64,000 bases of DNA from Pseudomonas triclosanedens (GTDB lineage: Bacteria; Pseudomonadota; Gammaproteobacteria; Pseudomonadales; Pseudomonadaceae): assembly GCF_026686735.1 (NCBI RefSeq), contig NZ_CP113432.1:186001-250000 (forward strand), read 5' to 3'. How positions within the stretch are numbered: position 1 is the first letter of the stretch; each line of letters starts with the position of its first letter. The notes beneath the pieces were generated by a model. That model saw nothing but the letters and a program-made list of their open reading frames with translations. It made no database searches and was not told where the DNA came from. The position numbers and the translations under genes are program-made. Below are positions 1 to 64,000 of this stretch, piece after piece.

Positions 1-77
1 GCGATAATCTTGCCCCTGTCGAATTTCAACCGATCGACCACTCGATTAAACGACAACTCTCTACGAGGAATTGCCTA

Positions 78-641
78 ATGAACCTGATCAACACCCAAGT
101 TCAACCGTTCAAGGTCAACGCTTTCCACAATGGCAAGTTCATCGAAGTCACCGAAGAGTCCCTCAAGGGCCACTGGTCGGTTCTGATCTTCATGCCGGCA
201 GCCTTCACCTTCAACTGCCCGACCGAGATCGAAGACGCCGCCAACAACTACGCCGAGTTCCAGAAGGCCGGTACCGAGGTCTACATCGTGACCACCGATA
301 CCCACTTCTCCCACAAGGTGTGGCACGAAACCTCCCCGGCTGTTGGCAAGGCCCAGTTCCCGCTGATCGGCGATCCGACCCACCAACTGACCAACGCCTT
401 CGGCGTGCACATCCCGGAAGAAGGCCTGGCCCTGCGCGGCACCTTCGTGATCAACCCGGAAGGCGTCATCAAGACTGTCGAAATCCACTCCAACGAGATC
501 GCTCGTGACGTCGGCGAAACCCTGCGCAAGCTGAAAGCTGCCCAGTACACCGCCGCTCACCCGGGCGAAGTCTGCCCGGCCAAGTGGAAAGAAGGCGAGA
601 AGACCCTGGCTCCTTCCCTGGACCTGGTCGGCAAGATCTAA
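78..641 (+). CDS. ahpC: Alkyl hydroperoxide reductase subunit C (2-Cys peroxiredoxin)
   Basis: This cytoplasmic peroxiredoxin reduces H2O2, organic peroxides and peroxynitrite and is re-reduced by AhpF. The protein has 187 residues, the usual AhpC length. The peroxidatic site reads PAAFTFNCPTE with the PxxxTxxC pattern and Cys47. The resolving cysteine is Cys166 in GEVCPAKW near the C terminus, so it is a typical 2-Cys enzyme. The start at 78 has a GAGGA ribosome site about 9 bases upstream. ahpF follows 196 bases downstream on the same strand, with strong inverted repeats between them. In Pseudomonas this pair is OxyR-activated, but only 77 bases of upstream DNA are present and I see no clear OxyR site in them. 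Identification is secure. Confidence 0.97.
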   Translation: MNLINTQVQPFKVNAFHNGKFIEVTEESLKGHWSVLIFMPAAFTFNCPTEIEDAANNYAEFQKAGTEVYIVTTDTHFSHKVWHETSPAVGKAQFPLIGDPTHQLTNAFGVHIPEEGLALRGTFVINPEGVIKTVEIHSNEIARDVGETLRKLKAAQYTAAHPGEVCPAKWKEGEKTLAPSLDLVGKI

Positions 642-657
642 GAACGGCTGGGAAGCT

Positions 658-800
658 GTTGCGCGGCAGCAATTGCTGCGCAACTCCCCGGCACCGCCGC
701 CGGCGCTTCCCGATCCGTTTACGCAGTACCCCGAGGATGCCTACCGGCATCCTCCCTACCAAAGCCAAAAGCGTGCGTAGGGCGGGCTGAAAAGCCTGCC
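658..800. repeat. Inverted-repeat cluster between ahpC and ahpF
   Basis: Three hairpin-forming repeats fill the ahpC-ahpF spacer. Positions 658-684 pair GTTGCGC with GCGCAAC around the palindrome CAGCAATTGCTG. Positions 733-754 are a perfect 9-bp stem, GAGGATGCC / GGCATCCTC, with a 4-base loop. Positions 781-800 pair GGCGGGCT with AGCCTGCC with one wobble. None is followed by a T-run, so these are not simple terminators. They could uncouple ahpC from ahpF expression (mRNA stabilisation or attenuation), or be a REP-like dispersed repeat. Neither role can be settled from one copy. Confidence 0.5.
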
Positions 801-837
801 GGGGAACTCTTTTGCTCAAATTCCGAGGATTTGAATC

Positions 838-2403
838 ATGTTGGACGCCACTCTTAAAACCCAGTTGAAGGCCTACCTGGAAAAGGTCCAGCAGCCGTTC
901 GAGATCGTCGCGTCCCTTGACGACAGCGACAAATCCCGCGAGCTGAGCGAGCTGCTGCACGAAATCATCGGCCTGACCGACAAGATCACTCTGCGTGAAG
1001 ATGGCAACGACGCCCGCAAGCCGTCCTTCTCGCTGAACCGCCCGGGGGCGAACATCGGCCTGGCTTTCGCCGGCATCCCCATGGGCCACGAATTCACCTC
1101 TCTGGTTCTGGCACTGCTGCAGGTTGGCGGCCATCCGTCCAAGCTCGACGCGCAAGTGATCGAGCAGATCAAGGGCATCCAGGGTTCGTTCGAGTTCGAA
1201 ACCTACTTCTCGCTGTCGTGCCAGAATTGCCCGGATGTGGTCCAGGCGCTGAACCTGATGGCTGTGCTCAACCCGAACATCCGCCACGTCGCCATTGATG
1301 GCGCCCTGTTCCAGGAAGAAGTCGAGCGCCGCCAGGTGATGGCTGTCCCGAGCATCTACCTCAACGGCGAAGTGTTCGGCCAGGGCCGCATGGGCGTGGA
1401 GGAAATCCTCGCCAAGATCGACACCGGCGCTGCCGCTCGCGAAGCCGAGAAGCTGTCGGCGAAGGAAGAGTTCGACGTGCTGGTCGTGGGCGGCGGCCCC
1501 GCTGGCGCCGCGGCGGCGATCTATGCCGCTCGCAAGGGCATCCGTACTGGCGTTGCGGCCGAGCGTTTCGGCGGCCAGGTGCTGGATACGATGGCCATCG
1601 AGAACTTCATCTCGGTGACCGAGACCGAGGGTCCGAAGCTGGCTCGCCAGCTCGAAGAGCACGTCAGGCACTACGACGTGGACATCATGAACCTGCAGCG
1701 CGCCAGTGCGCTGATCCCGGCGAAGACCGCCGGCGGCTTGCACGAAGTGCAGTTCGAAGGTGGCGGCAGCCTGAAGGCAAAGTCCGTGATCCTGGCCACC
1801 GGTGCCCGCTGGCGTGAAATGGGCGTGCCGGGCGAGAAGGAATACAAGGCCAAGGGTGTGTGCTTCTGCCCGCACTGCGATGGTCCGCTGTTCAAGGGCA
1901 AGCGCGTGGCGGTGATCGGCGGCGGCAACTCCGGCGTCGAAGCAGCCATCGACCTCGCCGGTATCGTCAGCCACGTGACCCTGCTGGAGTTCGACAGCAA
2001 GTTGCGCGCCGACGCCGTGCTGCAACGCAAGCTGTTCAGCCTGCCGAACGTGGAAGTGATCACCAGCGCGCTGACCAGCGAGGTGAAGGGCGATGGCCAG
2101 AAGGTCACCGGCCTGGTCTACAAGGACCGCAACTCGGAAGAGTTCAAGTCCATCGACCTGGAGGGCATCTTCGTGCAGATCGGCCTGCTGCCCAACAGCG
2201 AATGGCTCAAGGGCTCCGTCGAGCTGACACCGCGTGGCGAGATCATCGTCGACGCTCGTGGCGAAACCTCGCTGCCGGGCGTCTTCGCCGCCGGTGATGT
2301 GACCACCGTTCCGTACAAGCAGATCGTGATCGCGGTCGGCGAAGGCGCCAAGGCGTCGCTTTCCGCCTTCGATCACCTGATCCGCACCTCCGCGCCAGCC
2401 TGA
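838..2403 (+). CDS. ahpF: Alkyl hydroperoxide reductase subunit F (NADH:peroxiredoxin reductase)
   Basis: AhpF is a flavoprotein disulfide reductase that passes electrons from NADH through FAD and two dithiol centres to AhpC. The 521 residues match the family length. The N-terminal tandem thioredoxin-like domain carries Cys128-x2-Cys131 (SCQNC). An FAD-binding GGGPAG motif lies at about 218-223. The thioredoxin-reductase-type active site CPHC is Cys344/Cys347. An NAD-binding GGGNSG follows at about 361-366, and a C-terminal FAD motif (GVFAAGDVT) is present. It starts at 838 after a weak AGGA site and ends at a strong hairpin terminator. Both redox-active pairs are intact. Confidence 0.97.
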
Positions 2404-2424
2404 TGAACTCGCGCTAGAAAGGGA

Positions 2425-2460
2425 AACGCCCGGCTCGCCATGAGCCGGGCGTTTTCCTTT
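2425..2460 (+). terminator. Rho-independent terminator after ahpF
   Basis: A perfect 12-bp stem (AACGCCCGGCTC / GAGCCGGGCGTT) with a 5-base loop is followed by TTCCTTT. It begins 22 bases after the ahpF stop and closes the ahpCF unit before the convergent cls gene. Confidence 0.9.
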
Positions 2461-2511
2461 GTGGCGGGTCAAGCGGCGCGGTGCACGCCTCGCCGCCAGG
2501 TGGATGGGCTC

Positions 2512-3945
2512 TCAGAGAATCGGCGAGACCAGCCGCGCCACCCGCATGCCCAGTTGCTGCAGGCGGTGCAGACGACGGCGATCATCCAGGCTCATCTCCA
2601 CCGACTGTTCGAAGTCCGTCATCAGCATCTTTTCCACTTCCTTGGCGAAGTCATCGTCGACGGTCACCACCATGATTTCGAAGTTGAGGCGGAACGATCG
2701 GTTGTCCAGGTTCGCGCTGCCCACAGCGGCGGTATCGTGGTCGATCAGCACTACCTTCTGGTGCAGGAAACCCGGCTGGTAGCGGAAGATCCGGATGCCC
2801 GCGCGCACCGCTTCCAGCGCGTAGAGGCTGGAGGCGGCATACACCGTCTTGTGGTCCGGCCGCGACGGCAGCAGGATGCGCACGTCCACGCCCCGCAGTA
2901 CCGCCAGGCGCAGCGCGGCGCTCACCGCTTCGTCGGGCACGAAGTAGGGCGTGGTGATCCAGAGGCGCTCCACTGCCGCGTTGATCGCCTCGACGAAGAA
3001 CAGCGAGCAGGTTTCCTGTGGATCCGCCGGGCCGCTGGGCACCACCTGGCAGAGCATGCCGGCTTCCTCGTAGGCCTTGGGCAGGATCAGTGTCGGCAGG
3101 GTGTGGCTGGCCCAGTACCAGTCTTCGGCGAAGCATTCCTGCAGGCAGGCCACCGCCGGGCCGCGCAGTTCGAGATGGGTGTCACGCCAGGGCGAGAGCG
3201 GCGGCTTCTCGCCGAGGTATTCGACGCCGACGTTGTGCCCGCCGACGAAACCGCGCACGCCGTCGACGACCACAATCTTGCGGTGGTTGCGGAAGTTCAC
3301 CTGAAAGCGATTGATCATCCCGCTGCCGGTGCTGAACGGGTACACCTGCACGCCGCCCTGGCGCAGGTGCTCGACGTAGCGGCCAGGCAGGGCGTGGCTA
3401 CCGATGCCGTCATAGAGCAGGAATACGTCCACGCCGTTGGCTGCGCGCTCCAGCAGCAGTTGCGCCAGGCGCTGGCCCAGAGCGTCGTCGCGGATGATGA
3501 AGAACTGCACGAGGATGACCTTGCGTGCCTGGGCGATGGCTTCGAACATGGCATCGAACGAAGCCTTGCCGTTTACCAGCAGTCGCACGTGGTTGTTCGC
3601 CAGAGTCGGCATGCGCGCCAGCCCGACCATTGCCTTGAGTGCCTTGTAACCGTCGTACTGGCGGGCCGCCAGGGCTTCCTCCACCCAAGGGCGCCAGTCC
3701 AGTTCGGCGGCGGCCTCGTGCATCTCGTGGTTGGCCTGGCGGCGCGCTTCGATGTAGGCATCGAAGCGGCTGCGGCCGAAAACCAGATAGGGCACCAGGG
3801 TCAGCAGCGGCATGAATACCAGAGAGGTCGCCCAGGCGATGGCGCCTTGCGCCGTGCGTACGGTGAGTACGGCGTGTACCGCGGCGACGATGCCGAGCAA
3901 CTGGATCAGTACCAGGAAATGGGCGATGTAGGCGGAGTACTGCAT
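2512..3945 (-). CDS. cls: Cardiolipin synthase (phospholipase D superfamily)
   Basis: This inner-membrane enzyme makes cardiolipin by phosphatidyl transfer between phospholipids. The 477 residues begin with two hydrophobic helices (about 8-29 and 37-57), as in bacterial ClsA. Two PLD HKD motifs follow. The first is His221-x-Lys223-x4-Asp228 ([10 protein letters not shown]). The second is His395-x-Lys397-x4-Asp402 ([10 protein letters not shown]), followed by GSANLDNRS. The start at 3945 keeps the first membrane helix complete. It converges on ahpF and lies downstream of the amidase gene on the same strand, 42 bases apart. A ClsA-type synthase is the best fit; ClsB/ClsC lack the N-terminal helices. 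Confidence 0.93.
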
Positions 3946-3987
3946 GGGCGCGCGATCGGTTCCTTGTGGTCGGCGTATGGACTGAGC

Positions 3988-5385
3988 TTAGTCGGCCCGC
4001 GGTGGCTGCGGCCAGTGCGCGAGCGGGCCGCGCCAGAGTTCGAAGGCCTTGCCCAGACTCAGTACGTCGACATCGGCGAAGCGCGGGCCGACTATCTGCA
4101 AGCCTATGGGCATGCCGCTGGCGGTGAAACCGCAGTTGATCGAAAGCGCCGGCTGCTCGGACATGTTCCACGGCACGGTGAAGCCGATGTGCTCGAATGG
4201 CAATGCCGGATCGTTGGTCGGCGAGGCCCATTCGGCCGGGAACGAGGCGACCTGGTTGGTTGGTGAGAGGAGAAAGTCGATCTCCTGGAACTGCTCGGCT
4301 GCGCGCCGCCGCATTTCGAAGGTGCGGTTGAAGCCGCGCACGGCATCCGCGCCGCTCACCGAGGCACCGCCTTCGGCCCACTGGAAGATATACGGCAGCA
4401 CCTTGGCCTGGCGTTCGGCGGGGAGGTTTTCCAGTTCGGCCCAGAGTCTTGCGCGCCAGAATTTGTCCAGGCCATCCAGTAGTTGACGGTCGAGGATCGG
4501 CCGCACTTCGATGATCTCCGCGCCCGCATCGGCAAATCGCCGCGTGGCGGCTTCGATGGCGGCGCGGACTTCCGCCTCGGGTTGCAGGCCGCAGCCTGGG
4601 TCCAGTTGAAGGCCGATGCGCAGGCCGCGCACGTCGGCGGGCAGGATTTGCCAATCCAGTTCCGCTGGCGGCAGGCCGGTGGCGTCCCGCCAGTCCGGCC
4701 GGGAGAGGTGGCGCATCATCAGCGCCGCGTCGTCCAGTGTCCGCGTCATGGGGCCGGCGCAGCGGCCGGTGTAGTAAGGGTCGACGGGAATCCGCCCGAG
4801 GCTCGGTTTGAAGCCGACCAGCGCGCACCAGCCGGCGGGAAGGCGCACCGAACCGCCGATGTCGGTGCCGATGTGCAGCGGGCCGTAGCCTGCCGCCGCG
4901 GCGCAGGCCGCTCCGGCGCTGGAGCCGCCCGGGTTCATGCGCAGGTCCCAGGGGTTGCGCGCCAGCGCATGGAAGCTTGAAAGGCCGGAGGAGAGCATGC
5001 CGAAGTCCGGTACGGTGGTCTTGCCCAGCAGGATCGCGCCGGCTTCCGACATGCGCGCCGCGGGTGGCGCATCGGCCGCAGCCGGCTGCAGGAGCGTGGC
5101 AGCGCTGCCCTGGGGGATCGGGTCGCCGCAGGTGGCGATCAGTTCCTTGATCGTCACCGGCACCCCGTCAAGCTCCCCGCAGGGCGCACAGCGTACCCAG
5201 CGTGCCTCCGAACGCCGCGCCTGCTCGCGGGCGCGCTGCGGGTCGTGCGCGTAGAGCGCGCCGAGGTGGGGCTCCCAGCGTTCGATATGGGCGATCAGGT
5301 GATCGAAGTATTCGACCGGGGAGAGCTGGTGCGAGCGGTACAGGGCCAGCAGTTCGACGGCGGACAGGTCGTGCAACGGGGGCAT
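3988..5385 (-). CDS. Amidase-signature family hydrolase (GatA-like)
   Basis: The 465-residue protein carries the amidase signature with the Ser-cisSer-Lys triad: Lys80 in GVPVTIKE, Ser155 in the GGSSAG stretch and Ser179 in TDIGGSVRLPAG. The 24-residue spacing of the two serines equals that of known members. The family hydrolyses amides (indole-acetamide, nicotinamide, aryl-acylamides, or Gln-tRNA when part of GatCAB). No gatB or gatC lies nearby, so this is a stand-alone amidase, not the tRNA amidotransferase subunit. The substrate cannot be read from sequence. The start at 5385 puts the conserved N-terminal helix (LSAVELLALYRS) at residue 7. Confidence 0.85.
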   Translation of the reverse strand: MPPLHDLSAVELLALYRSHQLSPVEYFDHLIAHIERWEPHLGALYAHDPQRAREQARRSEARWVRCAPCGELDGVPVTIKELIATCGDPIPQGSAATLLQPAAADAPPAARMSEAGAILLGKTTVPDFGMLSSGLSSFHALARNPWDLRMNPGGSSAGAACAAAAGYGPLHIGTDIGGSVRLPAGWCALVGFKPSLGRIPVDPYYTGRCAGPMTRTLDDAALMMRHLSRPDWRDATGLPPAELDWQILPADVRGLRIGLQLDPGCGLQPEAEVRAAIEAATRRFADAGAEIIEVRPILDRQLLDGLDKFWRARLWAELENLPAERQAKVLPYIFQWAEGGASVSGADAVRGFNRTFEMRRRAAEQFQEIDFLLSPTNQVASFPAEWASPTNDPALPFEHIGFTVPWNMSEQPALSINCGFTASGMPIGLQIVGPRFADVDVLSLGKAFELWRGPLAHWPQPPRAD

Positions 5386-5468
5386 GGCGGTCTCCGGCGG
5401 GGCTTTGCATCACCCTAGCCGAATCCGCGGCGCATTGGGATGGGCGCGGTTGTAACCGCGCCTTGCCT

Positions 5469-6050
5469 TCAGGCGCGCCGGCGCGATTGCAGGTCGATCA
5501 GGTACTGCAGGCGGAACAGGTGGCGGTAGCCGGAATCCCACGCGCCGTGTCCGGATTTCACATTGATGTGCCCGGCCGAAGGCAGGATCACCGTTTCTGC
5601 GCCCCAGCAGCGGCCAAGTGCCAGGGCGCGCTGCGGAGCGCAGGCCTGGTCGTTGTCGGAGCCGACCAGCACAGAGGGGAAGGGCAGCGTCTGGCGCGCG
5701 ATGGGGGCGAAGTTGCGCAGGGCCTCGTGACAGGTTTCCCGTTCGACGTCGGCCGGCGCCACCAGCAGTGCGCCGGCGACCTGGGCCAGCGTGCGTCGAT
5801 CGGCCTGTGCCGCCCAGGCGGCGACGGTCACGCAGCCGAGGCTGTGGGCGATGAGCACTACGCGGCCGGAGTCGCGGCGGATTGCACGCTCGAGCTCGGC
5901 GATCCAGTCGGCGCGCTGCGGGGCGATCCAGTCGCTTTGTTCGACCCGCGCGGCGTTCGGCAGCGCACGCTGCCAATGGCTTTGCCAGTGGTCGTCCTCG
6001 GAGCCGTGCCAGCCCGGCACGATCAGGTAGCGGGTGCGTTCGTTGCGCAT
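5469..6050 (-). CDS. RBBP9/YdeN-family alpha/beta hydrolase
   Basis: This small serine hydrolase has 193 residues from the chosen start. The N-terminal strand and oxyanion region read YLIVPGWHGS. The nucleophile Ser70 sits in HSLGC. The acid is likely the Asp in VGSDNDQA and the base His is in SAGHIN. This layout is that of the RBBP9/YdeN (DUF1234-like) esterases, whose physiological substrates are mostly unknown. The start at 6050 has GAGAGG seven bases upstream. An alternative ATG at 6074 adds eight residues but lacks a comparable ribosome site. It is probably independent of the amidase gene 83 bases downstream. Confidence 0.8.
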   Translation of the reverse strand: MRNERTRYLIVPGWHGSEDDHWQSHWQRALPNAARVEQSDWIAPQRADWIAELERAIRRDSGRVVLIAHSLGCVTVAAWAAQADRRTLAQVAGALLVAPADVERETCHEALRNFAPIARQTLPFPSVLVGSDNDQACAPQRALALGRCWGAETVILPSAGHINVKSGHGAWDSGYRHLFRLQYLIDLQSRRRA

Positions 6051-6169
6051 GGGGCGGCCCTCTCGAATCGTCATGAGAAGGCATTCTAGGGAGTGTTTTA
6101 ATATTCGTTAAGGAATAAGAAATTCTTTGCTTATGCAGTATTTTCATCTAACGAACGGCGATAAGTCAT

Positions 6170-6823
6170 TCACTCCTGCACCCGGCGCAGCGGGCAACAG
6201 CGGGCCAGGATGCCTTCCAGATTGAGGTCAGGCATGGCGCATTCGCGCAGAGCCCTGGCGGTTTGCTCGACGTAATCGCGGGTGGTGCCGAAGTGGCCCT
6301 GGGCGCTGTCCAGCACGCGTTGCACGATGTTGTCGGGCAGCGCGCCGGCGTAGCTGGGCAGGTGGCGTTCGAGGACGAAGCCCAGGGCGCGCACGCGGCT
6401 GCCGTCGTCGAGGCGGCAACTCAGCCATTCCGGGCGATACGACGCATAGGGCATCTCGCGCTCCCAGAGTGCGTAGAGATTGGCGTCCAGGTTGTCGTCC
6501 GGCAGGCGGAAGGCGAAGCCCGAGCAGGAGCCGCCGCGATCCAGCCCCAGCACCAGGCCGGGCATTTCCGGCGTCCCGCGGTGGGTCAGCGACCACAGGT
6601 AGAGCCCGCGGTGGTAGCCGTGCACCCGCGCACGGCGAGCCTCGGCCACCGGAAACTCCGGCCGCCAGATCAGCGATCCATAGGCGAACAGCCACACCGG
6701 CCCGGCGCCGTGTTCGCTCATGGTGATGTCGAGCGAGGCGCGCAGTTGTTCGGGTGTGAAGCGGTCCGGCACCCCCAGTGTCGGTGGATAGAACGGGCCA
6801 TCCGAGGCGGGAGACGATGTCAT
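6170..6823 (-). CDS. chaC: ChaC-type gamma-glutamylcyclotransferase
   Basis: The predicted enzyme cleaves glutathione to 5-oxoproline and Cys-Gly in the cytosol. From the start at 6823 (AGGGG six bases upstream) it has 217 residues. The family fingerprint YGSLIW lies at 48-53, the glycine-rich substrate loop follows, and the acidic WERE motif near residues 120-123 supplies the catalytic Glu. Reading could extend upstream to 6958, but that extension has low-complexity, non-conserved sequence, so it was rejected. The gene stands alone, 119 bases from the neighbouring hydrolase. Whether the true substrate is glutathione is a family inference. Confidence 0.88.
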   Translation of the reverse strand: MTSSPASDGPFYPPTLGVPDRFTPEQLRASLDITMSEHGAGPVWLFAYGSLIWRPEFPVAEARRARVHGYHRGLYLWSLTHRGTPEMPGLVLGLDRGGSCSGFAFRLPDDNLDANLYALWEREMPYASYRPEWLSCRLDDGSRVRALGFVLERHLPSYAGALPDNIVQRVLDSAQGHFGTTRDYVEQTARALRECAMPDLNLEGILARCCPLRRVQE

Positions 6824-6981
6824 GCGGTACCCCTCAGGTCTCCAGGCTGTCATCAACTTAGAGTAAGAGCTGCGGGCGCGGAAGGGCCTGATGGGCCGGG
6901 AATTATCGGCGGAAGGGGGATGACGACGAACGGCTGAACGAGCGCCTCCGGAACTCATCGAACCGTGGCGGAAACATCGGA

Positions 6982-7028
6982 TAAAAAAAGGCCGCTCACC
7001 CCTGCCTGAGTATTGGGTAAGCGGCCTT
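6982..7028 (-). terminator. Terminator of the tonB-exbB-exbD operon
   Basis: An AAGGCCGCT... / ...AGCGGCCTT stem (14 bp with one mismatch, about 13-base loop) is followed on the minus strand by a run of seven T. It lies about 67 bases past the exbD stop. Confidence 0.8.
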
Positions 7029-7094
7029 GAAGCTTTGGTACGTTGTGGAGCATCTGTTCTACGCCCGCTCTGTTTCAGGCGTTTTACAGAAATC

Positions 7095-7496
7095 TCAACG
7101 TGCCGTGATGACTGCCAGTTTGGTGATCCCCGCCTTCTCGATGGAGGCCATCGCCTTGGCGACCTGCCCGTAGTTCACCCCTTCGTCGGCCTGCAACTGC
7201 ACGCGCAGCTCGGCATCCCTGGCCTTGGCGGCCTCCAGGTTCCCCTGCAGCAGTTCCGGCTGGATTTCGTCCTTGTTGATGAACCACTTGCCGGCGCCGT
7301 CGATGCTCACCACCAGTGGGTCTTTCTGCTCCGGCGGGGCGACCGCTTCGGTCTTGGGCAGGTTGATCGGGATGGCGTTGGTCAACAGCGGCGCGGTGAC
7401 GATGAACACCACCAGCAACACCAGCATCACGTCCACCAGCGGGGTGACGTTGATTTCGGAGAGAACCTCGTCGCTGTCCTGGGTAGAGAAGGCCAT
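7095..7496 (-). CDS. exbD: Biopolymer transport protein ExbD
   Basis: ExbD is the peptidoglycan-anchored stator subunit that, with ExbB, couples the proton gradient to TonB. It has 133 residues and one N-terminal membrane helix (about 18-40) with the essential Asp22 in LVDVMLVLLVV, then a periplasmic domain. The gene is third in the tonB-exbB-exbD operon. Its start lies one base past the exbB stop, with the ribosome site inside exbB. In P. aeruginosa this arrangement is the second TonB system (tonB2-exbB1-exbD1), as opposed to the solo tonB1 found at 42.7 kb here. Confidence 0.95.
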   Translation of the reverse strand: MAFSTQDSDEVLSEINVTPLVDVMLVLLVVFIVTAPLLTNAIPINLPKTEAVAPPEQKDPLVVSIDGAGKWFINKDEIQPELLQGNLEAAKARDAELRVQLQADEGVNYGQVAKAMASIEKAGITKLAVITAR

Positions 7497-7497
7497 G

Positions 7498-8214
7498 TCA
7501 GCTCGCCTCCTTCACGCTGGCGCCGGCAGCACCCTTGCGCGTCGCGGTGGGCAGTGTGACGACGCGGAACGCGCTCTTCTGCGCCAGGCTGTAGAAGTCG
7601 TGGGCGAAGTCGTCAAGGTCGGCGGCGGTGAGCTTGAGGCGGCGGAGGAAGTAGTTGTAGACCAGCACCGCAGGCACGGCGACGGCGATGCCTACGCCGG
7701 TTGCGATCAGCGCGCTGCCAATGGGGCCGGCCACGGTTTCCAGGCTTGCCGAGCCGGCCGCGCTGATGCCCTTGAGCGCTTCCATGATGCCCCACACCGT
7801 GCCGAACAGGCCGATGAAGGGCGAGGTGGAGCCGATCGAGGCGAGCACTGCCAGGCCAGATTCCAGAGAGCGGCGTTCGCGCTGGATCTGCTGGCGCAGT
7901 GCGCGCTCCAGGCGGTCCTGGTGGTTGATCGACTGGGCGAGGTCCGGCTGGCCGTTGTCCTGCACCTGGATGGCGGCGAAACCGGCCTGGGCCACGCGGG
8001 CGCCGGCACCGGGTTTGCCGGCGGCCTGGTCGCCGGCCGATTCGAGGCTGGTGGCGCTCCAGAACTGCTTCTGGAAGCGCTTGTCCTGAGCTTTCTGGCG
8101 AGTGAACTGGACGCCTTTCACCAGCGCCAGCGCCCAGGTGACGACGGAGAAGCCGACCAGCAGCCAGATCACGGCGCCTTCGACGGATTCCAGGGGGTTG
8201 AGAGGCAGACTCAT
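7498..8214 (-). CDS. exbB: MotA/TolQ/ExbB proton channel protein ExbB
   Basis: ExbB forms the pentameric proton channel of the Ton motor. The 238 residues show three membrane helices: one near 15-35 and two in the C-terminal half around GTVWGIMEALKGI and GIAVAVPAVLVYNYFLRRL. The MotA/TolQ/ExbB signature covers the region after SPFIGLFGTVWG. The gene lies between tonB and exbD, 31 bases downstream of tonB. The intact Gly/Pro/Thr channel motifs indicate a working motor. Confidence 0.95.
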   Translation of the reverse strand: MSLPLNPLESVEGAVIWLLVGFSVVTWALALVKGVQFTRQKAQDKRFQKQFWSATSLESAGDQAAGKPGAGARVAQAGFAAIQVQDNGQPDLAQSINHQDRLERALRQQIQRERRSLESGLAVLASIGSTSPFIGLFGTVWGIMEALKGISAAGSASLETVAGPIGSALIATGVGIAVAVPAVLVYNYFLRRLKLTAADLDDFAHDFYSLAQKSAFRVVTLPTATRKGAAGASVKEAS

Positions 8215-8245
8215 GGCATTTCTCCTGTGCGATCGCTCGCGGGTA

Positions 8246-9055
8246 TCAGTTCAATTTGAAGTCGATGGGTACGCTGACCCAGCCGTCCTGGGCGACATCA
8301 CCGCGTTTGGCCGGCACGAAGCGCCAACGCTTCACCGCGCGGATCGCAGCCTCGTCGAGGGCCTCGCGGCCACTGGTCTTCTGCACCTGGATCTCGCTCG
8401 GGCTGCCACTGGCCAGTACGTGGACGCGCAGCAGCACGGTGCCTTCCCAGCCGCGGCGCAGCGCCAGCGGTGGGTATTCCGGCGCCGGGTTGTGCAGGTA
8501 GCCGGCGTTGGCCGAAGGCGGTGTCAGCGGTGCCGGAGCCGGTGCTGTCGGGGCGGACGGAGCCGGTTGCGGCGGCGGAGTCTCGGCCTTTGGCGGCGCC
8601 GGCTGCTCGACCGGTTTGGGCACGGGTTTGGCCACCGGTTTCGGCTTGGGCTTGGGAATCGGTTTGGGCGGCGGCGGTTTCACCGCGTTCTCATCCACCA
8701 CCGGGGGTGGCGGCTCCTGTACCACCGGTTCGGGGATCGGCTCGGGCGGCGGTGGCTCTACCGCCGGCGGAGTCGGCGCGGTGAATTCGATGGTCATCGG
8801 CGGAACCTGCGGCGGGACTTCCGGCAGCTGCGGCGTGGGTTGCTGGCTCAGCCAGTAGATCACCGCTCCATGCAGGGTCAGGGCGAACAGGCCGAGCAGG
8901 ACGGCTTCGCGGCGACCCAGTGTGCGCGTCTTGGCCGGCACGTGGCGGCCAAGCTCCAGTGCTTGGCGCAGCGGCCGGCCGAGATCGACCAGGTCGCCAC
9001 CGGGCACGTGGCGCAGGAACGATTCCGGTGCCAGGGCATGCTGGGGATGGGACAT
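8246..9055 (-). CDS. tonB: TonB energy transducer (ExbBD-linked)
   Basis: TonB spans the inner membrane and periplasm and energises outer-membrane siderophore, heme or B12 receptors. From the start at 9055 (AAGGAG nine bases upstream) it has 269 residues. These are a cytoplasmic stretch of about 45 residues, a membrane helix (about 50-70, with the conserved SxxxH-like histidine face), a long Pro/Lys/Glu-rich spacer of repeated KPxP and EPxP units, and a C-terminal TonB domain with YPPLALRRGWEGTV and a final beta-rich segment. The ATG at 9112 would add 19 residues without a ribosome site. With exbB and exbD directly downstream this is a complete Ton motor. Confidence 0.94.
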   Translation of the reverse strand: MSHPQHALAPESFLRHVPGGDLVDLGRPLRQALELGRHVPAKTRTLGRREAVLLGLFALTLHGAVIYWLSQQPTPQLPEVPPQVPPMTIEFTAPTPPAVEPPPPEPIPEPVVQEPPPPVVDENAVKPPPPKPIPKPKPKPVAKPVPKPVEQPAPPKAETPPPQPAPSAPTAPAPAPLTPPSANAGYLHNPAPEYPPLALRRGWEGTVLLRVHVLASGSPSEIQVQKTSGREALDEAAIRAVKRWRFVPAKRGDVAQDGWVSVPIDFKLN

Positions 9056-9130
9056 GGGGACGATCTCCTTGCGTGACGATGAAGTCCGCAGTAGTGCTGC
9101 GCGGACCTGCATGATTGGCAGGAGTGCTTA

Positions 9131-9176
9131 GTTCTTGAAGTAATTATTTTTGTTATTGAAATAACCTGAAGAACTA
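9131..9176. promoter_or_regulatory. AT-rich inverted repeats upstream of tonB (possible operator)
   Basis: Within an otherwise GC-rich chromosome this 46-base stretch is strikingly AT-rich. AGTTCTT (9131-9137) pairs with AAGAACT (9170-9176), and the perfect palindrome GTTATT-GA-AATAAC lies between them. It sits about 75-120 bases upstream of the tonB start, where an iron-responsive operator is expected. It does not match the Fur consensus well, so the regulator is unknown. Confidence 0.4.
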
Positions 9177-9332
9177 TATGACTGGCCTTTTCCCTTGAAA
9201 GCCGCGCCGGCTGCGGGATGGCGGAAAAGCCGGAAATGCCGATGCCTTTGCGGCATGGAAAATATGCGGCGAAGGTTGGCGATTTATCGAGCGGAAGGCT
9301 CTGGATCGCGCCATTTGCGCCGATGCGGAAAC

Positions 9333-9362
9333 AAAAAAGCCCGGTCATTCGACCGGGCTTTT
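9333..9362 (-). terminator. Terminator downstream of metQ
   Basis: A perfect 12-bp stem AAAAGCCCGGTC / GACCGGGCTTTT with loop ATTC runs into a T-rich tail on the minus strand, 23 bases past the metQ stop. Confidence 0.9.
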
Positions 9363-9385
9363 CGAGGGTGCGCTTGTTGCGGCGA

Positions 9386-10168
9386 TCAGAAGGCCGGAAC
9401 GACGGCGCCCTTGTACTTCTCGAGGATGAACTGCTTCACCTCGGGGCTATGCAGGGCTGCGGCCAGCTTCTGCATGGCGGCGCTGTCCTTGTTGTCCGGA
9501 CGGGCGACCAGGATGTTCACGTAGGGCGAATCGGAGCCTTCGATGGCCAGCGCGTCCTTGGTCGGGTTCAGCTTGGCTTCCAGGGCGTAGTTGGTGTTGA
9601 TCAGGGCGAGGTCGACCTGGGTCAGCACGCGCGGCAGGGTGGCTGCTTCCAGCTCACGCACCTTGATGTTCTTCGGGTTCTCGGCGATGTCTTTCGGAGT
9701 GGCGGTGATGGACTTGTTGTCCTTGAGCTTGATCACCCCGGCCTTGTCCAGCAGCAGCAGGGCGCGGCCGCCATTGGTGGCGTCGTTGGGGATGACCACG
9801 GTGGCGCCGGCCGGCAGTTCGTCGAGCTTCTTGATCTTGGTGGAGTAGACGCCCAGCGGCTCGATGTGCACCCCAGTCACGGCGACCAGGCTGGTGCCCT
9901 TGGACTTGTTGAACTCATCCAGGTACGGCTGGTGCTGGAAGAAGTTGGCGTCCAGGCGCTTCTCGGCGACCTGGGTGTTGGGCTGCACGTAGTCGGTGAA
10001 TTCCTTGACCTTGAGCTCCACGCCTTCCTTCGCCAGCATCGGTTTGACGAAGTTGAGGATTTCGGCGTGCGGCACCGGGGTGGCGGCGACGGTCAGGCTG
10101 TCGGCGGCCTGGGCCAGCGGGGCGGAGAAGGCTGCGGCGGCGGCGAAAGCGGCGAGCAGTTTTTTCAT
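9386..10168 (-). CDS. metQ: Methionine ABC transporter substrate-binding protein MetQ
   Basis: This periplasmic receptor is for D/L-methionine uptake by MetNI. The 260 residues begin with a signal peptide (MKK, hydrophobic core, cleavage after AQA near residue 21). No lipobox cysteine is present, so it is a soluble rather than lipid-anchored NlpA-family member. The mature part has the family stretches TPVPHAEIL, FFQHQPYLDE, IPNDATNGGRALLLL and NTNYALEA that line the ligand site. It is the last gene of metN-metI-metQ, 41 bases after metI. Other NlpA members bind related ligands, but linkage to MetN with its NIL domain supports methionine. Confidence 0.94.
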   Translation of the reverse strand: MKKLLAAFAAAAAFSAPLAQAADSLTVAATPVPHAEILNFVKPMLAKEGVELKVKEFTDYVQPNTQVAEKRLDANFFQHQPYLDEFNKSKGTSLVAVTGVHIEPLGVYSTKIKKLDELPAGATVVIPNDATNGGRALLLLDKAGVIKLKDNKSITATPKDIAENPKNIKVRELEAATLPRVLTQVDLALINTNYALEAKLNPTKDALAIEGSDSPYVNILVARPDNKDSAAMQKLAAALHSPEVKQFILEKYKGAVVPAF

Positions 10169-10209
10169 TGTTGGCTCCTGAGAAGGCCCGCGTCCGGCGG
10201 GCCGTATGG

Positions 10210-10890
10210 TTACTTGCGGGAGTAGTGGACCACCAGCTTGTCGCCGACGGTCTGCAGAATCTGTACGAGCACCAGCAGCATCACCACGGTGACCACCATC
10301 ACGTCGGTCTGGAAGCGCTGGTAGCCGAAGCGGATGGCCAGGTCGCCGAGGCCGCCGGCGCCGACCACGCCGGCCATCGCGGTGTAGGACACCAGGGTGA
10401 TGGCGGTGACGGTGATGGCGGCGATGATGCCTGGGCGGGCTTCTGGCAGCAGGGCGTTCCAGATGATCTGGCGGGTGCTGGCCCCCATTGCCTGGGTTGC
10501 CTCGATGATGCCTTTGTCCACTTCGCGCAGGGCAGTTTCCACCAGGCGCGCGAAGAACGGCGTGGCGCCCACCACCAGCGGCGGAATCGCACCGGCGACG
10601 CCCAGGGAGGTGCCGGTGATCAGCACGGTGAAGGGAATCATCACGATCAGCAGGATGATGAACGGCAGCGAACGCAGCACGTTCACCACGAAGGACAACA
10701 TGGCATAGACCGCGCGGTTCTCGAACATCTGCTTGGGGCCGGTGAGGAACAGCAGAACGCCTAGCGGCAGGCCCAGGATGATGGTGAACAGCAGCGAGCC
10801 GCCGAGCATCCAGAAGGTGTCGATGCTGGCCTGGAGTATCTCGGACCAGTCGATGTTCACAAAGCCCAGGGTTTCAAGGAAGGCATTCAT
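10210..10890 (-). CDS. metI: Methionine ABC transporter permease MetI
   Basis: MetI is the inner-membrane permease of the methionine importer. It has 226 residues with five predicted helices and the BPD-transport EAA loop region ([20 protein letters not shown]) that docks on the ATPase. The start at 10890 overlaps the metN stop by four bases (ATGA), which indicates translational coupling. The upstream gene is the MetN ATPase and the downstream gene is the MetQ receptor, a complete importer. Confidence 0.95.
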
Positions 10891-11897
10891 GCGCGCAGCA
10901 CCTCCACGTGGACTTCGGCGGCGTTGAGCTGCGCCAGTGCGGCTTCGATGTCACCGCCCACCAGGGACAGGGTGAGTTGGCCGTAGGGCTGGTCCTTGAT
11001 GCGGTCGATGCGCCCCGCAAGGATGCTGTAGTCCACGCCGGTCTGGCGCGCGACGGTGCCCAGCAGCGGCGCGTAGGTTGCCTCGCCGCGGAAGGTCAGG
11101 CGCAGGATGCGGCCCGGCACGTGGGCGAAATCGTCGTGTTGTTCGTCCTCGTCCACGCGCTCGGCTTCGAAGACGAAACGGCGGGTGGTTTCGTGCTGCG
11201 GATGGAGGAATACGTCGGCGACTTCTCCCTGTTCGACGATGCGGCCGGCGTCCATTACTGCCACCTGGTCGCAAACGCGGCGGATCACGTCCATCTCGTG
11301 GGTGATCAGCACGATGGTCAGCTTCAGCTCGCGGTTGATCTCGGCCAGCAGTTGCAGGACCTGGCCGGTGGTCTGCGGGTCGAGAGCGCTGGTGGCTTCG
11401 TCGCAGAGCAGGATCTTGGGGCGGCAGGCGAGGGCGCGGGCGATGCCGACGCGCTGCTTCTGGCCGCCGGAGAGTTGCGCCGGATATTTGCGGGCATGGT
11501 CCTGAAGGCCGACCCGCGCGAGCAGTTCGCCCACCCGCGCGTTGATTTCGGCGGCGCTGTACGTGCCGGCAAGCTTCATCGGCATGGCGATGTTGTCGGC
11601 GACGGTCTTGGAGGCGAGCAGGTTGAAGTGCTGGAAGATCATCCCGACACGCTGGCGGAAACGGCGCAGGCCGTCGGCATCCAGGGCGGTGATATCTTCG
11701 CCGTCGATGACGATGCGCCCGCCGCTGGGTTCTTCCAGGCGGTTGATCAGGCGCAGCAGGGTACTCTTGCCGGCGCCGGAATGGCCGATCAGGCCGAAGA
11801 CCTGGCCGCCCTCGATGGTCAGGCGGGTCGGCTGCAGGGCCGGGATATCGCGTCCTGCGACGCGATAGGTCTTGTGGACGTCGTGGAATTCGATCAC
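10887..11897 (-). CDS. metN: Methionine ABC transporter ATP-binding protein MetN
   Basis: This cytoplasmic ATPase drives methionine import. The 336 residues have Walker A GHSGAGKS at 38-45, the ABC signature LSGGQ at 142-146, and Walker [13 protein letters not shown] with Asp166-Glu167. The C-terminal ~90 residues form the NIL (ACT-like) regulatory domain, which in E. coli MetN binds methionine and trans-inhibits transport. The start is GTG at 11897 (MIEFHDVHK). It is first in metNIQ. The 190-base upstream spacer shows no SAM-riboswitch-like fold that I recognise. Confidence 0.95.
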
Positions 11898-12048
11898 GTA
11901 GCGAACCTTGTGGGTACGGGAAGGCGCCGCTCGCCGCCAGGGCCGTCGGATGAACAGGCGTAGGCAACGAGCGTAGGCGGTCAGCCAAAACCGCGCATTT
12001 TAACCTGCTTTTTTATGGCTGATTAATCTTTGTTCAGCTAAGCACGGG

Positions 12049-12087
12049 ACAAAAGGGAATAACGGACGCCCCGGGCGAGGCGTCCGT
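12049..12087 (-). terminator. Terminator after the small lipoprotein gene
   Basis: The perfect 9-bp stem ACGGACGCC / GGCGTCCGT with an 8-base loop is followed on the minus strand by TTATTCCCTTTT. It begins four bases from the lipoprotein stop. Confidence 0.75.
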
Positions 12088-12091
12088 GGGT

Positions 12092-12478
12092 TCAAGGCGT
12101 GCAGTTCGGCTGGGCAGCCGGGGCCATCGGAGCGGCGGGTTTCTGCAGGCCGCTCACATCGGCGGCGACACCGGGGGCGCGGGGCATCAATGAGCGGGCG
12201 CGGGTCAGGGCGGTGGTCGCGCCGTTGACGTCGCCCTTGGCCAGCGCGTCGCGGCTGCGCTCGAGGTAGGCATCGGCCAGGCGCTTGCGGCGCTCGGCGA
12301 GCTGAGTGGTAGTTTCCTGCTCGGAGCCGAGGGCAAGCTGAGCGGATTCCAGACGGCCGGCGGCCAGTTCGGTTTCGAAGCCACTGCTGCTGGCCGGGTT
12401 GCTCGCGGTGCTCTGGCAGGCGGCCAGAGCCAGCGCCAGGGCCATCAGCGAGAACAGGCGGATGACGAACGACTTCAT
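12092..12478 (-). CDS. Small lipoprotein of unknown function
   Basis: The 128-residue protein has a signal peptide ending in the lipobox LAAC (Cys21), so it should be lipid-anchored, probably in the outer membrane. After a Ser/Ala-rich linker there is a predicted helical region rich in Glu, Arg and Ala (about 34-95) resembling a TPR-like helical pair (RRKRLADAYLERSRDALAKGD). A Pro/Ala-rich tail ends in NCTP. A gene of this kind lies between metN and znuB in P. aeruginosa as well (from memory). No function is recognised. It is transcribed in the same direction as znuB, 37 bases downstream, so it may be read from the zinc operon. Confidence 0.8.
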   Translation of the reverse strand: MKSFVIRLFSLMALALALAACQSTASNPASSSGFETELAAGRLESAQLALGSEQETTTQLAERRKRLADAYLERSRDALAKGDVNGATTALTRARSLMPRAPGVAADVSGLQKPAAPMAPAAQPNCTP

Positions 12479-12515
12479 GCGTCAGGGTCTCTTTTGATCA
12501 AAAAATCGCCAAATT

Positions 12516-13304
12516 CTACACCGTCCGGCGCGGCAGGACAAAACTCAGCAGGAACAGCCCGGCTGCGCTGACCACGATGGAGGGGCCGGCAGGGGTGTCC
12601 TTGAACCAGGACAGCGACAACCCGGCGCACACCGCCACCAGCCCGATCAGACTCGCGCCGAAGGCCATTTGTTCAGGGCTGCGGGCGTGCCTTTGGGCCG
12701 CGGCGGCGGGAATGATCAGCAGCGAGGTGATCAGCAGCACGCCGACAATCTTCATCGCCACGGCGATGACGATGGCGATCAGCAACATCAGCGCCAGCCG
12801 GATGGCGGTGACCGGCAGGCCTTCGACACGCGCCAGTTCCTCGTGCACGGTAATCGCCAGCAGCGGTCGCCACAGCCAGCAGATCAGCCCCAGCACCAGA
12901 GCGCTGCCGGCGACGATCCACAACAGGTCGGTCTGGCTTACCGCGAGCAGGTCGCCGAACAGGTAGGCCATCAGGTCGACGCGCACTTCCTTCATGAAGC
13001 TCAGGGTGACCAGACCCAGCGACAGCGTGCTGTGGGCGAGGATACCCAGCAGCGTGTCGGCGGCCAGCGGCTGGCGCTGCTGCAGCGTTACCAGCAGGAC
13101 GGCTAGCAGCACGCAGCCGACGGTTACCGCCAGGGTAGGGCTCACGTCGAGCAGGAAGCCGAGGGCGACGCCCAGCAACGCGGCGTGGGAAAGGGTGTCG
13201 CCGAAGTAGGCCATGCGCCGCCAGACGACGAACGAACCCAGGGGCCCGGCGACCACCGCCAGGGCCAGCCCGGCGAGGAGAGCGTTGAGCAGGAAGTCAG
13301 CCAT
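12516..13304 (-). CDS. znuB: Zinc ABC transporter permease ZnuB
   Basis: ZnuB is the inner-membrane permease of the high-affinity zinc importer. The 262 residues are almost entirely hydrophobic with seven or eight helices. The ABC-3 family motif region is around [15 protein letters not shown] near the N terminus and [20 protein letters not shown] in the middle. The start at 13304 overlaps the znuC end by eight bases. It is part of the zur-znuC-znuB operon and is read with the divergent znuA. ABC-3 permeases also serve Mn/Fe, but linkage to zur settles zinc. Confidence 0.95.
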
Positions 13305-14097
13305 GATTGCAGTCGGGGCCGTGCTGGTGGACCGGAGTGAAGCGCGTGCCGGCGGGGAAGGCAGGCTTCACCACCTCGCCGTGCAGGTCGTGGGAGTGGT
13401 CATGGTGGTGGTGATAGACCGCGAGGCTGCGGGCGTCCTGGCCGAACAGTTCGACGAACGCCGGGTCGCCGCTGACCTGTTCGGGATGCCCGGAACAGCA
13501 GACGTGGCGATTCAGGCAGACCACCTTGTCGGTGGCGCTCATAACCAGGTGCAGGTCATGGGAGACCATCAGCACACCGCAGCCCAGGCGGTCGCGCAGA
13601 CGGCCGATGAGGCGGTAGAGCTCGGCCTGGCCGGCGACATCGACGCCTTGCACCGGTTCGTCGAGCACCAGCAGTTCGGGTTTGCGCAGCAGGGCACGGG
13701 CCAGCAGCACGCGCTGCAATTCGCCACCGGATACGCTTTGCAGCGGCTTGTCGAGGACGTGGGCCGCGCCGACTTCCGTCAGCGCGTCGAGCGCATGGGT
13801 ACGCTGTACGCCGGGCACCAGACGCAGGAAGCGCAGCACGGTGAGCGGCAGGGTCGGGTCGACGTGGAGCTTCTGCGGCATGTAGCCGATGGTCAGCTTC
13901 GGCTGGCGCCAGACGCTGCCGGTATCGGGCTTGAGCAGGCCGAGCACGCTGCGCACCAGGGTCGTCTTGCCGGCGCCGTTGGGGCCGATCAGGGTGACGA
14001 TCTCGCCGGGGGCGATGGTCAGGTCGACATTCTGCAACACCGCCTGGCCGCCATAGCTGACGCCGACGCCTTGCAGGCGGATCAGAGCGTCGCTCAT
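13297..14097 (-). CDS. znuC: Zinc ABC transporter ATP-binding protein ZnuC
   Basis: This ATPase drives zinc import. From the start at 14097 it has 266 residues: Walker [10 protein letters not shown], signature [14 protein letters not shown], Walker [13 protein letters not shown]. The C terminus ends with a metal-ligand-rich tail (HHHHDHSHD, later [10 protein letters not shown]), typical of ZnuC and probably metal-sensing or -buffering. The start overlaps the zur stop in TGATG, so zur and znuC are translationally coupled. Confidence 0.95.
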
Positions 14098-14603
14098 CAG
14101 GCCCCCCGCTGGCCGGGGGCGCAGGCGCCGCAGAGACCGACCACTTCGACGGTCTGGGTTTCCACGGAGAAGCCGACGCTCCTGGCGCCGGAGACGATCG
14201 CCTCGCTGATGGAGGGCTGCTCCAGCTCGATGGCGGTGTGGCAGGCACGGCAGATCAGGAACTGGCCCTCGTGGGCGTGTTCCGGGTGGGCGCAGCCGAT
14301 GAAGGCGTTGAGCGATGCGATGCGGTGCACCAGGCCGTTTTCCAGGAGGAAGTCGAGGGCACGGTAGACCGTGGGCGGCGCGGCCTTGCGGCCGTCTTCC
14401 TCGCTGAGCACGGCGAGGATGTCGTAGGCGCCCAGCGGCTTGTGGCTCGCCCAGACCAGCTCCAGCACGCGCCGGCGCAGCTCGGTCAGGCGCACCCCCT
14501 GGCGCGCGCACAGCGCGTCGGCGTCGGCCAGGGCGCTGGCCACGCAGCTTGCGTGGTCGTGCGGACGGCAGGCGAGGGGAGTCTTGGGGGCGATCTTGTA
14601 CAT
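14097..14603 (-). CDS. zur: Zinc uptake regulator Zur (Fur family)
   Basis: Zur is a zinc-loaded dimeric repressor of znuA, znuCB and the zinc-sparing genes. The 168 residues have an N-terminal winged helix (about 30-95, with [20 protein letters not shown]) and a C-terminal dimerisation domain. Structural zinc cysteine pairs are at Cys118/Cys121 (CRAC) and Cys158/Cys161 (CGAC), plus the His-rich AHPEHAHEG segment. It heads zur-znuC-znuB and is divergent from znuA across a Zur box at 14630. Autorepression is therefore likely. It corresponds to the gene called np20 in P. aeruginosa. Confidence 0.95.
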
Positions 14604-14629
14604 GCGCGGCGACGCTCGGGTTCAGAGAC

Positions 14630-14642
14630 GTTATTATATTAC
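14630..14642. promoter_or_regulatory. Zur box between zur and znuA
   Basis: GTTATTATATTAC matches the gammaproteobacterial Zur core GTTATANTATAAC at 10 of 12 defined positions. It lies in the 70-base divergent zur/znuA promoter region. Two closer matches occur in this window at 38258 and 38784. Confidence 0.8.
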
Positions 14643-14673
14643 CCTTTCATCCCCCGCCTGTGTGAGTGCCGCC

Positions 14674-15618
14674 GTGTCCTTCCGTCCCGCCGCCCTGCTG
14701 CTCGCCTGCTGCTCGCTGCTGCTGAGCCTTTCCGTTCGCGCCGAGGTCAGCGTGCTGACCAGCATCAAGCCGCTGCAATTGATCGCTGCCGCTATTCAGG
14801 ATGGTGAAGGTACGCCGGACGTGCTGTTGCCGCCGGGTGCCTCGCCGCACAGCTACTCGCTGCGTCCGTCCGACATCCGCCGTGTGCGCGACGCGCAGTT
14901 GTTCTACTGGGTCGGCCCGGACCTGGAGAGTTTCCTGCCCAAGGTGCTGGAAAGCCGCAAGGGCCCGAGCGTTGCGTTGCAGGATCAGGCCGGCATGCAC
15001 CTGCGCAAGTTCGCCGACTTCAGCGAATCGAACCATCCGGGCCACGATGACGACCCTGGCCATGATGAGATGGGCCATGACCATGATCACCGTCCGGGCA
15101 TGATCGACGCGCACCTCTGGCTGCTGCCGGCCAACGCCCAGGTGATCGCCGCGCGCATGGCCGAGGACCTGGCCATCGCCGATCCGGCCAACGCCAGCCG
15201 CTACCAGGCCAACCTGAAGGCCTTCGACGAGCGCATGGAAACCCTCGATGCGCGCCTGAAACAACGCATCGCGCCGCTCAAGGGCAAGCCGTTCTTTGTC
15301 TTCCACGAGGCTTTCGACTATTTCGAGGAAGCCTACGGCCTGCGCCATACGGGTGTCTTCGCCGTGTCCGCAGATGTCCAGCCTGGCGCGCGCCATGTCG
15401 CCGGCATGCGCGCGCAACTGCAGAAGGCCGGCCCTTCCTGCATTTTCAGCGAGCCGCCGATCCGCCCGCGCCTGGCCGATACCCTCAGCCAGGGCCTGCC
15501 GGTGCGCCTGGCCGAACTGGATGACCTGGGTGTGAGCGTCAAGGTCGACGCCCAGGGCTACGAGAACCTGCTGGGCAATCTGGCCGGCGAGTTCGCGAGC
15601 TGCCTGGAGAAACTCTGA
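14674..15618 (+). CDS. znuA: Zinc ABC transporter substrate-binding protein ZnuA
   Basis: This periplasmic receptor of the ZnuABC importer has about 314 residues. A signal peptide (hydrophobic core LLLACCSLLLSLSVRA) is followed by the cluster-A-I fold with metal ligands in PPGASPHSYSLRP, in DAHLWLLP and in FHEAFDYFEE. Between them is a His/Asp-rich loop (GHDDDPGHDEMGHDHDH), typical of ZnuA and thought to scavenge zinc. There is no ATG at the N terminus. GTG at 14674 (GAG seven bases upstream) was chosen; GTG at 14662 is the alternative. It is transcribed divergently from zur and very likely Zur-repressed. Confidence 0.93.
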   Translation: MSFRPAALLLACCSLLLSLSVRAEVSVLTSIKPLQLIAAAIQDGEGTPDVLLPPGASPHSYSLRPSDIRRVRDAQLFYWVGPDLESFLPKVLESRKGPSVALQDQAGMHLRKFADFSESNHPGHDDDPGHDEMGHDHDHRPGMIDAHLWLLPANAQVIAARMAEDLAIADPANASRYQANLKAFDERMETLDARLKQRIAPLKGKPFFVFHEAFDYFEEAYGLRHTGVFAVSADVQPGARHVAGMRAQLQKAGPSCIFSEPPIRPRLADTLSQGLPVRLAELDDLGVSVKVDAQGYENLLGNLAGEFASCLEKL

Positions 15619-15833
15619 AGCCAGGTCGGCGCGCCATCCTGCGAAGCGCTCCTCGAATACGGGGAGCGTTCTCCCCCGCAATTCCCCCTCTGCGCCATGC
15701 GCCGTCCCCGCGCCTGATCGTCGCACTTCCCCCGTCCGAAAATCGCCGCCAAACCTTCCGGTCGTCTGGAATTCCGGACCTGTCGCCGCACACGCCGTCC
15801 AACCGTCTATGTTGAGTGGTTGGGGAACTGACG

Positions 15834-15880
15834 ATACTACATATTGATGTCAGTCAGTTTTTGGGGTCTACATATTGGGT
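15834..15880. promoter_or_regulatory. Two NrdR-box-like sites upstream of nrdJa
   Basis: CTACATATTG occurs at 15837-15846 and again at 15868-15877. Each fits the NrdR core CwAtATaTwG with a single mismatch at a weakly conserved base. They start 31 bp apart, three helical turns, which is the spacing described for tandem NrdR boxes. They lie 57-97 bases ahead of the nrdJa start, overlapping the likely promoter, so NrdR repression is the natural reading. The rest of the 315-base znuA-nrdJa spacer shows nothing else that I can name. Confidence 0.8.
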
Positions 15881-15933
15881 CTACTCGCGTTCCATTGCGC
15901 CTGCCACCCAACCAACAGGAGGTTATTCCCCGG

Positions 15934-18081
15934 ATGGCCAAGACCGATGCGCGCCCCCGTGGCGCCGACCAAGGAGTCCTCGCCCTGCAACCCGCCTCGC
16001 AGGACATCTGGGACAGCAAGTACCGCCTCAAGCACAAGAGCGGTAAACCCATTGACGGCAGCGTCGACGAGACCTGGCAGCGGGTTGCCCGCGCCCTGGC
16101 GGATGTCGAGGCGAACAAGGCCCTGCGCGAGACGTGGTACGAGCGCTTCCTGTGGGCCTTGCGCAATGGCGCCATCCCGGCGGGGAGGATCATTTCCAAC
16201 GCTGGCGCCCAGGGGCACAAGCCGGCGACTTCAACCATCAACTGCACCGTCTCCGGCATCATCCGCGACTCGATGGATGACATCCTGCAGAAGGTCCACG
16301 AGGCGGGGCTTACGCTCAAGGCCGGCTGTGGCATAGGTTACGAGTTCAGTACGCTGCGTCCGCGTGGCGCTTACGTTTCCGGCGCTGGCGCACACACCAG
16401 CGGGCCGCTGTCGTTCATGGATATCTACGACAAGATGTGCTTCACCGTCAGTTCGGCCGGGGGCCGGCGCGGCGCACAGATGGGTACGTTCGATGTCAGC
16501 CATCCGGATGTACGCGAGTTCATCCGCGCCAAGCGGGAGGACGGCCGCCTGCGCCAGTTCAATCTCAGCCTGCTGATTACCGACGGTTTCATGGCCGCGG
16601 TGGAGGGCGACGACGAATGGCCGTTGGTCTTCCCGATCCATCAGAAGGAGCGCGACGAGGTCGACCTCAAGGACCCGGAGCAGGTTGTCTGGCGCGACTG
16701 GCCGATCCACGACGAGTACCTGATCGGCACGGATGGCCGGGTTGCCTGCAAGGTCTATGGCCGGGTCAAGGCGCGGCATCTGTGGGACATGATCATGGTC
16801 TCCACCTACGACTACGCCGAGCCGGGCTTCATTCTCATCGACCGAGTCAACGAGCTGAACAACAACTGGTGGTGCGAGGCCATCCGTGCGACCAACCCGT
16901 GCGGCGAGCAGCCGCTGCCGCCCTACGGCTCGTGTCTGCTCGGCTCGGTGAACCTGACCTGCTTCGTCACCGATCCCTTCGGCGAGAACGCGTGCTTCGA
17001 CTGGGAGCGTTTCCGCGAGGTCGTGCGCATCTTCACCCGCATGCTCGACAACGTAGTGGAAATCAACGGGCTGCCGCTGGAGCAACAGCGTGCGGAAATA
17101 CTTGGCAAGCGCCGCCACGGCATGGGCTTCCTTGGCCTGGGGTCGGCGCTGACGCTGCTCAAGCTGCGCTATGGCAGCCCGGAAGCCTGCGTATTTACCG
17201 AAGAGGTCGCACGGGAAATGGCGCTGGTCGGCTGGGAAGTCGCGCTGGAGCTTTCCCGCGAGAAAGGCCCGGCTCCGGCGTTGGCGCAGGACTATGAAGT
17301 CACCGCCGAGATGCTTCGCAAGCGGCCGGAAATGGTGGATGACGGCTACAAAGTTGGCGACCGGGTCGCCGGTCGCGTGCTCCACGCCAAGTACTCGCGC
17401 TACATGCAGCGAGTCGCCGAGTACGCGCCGCAACTGGTTGAAGAACTGGCCGAGCAGGGCGCCCGCTTTACCCACCATAGCTCCATCGCGCCCACCGGAA
17501 CCATCAGCCTGAGCCTGGCCAACAATGCTTCCAACGGCATCGAGCCGAGCTTCGCGCACCACTACTCGCGCAACCTGATCCGCGCCGGGCGCAAGACCAA
17601 GGAAAAGATTTCGGTCTATAGCTATGAGCTGCTGGCCTACCGCGCCCACGTGGACAAGCATGCCGTGCCGGATGCCGAGGAAGAGCAGCACCGCCTGCCG
17701 GCCTACTTCATCACCGCCGACGACGTGACGCCGCAACAGCACGTGGATATTCAGGCCGCGGCGCAGAAGTGGATCGATTCGTCGATCTCCAAGACCGCCA
17801 ACGTTCCCACCGACTACCCATTCGAGCAGTTCAAGGACATCTACCTCTACGCCTGGCGTCAGGGCCTGAAGGGCTGTACCACCTTCCGTTTCAACCCGGC
17901 GGCCTTCCAGGGCGTGCTGGTGAAGGAGGCGGACCTGGAGAAGACCGTCTATCGCTTCGAACTGGAGGACGGCAGCGTGGTGGAGCTCAAGGGCAACGAG
18001 GAGGTGGAGTACGACGGCGAGGTGCATACCGCCGCCAACCTCTTCGATGCCTTGAAAGAAGGCTATTACGGCAAGTACTGA
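15934..18081 (+). CDS. nrdJa: Class II (B12-dependent) ribonucleotide reductase, catalytic subunit NrdJa
   Basis: NrdJa reduces ribonucleotides to deoxyribonucleotides using adenosylcobalamin, independent of oxygen. From ATG 15934 (AGGAGG 11 bases upstream) it has 715 residues. The reading frame is open upstream to 15844, but the extension crosses the NrdR boxes and is not protein-like. Visible features include the N-terminal substrate-binding part (NAGAQGHKPATSTINCTV) and the finger-loop catalytic motif NPCGEQPLPPYGSC, with the class II Cys-x-Glu pair. The late part (KGCTTFRFNP) is followed by a short C terminus with no zinc/CxxC tail. The tail is supplied by nrdJb, 16 bases downstream, so the enzyme is split in two as in P. 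aeruginosa. Confidence 0.95.
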   Translation: MAKTDARPRGADQGVLALQPASQDIWDSKYRLKHKSGKPIDGSVDETWQRVARALADVEANKALRETWYERFLWALRNGAIPAGRIISNAGAQGHKPATSTINCTVSGIIRDSMDDILQKVHEAGLTLKAGCGIGYEFSTLRPRGAYVSGAGAHTSGPLSFMDIYDKMCFTVSSAGGRRGAQMGTFDVSHPDVREFIRAKREDGRLRQFNLSLLITDGFMAAVEGDDEWPLVFPIHQKERDEVDLKDPEQVVWRDWPIHDEYLIGTDGRVACKVYGRVKARHLWDMIMVSTYDYAEPGFILIDRVNELNNNWWCEAIRATNPCGEQPLPPYGSCLLGSVNLTCFVTDPFGENACFDWERFREVVRIFTRMLDNVVEINGLPLEQQRAEILGKRRHGMGFLGLGSALTLLKLRYGSPEACVFTEEVAREMALVGWEVALELSREKGPAPALAQDYEVTAEMLRKRPEMVDDGYKVGDRVAGRVLHAKYSRYMQRVAEYAPQLVEELAEQGARFTHHSSIAPTGTISLSLANNASNGIEPSFAHHYSRNLIRAGRKTKEKISVYSYELLAYRAHVDKHAVPDAEEEQHRLPAYFITADDVTPQQHVDIQAAAQKWIDSSISKTANVPTDYPFEQFKDIYLYAWRQGLKGCTTFRFNPAAFQGVLVKEADLEKTVYRFELEDGSVVELKGNEEVEYDGEVHTAANLFDALKEGYYGKY

Positions 18082-18097
18082 CTCTTGGAGAACTGCG

Positions 18098-18784
18098 ATG
18101 AGTGTCAGGATCAATCAGAAGATCAAGGGCTTCCAGGTCGTCGACGTGGCCGAGGAGAAGGCCCGTGCCGAAGCCGCGGCCGCAGCCGCCGTGGTAAAGA
18201 TGGACGAAACCCTGCAACGGCCGGAGATGTTGGTCGGCGCGACCTACAAGATCAAGTCGCCGTTGTTCGAGCACGCGCTGTACGTGACCATCAACGACGT
18301 GGTGCTCAACCCGGATACGCCCTATGAGCAGCGTCGTCCCTTCGAGATCTTCATCAACTCGAAGAACATGGATCATTTCCAGTGGATCGTCGCGCTCACC
18401 CGCATCATGTCCGCCGTGTTCCGCAAGGGTGGTGACTGCACCTTCCTGGTGGAGGAGATGAAGGCGGTGTTCGACCCGCGCGGCGGCTATCTCAAGCGCG
18501 GCGGCATCTACATGCCGTCCATCGTCGCCGAGATCGGCTTGGTGGTAGAGCGCCACCTGGTCGCCATCGGCCTGATGGAAGGTCCGCAGCTCGACGAAGA
18601 GCAGCGCCTCTACCTCGCGGAGAAACGCGCCGCCTACGAAGCCGCCCAGGGCACCAACAAGGCCGAGCCGGGCGAGGGTTTCCCCAGCGGCGCGCAGTTG
18701 TGCGGCAAGTGCAACACGCTGGCCGTGGTGCAGATGGACGGCTGTGCGACGTGCCTCAACTGCGGGCACTCCAAGTGCGGGTGA
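18098..18784 (+). CDS. nrdJb: Class II ribonucleotide reductase, C-terminal subunit NrdJb
   Basis: The 228-residue protein is the detached C-terminal part of class II ribonucleotide reductase. Its N-terminal ~160 residues match the TSCPD-type domain of NrdJ (KGGDCTFLVEEMKAVFDPRGG). The end carries two cysteine pairs (CGKCNTLAVVQMDGC and CLNCGHSKCG), which would bind zinc and shuttle reducing equivalents to the active-site disulfide of NrdJa. It starts 16 bases after nrdJa and must be co-transcribed. In P. aeruginosa both polypeptides are needed for activity. Confidence 0.93.
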   Translation: MSVRINQKIKGFQVVDVAEEKARAEAAAAAAVVKMDETLQRPEMLVGATYKIKSPLFEHALYVTINDVVLNPDTPYEQRRPFEIFINSKNMDHFQWIVALTRIMSAVFRKGGDCTFLVEEMKAVFDPRGGYLKRGGIYMPSIVAEIGLVVERHLVAIGLMEGPQLDEEQRLYLAEKRAAYEAAQGTNKAEPGEGFPSGAQLCGKCNTLAVVQMDGCATCLNCGHSKCG

Positions 18785-18924
18785 GCCGCAGTTCTTGCGG
18801 CCGCCCGGTGAACGACTGGCCAGGGATGGCCGGGCCTGGGTTGAACCTGGGCAGAGGTGTCGCGCCGGACTGCTCTCCCGAGGGGGCAGCTCGATCCTGC
18901 AGGATCGGCCCTGAGCTGTGCCGA

Positions 18925-19875
18925 TCACAACGCAAGCGGCAACCGAATTTCCACCTTCTGCCTCTGCGCCAGTCTGCGCTCGAACTCCGCGGGATCGTGG
19001 ATCAGCACGTCCTGGCCGGCGAATGCCTCGGCGGCGATCAGGCGGGACAGCCAGAACCGCACGCAGGCCACGCGGAGCATCTCCGGCCATAGCTCGGCCT
19101 CCAGCGCGGTGAACGGTCGCCTGGCGGCATAGGCCGCCAGCAGCGCGCGGGCGTGGGGGCCGTCGAGGGTGCCGTCCGGGTTCGAACACCAGTCGTTCAC
19201 GGCGATCGCCAGGTCGTAGAGCATCCAGCCCGAACAGGCGTTATAGAAGTCGATCAGCCCGGTCAGGTGTGGGCCATCGAACAGTACGTTGTCGCGGAAC
19301 AGGTCGGCGTGCAGGTTGGCGCGCGGCAGTGCCGGTTGTTCGGCCAGCAGGCGGGCGATCTCCTCCAGCGCATTGGCGAGCAAGCGCGCTGCGTTGCCGG
19401 ATAGATGCGACTGGAATGCCTGGCCTTCCTTGAGCATCCAGCTCAGGCCCCGGTCGCTGGGGCGCTCGATGACGCGCTCGCGAGTGGCCAGGTGCAGGCG
19501 CGCAAGCAACTCGCCCACTTCGCTGCAGTGGTGGTTGTTCGGGGTGTGTTCGTGACGGCCGGCCAGGCGCGGTTGCAGCAGCGCGGGCTTGCCTTCGAGC
19601 TGGCGCAGGGCCTCGCCGTCGCGGGTGCGCAGCGCGTAGGGCACTGGCAGGTGGGCGTCGTGCAGCACGTCGAGCAGCTCGATGAAGAACGGCAGATCCT
19701 GCACCGGGCCGCGTTCGACCAGGGTGAGGACGAACTCGCCCTTTTCCAGGCTGACGAAGAAGTTGCTGTTCTCCGATCCCTCGGCGATACCGCGGAAGTC
19801 GCGCAGTCGGCCGAGCTCGTAGGGGGCGAGGAAATCTTCGAGAACAGGCCGCTCCAGAGGCGTGAATACCGACAT
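18925..19875 (-). CDS. thrB: Homoserine kinase ThrB (APH-fold type)
   Basis: ThrB phosphorylates homoserine in threonine synthesis. The Pseudomonas enzyme is of the aminoglycoside-phosphotransferase fold, unrelated to E. coli GHMP ThrB. From ATG 19875 (AGAGGA upstream) it has 316 residues. The catalytic HADLFRDNVLFDG loop (HxDxxxxN) and the following metal-binding DFYNACSG are intact. The TTG two codons upstream is rejected as a start. It lies 34 bases downstream of the DUF2782 gene on the same strand, so the two are probably one operon. Downstream lies a hairpin-rich spacer (CAGCTC...GAGCTG around GATCCTGCAGGATC, about 18888-18919). Confidence 0.9.
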   Translation of the reverse strand: MSVFTPLERPVLEDFLAPYELGRLRDFRGIAEGSENSNFFVSLEKGEFVLTLVERGPVQDLPFFIELLDVLHDAHLPVPYALRTRDGEALRQLEGKPALLQPRLAGRHEHTPNNHHCSEVGELLARLHLATRERVIERPSDRGLSWMLKEGQAFQSHLSGNAARLLANALEEIARLLAEQPALPRANLHADLFRDNVLFDGPHLTGLIDFYNACSGWMLYDLAIAVNDWCSNPDGTLDGPHARALLAAYAARRPFTALEAELWPEMLRVACVRFWLSRLIAAEAFAGQDVLIHDPAEFERRLAQRQKVEIRLPLAL

Positions 19876-19909
19876 GCTCAATCCTCTGGAGCGTCGTGGG
19901 GAAGAGGGT

Positions 19910-20197
19910 TTACCAGCTGAAGATCTGCCACTGCGGAATCAGCTTGTCGGGCTGGTCCGAGCGGATGAAGTTGCCATCGCTGCCGTCCTGGCGCACCAGG
20001 AAGTACGGCTTGCCGTGCTTGGGCACGACCTTGATGGCGTAGAGGAACCCATTGATGCGGTATTCCTGGATGGTCTTGTCGCCTTCCTGGCGGATTGTCA
20101 CGTCCGGCTCGGCGCTTGGGGCATCGTCCGCCGCTACTGCGGTGGTCGCGCCAAGGCCCAGCAGAGTAGCGAGCAACAGGCGGTTCAACATACGCAT
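19910..20197 (-). CDS. DUF2782 family exported protein
   Basis: The 95-residue protein has an N-terminal signal peptide (hydrophobic core LLLATLLGLGATTAVA, cleavage near residue 22). Its compact ~70-residue domain has YRINGFLYAIKVVPKHGKPYFLV and ends in IPQWQIFSW. This is the DUF2782 pattern conserved beside polA and thrB in pseudomonads. Function is unknown. It is periplasmic by prediction. It is divergent from polA with a 74-base spacer that must hold both promoters. Confidence 0.85.
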   Translation of the reverse strand: MRMLNRLLLATLLGLGATTAVAADDAPSAEPDVTIRQEGDKTIQEYRINGFLYAIKVVPKHGKPYFLVRQDGSDGNFIRSDQPDKLIPQWQIFSW

Positions 20198-20271
20198 GAT
20201 AACCTTGTCCCTTTGTCGATTTGGCTACGGACAGTTTAGCCCGAGCCCTTCTGAAAAGGTTGATTCCACTC

Positions 20272-23013
20272 ATGAGCCAAGCACCTCTCGTCCTCGTGGA
20301 CGGCTCGTCCTACCTGTATCGCGCGTTCCATGCCCTGCCGCCACTGACGACCTCTACCGGCATGCCCACAGGCGCGGTGAAGGGCGTGCTGAACATGCTC
20401 AAGAGCCTGCGTAAGCAGTACCCGGACAGCCCGTTCGCAGTGGTCTTCGATGCCAAGGGGCCAACCTTCCGCGATGAACTGTTCGCCGAGTACAAGGCCA
20501 ATCGCCCGTCGATGCCGGACGAACTGCGGGTGCAGGTCGAGCCGCTGCACGCCAGCGTAAGGGCGCTGGGCCTCCCGTTGCTGTGCGTGGAGGGCGTGGA
20601 GGCGGACGACGTGATCGGTACCTTGGCCCGGCGCAGCGCCACGGCGGGACGTCCGGTGGTGATCTCGACCGGTGACAAGGACATGGCGCAACTGGTCGAC
20701 GGGCACATTACGCTGGTCAACACCATGACCGGTAGCGTGCTCGATCCCGATGGCGTGAAAGAGAAATTCGGTGTCGGTCCTGAGCTGATCATCGACTACC
20801 TGGCTCTCATGGGCGACAAGGTGGACAACATTCCAGGCGTGCCGGGAGTTGGCGAGAAGACCGCGCTGGGACTGCTCGTCGGCGTAGGCGGCGGTCTCGA
20901 TGTGCTGTACGCCAGCCTGGACAAAGTGCCGGAGCTGCCGATTCGCGGCGCCAAGGGGCTGCCGGCCAAGCTGGAAGAACACCGCCAGATGGCCTTCCTC
21001 TCCTACGAGCTGGCGACCATCAAGACCGACGTGCAACTGGACGTCGACCTCGATTCCCTGCATCCGGGCGAGCCGCAGCGCGAGGCGCTGATCGGCCTGT
21101 ACCGCGAGCTGGAGTTCAAGAACTGGCTGGATGATCTGCTGCGCGAGGCCAAGGATGAAGGCGGCGGCGATGTCGAGGCCGCTTCGGTCCAGGCCACCGC
21201 GAAGTACGACACGGTGCTGGAGCAGGCCGGGTTCGACGCCTGGCTGAAGAAGCTGGAGGCCGCCGAGCTGATCGCCTTCGACACCGAGACCACCAGTCTC
21301 GACCCGCAACAGGCGCAGGTGGTTGGCGTTTCCTTTGCGGTAACCGAAGGTGAGGCCGCCTACGTGCCGCTGGCGCACAACTACATGGGCGTGCCCGCGC
21401 AACTCGACCGCGATGCCGTGCTTCTGGCGCTCAAGCCGCTGCTGGAGGACCCGAAGAAGCGCAAGGTCGGCCAGCACGCCAAGTACGACATGAATGTCCT
21501 GGCCAATGCCTCGACGCCCATCGCTGTCCAGGGAGTCGCCTTCGATACCATGCTGGAGTCCTACGTGCTGGACTCCACCGCGACCCGTCACGACATGGAC
21601 AGCCTGGCGCTGAAGTACCTCGGCCAGAGTACCATCCGTTTCGAGGACATCGCCGGGAAGGGGGCCAAGCAACTGACCTTCGACCAGATCGCCATCGAGC
21701 AGGCCGGTCCCTACGCCGCCGAGGATGCTGACGTGACCCTGCGCCTGCACCACGCGCTGTGGGCGAAGCTGCAGGCCATCCCGTCGCTGGAGAAGGTCCT
21801 GACCGAGATCGAGATGCCGTTGGTGCCGGTGCTGGCGCGCATCGAGCGCAATGGCGCGCTGGTCGACGCCAACCTGCTCGGCAAGCAGAGCGTCGAGCTG
21901 GGCGAGAAGCTGGTCGAACTGGAGCGCAAGGCGTTCGAGCTTGCCGGCGAAGAGTTCAACCTAGGCTCGCCCAAGCAACTGGGTGCCATCCTCTATGAAA
22001 AGCTGGGCCTGCCGATTCTGTCGAAGACCGCTACCGGCCAGCCGTCCACCGCCGAGAGCGTTCTCGCCGAGCTGGCCGAGCAGGACTACGAACTGCCCAA
22101 GGTCATCATGCAGTACCGCTCGCTGAGTAAGCTCAAGAGCACCTATACCGACAAGCTGCCGGAGCAGATCAACCCTCGTACCGGGCGCATCCACACCAGC
22201 TACCACCAGGCGGTGGCGGCTACCGGCCGGCTGTCCTCCAGTGACCCGAATCTGCAGAACATCCCGATCCGCACCGCCGAGGGCCGTCGCATTCGCCAGG
22301 CGTTCGTCGCACCCAAGGGCTACAAGCTGCTAGCGGCGGACTATTCGCAGATCGAGCTGCGCATCATGGCGCACCTGGCCAAGGACGAAGGTTTGCTCGA
22401 TGCCTTCCGCCATGATCGCGACGTGCACCGCGCCACCGCCGCCGAAGTGTTCGGCGTGCCGCTGGAGGAAGTGACTTCAGACCAGCGCCGCAGCGCCAAG
22501 GCCATCAACTTCGGCTTGATCTACGGTATGAGCGCCTTCGGCCTGGCCAAGCAGATCGGCGTCGAGCGCAAGGAGGCCCAGGCTTACATCGACCGCTATT
22601 TCGCCCGCTACCCTGGTGTCCTGGCTTACATGGAGCGCACCCGCGCCCAAGCCGCCGAGCAGGGCTTCGTCGAAACGCTGTTCGGTCGCCGCCTGTACCT
22701 GCCGGAAATCGGCTCGAAGAACCAGGCCATGCGCAAGGCGGCGGAGCGTACGGCGATCAACGCGCCGATGCAGGGCACTGCCGCGGACATCATGAAGCGC
22801 GCGATGGTGGCTGTGGATAACTGGCTGCAGGAGAGCGGGGTCGATGCGCGCGTCATCCTGCAGGTACACGACGAACTGGTGCTGGAGGTTCGCGAGGAAC
22901 AGCTCGATCAGGTCCGCGATGCCATTCGGCCGCTGATGAGCAAGGCTGCGGAACTGGACGTTCCACTCGTCGTCGAAGCCGGAGTGGGTGCGAACTGGGA
23001 CGAGGCACACTGA
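20272..23013 (+). CDS. polA: DNA polymerase I
   Basis: PolA fills gaps and removes RNA primers during replication and repair. From ATG 20272 (GAAAAGG upstream) it has 913 residues with all three domains. The N-terminal 5'-3' exonuclease (to about 290) contains [14 protein letters not shown] and [10 protein letters not shown]. The 3'-5' exonuclease opens with [10 protein letters not shown], keeping the DxE metal pair. The polymerase domain has motif A DYSQIELR, the O-helix [20 protein letters not shown] and motif [10 protein letters not shown]. The proofreading site looks intact. An ErsA-type sRNA gene follows, the same place Spot 42 occupies in E. coli. Confidence 0.97.
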
Positions 23014-23103
23014 CGAACGGTCGCAGGGCCCGCGAGCCGGGCCTTGCAGCCGGGAAGTCAAGGGTCCTTCGGGACGCGCCGAAAGTTTTTTTTGTGACCC
23101 ACT

Positions 23104-23131
23104 GAACTTTCCTGCGAGCACCCGAGTCAGA
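23104..23131 (+). promoter_or_regulatory. AlgU/sigma22-type promoter for the sRNA
   Basis: GAACTT (23104-23109), a 17-base spacer and TCAGA (23127-23131) match the extracytoplasmic sigma factor AlgU/RpoE consensus (GAACTT ... TCTGA). The predicted start is about 23138. This is the promoter type reported for ErsA in P. aeruginosa. Confidence 0.8.
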
Positions 23132-23137
23132 ACTCGT

Positions 23138-23267
23138 GAATGGCTGGTGAAGCCCTTCGATGCTCCTTTGCAGTGTTTAGTGTTGGCAGATTACTGGACC
23201 CCGCCCTAGCGGTCCGGACTTAAACCCCGAACTTCCCCCTCCCCATACGAAGCTCGGGGTTTTTTTT
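23138..23267 (+). ncRNA. ersA: ErsA-like regulatory small RNA
   Basis: The polA-engB spacer holds an AlgU-type promoter and, about 130 bases later, a strong terminator. This gives a transcript close to the 132 nt reported for P. aeruginosa ErsA, an envelope-stress Hfq-dependent sRNA encoded at this very position. The predicted RNA has C- and U-rich unpaired stretches (GGACCCCGCCCTAGCGG, CTTCCCCCTCCCC) able to pair with Shine-Dalgarno regions. No protein-coding frame fits. The exact 5' end and targets cannot be fixed from sequence alone; ErsA is reported to act on algC and oprD in P. aeruginosa. Confidence 0.82.
23225..23267 (+). terminator. Terminator of the ErsA-like sRNA
   Basis: CCCCGAACTTC pairs with GAAGCTCGGGG (11 bp, one mismatch) and eight T follow. 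The 3' end of the sRNA should fall at about 23267, ten bases from the convergent engB stop. Confidence 0.88.
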
Positions 23268-23276
23268 GCCTGCGAT

Positions 23277-23945
23277 TCAGCCTTCCGCTTCCTCGCTGAA
23301 CTCGTCTTCGCCGTCATCCAGCAGGCCCAGCCAGCCGGCCAGCACTTCCTGCGCCTCTTCCACGCCCTGACGCTTCGGCGCCGAGAACAACTGCAGCGTG
23401 GCGACATCGCCCCAGCCCTGCTGAATTTCCTTGCGCACCTTGAGCAGTGCATTCTTCGCCGCGCCATAGGCGAGCTTGTCGGCCTTGGTCAGCAGTACGT
23501 GGATCGGCAACCGGCTGGCCTGCGCCCAGTCGAGCATCAGGCGGTCGAAATCCGTCAGCGGGTGGCGGATATCCATCAACAGCACCACGCCGGCAAGGCA
23601 GTTGCGGCTGCTCAGGTAGGCCTCCAAGTGCTGCTGCCAGTGCAGTTTCAGCGGGATGGGCACCTTGGCGTAGCCATAGCCTGGCAGGTCCACCAGGCGA
23701 CGCTCGTCGTCCAGGCGGAAGAAGTTCAGTAACTGGGTGCGACCGGGGGTCTTGGAGGTGCGCGCCAGGTTGGCGTGGGTCAGCGCGTTCAGGGCGCTGG
23801 ACTTGCCTGCGTTGGAGCGTCCGGCGAAGGCGACTTCCAGGCCGGAATCATCCGGGCACTGGTTCACCTTGGCGGCGCTGATAAGGAAAGTGGCCTGTTG
23901 GCACAGGCCGAGAATCGGGTTTTTCGCAGTGATCTTGGAGGACAT
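23277..23945 (-). CDS. engB: Ribosome biogenesis GTPase EngB (YsxC/YihA)
   Basis: EngB is a small essential GTPase that assists late assembly of the 50S ribosomal subunit. From the start at 23945 it has 222 residues: G1 [10 protein letters not shown]3 [10 protein letters not shown]4 TKAD and G5 near the [10 protein letters not shown] stretch. The frame stays open upstream to 24377, but that extension runs antisense to the cytochrome promoter and gene and has no family likeness. The C-terminal acidic tail ([13 protein letters not shown]) is common in this family. The gene is divergent from the cytochrome c5 gene and convergent with the sRNA. Confidence 0.95.
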
Positions 23946-23995
23946 GGGTATTCCGCAGAGGGGGGTGCGACTAGGTGTCGCGGGGGGCGGTCTCG

Positions 23996-24024
23996 TTTCC
24001 GTTTCAGTATTGGAAGTATATAAT
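23996..24024 (+). promoter_or_regulatory. Sigma70-like promoter for the cytochrome c genes
   Basis: A perfect -10 TATAAT (24019-24024) lies 17 bases after TTTCCG, a weak -35. It sits about 100 bases ahead of the cytochrome c5 start in the engB divergent spacer. Confidence 0.55.
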
Positions 24025-24126
24025 GCCGCCGATTTTGTGTGCGCTTTATCCCCCAGGGTCGGGAGCCACGGGAACCTTGAGTCCATGCACTTAGAACGTG
24101 GATGTTCCCTGACGATGAGGACAATC

Positions 24127-24417
24127 ATGAAGAAACTGCTGTTCGCAGCCATCGTTGCCGCGCTGGCTTCCAGCGCCCAGGCGGCCCAGGAACCGGAAGC
24201 CGTGTTCAACCGGGCTTGTGGCGCCTGCCACAATGGCCAGTTGCCCATGGCCCCGAAAAAGGGCGACGCCGCCGCGTGGAAGCCTCGCCTGGACAAGGGC
24301 ATGGATACGCTGGTGCAACATGTGACCAACGGTTTCAACGCGATGCCGCCTCGCGGCCTGTGCACCGACTGCAGCACCGAGGATTACCAGGCCATCATCC
24401 ACTGGATGGCGAAGTAA
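24127..24417 (+). CDS. Cytochrome c5-type periplasmic monoheme protein
   Basis: This small periplasmic electron carrier has 96 residues from ATG 24127 (GAGG upstream). It has a signal peptide ([19 protein letters not shown]) and one heme c site, CGACH. The axial methionine is likely in FNAMPPRG. The extra GLCTDCS cysteine pair near the C terminus is a hallmark of cytochrome c5, forming a disulfide. It is followed after 46 bases by cytochrome c4, and both are probably co-transcribed. Partner oxidases and reductases are not in the window. Confidence 0.9.
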
Positions 24418-24463
24418 TCCCGGAGCCCTACTCTTTCACCCTTAGCCGTTATTGGATTAGCTG

Positions 24464-25069
24464 ATGAACAAATTGATCGTGAGTCTGCTGTTGACCCTGG
24501 GCCTTACCGGCGTTGCGCACGCCGCTGGCGATGCCAAGGCCGGTCAGGCGAAAGCTGCTGTGTGTGGTGCCTGCCACGGCGCCGATGGCAACAGCATGGC
24601 GCCCAACTTCCCGAAACTGGCGGGCCAGGGCGAGCGTTACCTGCTCAAGCAGATGCACGACATCAAGGACGGCAAGCGTACCGTGCTGGAAATGACTGGC
24701 CTGCTGACCAACCTGAGCGACCAGGATCTGGCCGATATCGCGGCCTACTTCTCCAGCCAGAACATGAGCATCGGCATGGCCGATCCCAAGCTGGTCTCCG
24801 AGGGTGAAGCCCTTTTCCGTGGCGGCAAGCTCGCCGAGGGTATGCCGGCCTGCACCGGTTGCCACAACCCGAGCGGCCTGGGTAACGCCGAAGCCGGCTT
24901 CCCGCACCTGGGCGGCCAGCATGCGGCCTACACCGCCAAGCAGTTGACCTCTTTCCGCGAAGGTGAGCGTACCAACGACGGTGACGCGATGATCATGCGC
25001 AGCATCGCCGCCAAGCTGTCCAACAAGGACATCGCTGCGATCTCCAGCTACATCGAAGGCCTGCACTGA
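24464..25069 (+). CDS. Diheme cytochrome c4
   Basis: The 201-residue periplasmic protein has a signal peptide (cleavage after AHA near residue 20) and two homologous cytochrome c domains. The heme sites are CGACH in the first half and CTGCH in the second. Axial methionines are likely in GNSMAPNFPK and in the late DAMIMRS segment. This is the c4 architecture, a membrane-associated donor to terminal oxidases. Its placement between a c5 gene and dsbA is the usual Pseudomonas order. A hairpin terminator follows 30 bases later. Confidence 0.93.
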   Translation: MNKLIVSLLLTLGLTGVAHAAGDAKAGQAKAAVCGACHGADGNSMAPNFPKLAGQGERYLLKQMHDIKDGKRTVLEMTGLLTNLSDQDLADIAAYFSSQNMSIGMADPKLVSEGEALFRGGKLAEGMPACTGCHNPSGLGNAEAGFPHLGGQHAAYTAKQLTSFREGERTNDGDAMIMRSIAAKLSNKDIAAISSYIEGLH

Positions 25070-25099
25070 CAGGCGCGCCTGGCGGAAATCGCTGGAATG

Positions 25100-25128
25100 A
25101 AAAAAGGGTGGCTTCGGCCGCCCTTTTT
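25100..25128 (+). terminator. Terminator after cytochrome c4
   Basis: AAAGGGTGGC pairs with GCCGCCCTTT (one wobble) around a TTCG tetraloop, followed by a run of T. A-rich sequence on the other side suggests it may work both ways. Confidence 0.85.
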
Positions 25129-25237
25129 CGCTTCCGCCGCCACTACAATGCTGGAACCGTACCTGGCGCCCCAGGTCAAAACCGCTTTGTCCCGTCCCGC
25201 ACTGGCAGGACGGATCCGCTCAGCCAAGGAGTGAACC

Positions 25238-25879
25238 ATGCGTAACCTGATCTTCACCGCCGTGCTTGCCTTTGCCGGCCTGTTCGCCCTCAGTGCCAAC
25301 GCCACCGAGTTCGAAGCCGGCAAGAACTACACCGAGCTGAGCCCCTCGGTGCCGGTCTCCCAGCCGGGCAAGATCGAGGTGGTGGAACTGTTCTGGTACG
25401 GTTGCCCGCACTGCTATGCCTTCGAACCGACCATCAACCCCTGGGTCGAGAAGCTGCCGGCAGACGTTCACTTCGTTCGCATTCCCGCCATGTTTGGCGG
25501 TCTTTGGAATATCCACGGCCAACTGTTCCTGACTCTGGAGTCGATGGGCGTCGAGAGCAAGGTCCACCATGCGATCTTCGAGAAACTGCACAACACCCCG
25601 AAGAGCCTGACCACCCCGGAAGAAATGGCCGAGTTCGTGGCTGAGCAGGGCGTCGACAAGGACAAGTTCCTGAGCACCTACAACTCCTTCGCCATCAAGG
25701 GTCAGATCGAGAAAGCCAAGAAACTGGCGATGGCCTACCAGATCAGCGGCGTACCGACGATGGTGGTCAACGGCAAGTATCGCTTCGACATCGGCTCGGC
25801 CGGTAACCCGGACGCTGCGCTGGAGCTGGCCGATCAACTGATCGCCAAGGAACGTGCTGCCGCCAAGGCCGCCCAGTAA
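25238..25879 (+). CDS. dsbA: Periplasmic thiol:disulfide interchange protein DsbA
   Basis: DsbA introduces disulfides into exported proteins. The 213 residues start with a signal peptide (hydrophobic core to SANA near residue 22). The thioredoxin fold has the active site WYGCPHCYAF (CPHC, the DsbA dipeptide), the inserted helical domain, and the cis-proline loop ISGVPTMVVNGKYR. The start at 25238 has AAGGAG nine bases upstream. Disulfide substrates in this window could include the Cys-rich exported proteins at 38.5 and 41.4 kb (inference). The next gene starts ten bases past the dsbA stop. Confidence 0.96.
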   Translation: MRNLIFTAVLAFAGLFALSANATEFEAGKNYTELSPSVPVSQPGKIEVVELFWYGCPHCYAFEPTINPWVEKLPADVHFVRIPAMFGGLWNIHGQLFLTLESMGVESKVHHAIFEKLHNTPKSLTTPEEMAEFVAEQGVDKDKFLSTYNSFAIKGQIEKAKKLAMAYQISGVPTMVVNGKYRFDIGSAGNPDAALELADQLIAKERAAAKAAQ

Positions 25880-25889
25880 GGTACCGGCG

Positions 25890-26762
25890 ATGCTGCCCAG
25901 GCGGAGCCGCGAACGCACGGCGGGTGCCTGTACCGCACGCGTCAACCCCGACCACCAGCGCGTGGCAGGGTTGCCGGAGGACGGTCGGCTTCGCCTGCTC
26001 AGCTTCAATATCCAGGTTGGCATCAGCACCGAGCGTTACCGTCATTATCTGACCCGTGGCTGGCAGCATCTGCTGCCGACCGCCGGGCGCGCCGGCAACC
26101 TGCAGCGCATCGGCGCGCTGCTCGCCGACTATGACGTGGTGGCGTTGCAGGAAGCCGACGGCGGCAGTCTGCGTTCCGGCTACATCAATCAGGTGGAGCA
26201 CCTGGCCCAGCTCGGCGACTTTCCGTACTGGTACCAGCAGCTCAACCGCAATCTCGGGCGTATAGCCCAGCACAGCAACGGCTTGCTCAGCCGGCTGCAA
26301 CCGGCTGCGCTGGAGGACCACCCGCTGCCCGGGCCGCCGGGGCGAGGCGCGATTCTGATGCGCTTCGGCGATGGTGACGATGCTCTTGCGGTGGTGATGA
26401 TGCACCTGGCACTCGGTGCGCGGACACGTACCCGCCAGCTCGCCTATATCCGTGAGCTGTTGCAGGGCTATAGGCACCATGTGCTGATGGGTGACATGAA
26501 CACCCACGCCACCGACCTGCTGGAAAGCTCGCCCCTGCGTGACCTCGGGCTGATCGCGCCGCAGGTGGAGGCCACTTTCCCCAGTTGGCGTCCGCAGCGC
26601 TGCCTGGACCATATCCTGCTCAGTTCCGAGCTGGCGCTGGAGCGCGTCAGTGTCCTGCCGCAACCGATTTCCGACCACCTGCCCGTGGCCGTGGAGATCC
26701 GCCTGCCGGATGCCCTGCGCACTTCCTCGTCGCTCGCCTTGCGCGGCGAGGCCCCTGAATGA
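25890..26762 (+). CDS. Endonuclease/exonuclease/phosphatase-fold protein
   Basis: The 290-residue protein has the EEP motif set. It begins with LLSFNIQVG (metal Asn), continues with VVALQEAD (catalytic Glu) and MGDMNTHA (GDxN), and ends with the CLDHILLS and [11 protein letters not shown] boxes that carry the last Asp-His pairs. The family contains DNA repair nucleases, phosphodiesterases and lipid phosphatases. Which activity applies here cannot be told. No signal peptide is seen, so it is cytoplasmic. ATG 25890 was chosen over 25854 because the latter overlaps the end of dsbA without its own ribosome site. It overlaps the next gene by four bases (ATGA). Confidence 0.82.
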
Positions 26763-28765
26763 GCCGCGACGACGAGCAACGCTGGAAGCAGAAATACCTG
26801 GACAGTCTTGAGCAGCAGGAAAAGCTCGAGCGCCGCTGGGATGCCCGGGTGGATCTGCTGCGCCGGGGGTTGGTGCGGAGCAGCCTGGCGGCCGAAGGAA
26901 GCGACAAGGCGGTGGACGCCTGCATGCAGGAGCTGCGCGAAGTACTCCGGTGCGATGAGATGGATGCGGGCCTCGCTCGCCTGATCCCCCAGCTTGAGAA
27001 GGCTGTGCTCGACTCCGAGCAGCGACGCCAGCAGCGGGTGGAGCAGAATATCGCCGCGCTTGGCCAGTTGTCTCAGCAACTGCTGGCGCTGGACTTGCCG
27101 GGCGAGGTGCGCAAACCGCTCAAGCGCCTGGCGAAGGATATTCCCAGCCGCGCCAGTACCTCCCGCGAGTTGCCAGCGCTGCTCAGTGAGTTGAGCAACC
27201 TGCAGCGTCGCGTTCTTGACCACTTCGGCGAAAGCGTTGCCGAACAACGTCCCGGCCTGCTGCAGCGGCTGTTCGGCAGCCGCGATGGCGTGCCGTCTGA
27301 CGCAGTGGAGCAGGCACCTGCTGCCCTGCCTGTAATGGCTGATGCAGCCGCGCCGCTGCCTGCGACAGAGGTGGCGGTGCCAGAGGCCGTTGCGGAAACT
27401 CAATCACCCGCACCCGCACCCGCACCCGCACCCGCACCCGCACCCGCACCCGCACCCGCACCCGCACCCGCACCCGCACCCGCACCCGCACTTGTTGTGG
27501 CGCCCGCCGCAGCGGAAGTTGCGGGTCAGGGACGCGCTGAATCGGTCATCTCCGGCAATGCCGAGCCGGTAGCCGTTGCGGAACCCTCTCGCGCACCGGA
27601 AGCACCGAACGAGCCGGCGCTGCTCGACAGCCTGCCCCTGCCGCCCGGTCTGTTCGGCAAGCCGGAGGAGCTCACTGAGGCGAGCGATCCCTACGCCTTG
27701 CCGCCGCGCCCGGAGCCGGGTTACAGCGCCGTGGCGCCGCATATCGAGGCCAGCCTGCTGCACCTGCTGGACGAAATGCGCCTGCCGGCAACCCATCAGC
27801 CCCAGGCCGAGGCGCTGCGTACACGTATTCATGGCAGCCTGAACTGGTACGAACTGGTGCCGGTCCTGGACGATCTGGCGGTGCTAGTGTTGTCGCTCAA
27901 CGACAGCGGCCAGCGCGAGTTCGAAGGCTACCTGCATCAGCTCAACGAGCGCCTGGGTGCCTTTCTCGACGGCCTGCAGACCGTACATGAGGATCACGCC
28001 GGCTCCAGCTCCAGTGCGCGCCGCCTGGATGACAGCCTGCGCGAGCAGGTCAGCGGGCTGAAGGACAGCGTTCTGGGCGCGACCGATCTGGATAGTCTCA
28101 AGCATACGGTTGAGTCCCGGTTGCAGGGGTTGGTCGGCACGATGGACCGCTTTCGCGAGGAGCGTGAAGCCCGTGAGCGCGAGGTAGGAGAGCGCATCCA
28201 GTCGCTGATGACCCGCGTGGCGAACATGGAAGAAGAGGCGCGCACCTTCAAGGCCAATATCGAAGATCAGCGGCAGAAGGCCATGACCGACGCACTCACC
28301 GGCCTGCCCAACCGCGCCGCGCTGAGCGAGCGGCTGGAGCTGGAGATGGCGCGCTGGCAGCGCTACGGCGGCGATCTGCTGTTAGCGGTGCTGGACGTGG
28401 ACCACTTCAAGCGCATCAACGACGACTTCGGCCACCTGGCCGGCGACAAGGTGCTGAAGATCATCGCCAGCGAACTGGCCCGGCGCTTGCGCAAGACCGA
28501 TTTCATCGCTCGTTTCGGCGGCGAGGAGTTCGTCGTACTGCTGCCGTCGACGCCGCTGGATGGTGGCCGGCAACTGCTTGAAGTGCTGCGTGCAGCGGTG
28601 GAAGCCTGTCCGTTCCACTTCAAGGGCGAGCGGCTGGCGATTACCTGCTCCGCCGGCCTGACCGCATTCCGCAGGGGTGAGCGTAGCGAGGCAGTCTTCG
28701 AGCGCGCCGACCAGGCTCTGTACCGAGCCAAGCGCGGCGGTCGCAACCGCCTGGAAGTCGACTGA
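26759..28765 (+). CDS. dgcH: GGDEF diguanylate cyclase with (Pro-Ala)n linker
   Basis: This predicted cytoplasmic diguanylate cyclase has 668 residues. The N-terminal ~190 residues are helical and charged. A Pro/Ala repeat region, encoded by a hexanucleotide microsatellite (about residues 217-244), is followed by a disordered linker, a second helical domain (about 330-500) with coiled-coil character, and a C-terminal GGDEF domain. The active site is GGEEF at 587-591. An inhibitory I-site RKTD lies five residues before it, so the enzyme should be active and product-inhibited. No membrane helix is seen. The dgcH name rests on the conserved dsbA-EEP-DGC order in P. aeruginosa and is a positional inference. 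Confidence 0.85.
27405..27490 (+). repeat. Hexanucleotide tandem repeat (CACCCG)n inside the GGDEF gene
   Basis: About 14.3 perfect head-to-tail copies of a CACCCG/CCCGCA unit span 86 bases and encode alternating Pro-Ala. Because the unit is six bases, gain or loss of copies keeps frame and only changes linker length. Purity this high suggests recent slippage. Confidence 0.95.
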
Positions 28766-28871
28766 GGCCCTCTTTCGCCGGGGAAAGCGCGTCCACCCCC
28801 TGTGCGGCCCCCCTTTGCGCGGGAAGTCCTTGACGAACGAAAGCTATTAGGTTTTGATTCGCGCAATTATC

Positions 28872-28884
28872 TTTCGAATCGAAA
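28872..28884. promoter_or_regulatory. Palindrome in the glmR promoter (likely GlmR/DeoR-type operator)
   Basis: TTTCGA-A-TCGAAA is a perfect 13-base palindrome 12 bases before the glmR start. CGAA/TTCG half sites recur just upstream (GAACGAAAG near 28835, TTGATTCG near 28854). DeoR-family regulators bind TTTCG-type repeats, so autoregulation by GlmR is likely. Confidence 0.6.
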
Positions 28885-28895
28885 CTTATACGCTC

Positions 28896-29666
28896 ATGTC
28901 GAAACGCAATACGCCGCAACGCCGCCACGACATCCTCGCCTTGCTCGCCGAGCAGGGAGAGGTAAGCGTGGATGACCTCGCACGGCGTTTCGCCACCTCA
29001 GAAGTCACCATCCGCAAGGACCTGGCGGCGCTTGAGAGCAACGGCCTGCTGCTGCGCCGCTATGGTGGCGCGGTCCCGATGCCCCATGAGCTGATTGGCG
29101 AAACCAGCCAACCGCTGTCGCGTTACAAGCAGGCCATAGCCCGTGCGGCTGCGACCTGCATCCGTGAGCACGCGCGGATCATCATCGACAGCGGGAGCAC
29201 TACCGCTGCGCTGATTCCCGAGCTGGGCCGCAAGCCAGGGCTGCTGGTGATGACCAATTCGCTCAATGTGGCCAATGCGCTGCGTGAGCTGGAGCGCGAG
29301 CCGGTGCTGCTGATGACCGGTGGGACCTGGGATCCCCACTCCGAATCTTTCCAGGGCCAGGTGGCCGAGCAGGTCCTGCGCTCCTACGATTTCGATCAGT
29401 TGTTCATCGGTGCCACCGGGCTCGACCTGGAGCGCGGCACTACGACATTCAATGAGCTGCTGGGGCTGAGCCGGGTCATGGCCGAAGTCGCCCGTGAGGT
29501 GATCGTCATGGCCGAAGCCGACAAGCTGGGACGCCGCATTCCCAATCTGGAGCTGCCGTGGAGCAGCGTGCAGATACTGATAACCGACGAACGCCTGAGC
29601 GACGAGGCGTACGAACTGATCCAGGCACGTGGCGTGAAAGTGATCCGCGCACGCTGCGAAGACTGA
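28896..29666 (+). CDS. glmR: DeoR-family regulator GlmR of glmS
   Basis: This cytoplasmic transcription factor has 257 residues from ATG 28896. An N-terminal DeoR winged helix ([20 protein letters not shown], then the recognition helix [18 protein letters not shown]) precedes a DeoRC sensor domain ([21 protein letters not shown]) that binds phosphosugars. It lies directly before glmS, 14 bases apart, and P. aeruginosa GlmR controls glucosamine-6-phosphate supply and cell-wall stress responses. The upstream ATG at 28854 would run through the operator palindrome and was rejected. Confidence 0.9.
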
Positions 29667-29680
29667 AGGAGAACCGACTC

Positions 29681-31516
29681 ATGTGTGGAATCGTTGGCGC
29701 AATCGCCGAACGTAATGTGACCCCGATCCTCGTCGAAGGCCTCAAGCGCCTCGAGTACCGAGGCTACGATAGCGCCGGGGTTGCCGTGGTCGACGGCAAC
29801 GGCGCGCTGGATCGCCGCCGTCGCGCGGGCAAGGTTTCGAGCCTGGAGCAGGCCATCGAGGAACAGCCGCTGGCCGGACGCCTGGGCATCGCCCACACCC
29901 GCTGGGCCACCCACGGCGCGCCCACCGAGTCCAACGCCCATCCGCACTTCTCCCACGGCGAAGTGGCCGTGGTGCACAACGGCATCATCGAGAACTACGA
30001 AGCGCTGCGCGAGATGCTCCAGGCGCGTGGCTACGAGTTCACTTCGCAGACCGATACTGAAGTCATCGTCCATCTGCTGCACCTGCGCCTGACCGAGCTG
30101 GGCGACCTTACCGTCGCTCTCAAGGCCGCGGTCAAGGAGTTGCACGGTGCCTACGGCCTGGCTGTGATCAGTTCCAGGCAGCCCGACCGTATCCTTGCTG
30201 CGCGCAGTGGCAGCCCGCTGGTGGTGGGCCTGGGCCACGGCGAAAACTTCCTCGCCTCCGACCAGCTCGCGTTGCGCCAGGTGACCGACCGCTTCATCTA
30301 CCTCGAAGAAGGCGATATCGCCGAGATCCGTCGCGATAGCGTGCAGCTTTGGGATGTGAAGGGCCAGCCCGTGCAGCGCGAAACCGTGCGCTACCACGAA
30401 GGTGCCGAGGCAGCCGACAAGGGCACCTATCGCCACTTCATGCTCAAGGAAATCCACGAGCAGCCCGCCGTTGTGCAGCGCACCCTGGAAAGTCGCCTGG
30501 GCACCGAGCAGGTGCTGGTAGACAATTTCGGCCCGCAGGCCCGCGACTTGCTGGCCAAGGTGCGCAATGTGCAGATCGTCGCCTGCGGCACCAGCTACCA
30601 TGCCGGCATGGTCGCCCGTTACTGGCTGGAAGGCCTGACCGGCATTCCCTGCCAGGTCGAAGTTGCCAGCGAGTTCCGCTACCGGAAAGTCGCCGTGCAC
30701 CCTGATTCGCTGTTCGTCACCATTTCCCAGTCCGGTGAAACCGCCGATACCCTGGCTGCGCTGCGCTATGCCAAGGAGCTGGGCTTCCTGTCGAGCCTGG
30801 CGATCTGCAACGTTGCTACCAGCTCGCTGGTGCGCGAATCGGACATGACCCTGTTGACCAACGCCGGCCCGGAAATCGGCGTTGCTTCCACCAAGGCGTT
30901 CACCACCCAGTTGGTGGCGCTGATGCTGCTGACCCTGGGCATCGGTCAGGTGCAGAAGCGCCTGGGCGAGGGTGTCGAGGCCAAGCTGGTAGCTGAGCTG
31001 CGTCGCCTGCCGACTCGCCTGGAGGAGGCGCTGGCGATGGAAACGGTGGTAGAAAAAGTCAGCGAACTGTTCGCCGAGAAGCACCACACCCTGTTCCTTG
31101 GCCGCGGCGCCCAGTATCCGGTGGCGATGGAGGGCGCGCTCAAGCTCAAGGAAATTTCCTATATCCACGCCGAGGCCTACCCGGCCGGAGAGCTCAAGCA
31201 CGGCCCGCTGGCACTGGTAGACGCCGACATGCCAGTGGTTACCGTGGCGCCGAACAACGAGCTGCTGGAGAAGCTCAAGTCCAACCTGCAGGAAGTGCGC
31301 GCCCGTGGTGGCGAGCTGGTGGTCTTCGCCGAAGGCGGCACCGGCATCGACAATGGCGCGGGTATCCACGTGGTGGGCATGCCGGCGATCCATGACAGCC
31401 TGGCACCGATTCTCTACACCGTGCCCCTGCAACTGCTGTCGTATTACGTTGCAGTGCTCAAGGGCACTGACGTCGACCAGCCGCGTAACCTGGCGAAGTC
31501 CGTGACGGTGGAGTAG
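29681..31516 (+). CDS. glmS: Glutamine-fructose-6-phosphate aminotransferase (isomerizing)
   Basis: GlmS makes glucosamine-6-phosphate for peptidoglycan and LPS. The 611 residues match the family. The N-terminal glutaminase uses the cysteine right after Met1 (MCGIVGA) as nucleophile. The C-terminal half has two SIS sugar-isomerase domains ([27 protein letters not shown]) and ends in the conserved KSVTVE. The start at 29681 has GAAGGAG nine bases upstream. The 3' end carries the Tn7 target sequence, and no Tn7-like insertion is present downstream. No glmU is seen next to it in this window. Confidence 0.97.
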
Positions 31517-31545
31517 GCCGCAGCCCGTGAAACAGCGGGCGCGCC
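31480..31545 (+). other. Putative attTn7 target site at the glmS 3' end
   Basis: The last ~36 bases of glmS encode the conserved [13 protein letters not shown] tail, which is the TnsD recognition region. Insertion would fall about 25 bases past the stop, near 31541. The site looks empty: the terminator of glmS follows directly at 31552. Confidence 0.6.
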
Positions 31546-31551
31546 AATGGG

Positions 31552-31577
31552 AAAAGGTCCTTTCGGGGGCCTTTTTT
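31552..31577 (+). terminator. Terminator of glmS
   Basis: AAAAGGTCC pairs with GGGCCTTTT (one G-T pair) and the stem runs into six T, 36 bases after the glmS stop. Confidence 0.8.
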
Positions 31578-31690
31578 CGTTCATGGGGGAGGCGGGGGAT
31601 CAACATTCCCCCGGTGCCTGCACGTCCGGGGGTGTGGACGGGGCACCGAGGCCATGCGGCAGGAGCCGCAACACGAGGGGAATGAAAATC

Positions 31691-31758
31691 GACCTTGTCT
31701 TGTGGACAAGGTCGGACTCCGACCCTTCGAGGGGTACCTGACAAGTCTCCCGAAGGGT
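31691..31758. repeat. Two perfect hairpins in the glmS-kgtP spacer
   Basis: GACCTTGTC / GACAAGGTC (9 bp, 5-base loop, 31691-31713) is followed by ACCCTTCG (31722-31729) pairing with CGAAGGGT (31751-31758). The ~430-base spacer from 31580 to 32013 has no convincing gene. Apart from these structures and a GC-poorer stretch around 31790-31910, presumably the kgtP promoter region, I see nothing in it. Confidence 0.5.
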
Positions 31759-32013
31759 GCGAGAGCGGGCCAACGATAGAAGCTGGCTACTGGCCGGTCA
31801 ATCGAAAACGGCAAACGCTCGTTGGCCATGTTCGATATTCGAACCGAATGCGCATTGATGAACCGCGGATTTCGTTAGCCGGCTATCGGAGGTGTCTATA
31901 CTGTTTCCGAATGTGTCAGCGAAAGATCGCCGAGGCGATGTGTCTGATGCGGGGCGACCAGGGACTTTCGCCCAGATGTCCGGGAAGCAGTTCAACCCAA
32001 CAAGAGAAGCCCC

Positions 32014-33321
32014 ATGAACGCACCTGCCTCGACTCCCCAGTACTCGGCCCATGAGCGCCGTTCGCGCATCCTCGCCATCGTCGGCGCCTCCTCGGGCAAC
32101 CTGGTGGAGTGGTTCGACTTCTACGTCTACGCCTTCACCGCCCTCTACTTTGCCCATGCGTTCTTCCCGTCGGACAACCCGACGGTACAGTTGCTCAACA
32201 CTGCAGGAGTCTTCGCCGCCGGTTTCCTGATGCGCCCCATCGGTGGCTGGATGTTCGGCCGCATCGCCGACAAGAAGGGCCGCAAGACCGCGATGATGAT
32301 CTCGGTGCTGATGATGTGCGGCGGTTCGCTGGCCATCGCGGTGATGCCGACCTACGCCACCATCGGCGTCGCGGCGCCTGTGCTGCTGCTGATCGCGCGG
32401 CTGTTCCAGGGGCTTTCGGTGGGCGGCGAGTACGGCACCAGCGCCACCTACATGAGCGAAGTGGCGCTCAAGGGCCAGCGTGGCTTCTTCGCCTCGTTCC
32501 AGTACGTCACCCTGATCGGCGGCCAGTTGCTGGCGGTGCTGGTGGTGGTGATCCTGCAACAGCTTCTGAGCTCAGATGAACTGAAGGACTGGGGCTGGCG
32601 GATTCCCTTCGTGGTCGGCGCAATCACCGCGGTGATTGCCTTCTACCTGCGCCGGTCGCTGAACGAGACGGCCAAGGAAGCCAACCTCCAGCGCAAGGAG
32701 TCCGGCACGCTCACCGAACTGTTCACCCATCACAAGCGCGCCTTCTTCACCGTGCTCGGCTTTACCGCGGGCGGCTCGCTGATCTTCTACACCTTCACCA
32801 CCTACATGCAGAAATACCTGGTGAACACCGCCGGGATGGACGCCAAGCTGGCCAGCGGCGTGATGACCTTCGCGCTGTTCGTCTACATGTGCATGCAGCC
32901 CCTGTTCGGCTCGCTCTCCGACCGTATCGGCCGCAAGACCTCGATGCTCTGGTTCGGTGCGTTGGGGATGATCTTTACCTGGCCGATCCTTTCCGCGCTC
33001 AAGGCGGTGAGCAGCCCATACCTGGCCTTTGTGCTGATCATCGCGGCGATGGCCATCGTCAGCCTGTACACCTCCATCAGCGGGCTGATCAAGGCGGAGA
33101 TGTTCCCGCCGCAGATCCGTGCGCTGGGCGTGGGCCTTTCCTACGCCGTGGGTAATGCCATCTTCGGCGGCTCGGCCGAGTACGTGGCGCTCGGGCTCAA
33201 GAGCGTGGGTGTGGAAGAGTATTTCTACATCTATGTCTCGGTGATGTGCGGCGTGGCGCTGATCGTCTGCCTGCTGCTGCCGGACCTGCGCAAGGTCAGC
33301 TATCTCAACGATGAAGACTGA
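32014..33321 (+). CDS. kgtP: MFS alpha-ketoglutarate/dicarboxylate:H+ symporter (KgtP-like)
   Basis: This inner-membrane permease has 435 residues and 12 predicted helices and belongs to the metabolite:H+ symporter family. Long stretches read as E. coli Kgt[32 protein letters not shown] (motif A), [35 protein letters not shown] and [19 protein letters not shown]. The substrate is therefore probably alpha-ketoglutarate or a related C5 dicarboxylate. The start is 32014 after AAGAGAAG. No two-component MifSR-like regulator lies beside it here. Confidence 0.88.
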
Positions 33322-33342
33322 CCCGGCGCGCAGCCCGGATAT

Positions 33343-34833
33343 CTAGCCGCCCGTCCGGCCGCGCAGTGCGTGGTTGGGCAGGGCCAGGGCGAGCAGCAGC
33401 GCCAGTACGCCGAAGCCGGCGTTGATCAGGAACAGGTGGCTGAACACCCGGTCCAGCACCAGGCGCTGAGCTTCATGGCCTGCGCCACTCAGGCTTTCCA
33501 GCAGCGCGCTGGCCGACAGGCCTTGGCCGGCATCACCCGCCAGCGGCTGCAGCATGGCCAGTAACAACGCCGACATCAGTGCGATGCCCACCGCTCCGCC
33601 CAGGGAGCGGAACAGCGTGATGTTGCTGGTCGCAACGCCCAGGAAGCGCGTGTCCACGGCACTCTGCGCCGCCACCAGGCTGGTGGGGAACTGGGTCCCG
33701 GCGGCGATACCCGTCAGCAGCATGCAGAGGCCCGAGAACAGGTAGGCATCCGGCGTGGCGAGCGCCAGGCCGACGATGGCGCAGGGCGTCAGCAGCGCTC
33801 CGGCTACGATCTGCGGCTTGTAGCGGCCGAGCACCGCCGTCAGGCGGCCACAGCAGTACGCGCCGATCGGTACGCCCATCGCCAGCGGCAACAGGTGCAG
33901 TGCCGCGCTGTCGGCGCCGGCTCCGGTAACCGACTGGAAGCGCAACGGCACCAGAACCGATAACGAAATGACCTGGAAGCTGGCGAAGAAGCCGATCAGC
34001 CAGCTCAAGGTCGCCGCGCGAATACCGAACAGTTGCATTGGCACCAGCGGCTCCGGGGCGCGACGCTCCTGCACCACGAAGAGCACGATCAGCACCAGCG
34101 CCGCAGTGAGCAGGCCGAGCATCTGGGGATCGTTCCAGCGCGCGCCTTGGCCGACTTCGGTGATGGCCAGAAGCAGGCTGCCCAAGCCTGCGATCATCAG
34201 AACCGTCCCCAGGTAGTCGATCACCGGTTTGCGCCCCGGTACGGGCAGGCCGCGCAGGGTCTGACGCGATACCGCGAGGGCGACCAGGCCCACCGGCAGG
34301 TTGATCAGGAACACCCAGCGCCACGACAAGTATTCGGTCAGCAGCCCGCCGAGTACCGGTCCGGCGATGCTGGCGATGGCGTACATGCTGCTGAAATAGC
34401 CCTGGTAGCGCCCGCGTTCCCGCGGTGGAACGATGTCGCCGATGATCGCCTGACTCACCGACATCATGCCGCCGGCGCCGATGCCCTGCAGGACACGGGC
34501 GATCACCAGTTGCTCCATGCTCTGGGCTGCGCCGCACAGCAGCGAGGCGGCGGTGAACAGGCCGATGGCGAAGAGAATCAGCACGCGGCGGCCATAGAGG
34601 TCACCGAGCTTGCCGTAGATCGGCATCGAGATGGTCATCGCCACCATGTAGCCGGAGATCACCCAGGCAAGCAGGTCGAAGTCGCCGAAGCCGGCGGATA
34701 TGGCAGGGAGGGATACGGCGACGATGGTCTGGTCGAGTGCACCGAGGAAGATCGCCAGCATCAACCCCACCAATACGGTGCGGACGGCCGGGCGCGGCTC
34801 GGAGAAGGTATTCAAAACTGCAGACCCCTTCAT
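33343..34833 (-). CDS. DHA2-family MFS multidrug efflux transporter
   Basis: This inner-membrane drug:H+ antiporter has 496 residues and 14 predicted helices. Motif A is GKLGDLYGRR, the first helix contains LDQTIVAVSLPAI, and motif C (GPVLGGLLTEYLSWRWVFLINLP) is typical of DHA2 exporters. The substrate is unknown. The annotated ATG at 34833 has no clear ribosome site. A TTG at 34815 with AAGGGG nine bases upstream is a credible alternative that shortens the protein by six residues. It converges with kgtP and is divergent from cfa. Confidence 0.87.
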   Translation of the reverse strand: MKGSAVLNTFSEPRPAVRTVLVGLMLAIFLGALDQTIVAVSLPAISAGFGDFDLLAWVISGYMVAMTISMPIYGKLGDLYGRRVLILFAIGLFTAASLLCGAAQSMEQLVIARVLQGIGAGGMMSVSQAIIGDIVPPRERGRYQGYFSSMYAIASIAGPVLGGLLTEYLSWRWVFLINLPVGLVALAVSRQTLRGLPVPGRKPVIDYLGTVLMIAGLGSLLLAITEVGQGARWNDPQMLGLLTAALVLIVLFVVQERRAPEPLVPMQLFGIRAATLSWLIGFFASFQVISLSVLVPLRFQSVTGAGADSAALHLLPLAMGVPIGAYCCGRLTAVLGRYKPQIVAGALLTPCAIVGLALATPDAYLFSGLCMLLTGIAAGTQFPTSLVAAQSAVDTRFLGVATSNITLFRSLGGAVGIALMSALLLAMLQPLAGDAGQGLSASALLESLSGAGHEAQRLVLDRVFSHLFLINAGFGVLALLLALALPNHALRGRTGG

Positions 34834-35132
34834 TGCAGTGGTCGGAATGCCCCCGGTAGGGAGCGGTAGTTTAGTGCAATGCGACGCCGGGCTGTCACGC
34901 CGGCTTCACCTTCTCAGGGTAGGAAAGGCTCTATCTCGAGCGCGGAGACGATGTATCGCGGATTGGCTGCTACGCTTGCGTAGCGAACTATCGTTCCGCG
35001 CGCTTCTTTCGGGAACGTTTCCCGCCGAGGTGCACTCCACAGCAAAGGGAGTCGGTGGGCCCACCGCAGCGGTTGGCGCCCGATAGTTTTTCGCGGGGCC
35101 AGGCCATAGGCTAAGACTATGGAGAAGCTGGT

Positions 35133-35139
35133 CTATAGT
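35133..35139 (+). promoter_or_regulatory. Possible RpoS-type -10 element of cfa
   Basis: CTATAGT, preceded by GGT, resembles the stationary-phase -10 consensus (CTATACT) and lies 29 bases before the cfa start. The rest of the 334-base spacer to the MFS gene contains the palindromes GCTACGC-TT-GCGTAGC and CGGTGGGCCCACCG but no gene that I can support. RpoS control of cfaB is known in P. putida; its transfer here is inference. Confidence 0.4.
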
Positions 35140-35167
35140 TCCTCAGCCCTGTGACCAGGAGGTTTGC

Positions 35168-36352
35168 ATGAACGCCAATCTGCCCTCTGAGTTGCTGTCC
35201 CTGCAGTTGCCGCTGCGTATCCGCATCGGCGAGGCCCAGGCTTTCGACCTCGGCCCCGACCCGCAGGTAACTCTCGTCGTGCGCGATCCGACGTTGCTGA
35301 AGGAAATCACTCGCCCAAGCCTCGACATGCTCGGCCGTGCCTATGTCGAGAAACGCATGGACATCGAAGGCCCCATCCGTGCCGTGATCGCTATGGGCGA
35401 TGCCCTGAGCGAGGCTCTCGGCGCGGACGACGGTGCCACCGACTACGTGCGCGAAAGCCATGACAAGGCTACAGACGCCGAGGCGATTCACTACCACTAC
35501 GACCTGTCAAACGACTTCTACCAGCTCTGGCTGGATCCGGAGATGGTGTATTCCTGCGCCTACTTCGAGACCGGCTGCGAGGACCTCGCCACCGCGCAAC
35601 TGGCCAAGCTGCGCCACCTTTGCCGCAAGCTGCGCCTCAAGCCAGGCGAGCGGCTGCTCGACGTCGGCTGCGGCTGGGGCGGCCTGGCACGGCTGGCGGC
35701 CAAGGAGTTCGGTGTCGAGGTGCTGGGCATCACCCTGAGCGAGGAGCAGCTCAAGCTCGGCCGCGAACGCGTCAAGGCCGATGGCCTGGAGAGCCGGGTC
35801 ACGCTGGAATGGCGGGACTATCGCGACCTGCCGCGCGACGGCCGCTTCGACAAGGTGGTCAGCGTCGGCATGTTCGAGCACGTCGGCCACGCCAATCTCG
35901 GCCTGTACTTCCAGCAGTTGTACGACGCGATACGTCCGGGAGGACTGGTGATGAACCACGGCATCACCTCGAGCAATACCGAGGGCCGCCCGGTTGGCCG
36001 GGGCGCCGGCGACTTCATCGACCGCTATGTGTTCCCCCACGGCGAACTGCCGCACCTGTCGCTGGCGGTGGCGCGGATGAGCGAGGCAGGGCTGGAAGTG
36101 GTCGATGTCGAGGGGCTGCGCCTGCATTACGCGCGCACTCTGGATTTCTGGAGCGCCAACCTTGAAGCCAGGCTTTCCGAGGCGGCCAGGCTGGTGCCTG
36201 AGCGGGCACTGCGCATCTGGCGCCTGTATCTGGCCGGTTGTGCCTATGGCTTCAAGAAAGGCTGGGTCAACTTGCACCAGATCCTGGCGAGCAAGCCGCA
36301 CGCCGATGGCTTCCATGAAGTTCCGTGGAGCCGGCGCGACATCTACGCCTGA
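35168..36352 (+). CDS. cfa: Cyclopropane-fatty-acyl-phospholipid synthase
   Basis: The enzyme methylenates unsaturated acyl chains of membrane phospholipids with S-adenosylmethionine, protecting stationary-phase and acid-stressed cells. It has 394 residues. A lipid-binding N-terminal domain precedes the methyltransferase domain, whose SAM loop is LDVGCGWGGLARLAA. Further conserved segments are HYDLSNDFYQLWLDPEMVYSCAYF and SVGMFEHVG. The start at 35168 has AGGAGGT five bases upstream. It is convergent with the small membrane-protein gene, four bases apart. Confidence 0.94.
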   Translation: MNANLPSELLSLQLPLRIRIGEAQAFDLGPDPQVTLVVRDPTLLKEITRPSLDMLGRAYVEKRMDIEGPIRAVIAMGDALSEALGADDGATDYVRESHDKATDAEAIHYHYDLSNDFYQLWLDPEMVYSCAYFETGCEDLATAQLAKLRHLCRKLRLKPGERLLDVGCGWGGLARLAAKEFGVEVLGITLSEEQLKLGRERVKADGLESRVTLEWRDYRDLPRDGRFDKVVSVGMFEHVGHANLGLYFQQLYDAIRPGGLVMNHGITSSNTEGRPVGRGAGDFIDRYVFPHGELPHLSLAVARMSEAGLEVVDVEGLRLHYARTLDFWSANLEARLSEAARLVPERALRIWRLYLAGCAYGFKKGWVNLHQILASKPHADGFHEVPWSRRDIYA

Positions 36353-36355
36353 TCT

Positions 36356-36808
36356 TCAGAAACGGTCGGCGGCCAGCCAGGTTTCCGGGCTGGTCGCCGG
36401 CGGCACGCCGCGTTCCCTTGCCCCCGCTTCGAAGGCGGCCTGCCAGCGCTGCTCGGCGCAATGTTGCCGGTAGTCGGCCGCCAGCGTTTCAACCCGCTGC
36501 AATGCCGCATCGCTGGCGACACCCGCCGCCGGGCTGTTACCCAGGCTCGCGGCGGCCCGCCGCGCCTGCAGGGTTTGCTCGGAGATGTCCAGGCAGCGGG
36601 TGAAATCCTCGTCGGACATGCCCGGATAGGGCGAGTCGTGCAGCTGCGCGAATTCGACCACGCGCATCACCGTGGAGATCAGCATCACCGAGCCCAGCAT
36701 CACCGCCATCATGAACGCTGCCAGCAGCAGCGGCAGCGCCTGGAAGAACTGCCTGCGCAGCCCCCTGTCCAGTTGCTTCCAGATCGTCAGCAAATCGCGT
36801 GGAGACAT
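36356..36808 (-). CDS. Small single-pass membrane protein, unknown function
   Basis: From ATG 36808 (AAGGA six bases upstream) the protein has 150 residues. Alternative in-frame ATGs at 36823 and 36868 lack ribosome sites. One strong membrane helix spans about residues 22-48 (FFQALPLLLAAFMMAVMLGS and onwards). The rest is helical and charged with two cysteines (DFTRCLD, YRQHCAE), predicted periplasmic or cytoplasmic with no family that I recognise. It faces cfa tail to tail and is divergent from the acetyltransferase gene. Confidence 0.7.
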   Translation of the reverse strand: MSPRDLLTIWKQLDRGLRRQFFQALPLLLAAFMMAVMLGSVMLISTVMRVVEFAQLHDSPYPGMSDEDFTRCLDISEQTLQARRAAASLGNSPAAGVASDAALQRVETLAADYRQHCAEQRWQAAFEAGARERGVPPATSPETWLAADRF

Positions 36809-36871
36809 GACTGTCCTTGTCATGAAGCCGGTAGGATTGCGCGAATCTAGAGGATTGTCCGGGATCACGCC

Positions 36872-37351
36872 ATGACCGCGTCGCCATCGTCACTCATCAC
36901 GCTGCGGCAACTGCCTGTCGACCAGGCTCCCTGGCCGCTCCTGTTGCTCGCCGATCCCGATGGCGGGCAGGTGCTGCGCTACCTGGCGCAATCGCGCGTG
37001 CTGGCGCTTGAGGGCGAGGAACGCGTCCTGGGGGTGGTGGTAATCACGCCGCGTGAGGCAGGCGTAGCGGAGATCACCAACCTCGCGGTGGACGAGTCCT
37101 GCCAGGGACGGGGCCTCGGGCGACGGTTGCTGCTGGCGGCCATCGAGCAGTCGCGGGACGCCGGGGTGCAACGGCTGACCATCGCTACCGGCAACTCCAG
37201 CCTTGCCCAGCTCAGCCTCTACCAGCGCGTGGGTTTCCGCATCGTTGGCGTCGAGCCGGACTATTTCGTCCGCCACTATCCCGAGCCGATCTTCGAGAAC
37301 GGCATCCAGTGCCGCGACCAGATCCTGCTGGCGCTGGACCTGCAACCCTAG
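36872..37351 (+). CDS. GNAT-family N-acetyltransferase
   Basis: This 159-residue acetyl-CoA-dependent acyltransferase has the GNAT core. The beta-4 strand (AEITNLAVDESCQ) is followed by the acetyl-CoA pyrophosphate loop QGRGLGRRLLLAAIE (Q/RxxGxG/A) and the LYQRVGFRIVGVEPDYF motif. The ending (YPEPIFENGIQCRDQILLAL) resembles small-molecule or aminoglycoside acetyltransferase relatives. The substrate is not identifiable. It overlaps the convergent folE2 stop in the shared CTAG. Confidence 0.85.
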   Translation: MTASPSSLITLRQLPVDQAPWPLLLLADPDGGQVLRYLAQSRVLALEGEERVLGVVVITPREAGVAEITNLAVDESCQGRGLGRRLLLAAIEQSRDAGVQRLTIATGNSSLAQLSLYQRVGFRIVGVEPDYFVRHYPEPIFENGIQCRDQILLALDLQP

Positions 37352-38247
37352 CTTCGGCGCCAGCGGCTGCGCGCCACCGCGTCGTGGGCGTGCAGGCTCT
37401 CGGCGTGGGTTACTTGCAGCTCGAACTCCTGCACGGCCTCATGCCCGAGCAGCGCCTGGTGCAGGCGTCGCGCGGCGTCCTCGCAGAACATCAGGTTCTG
37501 GCCGTTGGCCAGTGCGAATGCCTGCTCGTCGGCGCGCTTCACCGCAGTTTGCACGGCTGTACCGAGGGCGCTTTCCGCCAGGTCGAGCAGCGCTACCAGA
37601 GGCAGCTCCGCGAGCTGTGGATCGATGCGCAGCCGCAGGTGCGCATCGCTGCGCTGGCTGTGCGGCGTGGCGACGATGCCTTGGCTGCTGCCCAGCCAGG
37701 CGCGGACCTCATCGGCATGCAATGGGCGATGTGCGAAGTCTTCATCGAAGCGTTCCTGGATCAGTTGGCGGGCAAGGGCGGCGGAGCACGGACAGGTCGA
37801 CGAATACGGCAGACGCAGCTCCAGCTCCAGGCGCAGGCCGTCGTGGTCGAGGCTGGCGTGCAGTTCGCACGGGTAGCGCTTCCAGCCGCTCAGAGGGCTG
37901 ACCAGCGCGGGGCGGCGCAGCAGCAGCTCGAAGCGCAGCGCCAGACTGGCGCGCAGGGAGAGCCCGGTATGGCTATCGAGGAACTGCCGTAGCAGGCGAC
38001 GCAACAGGTCGGCCGATAGCGGCTCGCCTTCGAGCATCTCCAGCGCAAGGTACAGGCGCGACATATGGATGCCCCGGGCACCGGCGTCATCGAGGCTGAC
38101 GCCGGCATCGGCCAGCGCGGGGGTTTGCATCCCGGCGATGAGCAGCGGTACCGCGATGCCCTGCATTCCAACCCAGTCGAGCGTGATAGGCAGTGCAGAG
38201 GTCTGGCGGGCGATGTCGGGCAGGAAGATGGTCATGGCGGCAGTCAT
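37348..38247 (-). CDS. folE2: Zinc-independent GTP cyclohydrolase IB (FolE2)
   Basis: FolE2 makes 7,8-dihydroneopterin triphosphate, the first step to folate (and queuosine), using metals other than zinc. It replaces FolE when zinc is scarce. The 299 residues show the COG1469 pattern with the metal-ligand cysteine region STCPCSAALARQ and the PLSGWKRYPCELHA segment. A near-consensus Zur box lies 11 bases upstream of the chosen ATG (38247), which supports Zur repression. ATG 38235 is a possible alternative start. It opens the zinc-sparing block that continues with dksA2 and the CobW GTPases. Confidence 0.93.
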   Translation of the reverse strand: MTAAMTIFLPDIARQTSALPITLDWVGMQGIAVPLLIAGMQTPALADAGVSLDDAGARGIHMSRLYLALEMLEGEPLSADLLRRLLRQFLDSHTGLSLRASLALRFELLLRRPALVSPLSGWKRYPCELHASLDHDGLRLELELRLPYSSTCPCSAALARQLIQERFDEDFAHRPLHADEVRAWLGSSQGIVATPHSQRSDAHLRLRIDPQLAELPLVALLDLAESALGTAVQTAVKRADEQAFALANGQNLMFCEDAARRLHQALLGHEAVQEFELQVTHAESLHAHDAVARSRWRRS

Positions 38248-38257
38248 GCAAGATAGT

Positions 38258-38270
38258 GTTATAACATAAC
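38258..38270. promoter_or_regulatory. Zur box upstream of folE2
   Basis: GTTATAACATAAC matches GTTATANTATAAC at 11 of 12 defined positions. It sits immediately upstream of folE2, where a bound repressor would block transcription. Confidence 0.88.
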
Positions 38271-38313
38271 CTATTTCCTTCGCAGCATTCCTGCAACCAC
38301 GATCTCAGTTTGG

Positions 38314-38715
38314 CTACTGGACGCAGCCGCTCACCCGCCCGCAGGTCAGTCGGGCGCGACCGCCGGAAGAACTGCTCAGGCGGCTCACGCTGGTCCAGCC
38401 GATACCACGGCTGGTGCCAGCCCAGATCTGTCCGTCGCTGGTGATGCCAGTGAAGAACGTCAGGCTGCCGAACCGCGTGCCAGTCTGCGCCCAGCGCTGT
38501 CCGCTGGCGGCATCGAAGCCGCGCAGGTAGGTGTCGTGGCCCTGGGTGGCGACGCTGTAGTAATTGCCCTGCGTGTCCATGCAGGCCAGCACCCGCGCGG
38601 ACCAGGCGCAGGCGGCGGGCGCCTCGCCGGGGAAGGGCAGCGGTGGTTGGCCGGCGACGCTGGTGAAGGAAATAGGCAGGCAGAGCAGTCCCGGAAGCAG
38701 GAAGCGGCGGAGCAT
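38314..38715 (-). CDS. Small exported protein, unknown function, probably Zur-controlled
   Basis: The 133-residue protein has a signal peptide (MLRRFLLPGLLCLPISFTSVAG). The mature region looks like a few beta-propeller or PQQ-like blades (DTYLRGFDAASGQRW, SDGQIWAGTSRGIGW) and contains four cysteines, two near its start and two at the end (LTCGRVSGCVQ), likely disulfide-bonded. I recognise no family. It lies between folE2 and dksA2. Its promoter shares the spacer with dksA2, which contains a perfect Zur box at 38783, so it is a candidate zinc-starvation protein. Confidence 0.7.
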   Translation of the reverse strand: MLRRFLLPGLLCLPISFTSVAGQPPLPFPGEAPAACAWSARVLACMDTQGNYYSVATQGHDTYLRGFDAASGQRWAQTGTRFGSLTFFTGITSDGQIWAGTSRGIGWTSVSRLSSSSGGRARLTCGRVSGCVQ

Positions 38716-38782
38716 CAGCGTCTCGCATGGCTGGTGTGGTGCAACGGTATCGCACGTCGGCGGCGGATTGTCGATCTTGAAT

Positions 38783-38797
38783 TGTTATAATATAACA
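38783..38797. promoter_or_regulatory. Perfect Zur box between the exported-protein gene and dksA2
   Basis: TGTTATAATATAACA is a perfect 15-base palindrome containing the exact Zur core GTTATANTATAAC. It lies 29 bases before dksA2 and 68 bases before the divergent small exported-protein gene. It could control both directions. Confidence 0.92.
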
Positions 38798-38825
38798 TAA
38801 ATATCGCATCCTTCCGGAGACGGCC

Positions 38826-39230
38826 ATGACCGAACAGGAACTGCTTGCCCAGCCCGGCGAGGCCTACATGAGCGAGGCGCAACAGGGCTATTTCCGCGAC
38901 CTTCTGCACCGCCAGCGCAACGCCTTGCAGGTGCGCATCGACGACGAATTCCACGCGCTGCGCGATGGCGAGCGGCCTGCCGACGACGCCGATCTCGCCA
39001 GCCGCGAGGAGGAGCGCCAGTGGCAGATGCGTCTGCTGGAGCGCGAGAAAAAACTTCTCGACAAGATCGACCAGGCGTTGGATCGCCTGGCGCGCGGCGA
39101 GTACGGCTGGTGCGAGGAGACCGGCGAGCCGATCGGTCTGCGCCGTCTGCTGCTGCGCCCTACCGCCTCGCTGTGCATCGAGGCCAAGGAGCGCCAGGAA
39201 CGGCGCGAACTGCACATCCGCGAAGCATGA
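38826..39230 (+). CDS. dksA2: Zinc-independent DksA paralogue DksA2
   Basis: DksA2 binds the RNA polymerase secondary channel and works with ppGpp. It is the zinc-starvation substitute for DksA. The 134 residues have the coiled-coil tip region (Asp-rich [11 protein letters not shown]) and the C-terminal globular part. In canonical DksA four cysteines hold zinc. Here only two remain: Cys96-x2-Thr99 and Cys117-x2-Ala120, exactly the substitution seen in P. aeruginosa DksA2. It follows a perfect Zur box and precedes a CobW GTPase gene by 19 bases, forming an operon. Confidence 0.94.
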
Positions 39231-39249
39231 TCCATCCGGAGACCCACCC

Positions 39250-40452
39250 GTGAATGCCCCACTTCCTGTCACCGTGCTGTCCGGCTTCCTTGGCGCCGGC
39301 AAGAGCACGCTGCTCAATCATGTGCTGAAGAGCCGCGAGGACCTGAAGGTCGCGGTGATCGTCAACGACATGAGCGAAATCAACATCGATGGCCGCGAGG
39401 TGCAGCAGGGCGTCAGCCTCAACCGCGCCGAGGAACGCCTGGTCGAAATGAGCAATGGCTGTATCTGCTGCACGTTGCGCGAGGACCTGCTGGAGGAAGT
39501 CAGCCGGCTCGCCAGTGAAGGCCGCTTCGACTACCTGCTGATCGAGTCCACCGGCATCTCCGAACCGTTGCCGGTCGCCGAGACCTTCACCTTTCGCGAC
39601 GATCAGGGCCGCAGCCTGTCGGACCTGGCGCGGCTGGATACGCTGGTCACGGTGGTCGACGGACTGAACTTCCTCGCCGACTACCAGGGCGCCGACAGCC
39701 TCGCCGAGCGTGGCGAGACCCTCGGCGAAGATGACGAGCGCTCGCTCAGCGACCTGCTGGTGGAGCAGGTGGAATTCGCCGACGTCATTCTCGTCAGCAA
39801 GATCGATCTGATCGGCAGCGCCGAGCGTGACGAGTTGCTGGCCATCTTGCGCAAGCTCAATCCCGACGCCGATATCCTGCCGATGGTCATGGGACAGGTA
39901 CCGCTGGCAAGAATCCTCGACACCGGCCGGTTCGACTTTCAGCGTGCGGCCCGCGCGCCGGGCTGGCTCAAGGAGTTGCGCGGCGAGCACCTGCCGGAAA
40001 CCGAAGTCTACGGTATCGCCTCCAGCGTCTACCGCGCGCGCCGGCCCTTCCACCCGCAGCGCTTCCATGACTTCCTGGCGCGCCCCTGGAGCAATGGGCG
40101 GCTGCTGCGTTCCAAGGGCTTCTTCTGGCTCGCCAGCCGCTATCGCGAGGCGGGCAGTTGGTCCCAGGCGGGCGGTCTGATGCGCCACGGCCTGGCCGGG
40201 CGCTGGTGGCGTTTCGTTCCGCGCGAGGCCTGGCCGCAGGATACCGCCGACCTGCAGACAGTGCTTCGCCAGTGGCACGCCGATAGCGGGGATTGCCGCC
40301 AGGAACTGGTGTTCATCGGCCAGCACCTCGATTTCGCGGCACTCTTCGCGGAGCTGGACCGCTGCCTGCTGGATGACGCCGAAATGTCCGCCGGGCCGGC
40401 CGCATGGAAGGTATTGCCCGACCCGTTCGAGCCCTGGGAGGCATCCGCCTGA
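39250..40452 (+). CDS. CobW/ZigA-family GTPase (putative zinc metallochaperone)
   Basis: This G3E GTPase has 400 residues from GTG 39250 (GGAG 11 bases upstream). Walker A is GFLGAGKST with Lys18. The metal-binding CxCC motif is Cys71-Ile-Cys73-Cys74, and TKID/NKxD-like SKIDLIG follows. The long C-terminal CobW_C domain includes [16 protein letters not shown]. Members under Zur control (ZigA, YeiR, ZNG1) deliver zinc to essential enzymes during starvation. It follows dksA2 and overlaps the next gene (TGATG), so the three form one Zur-controlled transcription unit. Confidence 0.9.
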
Positions 40453-41084
40453 TGTTTGCCATCGAGACGCCGGCATGGCCGCGCCAGGTGCTCGGCGAAG
40501 ACCCTCAGGTTCTTGCCGAGGTGCTACGGGACGACGTCAATCTGGCGGTCTGGCGGCGCAGTCTGTATCCGGAAATCGCCGAGTTCGCCGATGTGTTGCG
40601 GGCGCAACCGGTGGATCTGAAACAGACTCTGGCCGTGCAGGACGAGCGCGTGCTGCTCGGGGGGCTGTTGGCGATGTATTCCTCGCTGACGGGCTATGCC
40701 ATGTTCCGCGCCGATCTCGAATGGCTGGCGGATGCGTTCGCCTGCCTCACCGGCGCGCAACGTATCGGCCTGCGCCTGCGTAGCCTGGATCGAGCGATGT
40801 GTCCGCGCTTCCATGTCGACCATGTTCCGCTGCGCCTGGTCACCACCTACGTCGGAGCCGCCAGCCAGTGGCTGGAAGAGTGGGCGATGGCCCGCTCGCG
40901 CCTGGGCGACCCGCAGGCGGAGCCGCAGCAGCGCGCGCAGATACGCCAGATGGCGAGCGGCGATGTGGGCCTGTTCAAGGGTGAGAAATGGTCGGGCAAC
41001 CAGGGTGGCGGAATCGTTCATCGCTCGCCGCAGACTGCGATGGGGGAGCGGCGCCTGTTACTGACGCTCGACTGGCTGGGTTGA
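40452..41084 (+). CDS. DUF1826 family protein
   Basis: The 210-residue cytoplasmic protein belongs to the DUF1826 group that travels with Zur-controlled CobW genes. It has a helical N-terminal half and a C-terminal domain with CPRFHVDHVPLRLVTTYVG, GDVGLFKG and GGIVHRSP. The HxD...H spacing resembles a cupin-like or 2-oxoglutarate-oxygenase metal site (inference). Function is unknown. Translation is coupled to the CobW gene through TGATG at 40450-40454, so a role in the same zinc-delivery process is likely. Confidence 0.82.
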   Translation: MFAIETPAWPRQVLGEDPQVLAEVLRDDVNLAVWRRSLYPEIAEFADVLRAQPVDLKQTLAVQDERVLLGGLLAMYSSLTGYAMFRADLEWLADAFACLTGAQRIGLRLRSLDRAMCPRFHVDHVPLRLVTTYVGAASQWLEEWAMARSRLGDPQAEPQQRAQIRQMASGDVGLFKGEKWSGNQGGGIVHRSPQTAMGERRLLLTLDWLG

Positions 41085-41086
41085 GC

Positions 41087-41118
41087 AAAAAAATGGGCCG
41101 CCTGGGGATGGCGGCCCA
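41087..41118 (-). terminator. Terminator between the DUF1826 gene and the Cys-rich exported-protein gene
   Basis: TGGGCCGCC / GGCGGCCCA is a perfect 9-bp stem with a 7-base loop. Seven A precede it, giving a T-run on the minus strand. It therefore ends minus-strand transcription from the gene at 41214-41573; plus-strand function is weaker. Confidence 0.75.
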
Positions 41119-41213
41119 ATTCACCAAGATCATGCCCGGCGTGGGGTGCCGAGAGGGTGTGAGGTACCCGTGGACAGTAAGCCCGAGGTGTGTGACAGGC
41201 CGATGAATGGCGC

Positions 41214-41573
41214 TCAGGGCTTGCGCCACTGGCCGTGGCTCTGGCTTTCGCAGAACGGCTGGAGGATGCGCGCATCGCTGGCGATGCCGTAGTAATGGAT
41301 GTCCTGGCGATACGGTGCGCCTTGTACCTGCGCGTTCTCACAGACGCCGAATGCGCCGCTCGGACAACTCTCCGCGAAGGTGACCTGGACCTTCTGGTCC
41401 TTCAGTTGCGGCTGGCAGAAACCATCGCGGAACAGCTTCTCGGGGATGCTGCGGTTCTGTTGGCAGACCTTCACATCGAGATTCGTTCCCTGACTGTGCA
41501 CGATGCAGGCATCGGCCTGGGCGAGCAGCGGAAGGGCGGAGAGTGTAGCGAGGAGCAGGGCCGTCGGGCGCAT
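41214..41573 (-). CDS. Small Cys-rich exported protein, unknown function
   Basis: The 119-residue protein has a signal peptide (cleavage after AQA near residue 20). The mature ~99-residue protein has six cysteines, likely three disulfides, and the end ILQPFCESQSHGQWRKP. I do not recognise the family. It is read against the flanking CobW genes and ends at its own terminator. Its upstream spacer (41574-41647) shows no Zur or Fur box, so its membership in the zinc response is only positional. DsbA dependence is likely given the cysteines. Confidence 0.7.
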   Translation of the reverse strand: MRPTALLLATLSALPLLAQADACIVHSQGTNLDVKVCQQNRSIPEKLFRDGFCQPQLKDQKVQVTFAESCPSGAFGVCENAQVQGAPYRQDIHYYGIASDARILQPFCESQSHGQWRKP

Positions 41574-41647
41574 GGAAATCGGGTCCTCTGGAGGAAGCCG
41601 CGACTCTAGCGCTTTTCCTCACACGCGTCAGGCGGCACCATGAGCGA

Positions 41648-42607
41648 ATGTTGAAGCAGATCCCTACTCATCTCATCGCCGGCCCGCTGGGCGCCGGCAA
41701 GACCACTCTGTTGCGCGAATTGCTGGCACAGCGTCCGGCGGACGAGCGCTGGGCGGTGCTGGTCAACGAGTTCGGCCAGATCGGCCTGGACGCCGCGTTG
41801 CTCGAACGCGGGGACGACGGTATTGCGCTGGGCGAAGTAGCTGGTGGTTGCGTGTGCTGCGTGAACGGCGTGCCGTTCCAGGTAGGCCTGGGGCGCCTGC
41901 TGCGCAAGGCCAGGCCGCAGCGGCTGTTCATCGAGCCATCCGGGCTGGGGCACCCGATGCAGTTGTTTGCGCAGTTGCAGGCGAAGCCCTGGAAAGGCGT
42001 GTTGGCCATACAGCCATTGGTGATGGTGCTGGACGCCGCTGCGCTCGCCGCAGGGCAGGCGTTGCAGGAGACCCAGCGCGAGGCGCTGGCGCATGCCGGG
42101 CTGCTGGTGCTGAACAAGTCCGAAGGTCTGAGCGATGCGCAGCGCGCCGAGCTGCGGGCAAGCCTGCCGGCGTTGCCGATGGCCTGGACCAGCCACGGGC
42201 AGTTGGCCCTGGCCGGGTTGCCGAGCAGCGGACTGGCCGATGCGGCTGCCGAGTTGCCGCCGTCACCTGCCGCCGAGGCTTCGGTGCTGCTGCTCCGGCG
42301 GCAGCCGTTGCGACAGGCCCGGGTCGATGGTGGGCGACAGGCGGTTGGCTGGCGTTTCCACCCGGACTGGCGTTTCCGCGTCGACGAGCTGGATGCCTGG
42401 CTAGGTACCATTCCCGGTCTGCTGCGGGCCAAGGCCGTGCTGCATGGCGTCGACGGCTGGCGCGCCTGCAACCGTACCGGGCGGCCGGCGCCGTGGACGG
42501 CCAGCGAGTGGCGGCGCGACAGTCGGATCGAATTGATCCTGGCCACGGAAATCGATGAGCAAACGCTTCAGGATGCGTTGCTCAGCCATGCCATTGCTCC
42601 AGACTGA
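41648..42607 (+). CDS. Second CobW-family GTPase
   Basis: This G3E GTPase has 319 residues. Walker A GPLGAGKTT has Lys18, and the switch/metal motif GGCVCCVNG carries CxCC, followed by FIEPSGLGHP and the NKSEGLSD base-recognition loop. A shorter C-terminal domain follows. It is closer to the YjiA/YeiR branch than the GTPase at 39250 and lacks that protein's long C terminus. The start is ATG 41648. Its place in the block suggests metal delivery, though no Zur box lies directly upstream. The next gene downstream is tonB1, from its own Fur-box promoter. Confidence 0.88.
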   Translation: MLKQIPTHLIAGPLGAGKTTLLRELLAQRPADERWAVLVNEFGQIGLDAALLERGDDGIALGEVAGGCVCCVNGVPFQVGLGRLLRKARPQRLFIEPSGLGHPMQLFAQLQAKPWKGVLAIQPLVMVLDAAALAAGQALQETQREALAHAGLLVLNKSEGLSDAQRAELRASLPALPMAWTSHGQLALAGLPSSGLADAAAELPPSPAAEASVLLLRRQPLRQARVDGGRQAVGWRFHPDWRFRVDELDAWLGTIPGLLRAKAVLHGVDGWRACNRTGRPAPWTASEWRRDSRIELILATEIDEQTLQDALLSHAIAPD

Positions 42608-42633
42608 CAGACGAGGTTGCCCTCGCGGAGCTG

Positions 42634-42652
42634 GTGAATGATAATAATTATC
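42634..42652. promoter_or_regulatory. Fur box upstream of tonB1
   Basis: The 19 bases match the Fur consensus GATAATGATAATCATTATC at 16 positions, with an uninterrupted ATGATAAT half. It lies 40 bases before the tonB1 start, so iron repression is strongly predicted. Confidence 0.88.
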
Positions 42653-42692
42653 AGAAGATACTGCTTCGTGAACTCTTTCCGCAGGCTTTCTC

Positions 42693-43721
42693 ATGTCGTT
42701 ACCCCAACCGCGCGAATCGGTGGACGCCAGTTTTGCCGTGTCCACCGAGGACCAACTGTCCACTTCCGCCACGGCCGTGGACGGTGCCGTACTGCCCAGC
42801 GTGAACGCCCAGCGCGTGAATGAGGCCAGTCTGCGGTTGGTGAGTTGCGCGGGCGAGCGCCGCGACGAGGAAGTGGTTCCCGAAGAGGTACTGATTCCCT
42901 ATGCCGCGCCCGTTGAGGGCGTGGAAGAGGGTGAGGAGCCGCCGCGCAGCGGTGGCTGGTGGAAGTCGTCGGGCCTTGCCATCGGCATGCACGCGGCGAT
43001 CGTCGCTGCGCTGGTGTGGGTGATGCCTTCTCCCGCCGAGCTGAATCTTGGCCAGGGCGAAATGCCCAAGGCGATGCAGGTCAGCGTCGTCACCCTGCCG
43101 CCCAAGCCTGAGCCGGTGCAGCAGCCACCTGCTGCCGCACCGACCCCTCCGCCGCCGGAGCCCGAGCCGCCCAAGCCTGTCGAGCCGCCCAAGCCGGTGG
43201 AGAAGCCCAAGCCCAAACCCAAGCCGGTCGAGAAGGCCGTGCCCAAGGTTTCGCCCAAACCCAAGCCGAAACCCAAGCCCGAGCCGGAACCCGAGCCTGC
43301 GCAGGAATCCGCCGCCGCGCCGACTCAGGCACCCCCGCCGCCGCCCGCCGCGCCAACCGTCGGCCAGTTCACGCCGGGAGCGCAAGCCGCGCCGGCTGGC
43401 TCTCAAGGCCCCGCCGGCCTGCCTACCGGCAGCCTCAGCGACAGTGATATCAAGCCGCTGCGCATGGATCAGCCGGTCTACCCGCGCATGGCTCAGGCGC
43501 GGCAGATCGAAGGCCATGTGAAGGTGCTGTTCACTATCACCAGCGATGGGCGGATCAGCGATATCCAGTTCCTCGAGTCGACGCCGCCCCGGGTCTTCGA
43601 GCGCAGCGTGCGTGACGCGATGGAGAAATGGCGCTTCGAGCCCCGCATGCTGGGCGGCCGGATCGTCGCGCGCCAGGCCACCAAGGTATTCAATTTCGAG
43701 CTGAAGAAAGCCCGACGCTGA
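42693..43721 (+). CDS. tonB1: TonB1 energy transducer with long N-terminal extension
   Basis: This TonB protein energises outer-membrane siderophore receptors. It has 342 residues, the length of P. aeruginosa TonB1. It has the species-group hallmark of an ~90-residue cytoplasmic extension before the membrane helix (about 91-113, SSGLAIGMHAAIVAALVWVM). The spacer is rich in Pro/Lys/Glu (KPKPKPKPEPEPEP). The C-terminal domain has YPRMAQARQIEGHVKVLF and the ending KVFNFELKKARR. It has its own Fur-box promoter and no exbBD beside it, unlike the tonB at 8.2 kb. It must borrow ExbBD from elsewhere. Confidence 0.94.
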   Translation: MSLPQPRESVDASFAVSTEDQLSTSATAVDGAVLPSVNAQRVNEASLRLVSCAGERRDEEVVPEEVLIPYAAPVEGVEEGEEPPRSGGWWKSSGLAIGMHAAIVAALVWVMPSPAELNLGQGEMPKAMQVSVVTLPPKPEPVQQPPAAAPTPPPPEPEPPKPVEPPKPVEKPKPKPKPVEKAVPKVSPKPKPKPKPEPEPEPAQESAAAPTQAPPPPPAAPTVGQFTPGAQAAPAGSQGPAGLPTGSLSDSDIKPLRMDQPVYPRMAQARQIEGHVKVLFTITSDGRISDIQFLESTPPRVFERSVRDAMEKWRFEPRMLGGRIVARQATKVFNFELKKARR

Positions 43722-43737
43722 GTCCGTTTCGCCAGCC

Positions 43738-43770
43738 ACGAAAAACGCGCCCCCGGGGCGCGTTTTTCGT
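43738..43770. terminator. Bidirectional terminator between tonB1 and the deoxyribosyltransferase gene
   Basis: ACGAAAAACGCGCCC pairs perfectly with GGGCGCGTTTTTCGT, giving T-rich tails on both strands between the two convergent genes. Confidence 0.9.
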
Positions 43771-43796
43771 TATGCCTGGGGCGTGCTCGCCTGGCG

Positions 43797-44309
43797 TCAC
43801 GCTTCCTGCGTCAGCAGCTCCGCCTTCGCCAGCTCCAGCGCTTCGCGCGGTCCGCCCACGGCGATCTGCGTCGGTACGGCGAGCATCAGGTTCAGCGGCA
43901 GGCCAAAGGCTTCCACCAGATTGCCGTCGCGGTCATGGCCGGGGTCGCTGCCCAGCCATTCGCAGGGCAGCCGTTCGGCACAACTGCCGCCTTCGTCGAT
44001 GTAACCGTACAGTGGCTTGCCCAGCGCGGAGGCGTAGCCCAGTTCGAATGCGGTGCCGCTGTCCGGCTCCGTCCCGCGGAAGGGGTTGAGGTTAGCCAAC
44101 ACGGCATCGGCTCCGGCGATGAGTGCAAGATTGGCCTGGTAGATCCACAGCGCCTGTTCCTGGGGGCCATCTATGCCCTCCGGCACCGAATGGTCCAGGG
44201 GATATACACCCTGCAGGCCGAATTCGGCGCACAGCGCCTTGAGCCGTTCGCCCTGTTCGAGAGCGTCGGGGCGAAACACATCGGGGCCGGCGAGGTAGAT
44301 CTTGAGCAT
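43797..44309 (-). CDS. Nucleoside 2-deoxyribosyltransferase
   Basis: The 170-residue cytoplasmic enzyme begins MLKIYLAGPDVF, the family's GxDxF nucleotide-binding opening. It continues with ADAVLANLNPFRGTEPDSGTAFELGYA, containing the conserved Asp and the catalytic Glu of the FELG(Y/F)A motif. It would exchange or hydrolyse the base of deoxynucleosides (salvage or clean-up). The start at 44309 lies two bases after the antiporter stop, so the two genes are co-transcribed. Adenine/adenosine deaminase nearby is also a purine salvage gene. Confidence 0.88.
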   Translation of the reverse strand: MLKIYLAGPDVFRPDALEQGERLKALCAEFGLQGVYPLDHSVPEGIDGPQEQALWIYQANLALIAGADAVLANLNPFRGTEPDSGTAFELGYASALGKPLYGYIDEGGSCAERLPCEWLGSDPGHDRDGNLVEAFGLPLNLMLAVPTQIAVGGPREALELAKAELLTQEA

Positions 44310-44311
44310 GG

Positions 44312-45394
44312 TCAGAGTCCCATCAGCGACAACATCAGGAAGGTAGCGAACAGCACGAAGTGGGTCATGCCCTCGATGGCGTTGGTCCTGCCATCGTGCA
44401 GGTTGAAGCCGGCGACGATCAGGGTGATGAACATCATGCCGGTCTGCAGCGGCGTCATCGCCATCTGGATCTGCTGCCCCTTGAACAGTGCCAGTGCCTC
44501 GATCACCGGCACCGTGAGAATCACCGTGGACAGTGAGGCGCCCAGGGCGATATTGACCACAGGCTGCATGCGGTTGGCCAGCGCCGCGCGCAGGGCCGTG
44601 AGGATTTCCGGGCTGGCGGAGATAGCCGCCACCAGCAGCGCCGGCACGATCGGCGGCACGCCGCTGCCTTCCAGGCTTACGTCCAGCGTCTTCGACATCA
44701 CCTCGGCCAGCGCGCCGATCAGCACCACGCCCACCACCAGCAGCATGACCGACTGCCGGCTGCTGCCGTGGCTTTCGTGGGGCTCGCCTTTCTCGCCGTG
44801 GGCGGCGTAGTTGTAGCTGAAGAAGTAGCTGTGCAGGCCGGTCTGCATACGCAGGAACAGCGCGTAGAGCATCACCATGCAGCCAATGGTGAACATCGAG
44901 TAGAGCTTCCATTGCTCGGCCGGAATCAGCTCCGGCACCACCATCGATATCCCCACGGCGGTGAGGATCATGGTCACGTAGGTCTTGCCGGAGTCGTCGT
45001 TGTACGACTGCTCGCCGTGCTTGAGCCCGCCGAGCAGCGCGGCGAGGCCGAGGATGCCGTTCATGTCGAGCATTACCGCGGCGTAGATGGTGTCGCGGGC
45101 GAGGGTTGGCGAGTGGTTGTGGTTCATCATGATCGCCAGGATCACCACCTCCACCAGTACCGCCGCCAGGGTCAGGATCATGGTGCCGTAGGGCTCGCCG
45201 ACCTTTTCCGCGAGCACTTCGGCGTGATGCGCGACGCGTAGCGAAACGCTGATGATCACCGCCAGCAAGACGCTCGCGGCGATCCCTGCGAGCAGTTTGC
45301 CGCCGCCCAGCAGGCTGTGTTCCAGCGGATAGACCGCCAGCGCCACCAGCAGGGCGAGGATGAGGAATTTTTCGTCTTTGAGCGCGCGCAGCAT
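44312..45394 (-). CDS. chaA: ChaA-type Ca2+(Na+,K+)/H+ antiporter
   Basis: This inner-membrane cation/H+ exchanger of the CaCA superfamily has 360 residues from ATG 45394 and 11 predicted helices. The two inverted alpha-repeats contain the acidic transport motifs: GEPYGTMILTLAAVLVEVVIL in the first half and AISASPEILTALRAALANRM in the second. The His-rich stretch near YAAHGEKGEPHESHG joins the halves. ChaA family members export Na+, K+ or Ca2+ at alkaline pH; the ion used here is not certain. The frame extends upstream to 45475 but without family likeness. Confidence 0.87.
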   Translation of the reverse strand: MLRALKDEKFLILALLVALAVYPLEHSLLGGGKLLAGIAASVLLAVIISVSLRVAHHAEVLAEKVGEPYGTMILTLAAVLVEVVILAIMMNHNHSPTLARDTIYAAVMLDMNGILGLAALLGGLKHGEQSYNDDSGKTYVTMILTAVGISMVVPELIPAEQWKLYSMFTIGCMVMLYALFLRMQTGLHSYFFSYNYAAHGEKGEPHESHGSSRQSVMLLVVGVVLIGALAEVMSKTLDVSLEGSGVPPIVPALLVAAISASPEILTALRAALANRMQPVVNIALGASLSTVILTVPVIEALALFKGQQIQMAMTPLQTGMMFITLIVAGFNLHDGRTNAIEGMTHFVLFATFLMLSLMGL

Positions 45395-45579
45395 CGAGGG
45401 ATATCCGTTCCGCGGAGGCGAGTGCGCCATCTTAGGCAATGCGCCGCAAGCGCACCAGCGGACGCCGTGGCGCACCCCTGGCTGCGCCGCGCAGTTCGTC
45501 TATCCGCTGCGTTCGGGGGTTCCGCCGATACCGCCGAGCGGCCGTAGCCATGCAATAATTCCCGCCGACAGCCTGATAA

Positions 45580-46542
<963 letters not shown>

Positions 46543-46564
46543 TTGACTGGCGAGGCCCTCCACC

Positions 46565-47233
46565 TCACCGTGCGGAGGGCGGCGCCAGCAGTTCCAGATC
46601 GCCCAGCAGACGGCCCAGCTCGGCCATGTCCCGTACCCGTGCGATCTCCAGGCCCAGGCTGGCGAAGTCCACCTCGCCGAAGCCTATCGCCCGCGCTCCC
46701 GCGTCCAGTCCCGCACGCAGGCCGGGCAGGCTGTCGTCCACCACCAGGCATCGTTGCGGCGCCACGCCCAGGCTGCGGGCGGCATGGAGGATCAGCTTGG
46801 GGTCTGGCTTCCATGCGCCCACCTCGTAAGCGCTGATCACCTGGCCGCGAAAGTCATCCAGCAGACCGGCGCAGCTCAGGCTGGTTTCGATCTTGTCGCG
46901 GGGGCCGTTGGAGGCGACGCATTTCGCCACCCGCAGGCGGCGCACCAGTTCCACGGCGCCCGGCATCGGTTTCAGATGGGCGCGCAGCCAGGGCAGGCTG
47001 CGCTGTCGGTACTCGGCCAGGAACTGCGCTGGCGCGATGCCCGGATACAGTTGTCCGAGGCGCTCCACCACATCCTGGAAGCGCTCGCCCCGATAGATCG
47101 ACAGGATCGCCTCCAGCGACGTGCGGACATTGCGTTCGCCCAGCAGGGTGACAATCAGCCCGGCGGATAGGCGCTCGCTGTCCACCAGCGTGCCGTCGCA
47201 GTCGAAGATCACCGCCTCGATCGGCTCATCCAT
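46565..47233 (-). CDS. HAD-superfamily phosphatase (beta-PGM-like)
   Basis: The 222-residue cytoplasmic HAD hydrolase has motif I FDCDGTLVDSE with the nucleophile Asp and the acid Asp two residues later. Motif II is the Ser/Thr in VASNGPRDK. Motif III is the Lys in GAWKPDPKL, and motif IV is VVDDSLPGLRAG. A helical cap lies between residues ~15 and 90. It resembles YieH/YniC-type sugar or nucleotide phosphatases; the substrate is unknown. It starts one base past the SulP transporter stop on the same strand, so it is in that operon. Confidence 0.88.
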   Translation of the reverse strand: MDEPIEAVIFDCDGTLVDSERLSAGLIVTLLGERNVRTSLEAILSIYRGERFQDVVERLGQLYPGIAPAQFLAEYRQRSLPWLRAHLKPMPGAVELVRRLRVAKCVASNGPRDKIETSLSCAGLLDDFRGQVISAYEVGAWKPDPKLILHAARSLGVAPQRCLVVDDSLPGLRAGLDAGARAIGFGEVDFASLGLEIARVRDMAELGRLLGDLELLAPPSAR

Positions 47234-47234
47234 T

Positions 47235-48878
47235 TCAGCCCCCGGCGCTGGCTGCGCTCAGGGCGGCAGGGAAGTCCGGGTGATAGGTGGCGGCATCCGG
47301 CGCATCGATCACCCCGGCCTTGCGCAGCTTGCCCAGCACCCGCGCGTTGGCTTCGCACAGCCGGACTTCTATGCCGCGCCGTTGCAGTTGCTCGATCACT
47401 TCCTGCAGTGTCTGCAGGCCGGTGATATCCATGAACGGCACGCGCCGCAGACGGATGATCAGCGTCTTCGGGTCGGTATGGGTCTTGGCCAGCGCGCGCT
47501 CGAAAGTTTCCGCCGCGCCGAAGAACAGCGGCCCTTCGATGCTGTACACCAGCACGCCCGGCGGCAGTTCTGCCAGGCCGCGACCGCGCAGCTCGACGTC
47601 CAGCTCCGGGCCTTCCTCGGCGTGCACTTCCACCGACGACGCCATGCGCCGCAGGAAGTGCAGCATTGCCAGGATCACGCCGATGTTCACGGCGATCACC
47701 AGGTCGCTGAATACCGTCAGCAGGAAGGTCACCAGCAGAATCGTGACGTCGGCGCGCGGCGCGCGCTTGATCATGAACAGGAAGTGCCGTGCCTCGCTCA
47801 TGTTCCAGGCCACCACGAAGAGGATCGCCGCCAGCGCGCATAGTGGGATGTTCGAGGCCAGCGGTGCGAGGAACAGCAGGATCAGCACCAGCGTCGCCGC
47901 ATGGGTGACGCCGGCCAGGGGACTGTTGCCGCCGTTGCGGATGTTGGTCGCGGTGCGGGCGATAGCACCGGTGGCGGCGATGCCGCCGAACAGCGGAGTG
48001 ACCAGGTTGGCGATGCCCTGGCCGATCAGTTCCTGGTTGGAGTCGTGACGAGTCCCGGCCATGCCGTCGGCCACTACCGCCGAGAGCAGCGATTCGATCG
48101 CGCCGAGCATGGCAATGGCGAAGGCCGGGCCGATCAGCTCCAGTACGCGCGGCAGGGTTACCTCCGGCAGGCTGAAGCTCGGCAGCCCCTGTGGAATCCC
48201 GCCGAAGGCGCTGCCGATGGTGGCCACTCCGTCGAAGTGGAACAGCGACTGGATGGCCGTCACCACCACCATCGCCACCAGCGGGCCGGGTACCCGGCGC
48301 AGCGCGTTGATGCGGGGCGCGAACAGCACCAGCGCCAGGCTCAGCATCGCCAGCAGGGTGGTGGTCAGGTGCAGTTGTGGCAGTGCCTGGATCAGGTGCC
48401 AGAGTTTCTGGTGGAAGTGATCGCCACCCACTGCCGGCAGGCCGAAGAAGTCCTTCCACTGGCCGACCCAGATGATCACGCCGATACCGGCAGTGAAGCC
48501 GACGATCACCGGCGCGGGAATGAAACGGATGATCGTGCCGAGCCGGCTGACGCCGAGCAGCACGAGAATCGCCCCGGCCATCAGCGTTGCGATCTGCAGT
48601 CCGTCCACGCCGTACTTGGCGGTGACGCCGGCAAGGATGACGATGAAGGCGCCGGTCGGCCCGGCGATCTGCACCCGGCTGCCGCCCAGCAGCGATACCA
48701 GCACGCCAGCGAAGATCGCCGTATAGATGCCTTGCTCCGGCTTCACCCCGCTGGCGATGGCGAAGGCCATTGCCAGCGGCAGGGCAACCACCCCGACGAT
48801 CACGCCTGCCACCAGGTTGCGCGTCCAGTGCTCGCGGCCGAACAGTCCGGCCTTCCAGGCTTCTCGCAGGGCGATCAT
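47235..48878 (-). CDS. SulP/SLC26-family anion transporter with STAS domain
   Basis: This inner-membrane transporter has 547 residues from ATG 48878 (GGAGA upstream). It has about 12-14 helices, with the SLC26 signature near GVKPEQGIYTAIFAGVLVSLLGGSRVQIAGPTGAF. A C-terminal STAS domain follows (about 430-540; EGPLFFGAAETFERAL, RLRRVPFMDITGLQTL). Relatives carry sulfate, bicarbonate or C4-dicarboxylates. No cysteine-synthesis or carbonic-anhydrase gene is adjacent, so the anion is unknown. The frame is open upstream, but only the part from 48878 is protein-like. Confidence 0.9.
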   Translation of the reverse strand: MIALREAWKAGLFGREHWTRNLVAGVIVGVVALPLAMAFAIASGVKPEQGIYTAIFAGVLVSLLGGSRVQIAGPTGAFIVILAGVTAKYGVDGLQIATLMAGAILVLLGVSRLGTIIRFIPAPVIVGFTAGIGVIIWVGQWKDFFGLPAVGGDHFHQKLWHLIQALPQLHLTTTLLAMLSLALVLFAPRINALRRVPGPLVAMVVVTAIQSLFHFDGVATIGSAFGGIPQGLPSFSLPEVTLPRVLELIGPAFAIAMLGAIESLLSAVVADGMAGTRHDSNQELIGQGIANLVTPLFGGIAATGAIARTATNIRNGGNSPLAGVTHAATLVLILLFLAPLASNIPLCALAAILFVVAWNMSEARHFLFMIKRAPRADVTILLVTFLLTVFSDLVIAVNIGVILAMLHFLRRMASSVEVHAEEGPELDVELRGRGLAELPPGVLVYSIEGPLFFGAAETFERALAKTHTDPKTLIIRLRRVPFMDITGLQTLQEVIEQLQRRGIEVRLCEANARVLGKLRKAGVIDAPDAATYHPDFPAALSAASAGG

Positions 48879-49079
48879 CGCGGTCTCCGACGGGGTATCG
48901 AGTGTGAATGCTAGCAGGAACCGCGTGGCAGTGATCTGGCGCAGGTCATGCCTGTGGCGTGCTGTCGCAGGTCTTGCGGGGTGAACAAAATATTGCACGG
49001 ATTGGGTGGCGCGCAGCTTTCGCGGGTGGTCGCAGGAGTCGACATACGGGCTTTGATAAGCGAAATAGAGGGGGTCGAT

Positions 49080-49128
49080 TTGCCAACTCGCCCTGAAATT
49101 GGCAATATTGTGTTCATTATGTTGAACA
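49080..49128. promoter_or_regulatory. Two inverted repeats in the SulP-mdtJ divergent spacer
   Basis: TTGCCAA (49080-49086) pairs with TTGGCAA (49099-49105), and TGTTCA (49111-49116) with TGAACA (49123-49128). The area is AT-richer than its surroundings. These are plausible operators for either the SulP gene or mdtJI; I cannot name the regulator. Confidence 0.45.
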
Positions 49129-49196
49129 TTAAGGCTTTGCCCCTCCCCACTTCCCGCCTGGTTTCGCGCGAGCGTCACTGGACCGGCGACCTCTAG
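49119..49196 (+). other. Candidate leader ORF (25 codons) upstream of mdtJ
   Basis: ATG 49119 opens a 25-codon frame that ends at TAG 49194-49196. It is followed by ~145 bases of very GC-rich, foldable leader (for example GTCGG-CGCCA-CCGAC) before mdtJ. The E. coli mdtJI operon has an upstream ORF (mdtU) that mediates spermidine control, so a leader peptide here is possible. No ribosome site is visible before this ATG, which keeps confidence low. The rest of the 464-base spacer holds no other gene that I can support. Confidence 0.25.
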
Positions 49197-49342
49197 CCCC
49201 TCCCGACGGCAGCTACCTGAGCGTGGCGCCAGGCGCGGCGGAACCTCCGTCGCCCGAGTCGGCGCCACCGACCCCGAACCGAAAACCGCCGCAAGGATGC
49301 CCCTGGCGACTGCGCGCGGCCGCCCGTGGGAGGGCCTGTACC

Positions 49343-49702
49343 ATGCGTTCCTGGATCTATCTGTTTGCCGCCATCGGCTTCGAAGTCGTTGGCACCACCT
49401 CGATGAAATTCACCCATGCGTTGTACCCGGTCGCGGGTCTGCTGCTGATGTACGTGATGATCGGCCTGTCGTACTACTTCCTGTCGCTGGCCATCAAGCA
49501 TGTACCGGTCGGCGTGGCCTACGCCCTGTGGGAAGGCATCGGCATCGTGCTGATCACCCTGGTCAGCGCCTTCTTCCTCGGCGAGCATCTGAGCCTGGAC
49601 AAGGCTCTGGGCCTGGCCGTGATGATCGCCGGCATCCTGCTGGTGAAATCCGGCACCCGCAGCGGCAAGCGCGAGGGCAACATGGAGGTCGCCACATGCT
49701 GA
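49343..49702 (+). CDS. mdtJ: SMR-family spermidine exporter subunit MdtJ
   Basis: This inner-membrane small multidrug resistance protein has 119 residues and four helices. The essential Glu14 lies in the first helix ([15 protein letters not shown]). [21 protein letters not shown] and the ending LVKSGTR read like E. coli MdtJ. It works only as a heterodimer with MdtI, encoded by the overlapping next gene. The pair exports spermidine in E. coli. The start at 49343 follows GGGAGGG. The frame is open upstream without protein-like sequence. Confidence 0.92.
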
Positions 49703-50025
49703 ACCATGACCTGATTCCGATGGCCTGGCTGGGCCTGGCCATCGTTCTGGAAGTGATCGCCAACCTGCTGCTGAAGTACTCCGATGGCTTCCGCAAGCGC
49801 CTGATCGGCGTCGCTTCGATCCTCTGCGTGCTCGGCGCGTTCACCGCGCTGGCCCAGGCGGTGCGCGGCATCGAGCTGTCGGTGGCGTATGCCATCTGGG
49901 GCGGCTTCGGCATCCTCGCCACCGTGGCGATGGGCTGGGCGCTGTTCGGCCAGCGCCTGGTCTGGCGTGGCTGGGTTGGCCTGGCGATGCTGGTGCTGGG
50001 CATGAGCCTGCTGAAACTCGCCTGA
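49696..50025 (+). CDS. mdtI: SMR-family spermidine exporter subunit MdtI
   Basis: The 109-residue partner of MdtJ has four helices with Glu19 in [21 protein letters not shown]. The segment [16 protein letters not shown] and the ending closely follow E. coli MdtI. Its ATG at 49696 overlaps the mdtJ stop by seven bases, as in other MdtJI pairs, keeping the two subunits equimolar. A very strong terminator follows 17 bases later and separates it from the flagellar locus. Confidence 0.93.
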
Positions 50026-50041
50026 TCGCTGGCGGTGACTG

Positions 50042-50076
50042 AAAAGGCGGAGCACCTCAAGGTGCTCCGCCTTTTT
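50042..50076 (+). terminator. Terminator after mdtJI
   Basis: A perfect 16-bp stem (AAAAGGCGGAGCACCT / AGGTGCTCCGCCTTTT) with a short loop is followed by T-rich sequence. It isolates the flagellar genes from mdtJI. Confidence 0.95.
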
Positions 50077-50158
50077 TCTGTCCGCCGATTTTCCCCTGCG
50101 CGGGCTGGGCTTAATCAACGCGCCCCCGCGGTCGCCTTTTCCTTGCAGCGAAGACTGC

Positions 50159-50260
50159 GCGCGCCATGCGGAAACAGCGTTTCCCGGTGCGCGCGACGGT
50201 CGTCCGGGCGGAAGCCCGGCTTCTGCATGGATTTCCCGCAAAGCCCCGTGGCACGGGGCT
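50159..50260. repeat. Series of inverted repeats before fliD
   Basis: Nested GCGCGC...GCGCGC and GGAAAC-AGC-GTTTCC (50159-50194), the palindrome GAAGCC-C-GGCTTC (50211-50223), and AGCCCCGT-GGC-ACGGGGCT (50242-50260) lie back to back between the mdtI terminator and the fliD promoter. No T-runs follow, so they are not terminators. They may be REP-like elements or mark the edge of the flagellar block. Confidence 0.55.
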
Positions 50261-50268
50261 CCGGCCAT

Positions 50269-50284
50269 TGGCATCGATATTGCT
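50269..50284 (+). promoter_or_regulatory. Sigma54-type promoter of the fliD operon
   Basis: TGGCATCGATATTGCT matches the RpoN consensus TGGCACG-N4-TTGCW, with GG and GC ten bases apart. The predicted start is about 50295, just before the AAAGGGG ribosome site of fliD. The -12 C lies 29 bases from the ATG. Confidence 0.75.
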
Positions 50285-50311
50285 CTTCGGGCAGCAAAGG
50301 GGTGTTTTCAG

Positions 50312-51652
50312 ATGACCACCATAGATTCCGACTACGTCAAACAGATGGCCCAGCAGTTGGCGACCTACGAGGTCCAGAACGGGCTGAACAAGGCTGACCG
50401 CAACAAGGCTTCGTACCAGTCGCAGCTCTCTGCCGTGACCGCGCTCGAGTCCGCGCTCAAGACCTTCTCCAGCGCTGTGAAGGGCCTCAACGGCACCGAC
50501 GCGAGCATGCTGGTCAACAGCGCCACGATGAGCAAGGACGGCTACCTGAGCGCCAAGGTGGGCAGCACTGCCGTGGCCGGCAAGTACGATTTCTTCGTCG
50601 AACAACTGGCCACTTCTCACCAGATGTCCTTCTCCGGCCTGCAGGCCGGCGATATCGATACCCAGGGCACCCTGACCCTGACCCAGAATGGCAAATCCTT
50701 CGACATCGACCTGAGCAAGATCGATAGCGACGGCGACGGCAGCAACTCGATGGAAGAGCTGGCCGCGGCGATCAACAAGGCCGCCGACAACACCGGCGTG
50801 AAAGCCACACTGGTGCGCAGCAATGGCCAGGTGTCCCTGGTTCTCGGCGCGGAAAAGAGCGGCGCGGCGAATGCCATCGGCATCACTCTCAGCGGCACCT
50901 CCACCGCCAACAACGCCTTCGAGAACGCACTGGCCAACCCGCAGGAATTGTCCAAGGGGCAGGACGCCCGCGTTCGTCTGGGTGGCGAGAACGGCATGTT
51001 GCTGACCAACGACAGCAACACCTACGACAACATCATCGATGGCGTCAGCGTCACCTTCACCCAGGCGCAGAAGGCGGGCGAGCTGCCGATCTCCATGACC
51101 ATCGATCAGGACAAGAGCTCGACCACCAAGAAGGTGCAGACCTTCATCGATGCGTTCAACGCCCTGGCCAGCCAGATCGATACGCTCACCGCCAGCGGCG
51201 ACCAGAACGGCAACGCCCGTGGCGCCCTGGCCGGCGACTCCAGCGTGCGCGCCATCGAGAACAGCCTGAACCAGTTGCTGCGCACCTCCTTCGGTGGCGC
51301 CAACCTGATCAACTTCGGCATCAGCGCCGACCGTAACGGCAAGCTGACGCTCGACTCGACGCGCTTCGAGAAAGCCATCGCCGCCGACCCGGAGGGCCTG
51401 GACAAGCTCTTCGTCGGCAAGGGCAACCTGCTCGACAGCGTGGACAAGAACCTGGCGCTGTACACCAACGCCACCAATGGCGTGATGAAGTCCCGCAAGG
51501 ACACGCTGAACAACAGCCTGCGCCGCGTGAACGATGACTACGACACGCTGCAGAAGCAGTACGACAGCTATTACGCGCGCTACCTCAAGCAGTACACCTC
51601 GATGATGCAGACGATGCAGTCGATGAGTCAGACCAGCGGGATGTTCGGATGA
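50312..51652 (+). CDS. fliD: Flagellar hook-associated protein 2 / filament cap FliD (LafB-type)
   Basis: FliD forms the pentameric cap that folds exported flagellin at the filament tip. The 446 residues have the FliD N-terminal helix region (MTTIDSDYVKQMAQQLATYE). A central Ser/Thr/Gly-rich domain resembles a hook-associated domain, and the C-terminal FliD_C region (ISADRNGKLTLDSTRFEKAI) and final coiled coil (DYDTLQKQYDSYYARYLKQY) follow. It heads an operon of eight flagellar genes in lateral-system order and overlaps fliS by four bases. It is distinct from the polar P. aeruginosa fliC-flaG-fliD arrangement. Confidence 0.92.
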   Translation: MTTIDSDYVKQMAQQLATYEVQNGLNKADRNKASYQSQLSAVTALESALKTFSSAVKGLNGTDASMLVNSATMSKDGYLSAKVGSTAVAGKYDFFVEQLATSHQMSFSGLQAGDIDTQGTLTLTQNGKSFDIDLSKIDSDGDGSNSMEELAAAINKAADNTGVKATLVRSNGQVSLVLGAEKSGAANAIGITLSGTSTANNAFENALANPQELSKGQDARVRLGGENGMLLTNDSNTYDNIIDGVSVTFTQAQKAGELPISMTIDQDKSSTTKKVQTFIDAFNALASQIDTLTASGDQNGNARGALAGDSSVRAIENSLNQLLRTSFGGANLINFGISADRNGKLTLDSTRFEKAIAADPEGLDKLFVGKGNLLDSVDKNLALYTNATNGVMKSRKDTLNNSLRRVNDDYDTLQKQYDSYYARYLKQYTSMMQTMQSMSQTSGMFG

Positions 51653-52047
51653 CCGGCTACGCAATGAACGAGAGCTACGACAGCTACCGGATGGTCGACC
51701 TGGAGGCCAAGGCGGCCGCCTCGTCGCCCTATGAACTGGTGCTGGTGCTGTTCGACGGCCTGCTCGACGAACTGGCCCGTGCCCGCGGGCACATCGAGCA
51801 CAAGCGCTACCAGCAGAAGGGCCGCTCCCTGGAGAAGTGCCTGAACATCCTCAATGGCCTGAACGGCGCGCTCGACTATGAGAACGGCGGCGAGGTCGTT
51901 CAGGGGCTGGCTCGGCTCTACGACTACTGCATCTATCGCCTCTCCGACGTCAGCGTTTCGCTGGATGTCGAGGGCATCGATGAAGTGGTGCGCCTGCTGG
52001 GCATCCTGCGCGAGGGCTGGGAGGGCGTGAGTGCGGCACGTGGATGA
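51649..52047 (+). CDS. fliS: Flagellin export chaperone FliS (LafC-type)
   Basis: FliS binds the flagellin C terminus in the cytoplasm and prevents early polymerisation. The 132 residues are all-helical. The start has YDSYRMVDLEAKAAASSPYE (family SPxxLxxxLxDG-like LVLVLFDGLLDEL) and a helix KCLNILNGLNGALDYENGGE. It overlaps fliD upstream and fliT downstream. Its client is presumably the 300-residue flagellin encoded at 58.3 kb. Confidence 0.9.
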   Translation: MTGYAMNESYDSYRMVDLEAKAAASSPYELVLVLFDGLLDELARARGHIEHKRYQQKGRSLEKCLNILNGLNGALDYENGGEVVQGLARLYDYCIYRLSDVSVSLDVEGIDEVVRLLGILREGWEGVSAARG

Positions 52048-52348
52048 TCGCCAGCGCCTGCTGGAGCTATACGAACAGCTCGGCGGGGCGCTGCAGCGCA
52101 AGGACTGGAACGCAATGGGGCAGGTTGACCTGGCGATCCGCGCGCAACTGGTGGCGATGTCCTCGCAACCAGGGTTGGCAGCCGACGTGCTGTTGGCCAA
52201 GAAACGCTTGAAACACCTGCATGAACAGGCTTCGCAGGCATGTGCCGAAGAGTGCGAGCGCCTGCGCCGTCTGCTGTTGTCGCACCTGGAATACGCGGAA
52301 GGCCGTTCCGCGTACATGCAGGTGGAAATGTTCCAGGAGAGTCGATAG
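52031..52348 (+). CDS. fliT: Putative FliD chaperone FliT (LafD-type)
   Basis: The 105-residue helical protein starts at GTG 52031 (GGGAGGG five bases upstream) and overlaps fliS by 17 bases. It has three or four amphipathic helices (QRLLELYEQLGGALQRKDW, LLAKKRLKHLHEQASQACAEE). Sequence likeness to FliT is weak. The call rests on length, fold prediction and position between fliS and fliK, as in laf loci. FliT would chaperone FliD and may modulate regulators. Confidence 0.7.
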   Translation: MRHVDDRQRLLELYEQLGGALQRKDWNAMGQVDLAIRAQLVAMSSQPGLAADVLLAKKRLKHLHEQASQACAEECERLRRLLLSHLEYAEGRSAYMQVEMFQESR

Positions 52349-52351
52349 ACC

Positions 52352-53497
52352 GTGATCCAGTTGCCGATCCAGCCTGCCGCCATCACCACCGATAGCCCGG
52401 TCGCCGATGCCCAGCCGCGCGATGCCCTAGGCACTGTCGCGAGCATCGCAGGATTCCGCGCCCAGGCCGCGCAGGGTCGGGCGATCACGGTGCAGTCGTT
52501 CCTGGCGCAGTTCGATACGGCTCGTCAGGAAGAACAGCCTGAGACGGCGCAGATTCCATCGCCGGCATTGCTGCCCGGGCCTGTGGAGGAACCGACGGAC
52601 AGCGTCGATCCGCAGCAGCCGGTGCGCGAGGAAGGCTCGCCGTCCGGCGCGGAAGCCTGGCTGGCCGGGATGCTCGGCCAGGCCGGCCTGACCGTGCAGG
52701 CCCGCGACAATCCGCAGGCGCAGAGCGCCACGCGGATTGCCGGATTCGCCACCCAGGCGGTGGACATCCGTGCTCCGCAGCCCGGCGCCGGCGCCGGCAC
52801 CGCGCCGTTGGCCGCTGTCCAGCCGATGCCGGTCGGCGCGCAACCTGACGACACCGAGCCAGCCAGTGCGCCCGCACCGCGCGAGGCGACCCAGAGCCAG
52901 GCGCAGACACTGCTGCAACAGCACCTGGCGAGCGCCGCGAGCGCGCCAGATGCCGCTGCCGCGCAAACTCCTGTCGCCGTGCCGCTGGACCCGCGCCTGA
53001 GCGTCGCGGACGGCAGCGCGCCGCCCACCACGTCCGCGCCAGGCACGCTGGCGCTGGACAAACCGTTGCACCTCAAGGGCAACGACGCTCACTGGGGCGA
53101 GCAGATGGTCAGTGCGCTGCGTGACAACGTCGAGCTGCAACTGAACCAGCGCGTGCAGAACGCTACGATCCGCCTCGACCCGCCGGAGCTGGGCAGCCTG
53201 GAAATCCTCGTGCGTCATGAGGCCGGCCAGCTCAACGTGCAGATTTCCGCGTCCCACGGCGACGTAGTGCGCATGCTCCAGCAGACCAGCGACCGACTGC
53301 GCCAGGAACTGGTCGGGCAGAACTTCCTGCAGGTCAACGTGCAGGTCTCCTCCGATACCCAGTCCGGCCAGTCGGGCCAGCAGAACCGCCAGCGCTTCGA
53401 GCAGGAACAGGCCACGGTCGCCACCAATCCGCGCGACGCGCAATCGGGCGAGCGCGCTGCGCCGCGCCTCGACAGCGATGTACTGATCACCGTGTAG
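52352..53497 (+). CDS. fliK: Flagellar hook-length control protein FliK (LafE-type)
   Basis: FliK is exported during hook assembly and switches secretion from hook to filament substrates. The 381 residues start at GTG 52352. The N-terminal two-thirds are disordered and rich in Ala, Pro and Gln, as in ruler proteins. The C-terminal Flg_hook domain has RLDPPELGSLEILVRHEAG and VVRMLQQTSDRLRQEL. It lies three bases after fliT. The length of the disordered part would set hook length for this system. Confidence 0.88.
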   Translation: MIQLPIQPAAITTDSPVADAQPRDALGTVASIAGFRAQAAQGRAITVQSFLAQFDTARQEEQPETAQIPSPALLPGPVEEPTDSVDPQQPVREEGSPSGAEAWLAGMLGQAGLTVQARDNPQAQSATRIAGFATQAVDIRAPQPGAGAGTAPLAAVQPMPVGAQPDDTEPASAPAPREATQSQAQTLLQQHLASAASAPDAAAAQTPVAVPLDPRLSVADGSAPPTTSAPGTLALDKPLHLKGNDAHWGEQMVSALRDNVELQLNQRVQNATIRLDPPELGSLEILVRHEAGQLNVQISASHGDVVRMLQQTSDRLRQELVGQNFLQVNVQVSSDTQSGQSGQQNRQRFEQEQATVATNPRDAQSGERAAPRLDSDVLITV

Positions 53498-53541
53498 GCC
53501 GCAGGCGGCCCGTACCCTCACAGGATTATTCGAGAAACACC

Positions 53542-54018
53542 ATGTCCACGTCGCGTCTCGTTGTACTGATGCTCATCGTGAATATCGCCGTCGTGCTGGG
53601 TGGCGTGTTCGTCAACTACCAAATGATCAAGTCGGCCAGCCTTGCGCCTGCCACGCCCACGGCCGAAGGGGACAAGGCCGAGGCTGGCGATGAGTCAGAA
53701 AGCGCCGAGTACCTCTTCGTGCCCGTGGAGAAGATCATCGTCAGTTCCCGTGGCGAAGACCGCGAGCACTACTTCGTGATCGACCTGGTGCTCCAGGGGC
53801 GTTCCGACCAGGAGCGCAAGAAGCTCGAAAGCGTGGCACCGATGGTGCGCAGCTCGGTGGTCGCCAACCTGACCCCGGAGAAGTTCGAGACCCTGCGCGC
53901 GATGCCCATCGGCGATGTGCAGCAGCGTCTGGAGAAGGCCCTGCTCGACGACTTCGCCGCACGCAAGGTGGTGGTGCCGTTCGAGCACGTCCTGCTCAGC
54001 AAGATGATCGTCCAGTAA
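53542..54018 (+). CDS. fliL: Flagellar stator-associated protein FliL (LafF-type)
   Basis: FliL is a single-pass membrane protein that surrounds the stators and stabilises torque at high load. The 158 residues have an N-terminal helix (about 7-29, LVVLMLIVNIAVVLGGVFV). A charged linker and a periplasmic SPFH-like domain (YLFVPVEKIIVSSRGEDREHYF and onwards) follow, ending HVLLSKMIVQ. It sits between fliK and fliA and seven bases ahead of fliA. This neighbour pattern is that of laf loci, where FliL goes with the stator genes, not the fliM/fliN cluster. Confidence 0.88.
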   Translation: MSTSRLVVLMLIVNIAVVLGGVFVNYQMIKSASLAPATPTAEGDKAEAGDESESAEYLFVPVEKIIVSSRGEDREHYFVIDLVLQGRSDQERKKLESVAPMVRSSVVANLTPEKFETLRAMPIGDVQQRLEKALLDDFAARKVVVPFEHVLLSKMIVQ

Positions 54019-54024
54019 GCCGCC

Positions 54025-54780
54025 ATGCACGCCCTTCGCGAAGCGGCACTCGACTACGGCAGCACCTACGCCGACAGCGGCGGAGGCGGCCACGCGCGCT
54101 TGTCTCCGGCCGCCGAGCAGCGCTGGATGATGCAGTACCTGCCGCTGGTGCGGCGCATCGTCAGCCAGTTGTCGCTGCAGGCCAACCAGGTGCTGGATCG
54201 TGAAGACATGGAGCAGATCGGCCTGATGGGCCTGCTCGAAGGACTGCGTCGCTACGGCGAGCCCGACGAGCAGTTCGGCCGCTTCGCCGCGCTGCGCATC
54301 CGTGGCGCCATTCTCGACGAACTGCGCCGCCAGGACTGGCGCCCGCGCCAAGTTCGCCAGCAGGCACACAAGGTGCGCGACACCATCCGCGCGCTGGCTC
54401 GCCAGCTCGGCCGGATGCCCAGCGACGACGAAGTACTGGCCGCTACCGGGCTCGATGAAGCCGGCTACCAGGACTACCTGCGCGCCGAATCCTCCGAGGC
54501 CATCGAGAGCTTCGATGCGCTGCTGCAGAGCGGCCAGGACGGCATCCAGGGCAGCGGCGACGTGCTGGAAGAGCGCGTGCTCAAGGAGCGTCTGCTGGCC
54601 CAGGCGCTGGCGCGTCTCAACGAGCGTGAGCGACTGATTCTCAACCTGTACTACCAGCACGAGCTGAATCTCAAGGAGATCGCGCTGGTGCTGGAACTGA
54701 CCGATGCGCGTATCTGCCAGCTGATGAAGCAGGCGATCGGCAAGTGCAGCCGATTCCTCAACGACCCCGACAGCCCCTGA
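54025..54780 (+). CDS. fliA: Flagellar sigma factor FliA (sigma28, LafS-type)
   Basis: Sigma28 directs late flagellar promoters. The 251 residues have region 2 (QYLPLVRRIVSQL, EDMEQIGLMGLLEGLRRY, RIRGAILDELRRQDWRPR), region 3, and region 4 with ALARLNERERLILNLYYQ and the helix-turn-helix LNLKEIALVLELTDARICQL. It lies between fliL and motA, as lafS does in lateral systems. A polar FliA of Pseudomonas is instead downstream of fleN. Its anti-sigma factor FlgM is not seen in this window. Confidence 0.92.
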   Translation: MHALREAALDYGSTYADSGGGGHARLSPAAEQRWMMQYLPLVRRIVSQLSLQANQVLDREDMEQIGLMGLLEGLRRYGEPDEQFGRFAALRIRGAILDELRRQDWRPRQVRQQAHKVRDTIRALARQLGRMPSDDEVLAATGLDEAGYQDYLRAESSEAIESFDALLQSGQDGIQGSGDVLEERVLKERLLAQALARLNERERLILNLYYQHELNLKEIALVLELTDARICQLMKQAIGKCSRFLNDPDSP

Positions 54781-54792
54781 AGAACCCGACTT

Positions 54793-55665
54793 ATGCAGAA
54801 AATCATCGGTGCCCTGATCATCATCGCCTGCGTGCTCGGCGGCTACGCGATGGCCAACGGCGACATGCGTGCGCTCTGGCAGCCGGCGGAAATCCTGATC
54901 ATCCTCGGCGCCGGCCTGGGCACCCTGGTGGTTGCCAACCCCCGTGAAGTGCTGCTGGAAATGTGCTCGCAGATCAAGGGCGTGTTCGTCTTCAAGCGCC
55001 GAGGCGAGGAGTTCCAGCGTCAACTGCTGATGCTGCTCTACGAACTGCTGGAAATGGTCGATGTGGGAGGCCTGAAGGTGCTCGATGCGCACATCGAGGA
55101 GCCGGAGCAGAGCGACCTGTTCGCCAAGTACCCGCTGATCCTCCAGGAAAAGAACCTGATGGCGTTCATCGCCGACAACTTCCGCCTGATGGCGATGGGC
55201 AAGATCAGCGCGCACGAGCTGGAAGGCTTCCTCGAACAGGAGCTGGACGCGATGGAGCACGCGCTGCTGCAGCCGTCCAAGTCGCTGCACAAGGTCGGCG
55301 AGGCGATGCCGGGCTTCGGCATTCTCGCGGCGATCATGGGCATCATCATCACGATGGGCAACATCGGCGGCTCGGTGGCCGAAATCGGCGCCCACGTCGC
55401 TGCCGCGCTGGTCGGCACCTTCTTCGGCATCTTCGTCTGCTACTGCCTGATGGACCCGCTTTCCAACGCGATGGCGCAACGGGTGAAGACCGAGCTGTCG
55501 GCGCTGGAATGCGTGCGAACCACGCTGGTCGCCCACGTTGCCGGCAAACCCACGCTGCTGGCGGTGGACGCCGGCCGCAAGCTGATCGAGCAGGACGTCA
55601 AGCCGGCCTTCAAGCAGCTGGAAACCTGGGTTACCCGCTATGAGGAAGAGCGGGACGTCGCATGA
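54793..55665 (+). CDS. motA: Flagellar stator protein MotA (LafT-type)
   Basis: MotA is the five-fold stator subunit around MotB. The 290 residues have four membrane helices (about 4-22, 32-50, 170-192, 203-225). The cytoplasmic torque loop holds FKRRGEEFQRQLL and LEQELDAMEHALL, and the MotA/TolQ family helix is VGEAMPGFGILAAIMGIIITMGN. The ending is charged. It overlaps motB by four bases (ATGA). Loop residues and neighbours are of the proton-driven lateral type, but the ion cannot be fixed by eye. Confidence 0.93.
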   Translation: MQKIIGALIIIACVLGGYAMANGDMRALWQPAEILIILGAGLGTLVVANPREVLLEMCSQIKGVFVFKRRGEEFQRQLLMLLYELLEMVDVGGLKVLDAHIEEPEQSDLFAKYPLILQEKNLMAFIADNFRLMAMGKISAHELEGFLEQELDAMEHALLQPSKSLHKVGEAMPGFGILAAIMGIIITMGNIGGSVAEIGAHVAAALVGTFFGIFVCYCLMDPLSNAMAQRVKTELSALECVRTTLVAHVAGKPTLLAVDAGRKLIEQDVKPAFKQLETWVTRYEEERDVA

Positions 55666-56660
55666 AGAAGCGTGCCGACAAGCATGGCGAGATCATCATC
55701 AAGCGCCGCAGCAAGAAGGGCCACGATGATGAGCATGGCGGCGCCTGGAAGGTAGCCTTCGCCGACTTCACTCTGGCGATGATGGCGCTGTTCATGGTGC
55801 TGTGGATCATCCATCCGCAGACCGAGCCGCAGCCGGTGGCCGTCGGCGAGCAGGATGCCAACCCCCTGGTGGATGGCGGCGCCGGTGTGTTCGACGGCGC
55901 CAGCCGCACGCCCATCGAGCTGGATGGCATGCCGCAGCCGGTGAAGACCCCGGACAAGCCCGCGCCGCAACTGGCCGCGGCAGGCAAGCGGGACGAGAGC
56001 AAGGACGGCACCGCCCACGACGCCGAGGCGCGCCAGTACGACAGCCGTGACGACCTGCGCGAGCTGGCGGAACTGATCCGCGAGGTGTCCGGCAAGGTGG
56101 ATGCGCTGGCCAACATCGAAGTGACTGTGGTGCCGCAGGGCCTGCGCATCCTGATCAAGGACGACCAGCAACGCTTCATGTTCGAGCGCGGCAAGGCCAC
56201 GCTCGATCCGCACTTCCAGACCCTGCTCGGCGCGCTGTCCGGGGTGCTGGCGAAAGTGCAGAACAAGCTGATCCTGAGTGGCCATACCGATGCGGTGCAG
56301 TACCGCCGGCCCGACGGCTACAACAACTGGAACCTGTCCGGCGACCGCGCCCTGCGTGCGCGCAACGTGATGGTGGACAGCGGGCTGCCGACCGGTCACG
56401 TGCTACAGGTGGCGGCGCAGGCCGACGTCATGCCGCTGCGTCCGGAAGACCCGGAGAACGGCGCCAACCGCCGCATCGAGATCCTGCTGCTGACGCGCCA
56501 CGCCGAAGGGCTGTACCGGGAAATCTTCGGCGAGAGTTATGCACAGGTGCATTACTCGGCTTCCGGGGCGCGGCTGGTTGCGCCCAAGGCCACCGTCGAG
56601 CCGCAGGCCGTGCCCGCTCCGGCACCAGTATCGGCGCCTGCTGCAGAGGACAAACCGTGA
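55662..56660 (+). CDS. motB: Flagellar stator protein MotB (LafU-type)
   Basis: MotB anchors the stator to peptidoglycan and conducts ions through Asp35 in FADFTLAMMALFMVLWII. The 332 residues comprise a cationic N-terminal tail (KKRADKHGEIIIKRRSKKG), one membrane helix, a plug/linker and an OmpA-like domain (RILIKDDQQRFMFERGKATL, LILSGHTDAVQY, GANRRIEILLLT). A Pro/Ala-rich tail closes it. It ends the fliD operon. The gene encoding the small membrane protein converges on it with five bases between stops. Confidence 0.93.
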   Translation: MKKRADKHGEIIIKRRSKKGHDDEHGGAWKVAFADFTLAMMALFMVLWIIHPQTEPQPVAVGEQDANPLVDGGAGVFDGASRTPIELDGMPQPVKTPDKPAPQLAAAGKRDESKDGTAHDAEARQYDSRDDLRELAELIREVSGKVDALANIEVTVVPQGLRILIKDDQQRFMFERGKATLDPHFQTLLGALSGVLAKVQNKLILSGHTDAVQYRRPDGYNNWNLSGDRALRARNVMVDSGLPTGHVLQVAAQADVMPLRPEDPENGANRRIEILLLTRHAEGLYREIFGESYAQVHYSASGARLVAPKATVEPQAVPAPAPVSAPAAEDKP

Positions 56661-56665
56661 GAATG

Positions 56666-57157
56666 TCAGTGCTCGTTGCGCAGCCGCTTGGGGCAGAACA
56701 CCTGGCGTGTTTCCACGCCGTACAGGCAACTGCTCAGGGGTTCGAGGGTGATGCGAGCGCCACGCTGACGGCCGTAGAGCAGGTTGAAGATCAGTTCGCT
56801 GTCCAGGCCGCTGTCGGCCTGCAGGTTGCTGATGCTGTTGTCTTCCACCTGCAACTGGTAGCGCCCGGTGAGGTCGCTGCCGACCTGGCCGGAGACTTCC
56901 AGGATGTTGGCGTCCTGCTGGATCATCGAGTAGAAGCGCCCCTCGTGGAACATGGTGGTCTGGGCGATATCCAATACCCGTCCGTTGCCGAGCACCACCT
57001 GGCCGGACGACGCGTAGCGGCCATCGATTGCCGAGGTGTTCTTGCCGTGTTTCCACAGCAGGCACAGCGCCAGGCTCAGACAGGCGATGCCGAACAGCGA
57101 GACGAGCAGGCAGCGGCGCGCCACGCCGGCTTCGCGGCGTAGGATCAGTTCAGACAC
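56666..57157 (-). CDS. Single-pass membrane protein paired with the ToxR-like regulator
   Basis: The 163-residue protein starts at GTG 57157 and overlaps the regulator gene by 13 bases, so translation is coupled. One membrane helix lies at about 15-34 (RCLLVSLFGIACLSLALCLL). The remaining ~125 residues should be periplasmic, with beta-strand character and a cysteine pair Cys144/Cys155 (SSCLYG, VFCPKRL). I do not recognise a family. Size, topology and coupling to a ToxR-type protein recall ToxS or similar partners that stabilise the periplasmic domain of the regulator; that is inference from arrangement, not sequence likeness. Confidence 0.75.
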   Translation of the reverse strand: MSELILRREAGVARRCLLVSLFGIACLSLALCLLWKHGKNTSAIDGRYASSGQVVLGNGRVLDIAQTTMFHEGRFYSMIQQDANILEVSGQVGSDLTGRYQLQVEDNSISNLQADSGLDSELIFNLLYGRQRGARITLEPLSSCLYGVETRQVFCPKRLRNEH

Positions 57158-58023
57158 TTGCGCAGCTGCTCCTGGGGAATCCGGGCGACCTGGCTCTCGT
57201 GGATCAGCAGCCAGTTGGAGTTGCCTTCTGGCTGCACGCAGACCAGTTCGTAGAAGCCCGACGTCATGTGCAGCAGCAGCCCGACCGGGCGTGTCGCCAG
57301 GTCGGCGAGCTGATGCGCCAGGGGGCGGGTGTCACGCATCAGCCGCTGCAGTTCCTGTTCGTCCTCTTCCACATAGGTGATCTGCAACGTGCCTAACTGC
57401 TGCTCGGCCGTGAACATCTGGCTGCGCACCTGCGTGTGGTAGAACGCCCCGGCCAGCACCAGCAGCCCGAGCGTACACAGGCTGCTGGCGACGAATTTCA
57501 GGCGCCGTGAATTCGACGGAATTCGCGGGGGCGGAATTTCCAGCAGTGCCGGCGACGGTGCAGGAGCGCTCTCTGCTTCCGATTCGGAAGGCGCTTCGCT
57601 GGCGAGGAACTGCGGGTTGAACATGTAGCCGCGACGCGGAAGCGTCTGGATGATCTGCCGTTGCTTCTCGTCCGCCAGCACCTGGCGCAGGGTATAGATC
57701 TGCTGGTTGAGGCTGCCTTGCCCGACGACCCGGTCCGACCACGCGTGGGTCAGCAGTTCATCGCGCGCAACTACGTCTCCCGGTGTCTGCAGCAGGCGTT
57801 CGAGTAGCCGGCTGCCGGAAAAGCCCAGGTCGATACGCTCCACCTGACCGTCGCGGACGAGGTCGAGTTGATAGAGCGCGGGATAGAACTGCGCGAGGCA
57901 GTCGGAACGGCCGGTGCGGAGGGTCAGGCAGGTAATCGCTGCCCGGTTGTCCGCAAGCGTTGGAGTGAGTGTGGTCATCTTGCCCTTGCGAGCCGCTTCC
58001 TTGACGGTTGCGGAAATCTCCAT
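57145..58023 (-). CDS. ToxR/CadC-type transmembrane transcriptional regulator (LafZ-like)
   Basis: The 292-residue protein has a cytoplasmic OmpR/PhoB-type winged helix (about 50-137: LLERLLQTPGDVVARDELLTH, VGQGSLNQQIYTLRQVLADE, IIQTLPRRGYMF). A Pro/Ser/Glu linker, one membrane helix (about 177-195) and a ~95-residue periplasmic domain with Cys262 and Cys290 follow. This is the ToxR plan of membrane-bound DNA binding with periplasmic sensing. E. coli and other Flag-2 loci carry a comparable transmembrane regulator gene (lafZ) beside the flagellin gene. Starts at 58023 and 57978 are both possible; 57978 has AAGGG upstream. It lies downstream of the flagellin gene on the same strand. Confidence 0.85.
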   Translation of the reverse strand: MEISATVKEAARKGKMTTLTPTLADNRAAITCLTLRTGRSDCLAQFYPALYQLDLVRDGQVERIDLGFSGSRLLERLLQTPGDVVARDELLTHAWSDRVVGQGSLNQQIYTLRQVLADEKQRQIIQTLPRRGYMFNPQFLASEAPSESEAESAPAPSPALLEIPPPRIPSNSRRLKFVASSLCTLGLLVLAGAFYHTQVRSQMFTAEQQLGTLQITYVEEDEQELQRLMRDTRPLAHQLADLATRPVGLLLHMTSGFYELVCVQPEGNSNWLLIHESQVARIPQEQLRKCLN

Positions 58024-58078
58024 TTGTCCAAGGAGGCAAAGGCATTATTTTGACGTCAGAAAAATGTGGGTGCAAGTT

Positions 58079-58122
58079 CTGAATTTTGCACACTCACGCT
58101 TGCATTTTTCATGCGAATTCAG
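58079..58122. promoter_or_regulatory. Inverted repeat upstream of the ToxR-like regulator
   Basis: CTGAATTTTGCA (58079-58090) and TGCGAATTCAG (58112-58122) are imperfect inverted repeats around a 21-base AT-rich centre. The perfect palindrome TGACGTCA lies closer to the gene at 58051-58058. Both precede the regulator start and are candidate operators, perhaps for autoregulation. Confidence 0.45.
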
Positions 58123-58172
58123 GAGGCGCGAGCCAGAGCGGGTCCGGCTGGTGGCAATGCGCCGTTAGTCTA

Positions 58173-58261
58173 TGTCTGCGGACCCGCAGACAGCAGAACG
58201 CCCCGACGAGCGGGGCGTCTTGCCGGGCGATGTTCGCGCAATGCGGAGGGCATTGCGCGAA
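58173..58261 (-). repeat. Three stable hairpins in the flagellin 3' region
   Basis: TTCGCGCAATGC / GCATTGCGCGAA (perfect 12 bp, 58233-58261), ACGCCCC / GGGGCGT (58198-58218) and TGTCTGC / GCAGACA (58173-58192) follow the flagellin stop on the minus strand. None has a clear T-run, although the second is followed by a T-richer stretch. They may end or stabilise the flagellin mRNA. Confidence 0.6.
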
Positions 58262-58321
58262 AAAGTCGACCTTGCAGGCTGTTCGCGATCTCGCGGGCGC
58301 GCCGCGGATCGCAGCGGGCAA

Positions 58322-59224
58322 TTAGCCCAGCAGGCCCATGATCATGCTGGGCATCTGGCCAGCTTGCTTGAGCATGGAGATGCCGGACTGCATCAGCATG
58401 GAGTTCTTGCTCATGTTCGCGCTTTCGGTGGCGAAGTCGGCGTCCATGATGCGGCCCTTGGACAGGTCGGTGTTGTCCTTCATGTTGGCCAGGTTGTTGG
58501 AGGTGTGCTGCAGGCGATTGATGTTCGCACCGAACTGCGCGCGCAGGGAGCCGATGTTGTCCAGCGCGGTGTTGATGGTGGTGATCGAGGTGTTGGCAGC
58601 GGTAGCGGTGGCGATTTCGGTGCCGGCAGTGGCTGGGGTGGTGGTGGCGTAGAAGGTGGAAACCTTGCCCAGGCCGGCGGTGCTGTCCAGAGCCTTGCCC
58701 AGTGCGGTGGCCATGTTCAGGGTCAGCTTCTCGCCAGCGGTTGCGCCGATCTGGAAGTCCATTGCCGCCGAGAACTTGCCTTTGGTGCCGTCGATGGCGG
58801 TGGCGTCGCCGAACAGGGTGTCACCAGCGTAGGTGGTGTTCTTCATGATGTTGGCCAGCTCGGAACCCAGCTGGTCGTATTCGGCTTGCAGGGCGTCACG
58901 GTCCTTGGTGCCGTTGGTTCCGTTCGCGGACTGGGTGGCGAGGTCCTTCATGCGCTGCAGGATATCGGTCACTTCGCTGAACGCGCCTTCGGCGGTCTGC
59001 AGCATCGAGATCGAGTCGCTGGTGTTGCGCATGGCAACGCTCATGCCGCGGGACTGGGCGTTCAGGCGGGTAGCGATCTGCAGGCCGGCGGCGTCGTCGG
59101 CTGCGGAGTTGATGCGCAGGCCGGTGCCCAGACGCTGCTGGTTGGTAGCCAGAGAGGTGTTGGTCTTGTTCAGGCTGGTCTGGGTGATCAGGGAGGAGTA
59201 GTTGGTTTGAATCGACAAGGCCAT
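58322..59224 (-). CDS. lafA: Short flagellin (lateral type, LafA-like)
   Basis: Flagellin is the filament subunit, exported by the flagellar type III apparatus. The 300 residues consist almost only of the conserved D0/D1 helices. The N-terminal half starts MALSIQTNYSSLITQTSLNK, with RLGTGLRINSAADDAAGLQIA. The C-terminal half has NINRLQHTSNNLANMKDNTDL and ends MPSMIMGLLG. The middle (about 140-200) is short, Ala/Thr-rich, without a large D2/D3 surface domain. Lateral flagellins of Aeromonas and Vibrio are similarly short, while polar Pseudomonas flagellins are longer. It follows flgA on the minus strand with its own sigma54-like element. Confidence 0.93.
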   Translation of the reverse strand: MALSIQTNYSSLITQTSLNKTNTSLATNQQRLGTGLRINSAADDAAGLQIATRLNAQSRGMSVAMRNTSDSISMLQTAEGAFSEVTDILQRMKDLATQSANGTNGTKDRDALQAEYDQLGSELANIMKNTTYAGDTLFGDATAIDGTKGKFSAAMDFQIGATAGEKLTLNMATALGKALDSTAGLGKVSTFYATTTPATAGTEIATATAANTSITTINTALDNIGSLRAQFGANINRLQHTSNNLANMKDNTDLSKGRIMDADFATESANMSKNSMLMQSGISMLKQAGQMPSMIMGLLG

Positions 59225-59251
59225 GGTGGACTTCCTGTATGAGCTGGATGA

Positions 59252-59267
59252 AGCCGGCGTTGTGCCT
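59252..59267 (-). promoter_or_regulatory. Possible sigma54-type promoter of the flagellin gene
   Basis: On the minus strand AGGCACAACGCCGGCT fits GGCAC-N7-GC of the RpoN consensus. Its -12 C lies 29 bases from the flagellin ATG, the same distance as the stronger element before fliD. No convincing sigma28 promoter was found in the 215-base spacer. Confidence 0.4.
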
Positions 59268-59439
59268 GCTGAAGGGGTAAGGCGACAGCTCTCGCGGAAG
59301 GATTAAATGGCCGGGTGAAAATTCTGGCGCGGAGATTCCGGCGCTCCGCCGCAGGCTCCGTTGCGACTGTGATTGCCTGGCATGGCTCGCACCAGCGAGC
59401 CTCGCTGTGATCACTGCGCTGCTGTGAGTACGGAGCGCA

Positions 59440-60237
59440 TCAGAAGATGCTGCTCACCACGCCCGACTCCACCACCTTGGCGTCGATGATTTTCTGGCTG
59501 CGCAAGTTCTTTACGCGGATCACGTCGTCCTGCTTGCCGTTGGCCATCGCCTCGCCGACGGCGCTGGCCTGGATGCCATCCTGGCTGGCGACGATCTTCA
59601 CCTGCTGGCCACGGCGGACCAGAGTGGCGCCGTCGAGCAGTGCCGGCGACAGCGGCTGGTCGGCGCGGATGCGGCGGCGAGCAGTCTTGCCGGCGACTTC
59701 GGCGATGTCGGTGAAGTAACCGCGCGGCGTCTTGCCGATGTCCAGCGGGGCGAGCTTGAGCTGGTTGGCGTCCAGGGTCTGGCCACGCTCGATTGCGCTG
59801 CTGGCGAACACGGCCGGCAGCATCACAGTGGACTGGCTGGTGAAGTACACGGGCCAGCCGGATTGCCCTGGGCAATCCGCTTCGAAGCGCCGCCGCGCGG
59901 TGGCGGAAGAGGGCGCCTCGCTGACGCGCAACTGTGGCTCGCGCGGGCACGCGGGAAGCTTGCCCAGGCTGTTGGGCAGGTTGTTGTCCACCGTGAAGGT
60001 CATGCCCTTCCAGCCCTGCGCGCGCGCCTCGTTCTTGAGTTCGCTGGCGACCTGGCGCTGGGCGGCGGCGTCCAGTTGCTGGCGGGCATCCTGGCCCCAG
60101 GCGAGCGGCGCGAGCAGCAGGAGGAAGCAGGCGGAAAAGGCCTTTCCGCTTCCTGTTCCGGGCTGGGCGGAAAGCGGAAACGCCGCGTTGCGCACGCTGT
60201 CGTAAGCGCCGCGAAAAGCCTTGTTAATCAATGACAT
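59440..60237 (-). CDS. flgA: Flagellar P-ring assembly chaperone FlgA
   Basis: FlgA is a periplasmic chaperone for P-ring (FlgI) assembly. From ATG 60237 (AAGG eight bases upstream) it has 265 residues. An N-terminal tail and signal helix (CFLLLLAPLAWGQ) precede the SAF-domain region (QTLDANQLKLAPLDIGKTPRG) and the conserved end (LVRRGQQVKIVASQDG, VRVKNL-like VIRVKNLRSQKII, GVVSSIF). An ATG at 60261 is possible but overlaps the flgB promoter. It is divergent from flgB. Usual neighbours flgM and flgN are absent; the next gene downstream is the flagellin. Confidence 0.87.
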   Translation of the reverse strand: MSLINKAFRGAYDSVRNAAFPLSAQPGTGSGKAFSACFLLLLAPLAWGQDARQQLDAAAQRQVASELKNEARAQGWKGMTFTVDNNLPNSLGKLPACPREPQLRVSEAPSSATARRRFEADCPGQSGWPVYFTSQSTVMLPAVFASSAIERGQTLDANQLKLAPLDIGKTPRGYFTDIAEVAGKTARRRIRADQPLSPALLDGATLVRRGQQVKIVASQDGIQASAVGEAMANGKQDDVIRVKNLRSQKIIDAKVVESGVVSSIF

Positions 60238-60255
60238 GAAGCGGCCTTCAGGGGT

Positions 60256-60271
60256 CGGCATGGATTGTGCT
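60256..60271 (+). promoter_or_regulatory. Sigma54-type promoter of the flgB operon
   Basis: CGGCATGGATTGTGCT has GG and GC exactly ten bases apart and GGCA and GCT of the RpoN consensus. It lies 39 bases before the flgB ATG, in the flgA-flgB divergent spacer. Confidence 0.6.
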
Positions 60272-60309
60272 CTAACGCCACGCACGCCGAACGATGAGAG
60301 TGGGTGGGA

Positions 60310-60675
60310 ATGAGTATACGGTTTGACGAGACGCTGGGTATCCACGAGAGAGCCCTCTCGCTGCACATGCAGCGCAGCGAAATCCTGGCCTCCAATCTGG
60401 CCAACGAAGACACGCCCGGCTTCAAGGCGCGTGACATCGATTTCGCCGCCGAGATGCAGCGCCAGGGCAGCGCGCCGGCACTGCTCGCCAGCACCAGCCC
60501 CGAGAGCCTGGATCTCAAGTATCGCGTTCCCAACCAGCCCTCCCAGGATGGCAACAGCGTCGAGCTGGCAACCGAACAGGCGGAGTTCTCGCGCAATGCG
60601 ATGGATTTCCAGACCAGCCTGACCTTCCTGACCATGAAATTCCGCGGCCTGAAGCAGGCCATTGAAGGACGTTGA
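60310..60675 (+). CDS. flgB: Flagellar basal-body rod protein FlgB
   Basis: FlgB is the proximal rod subunit. From ATG 60310 it has 121 residues. The conserved rod motif is SEILASNLANEDTPGFKARDIDF, and the C-terminal helix is QTSLTFLTMKFRGLKQAIEG. The GTG at 60304 would add two residues. It is first in flgBCDEFG and precedes flgC by four bases. The product is exported by the flagellar apparatus without a cleaved signal. Confidence 0.94.
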   Translation: MSIRFDETLGIHERALSLHMQRSEILASNLANEDTPGFKARDIDFAAEMQRQGSAPALLASTSPESLDLKYRVPNQPSQDGNSVELATEQAEFSRNAMDFQTSLTFLTMKFRGLKQAIEGR

Positions 60676-60679
60676 CGTC

Positions 60680-61108
60680 ATGGCTTTCGATTCCATCTAC
60701 CGCATCGCCGGATCCTCGATGAACGCGCAGACCGTGCGCCTGAACACCGTTGCCAGCAACCTCGCCAACGCCGACTCGGCAGCCGCCAAGCCCGAGGACG
60801 TGTACCAGGCGCGCAAGCCGATGTTCGCTGCCGTCTACGAGAACGACCAGCTCACCCGTGGCGCCGGCATGGGCGGCGCCCATGTGCAGGTGCTCGACGT
60901 GGTGACCTCCGGCCGTGCGCCGCAGCGCCGCTACGAGCCGGGTAGCCCGCTGGCCGACGCCACCGGCTACGTCTACTACCCCGACGTCAACGAGATCGAG
61001 GAAATGACCGACATGATGTCCGCCAGCCGCAGCTTCGAAACGGGCGTCGAGGTGCTCAACCGGGTCAAGAGCATGCAGTCCAGCCTGCTGAAACTGGGAG
61101 ACGCCTGA
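60680..61108 (+). CDS. flgC: Flagellar basal-body rod protein FlgC
   Basis: FlgC is a proximal rod subunit with 142 residues from ATG 60680 (AAGGA upstream). The N-terminal rod motif is SSMNAQTVRLNTVASNLANADS, followed by YVYYPDVNEIEEMTDMMSASRSFETGVEVL, the FlgC C-terminal signature. The flgD ATG overlaps its stop (TGATG). It assembles with FlgB, FlgF and FlgG. Confidence 0.95.
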   Translation: MAFDSIYRIAGSSMNAQTVRLNTVASNLANADSAAAKPEDVYQARKPMFAAVYENDQLTRGAGMGGAHVQVLDVVTSGRAPQRRYEPGSPLADATGYVYYPDVNEIEEMTDMMSASRSFETGVEVLNRVKSMQSSLLKLGDA

Positions 61109-61779
61109 TGAGCACGGTGAACGGCACCAGCGGCAACAACAGCACCAGCGGAAGCTCCAGTGAGCTGCCCAGGCAGGCGGTGAACCTCGGTGAGCTGAGC
61201 GACATGGAAAACAGCTTCATCACCCTGCTGGTCGCGCAGGTTCAGTACCAGGACCCGACCAAGCCGGTGGACAGCACCGAGTTCATCAACCAGTACTCGG
61301 CGATGGCGCAGGTCAAGAGCATGCAGAACATGACCACCCTGCAGCAGAACAACCTGGTGCTGATGGACAACCTGCAGACCCTCACCGCCGCCGGCCTGGT
61401 CGGCCAGGAAGTGAAGGTCAGCGCGGACAGCCTGCAGCTCGACGCAGAGAAGGTCAGCGGGCAGATCGCCCTGCAACACGCCTCGGCCACCACCGTACTG
61501 CAGCTCACCGATGCCAACGGTATTCGCACCGACATCGCCCTCGGGCCGCAGGAACCGGGCAGCGTGCCTTTCACCGTGGATCCCGTGGCGCTCGGCCTCA
61601 AGCCTGGCAAGTACACCCTGGCGGTGAAGACCGAGAGCGGCGAAGCGCCCGGTGTCGAGGTTTCCGGCCTGGTCAACAACGTCCGCGTCAGCGCTGACGG
61701 CCCGGTGCTGGACGTCCAGGGCGCAGGCTCGGTGCCGTTCTACAAGATCGTCGAATTCAGTCAGGGCCAGGCCGCCTGA
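61108..61779 (+). CDS. flgD: Flagellar hook assembly scaffold FlgD
   Basis: FlgD caps the growing hook and is lost when the hook is complete. The 223 residues start with a Ser/Gly/Asn-rich segment. The conserved MENSFITLLVAQVQYQDPTKPVDSTEF motif region is split here as NSFITLLVAQVQYQDPTKP and onwards. Tudor-like and FlgD Ig-like domains follow (QLTDANGIRTDIALGPQEPG). It overlaps flgC by one base and precedes flgE by 36 bases. Confidence 0.94.
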   Translation: MSTVNGTSGNNSTSGSSSELPRQAVNLGELSDMENSFITLLVAQVQYQDPTKPVDSTEFINQYSAMAQVKSMQNMTTLQQNNLVLMDNLQTLTAAGLVGQEVKVSADSLQLDAEKVSGQIALQHASATTVLQLTDANGIRTDIALGPQEPGSVPFTVDPVALGLKPGKYTLAVKTESGEAPGVEVSGLVNNVRVSADGPVLDVQGAGSVPFYKIVEFSQGQAA

Positions 61780-61815
61780 GCGCCTGCTTCCCACCTTTGA
61801 GGATGAGATAACGCC

Positions 61816-63003
61816 ATGAGCTTCAACATCGCCCTGACCGGCCTGAACGCCGTCACCCAGCAACTCGATACCATCAGCCACAACATCGCCAACTCCGGCA
61901 CCGTGGGCTTCAAGTCCTCGCGCACCGAGTTCGGCAGTGTCTATGCCGACAGCAAGGGCATGGGCGTGGAAGTCACTGGCACCACCCAGAGTATCAGCCA
62001 GGGCGGTTCGCTGGTGTCCACCAACCGCAATCTCGATCTGGCCATTTCCGGCGGCGGCTTCTTCGTGGTCAAGGGTGGCAATGGCGACGTGCAGTACACC
62101 CGCGCCGGCGTCTTCGGCCAGGACAAGAGCAACTTCCTGATCAACGCCACCGGCCAGCGCCTGCAAGGCTATCCGACCGACGCCGCCGGCAACCTGCTGG
62201 TGGGCACCGTGTCCGACCTGCAGGTGAAGACCGCCAACCTGCCGGCCAAGGCCACCGACAAGCTGGAGTTCGTCGCCAACCTCGACTCCAACGAGAAGAC
62301 CCCGAGCGTCGGCCCGTTCGATCCGCAGAACGTCGCCACCTACAACTCCACCTACACCAGCAAGATCTACGACTCCCAGGGCAAGGAACACACCCTGACC
62401 CAGTACTTCGTGCTGACCTCCACCAACAACTGGGATGCCCACTATTACGTCGACGGCAACGCCGTGGGCGCCACCCAGGGCCTGCAGTTCGCGCCGAATG
62501 GCTCGCTGGCCTCGCCGATCGCCGCCGTGCCGGTGAACTTCACCCTGCCGGGCGTCGACCCGATGAGCATTTCGCTGGACTACACCGGCACCAGCCAGTA
62601 CGGCTCGGACTTCGTGGTCACCACCAACCGCACCACCGGCTATGCCGCCGGCGAGCAGACCGGCATCGCGGTGGAGAACGACGGCAAGGTCTACGTCAAC
62701 TACAGCAACGGCCAGCGCATGCTGCAGGGCCAGGTTGCGCTGGCGAACTTCATCAACGTCGGCGGGCTGCAGAACGAGAGCGGCACCGCCTGGAGCGAGA
62801 CCTCCGCCTCCGGCACCCCGCTGGTTGGCGTTCCCGGCATCGGCCAGTTCGGCAGTCTCTCGGCGGGCAACCTGGAAGGTTCCAACGTCGACATCACCCA
62901 GCAACTGGTGGGCCTGATGGAAGGCCAGCGCAACTACCAGGCCAACACCAAGGTGATGACCACCGACAAGGAACTCACCCAGGTGCTGTTCGCAGCGATC
63001 TGA
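61816..63003 (+). CDS. flgE: Flagellar hook protein FlgE
   Basis: FlgE builds the universal joint. The 395 residues have the N-terminal ALTGLNAVTQQLDTISHNIA and SGTVGFKSSRTEF motif, the D1/D2 domains (YNSTYTSKIYDSQGKEH, YFVLTSTNNWDAHYYVDG), and the C-terminal QLVGLMEGQRNYQANTKVM helix. The size is that of compact hook proteins (E. coli 402). The start has GAGGATGAG upstream. Confidence 0.95.
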   Translation: MSFNIALTGLNAVTQQLDTISHNIANSGTVGFKSSRTEFGSVYADSKGMGVEVTGTTQSISQGGSLVSTNRNLDLAISGGGFFVVKGGNGDVQYTRAGVFGQDKSNFLINATGQRLQGYPTDAAGNLLVGTVSDLQVKTANLPAKATDKLEFVANLDSNEKTPSVGPFDPQNVATYNSTYTSKIYDSQGKEHTLTQYFVLTSTNNWDAHYYVDGNAVGATQGLQFAPNGSLASPIAAVPVNFTLPGVDPMSISLDYTGTSQYGSDFVVTTNRTTGYAAGEQTGIAVENDGKVYVNYSNGQRMLQGQVALANFINVGGLQNESGTAWSETSASGTPLVGVPGIGQFGSLSAGNLEGSNVDITQQLVGLMEGQRNYQANTKVMTTDKELTQVLFAAI

Positions 63004-63015
63004 TAGGGCGCAAAC

Positions 63016-63744
63016 ATGGACCGACTCGGCTACACCGCGATGACCGCCGCCAGCCGCAGCATGTCTGCGCTGGATGTGCGCGCCAACAACCTGGCCAACG
63101 TGAACACCCCGGGCTTCCGGGCAGACCTGGAGCACGCCACCGCCGTCGACGTAAAGGGCGCGGGCTACGACAGCCGCCACCTGGCGCGCATCGAGAGCAG
63201 CGGCGTGGACATGACGCCTGGCACCCTCATGGCCACCGGGCGCGACCTCGATTTTGCCATCCAGGGTCGTGGGCTGATCGCCGTGGCGAATGGCGGCAGC
63301 GAGGCGTACACGCGCCAGGGCAACCTTGAGATCGATGCCGACCGCCAGTTGATGATCAACGGCCGCGCCGTGCTCGGCGAGGGCGGTCCGATCAACCTGC
63401 CGGAGTACGACGCCATCGCCATCGGCAGCGACGGCACGATTTCCATCATGCCGCGCGGCGACTACCTGATGACCGACGTGGACCGCATCAAGCTGGTCGA
63501 TGCCCCGGCCGCCACGCTGGTGAAGAACGCCCAGGGCCTGCTGGTGAGCAAGGATGGGCAGAACGTCGCTGCCAGCGAAGACGTGCGCCTGGTCTCCGGG
63601 CACCTGGAGGCGAGCAACGTTTCGGCCATCGACCAACTGGTGGGCACCATGAGCCTGAATCGCCGGTTCGAGACCCAGGTGAAGATGATGAAAGCCGCCT
63701 CGGACCTGGCCGAAGCGGGCGACCGATTGATTCGCGGCGGCTGA
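63016..63744 (+). CDS. flgF: Flagellar basal-body rod protein FlgF
   Basis: FlgF is a proximal rod subunit with 242 residues. The rod motif is [21 protein letters not shown]. The middle has DLDFAIQGRGLIAVANGG and YTRQGNLEIDADRQLMINGR, and the C terminus has GHLEASNVSAIDQLVGTMSL. These are standard FlgF/FlgG hallmarks. It lies 12 bases after flgE and 25 bases before flgG. Confidence 0.94.
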   Translation: MDRLGYTAMTAASRSMSALDVRANNLANVNTPGFRADLEHATAVDVKGAGYDSRHLARIESSGVDMTPGTLMATGRDLDFAIQGRGLIAVANGGSEAYTRQGNLEIDADRQLMINGRAVLGEGGPINLPEYDAIAIGSDGTISIMPRGDYLMTDVDRIKLVDAPAATLVKNAQGLLVSKDGQNVAASEDVRLVSGHLEASNVSAIDQLVGTMSLNRRFETQVKMMKAASDLAEAGDRLIRGG

Positions 63745-63769
63745 TCCGCGCGCATAGCAGGAGCGAGAG

Positions 63770-64000
63770 ATGAGTTCGGCACTTTGGGTCAGCAAGACCG
63801 GCCTGGCGGCGCAAGACACCGCCATGTCGACCGTGGCCAACAACCTGGCCAACGTCAACACCGTCGGCTTCAAGAGCGACCGCGCGGTCTTCGAGGACCT
63901 CTTCTACCAGGTCGAACTGCAGCCTGGAGCACAGGCCGATCAGGTCAACACCGTGCCGTCGGGCATTCAGCTCGGCAGCGGCGTGCGTGTCGTCGGCACG
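63770..64000 (+). CDS. flgG: Flagellar distal rod protein FlgG (partial, cut by window end)
   Basis: ATG 63770 (AGGAGCGAGAG upstream) opens a frame that runs off the right edge after 77 codons. The visible part reads as the rod-protein start: [39 protein letters not shown], then [15 protein letters not shown], which matches FlgG. The rest, and flgHIJKL expected after it, lie outside the window. Confidence 0.92.

Follow-up and report, generated by a model that had tools for sequence, protein, structure and literature searches.

Which kind of flagellum does the gene cluster at the right-hand end of the window encode, and how does it relate to the polar flagellum of the same bacterium? The window, a stretch of 64,000 nucleotides from Pseudomonas triclosanedens, had been read in the original prediction as ending in a laf/Flag-2-type locus with the gene order fliD-fliS-fliT-fliK-fliL-fliA-motA-motB and with flagellin, flgA and flgBCDEFG nearby. 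Lateral-type flagella are the kind that Vibrio uses to crawl on surfaces, and the lateral flagella of Vibrio, Aeromonas, Plesiomonas and Shewanella carry LafK and LafA–LafU type genes. Judged from sequence, the genome very probably holds, in addition to a normal polar set, a complete set of flagellar genes of the lateral (laf/Flag-2) type. The genes were present in the predicted order, fliT by position only, and family models backed FliD, FliS, FliK, FliL, FliA, MotA, MotB, flagellin and FlgA. The part of the cluster lying in the window comprises the following genes.

50312–51652, + strand: fliD (lafB), filament cap; PF07195/PF02465, NCBIfam FliD models below cut-off
51649–52047, + strand: fliS (lafC), flagellin chaperone; TIGR00208 over cut-off, PF02561
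52031–52348, + strand: fliT-like place (lafD), by position only; no Pfam or NCBIfam model matched at E 0.001; dN/dS 0.12 against G154
52352–53497, + strand: fliK (lafE), hook length; PF02120
53542–54018, + strand: fliL (lafF); PF03748
54025–54780, + strand: fliA (lafS), own sigma-28; TIGR02479 over cut-off, best model PRK12427 (match below the curated cut-off)
54793–55665, + strand: motA (lafT), stator; TIGR03818 over cut-off
55662–56660, + strand: motB (lafU), stator; best NCBIfam model LafU PRK06778, 263.9 bits (below the curated cut-off of 383)
56666–57157, − strand: ToxS-like periplasmic partner; one TM helix and a predicted beta barrel
57145–58023, − strand: membrane-bound ToxR-like regulator at the LafZ position; winged helix by fold comparison
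58322–59224, − strand: lafA, lateral flagellin; PF00669, PF00700, 48% to E. coli LafA
59440–60237, − strand: flgA; PF13144
60304–60675, + strand: flgB; 53% to E. coli Flag-2 FlgB, sigma-54-type site upstream
60683–61108, + strand: flgC; 63% to E. coli Flag-2 FlgC
61108–61779, + strand: flgD; 41% to E. coli Flag-2 FlgD
61816–63003, + strand: flgE, hook; in a clade with E. coli Flag-2 FlgE
63016–63744, + strand: flgF; ~50% to E. coli Flag-2 FlgF
63770–64000, + strand: flgG, running on past the window end; TIGR02488 over cut-off for the full gene

The window indeed ends inside flgG, as had been noted, the gene reaching genome position 250555. To its right the cluster continues unbroken through flgHIJKL, lafW, flgNM, fliJIHGFE, the gene of a LafK-like activator and fliMNPQR-flhBA, so that all the groups sought there by the original prediction were found. 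In full it spans 35.4 kb of open genes (genome 236312–271674, with window 50312–64000 as its left part) and consists of 38 flagellar genes plus one ToxR-like and one ToxS-like gene. Export gate, switch, rod, hook, cap and flagellin are all encoded, together with an own sigma-28/FlgM pair and an own MotAB. None of the 39 Flag-2 positions is empty, with LafD assigned by position only and LafW by similarity; the LafW assignment is weak because identity is 26% over 0.8 of the length and no family model matched. The LafK-like protein (466 residues) is of the sigma-54 activator type and shares 52% identity over 0.7 of its length with E. coli LafK. An apparent absence of flgM, none being next to flgA, was dropped, as flgM and flgN sit beside fliJ. 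No tRNA was found in the window.

Two flagellar FlhA proteins are encoded on one 6.25-Mb contig, and a check of the genome for a separate polar set located it near 2.07–2.14 Mb. The FlhA tree contained 31 lateral rows, some identical, after exclusion of doubles of the own copies, rows interrupted by stops or shorter than 600 residues, and four of the six SctV rows. In this tree the cluster falls into a lateral clade with E. coli Flag-2 (SH-aLRT 100), Grimontia marina (Vibrionaceae) groups with the lateral set, the polar FlhA of Pseudomonadaceae form a separate clade (100), and E. coli Flag-1 lies among betaproteobacteria. The FliA, MotB and FlgE trees, from which rows below 60 bits or with stops were excluded, gave the same affiliation, joining E. 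coli Flag-2 FliA (100/100), LafU (100/100) and Flag-2 FlgE (99/100), respectively, and not the own polar proteins, in line with the laf/Flag-2 assignment made earlier. The own polar FlgE lies outside the FlgE clade, as does the row of L122, whose gene is cut by the end of its stretch. In the part of the MotB tree holding the lateral clade, the nearest outside row is the MotB-type protein encoded at 5.51 Mb in the same genome (94/80). Across these trees, named laf rows from other families are limited to E. coli Flag-2 and Grimontia, and the FlhA tree and one other are quick trees without bootstrap.

With the Flag-2 system of E. coli strain VCSW7 the cluster shares 39 gene positions, the sub-blocks flgBCDEFGHIJKL-lafW, fliJIHGFE-lafK and fliMNPQR-flhBA, and a LafZ-type regulator near lafA, at identities of 63% for FlhA, 70% for FliI, 64% for MotA and 52% for LafK. 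It differs in that the lafB-U block and lafA adjoin flgA, flgNM adjoin fliJ, an extra ToxS-like gene follows the LafZ-type gene, and a PilZ gene lies beside flhA. The flagellum is of a known kind, with a conserved added ToxS-like partner.

Could the second set be something other than a working lateral flagellum? A Pseudomonas chromosome with a second full set of flagellar genes is known from P. ogarae/fluorescens F113; a passage of PMC5031763 describes that set as duplicated in full and FlhDC-dependent. That the present system is of this F113/Azotobacter type is nevertheless highly improbable: a genome search for FlhD was negative at E 0.1 although it picked up the E. coli control, in agreement with the distinction from the FlhDC-dependent type drawn in the original prediction, the cluster contains a LafK-type activator, and its FlhA groups with E. 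coli Flag-2 rather than with Flag-1. F113 sequences are not in the trees, because the second FlhA copies of six genomes without a laf-type copy, considered as F113-type candidates, are only 33–35% identical to polar FlhA and are probably injectisome SctV. Even less credible is a duplicated or rearranged polar set, which would account for the core genes being identical in kind; the own polar and lateral FlhA share 51% identity, whereas lateral FlhA of other genera reach 87%, and the two sets lie in separate clades. A genuine lateral set that is silent or decaying, kept without function, would have parallels: the F113 second set is silent in culture, as stated in part of PMC5031763, flag-2 misses at least one gene in 22% of flag-2-bearing Enterobacterales strains according to an excerpt of PMC6993521, and the relative S. 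xanthomarina (L020) has a broken laf arrangement. We consider it unlikely here, as all 40 cluster ORFs are open and free of internal stops, dN/dS against the relative G154 is far under 1 in every gene (0.02–0.46), and promoter sites are conserved. We retain the reading of a lateral set of the laf/Flag-2 type.

Of the 398 Pseudomonadaceae genomes sampled, 82 (about one fifth) encode a laf-type FlhA, which is present in 8 of 19 sampled genera; hence the trait is not a rarity of this strain, and "the Pseudomonas flagellum" may in many environmental species stand for two machines. Work on surfaces need not depend on the polar flagellum in such species. Lateral flagella seen by microscopy in P. stutzeri belong to the older taxonomic literature. 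A literature search by title and abstract start yielded, among the matches listed and mostly without subscription papers, no report of a laf cluster in Pseudomonas, the sole mention being one sentence on the P. stutzeri lateral flagellin LafA in a section of PMC5773237. The accessible sections of a 2021 review of Pseudomonas flagella mention a second apparatus for F113 only (PMC8036289).

How the cluster reached its present place is best considered from its flanks and relatives. In the species group of the window, an SMR gene pair lies on one side and a PAS/sigma-54-activator pair on the other; the left flank occurs without laf in G024 and G107, and both flanks do so in G024. The PAS protein and second sigma-54 activator to the right (genome 272269–274883) were accordingly rejected as laf parts, G024 having both in the same place. 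Neither E. coli Flag-2 nor the clusters examined in other species groups have their blocks in the order found in this strain. Members of the same genus of citronellolis type, a label given because named loci have the same or nearly the same FlhA, carry a second laf lineage at another site and in another block order. A laf set ancestral to Pseudomonadaceae, moved and lost repeatedly but not exchanged between species, is a possible though less favored history: all Pseudomonadaceae laf FlhA form one clade, they are spread over the genera given above, and the cluster matches window positions 1–50000 in GC content (65.2% and 65.1%, respectively), showing no foreign signature. Flanking repeats at the cluster ends were limited to 9-base matches. 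Against this history, a single clade for the two lineages of the genus was rejected (AU p = 3.3e-7), the tested group being made up of the genomes to which the genome tool assigns that genus code and of closely matching named loci, and chosen after the FlhA tree had been seen. Moreover, the lateral FlhA is nearer to that of G028 from another genus (86%) than to that of the genus-mate G158 (83%), whereas the polar FlhA shows the reverse (90% versus 94%); this comparison covered 13 of 20 named loci from Pseudomonadaceae, and 21 of 25 rows for FliH. Because the two lineages occupy different sites within one genus, horizontal exchange within the family appears from these sequences to be the likeliest history, and the pair offers a clean test of whole-flagellum movement between species.

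Concerning expression, a predicted sigma-54-type site, TGGCATCGATATTGCT, lies ahead of fliD at 50269–50284 on the + strand, its first position being the start that the original prediction had given for the locus. A site scoring at least 11 of 13 was found in the same place before fliD in nine of nine clusters (3.3% of shuffled stretches reach 10), and one before flgB in eight of eight (~3% of shuffled stretches), the sites not being independent since the compared clusters are related. The same scan, in which the lafW row of L031 was disregarded as a wrong, overlong stretch, gave none before fliM, 1/16 before lafK, 2/8 before flgA and 2/10 before fliJ. Over the whole region the sigma-54 count equals the shuffled level (3 versus 2.9), only the comparative upstream scan being informative; a search for sigma-28 promoters gave nothing above shuffles. 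Together, fliD and flgB are predicted to be preceded by middle promoters of the sigma-54-dependent type. An early step would turn on fliMNPQR-flhBA and lafK-fliEFGHIJ, where no sigma-54 site was found, LafK with sigma-54 RNA polymerase would then activate flgBCDEFGHIJKL and fliDSTKLA-motAB, and export of FlgM would release FliA for late gene expression.

What could feed into this order is suggested by two genes that lie between motB and lafA on the minus strand (56666–57157 and 57145–58023) and were absent from the earlier gene listing. The regulator in the LafZ place shares 28% identity over 153 columns with LafZ (E 3e-15), and fold comparison, with rows spanning residues 28–142 only, gave a winged helix-turn-helix nearest to ToxR on a single TM anchor. 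Its downstream, overlapping gene encodes a protein whose model fits the ToxS/VtrC barrel at 7–14% sequence identity; Foldseek alone gave this model no clear placement, the best E value being 0.029 (retinol-binding proteins) and VtrC ranking 13th (E 0.09). In all eight other Pseudomonadaceae clusters checked, a gene for a small protein likewise follows the ToxR-like gene, its product being modelled with the ToxS/VtrC fold; the single E. coli Flag-2 locus examined showed no ToxS-like gene. The ToxR-nearest winged helix, the one TM segment and the overlapping downstream gene modelled as ToxS/VtrC are shared with the ToxR/ToxS and VtrA/VtrC pairs of Vibrio; unlike those, the present pair is encoded in a flagellar cluster of Pseudomonadaceae. 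We put at about even the chance that the ToxR-like protein, with its winged helix on a membrane anchor, and its ToxS-fold partner are the input linking the system to a cue from the envelope or a surface, a role for which they are the likeliest candidates. More tentatively, Pseudomonadaceae lateral flagella might be gated by this in-cluster receptor of the ToxR/ToxS type, with the barrel binding a hydrophobic or envelope-stress surface cue, the ToxR-like partner, as the true nature of LafZ, driving the early laf genes, and the cassette having travelled between species with the flagellum. What triggers lateral flagella is an old question, and the ToxR/ToxS reading of LafZ offers a testable input for them.

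Turning to the motor, no che genes were found in the cluster, and the polar EIDALL motif is absent from the first 50 residues of all 27 Pseudomonadaceae lateral FliM rows as well as those of E. coli Flag-2 and Grimontia, all rows except the own having been trimmed so as to begin 5 residues ahead of where the own protein starts. On both counts the lateral motor is predicted not to be linked to chemotaxis and would rotate without chemotactic switching. A protein consisting of a PilZ domain only, in which the motifs RxxxR and DxSxxG occur, is encoded adjoining flhA on the opposite strand. A passage of PMC8203827 describes MotL of the Shewanella putrefaciens lateral flagella as a stand-alone PilZ protein; by analogy with MotL, the protein found here may tune the motors by c-di-GMP. 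Both are PilZ-only proteins encoded beside a lateral cluster, but their positions differ, the gene of MotL following motB.

The original prediction placed a lateral, Flag-2-type flagellar locus at the right end of the window, and the gene table and family models recovered all the genes it named, in the expected order, at window positions 50312-64000: the fliD-fliS-fliT-fliK-fliL-fliA-motA-motB series together with flagellin, flgA and flgBCDEFG. Two more genes, one ToxR-like (at the lafZ place) and one ToxS-like, lie on the minus strand between motB and the flagellin gene. The window covers positions 186001-250000 of a single contig of 6,245,384 bases, and to its right the rest of the set is indeed present: flgH, flgI, flgJ, flgK, flgL and lafW come first, followed on the minus strand by flgN, flgM, fliJ, fliI, fliH, fliG, fliF, fliE and a gene for a 466-residue sigma-54 activator, and at the right end on the plus strand by fliM, fliN, fliP, fliQ, fliR, flhB and flhA, reaching genome position 271674. 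All 40 ORFs of the cluster are open, filling 39 Flag-2 positions (position list from PMC6993521) plus one extra gene, the ToxS-like one. The assignments of lafD, made by position only, and of lafW, a putative one based on 26% identity to E. coli LafW, are weak. Compared with the genus-mate G154, dN/dS over the 40 genes ranged from 0.02 to 0.46. FliK (window 52352-53497) is the most diverged at 63% identity (dN/dS 0.42).

The genome carries a separate, polar flagellar set near 2.07-2.14 Mb. Two FlhA copies were found by family search, matches to rod proteins cluster at two places, around 0.25 and 2.08 Mb, FlgM occurs once at 2.07 Mb and once at 257.6 kb, and MotB-type proteins number three. Relatives of fliDS, fliEFG, fliHI, fliNPQR-flhBA, fliA and the Mot proteins lie at 2.09-2.14 Mb, a polar FliM is also present, and no FlhD was found in the genome.

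The FlhA tree (140 rows) united the 31 lateral rows of Pseudomonadaceae in a single clade (SH-aLRT 100). E. coli Flag-2, Grimontia marina and one other gammaproteobacterium attach to this clade on a branch with support 100. The 16 polar rows of the family formed another clade (100) near other gammaproteobacterial rows. E. coli Flag-1 fell among betaproteobacteria, a placement of enteric flagella likewise reported in PMC8042155. The trees of FliA (64 rows; 100/100), MotB (100/100) and FlgE (14 rows; 99/100) agreed in setting the lateral and E. coli Flag-2 proteins apart from the strain's other copies, bearing out the lateral assignment; the FliF tree is compatible but holds only a single, very long polar row. 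Although the sub-blocks of the annotated E. coli Flag-2 reference locus match those of our cluster, their arrangement differs.

Laf-type FlhA, defined by at least 76% identity with next matches at 52% or less, was detected in 82 of 398 genomes sampled across the family, a count of FlhA with whole clusters read in far fewer; these include 18/25 genomes of the window's genus and span 8/19 genera. Among 370 sampled gammaproteobacterial genomes, own included, one further genome had such an FlhA, at 62%. In Stutzerimonas xanthomarina (L020) the cluster appears broken, with shortened, adjoining flgJ and flhB matches and the intervening genes missing there.

A nine-protein tree joined two genomes from a different genus to the window's lineage (support 100); for the citronellolis lineage the partners were thermotolerans (97) and straminea (100). 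Constraining the genus to one laf clade cost 170 log-likelihood units (AU p 3.3e-7), and polar FlhA ranks the relatives the opposite way. The simplest interpretation is that laf was exchanged between members of the family; an old duplication or relocation combined with loss is a less likely alternative. The laf-less genus-mates G024 and G107 both have the left flank, made up of adenosine deaminase, SulP and SMR genes. In G024 some 7 kb of unrelated sequence separates it from the right flank with the PAS protein and the sigma-54 activator, so that the site is variable. By eye, this stretch (L183, 7400-15000) looks like phospholipid synthesis genes. The PAS-domain protein and PAS-bearing sigma-54 activator are a neighbouring pair (genome 272269-274883, right of the window), with or without laf. 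In citronellolis-type genus-mates the cluster is not beside these flanks, and its flhA block lies on the opposite side of the fliD block. In Pseudomonas sp. 21 (L011) the left-flank genes follow flhA in reversed order, as would result from an inversion of the cluster or of the genes around it.

The 466-residue activator is LafK-type. Sigma-54-type sites precede fliD in 9/9 and flgB in 8/8 clusters, which are kin and hence not independent trials, at a cut-off reached by about 3% of shuffled stretches; the same comparative scan gave 0/16 for fliM, 1/16 for lafK and 0/10 for lafA. The EIDALL motif at the start of the strain's polar FliM is absent from that of the lateral FliM, whose sole Pfam match is the C-terminal FliMN_C model, consistent with the divergent, non-chemotactic C-ring of lateral motors described in PMC8042155. 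A protein made up of PilZ alone, carrying the motifs RxxxR and DxSxxG, is encoded downstream of flhA, and a PilZ match occurs within 3 kb downstream in 18 of 20 named Pseudomonadaceae loci; Shewanella MotL, such a protein, slows lateral flagella when c-di-GMP is high, according to PMC8203827.

Lateral flagella as such are an already known kind; P. stutzeri LafA is mentioned in PMC5773237, and the Pseudomonas flagella review PMC8036289, in its accessible part, names only the FlhDC-type second set. Among the matches listed from the open-access literature, we did not meet the breadth of laf in Pseudomonadaceae, two laf lineages within one genus, or a ToxS-type partner beside a ToxR-type LafZ.

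At the lafA place, locus L132 (G090, genus g5) holds three tandem flagellin genes versus one in the window. A genome of another family (G640, L137-L138) has a lateral-type cluster with FlhA at 60-62%; since LafK, FliM and the ToxR-like protein gave no match there at E 1e-4, its regulation may differ. The only Rfam match above gathering score in the window is the small RNA ErsA (Pseudomon-1) at 23160-23275.
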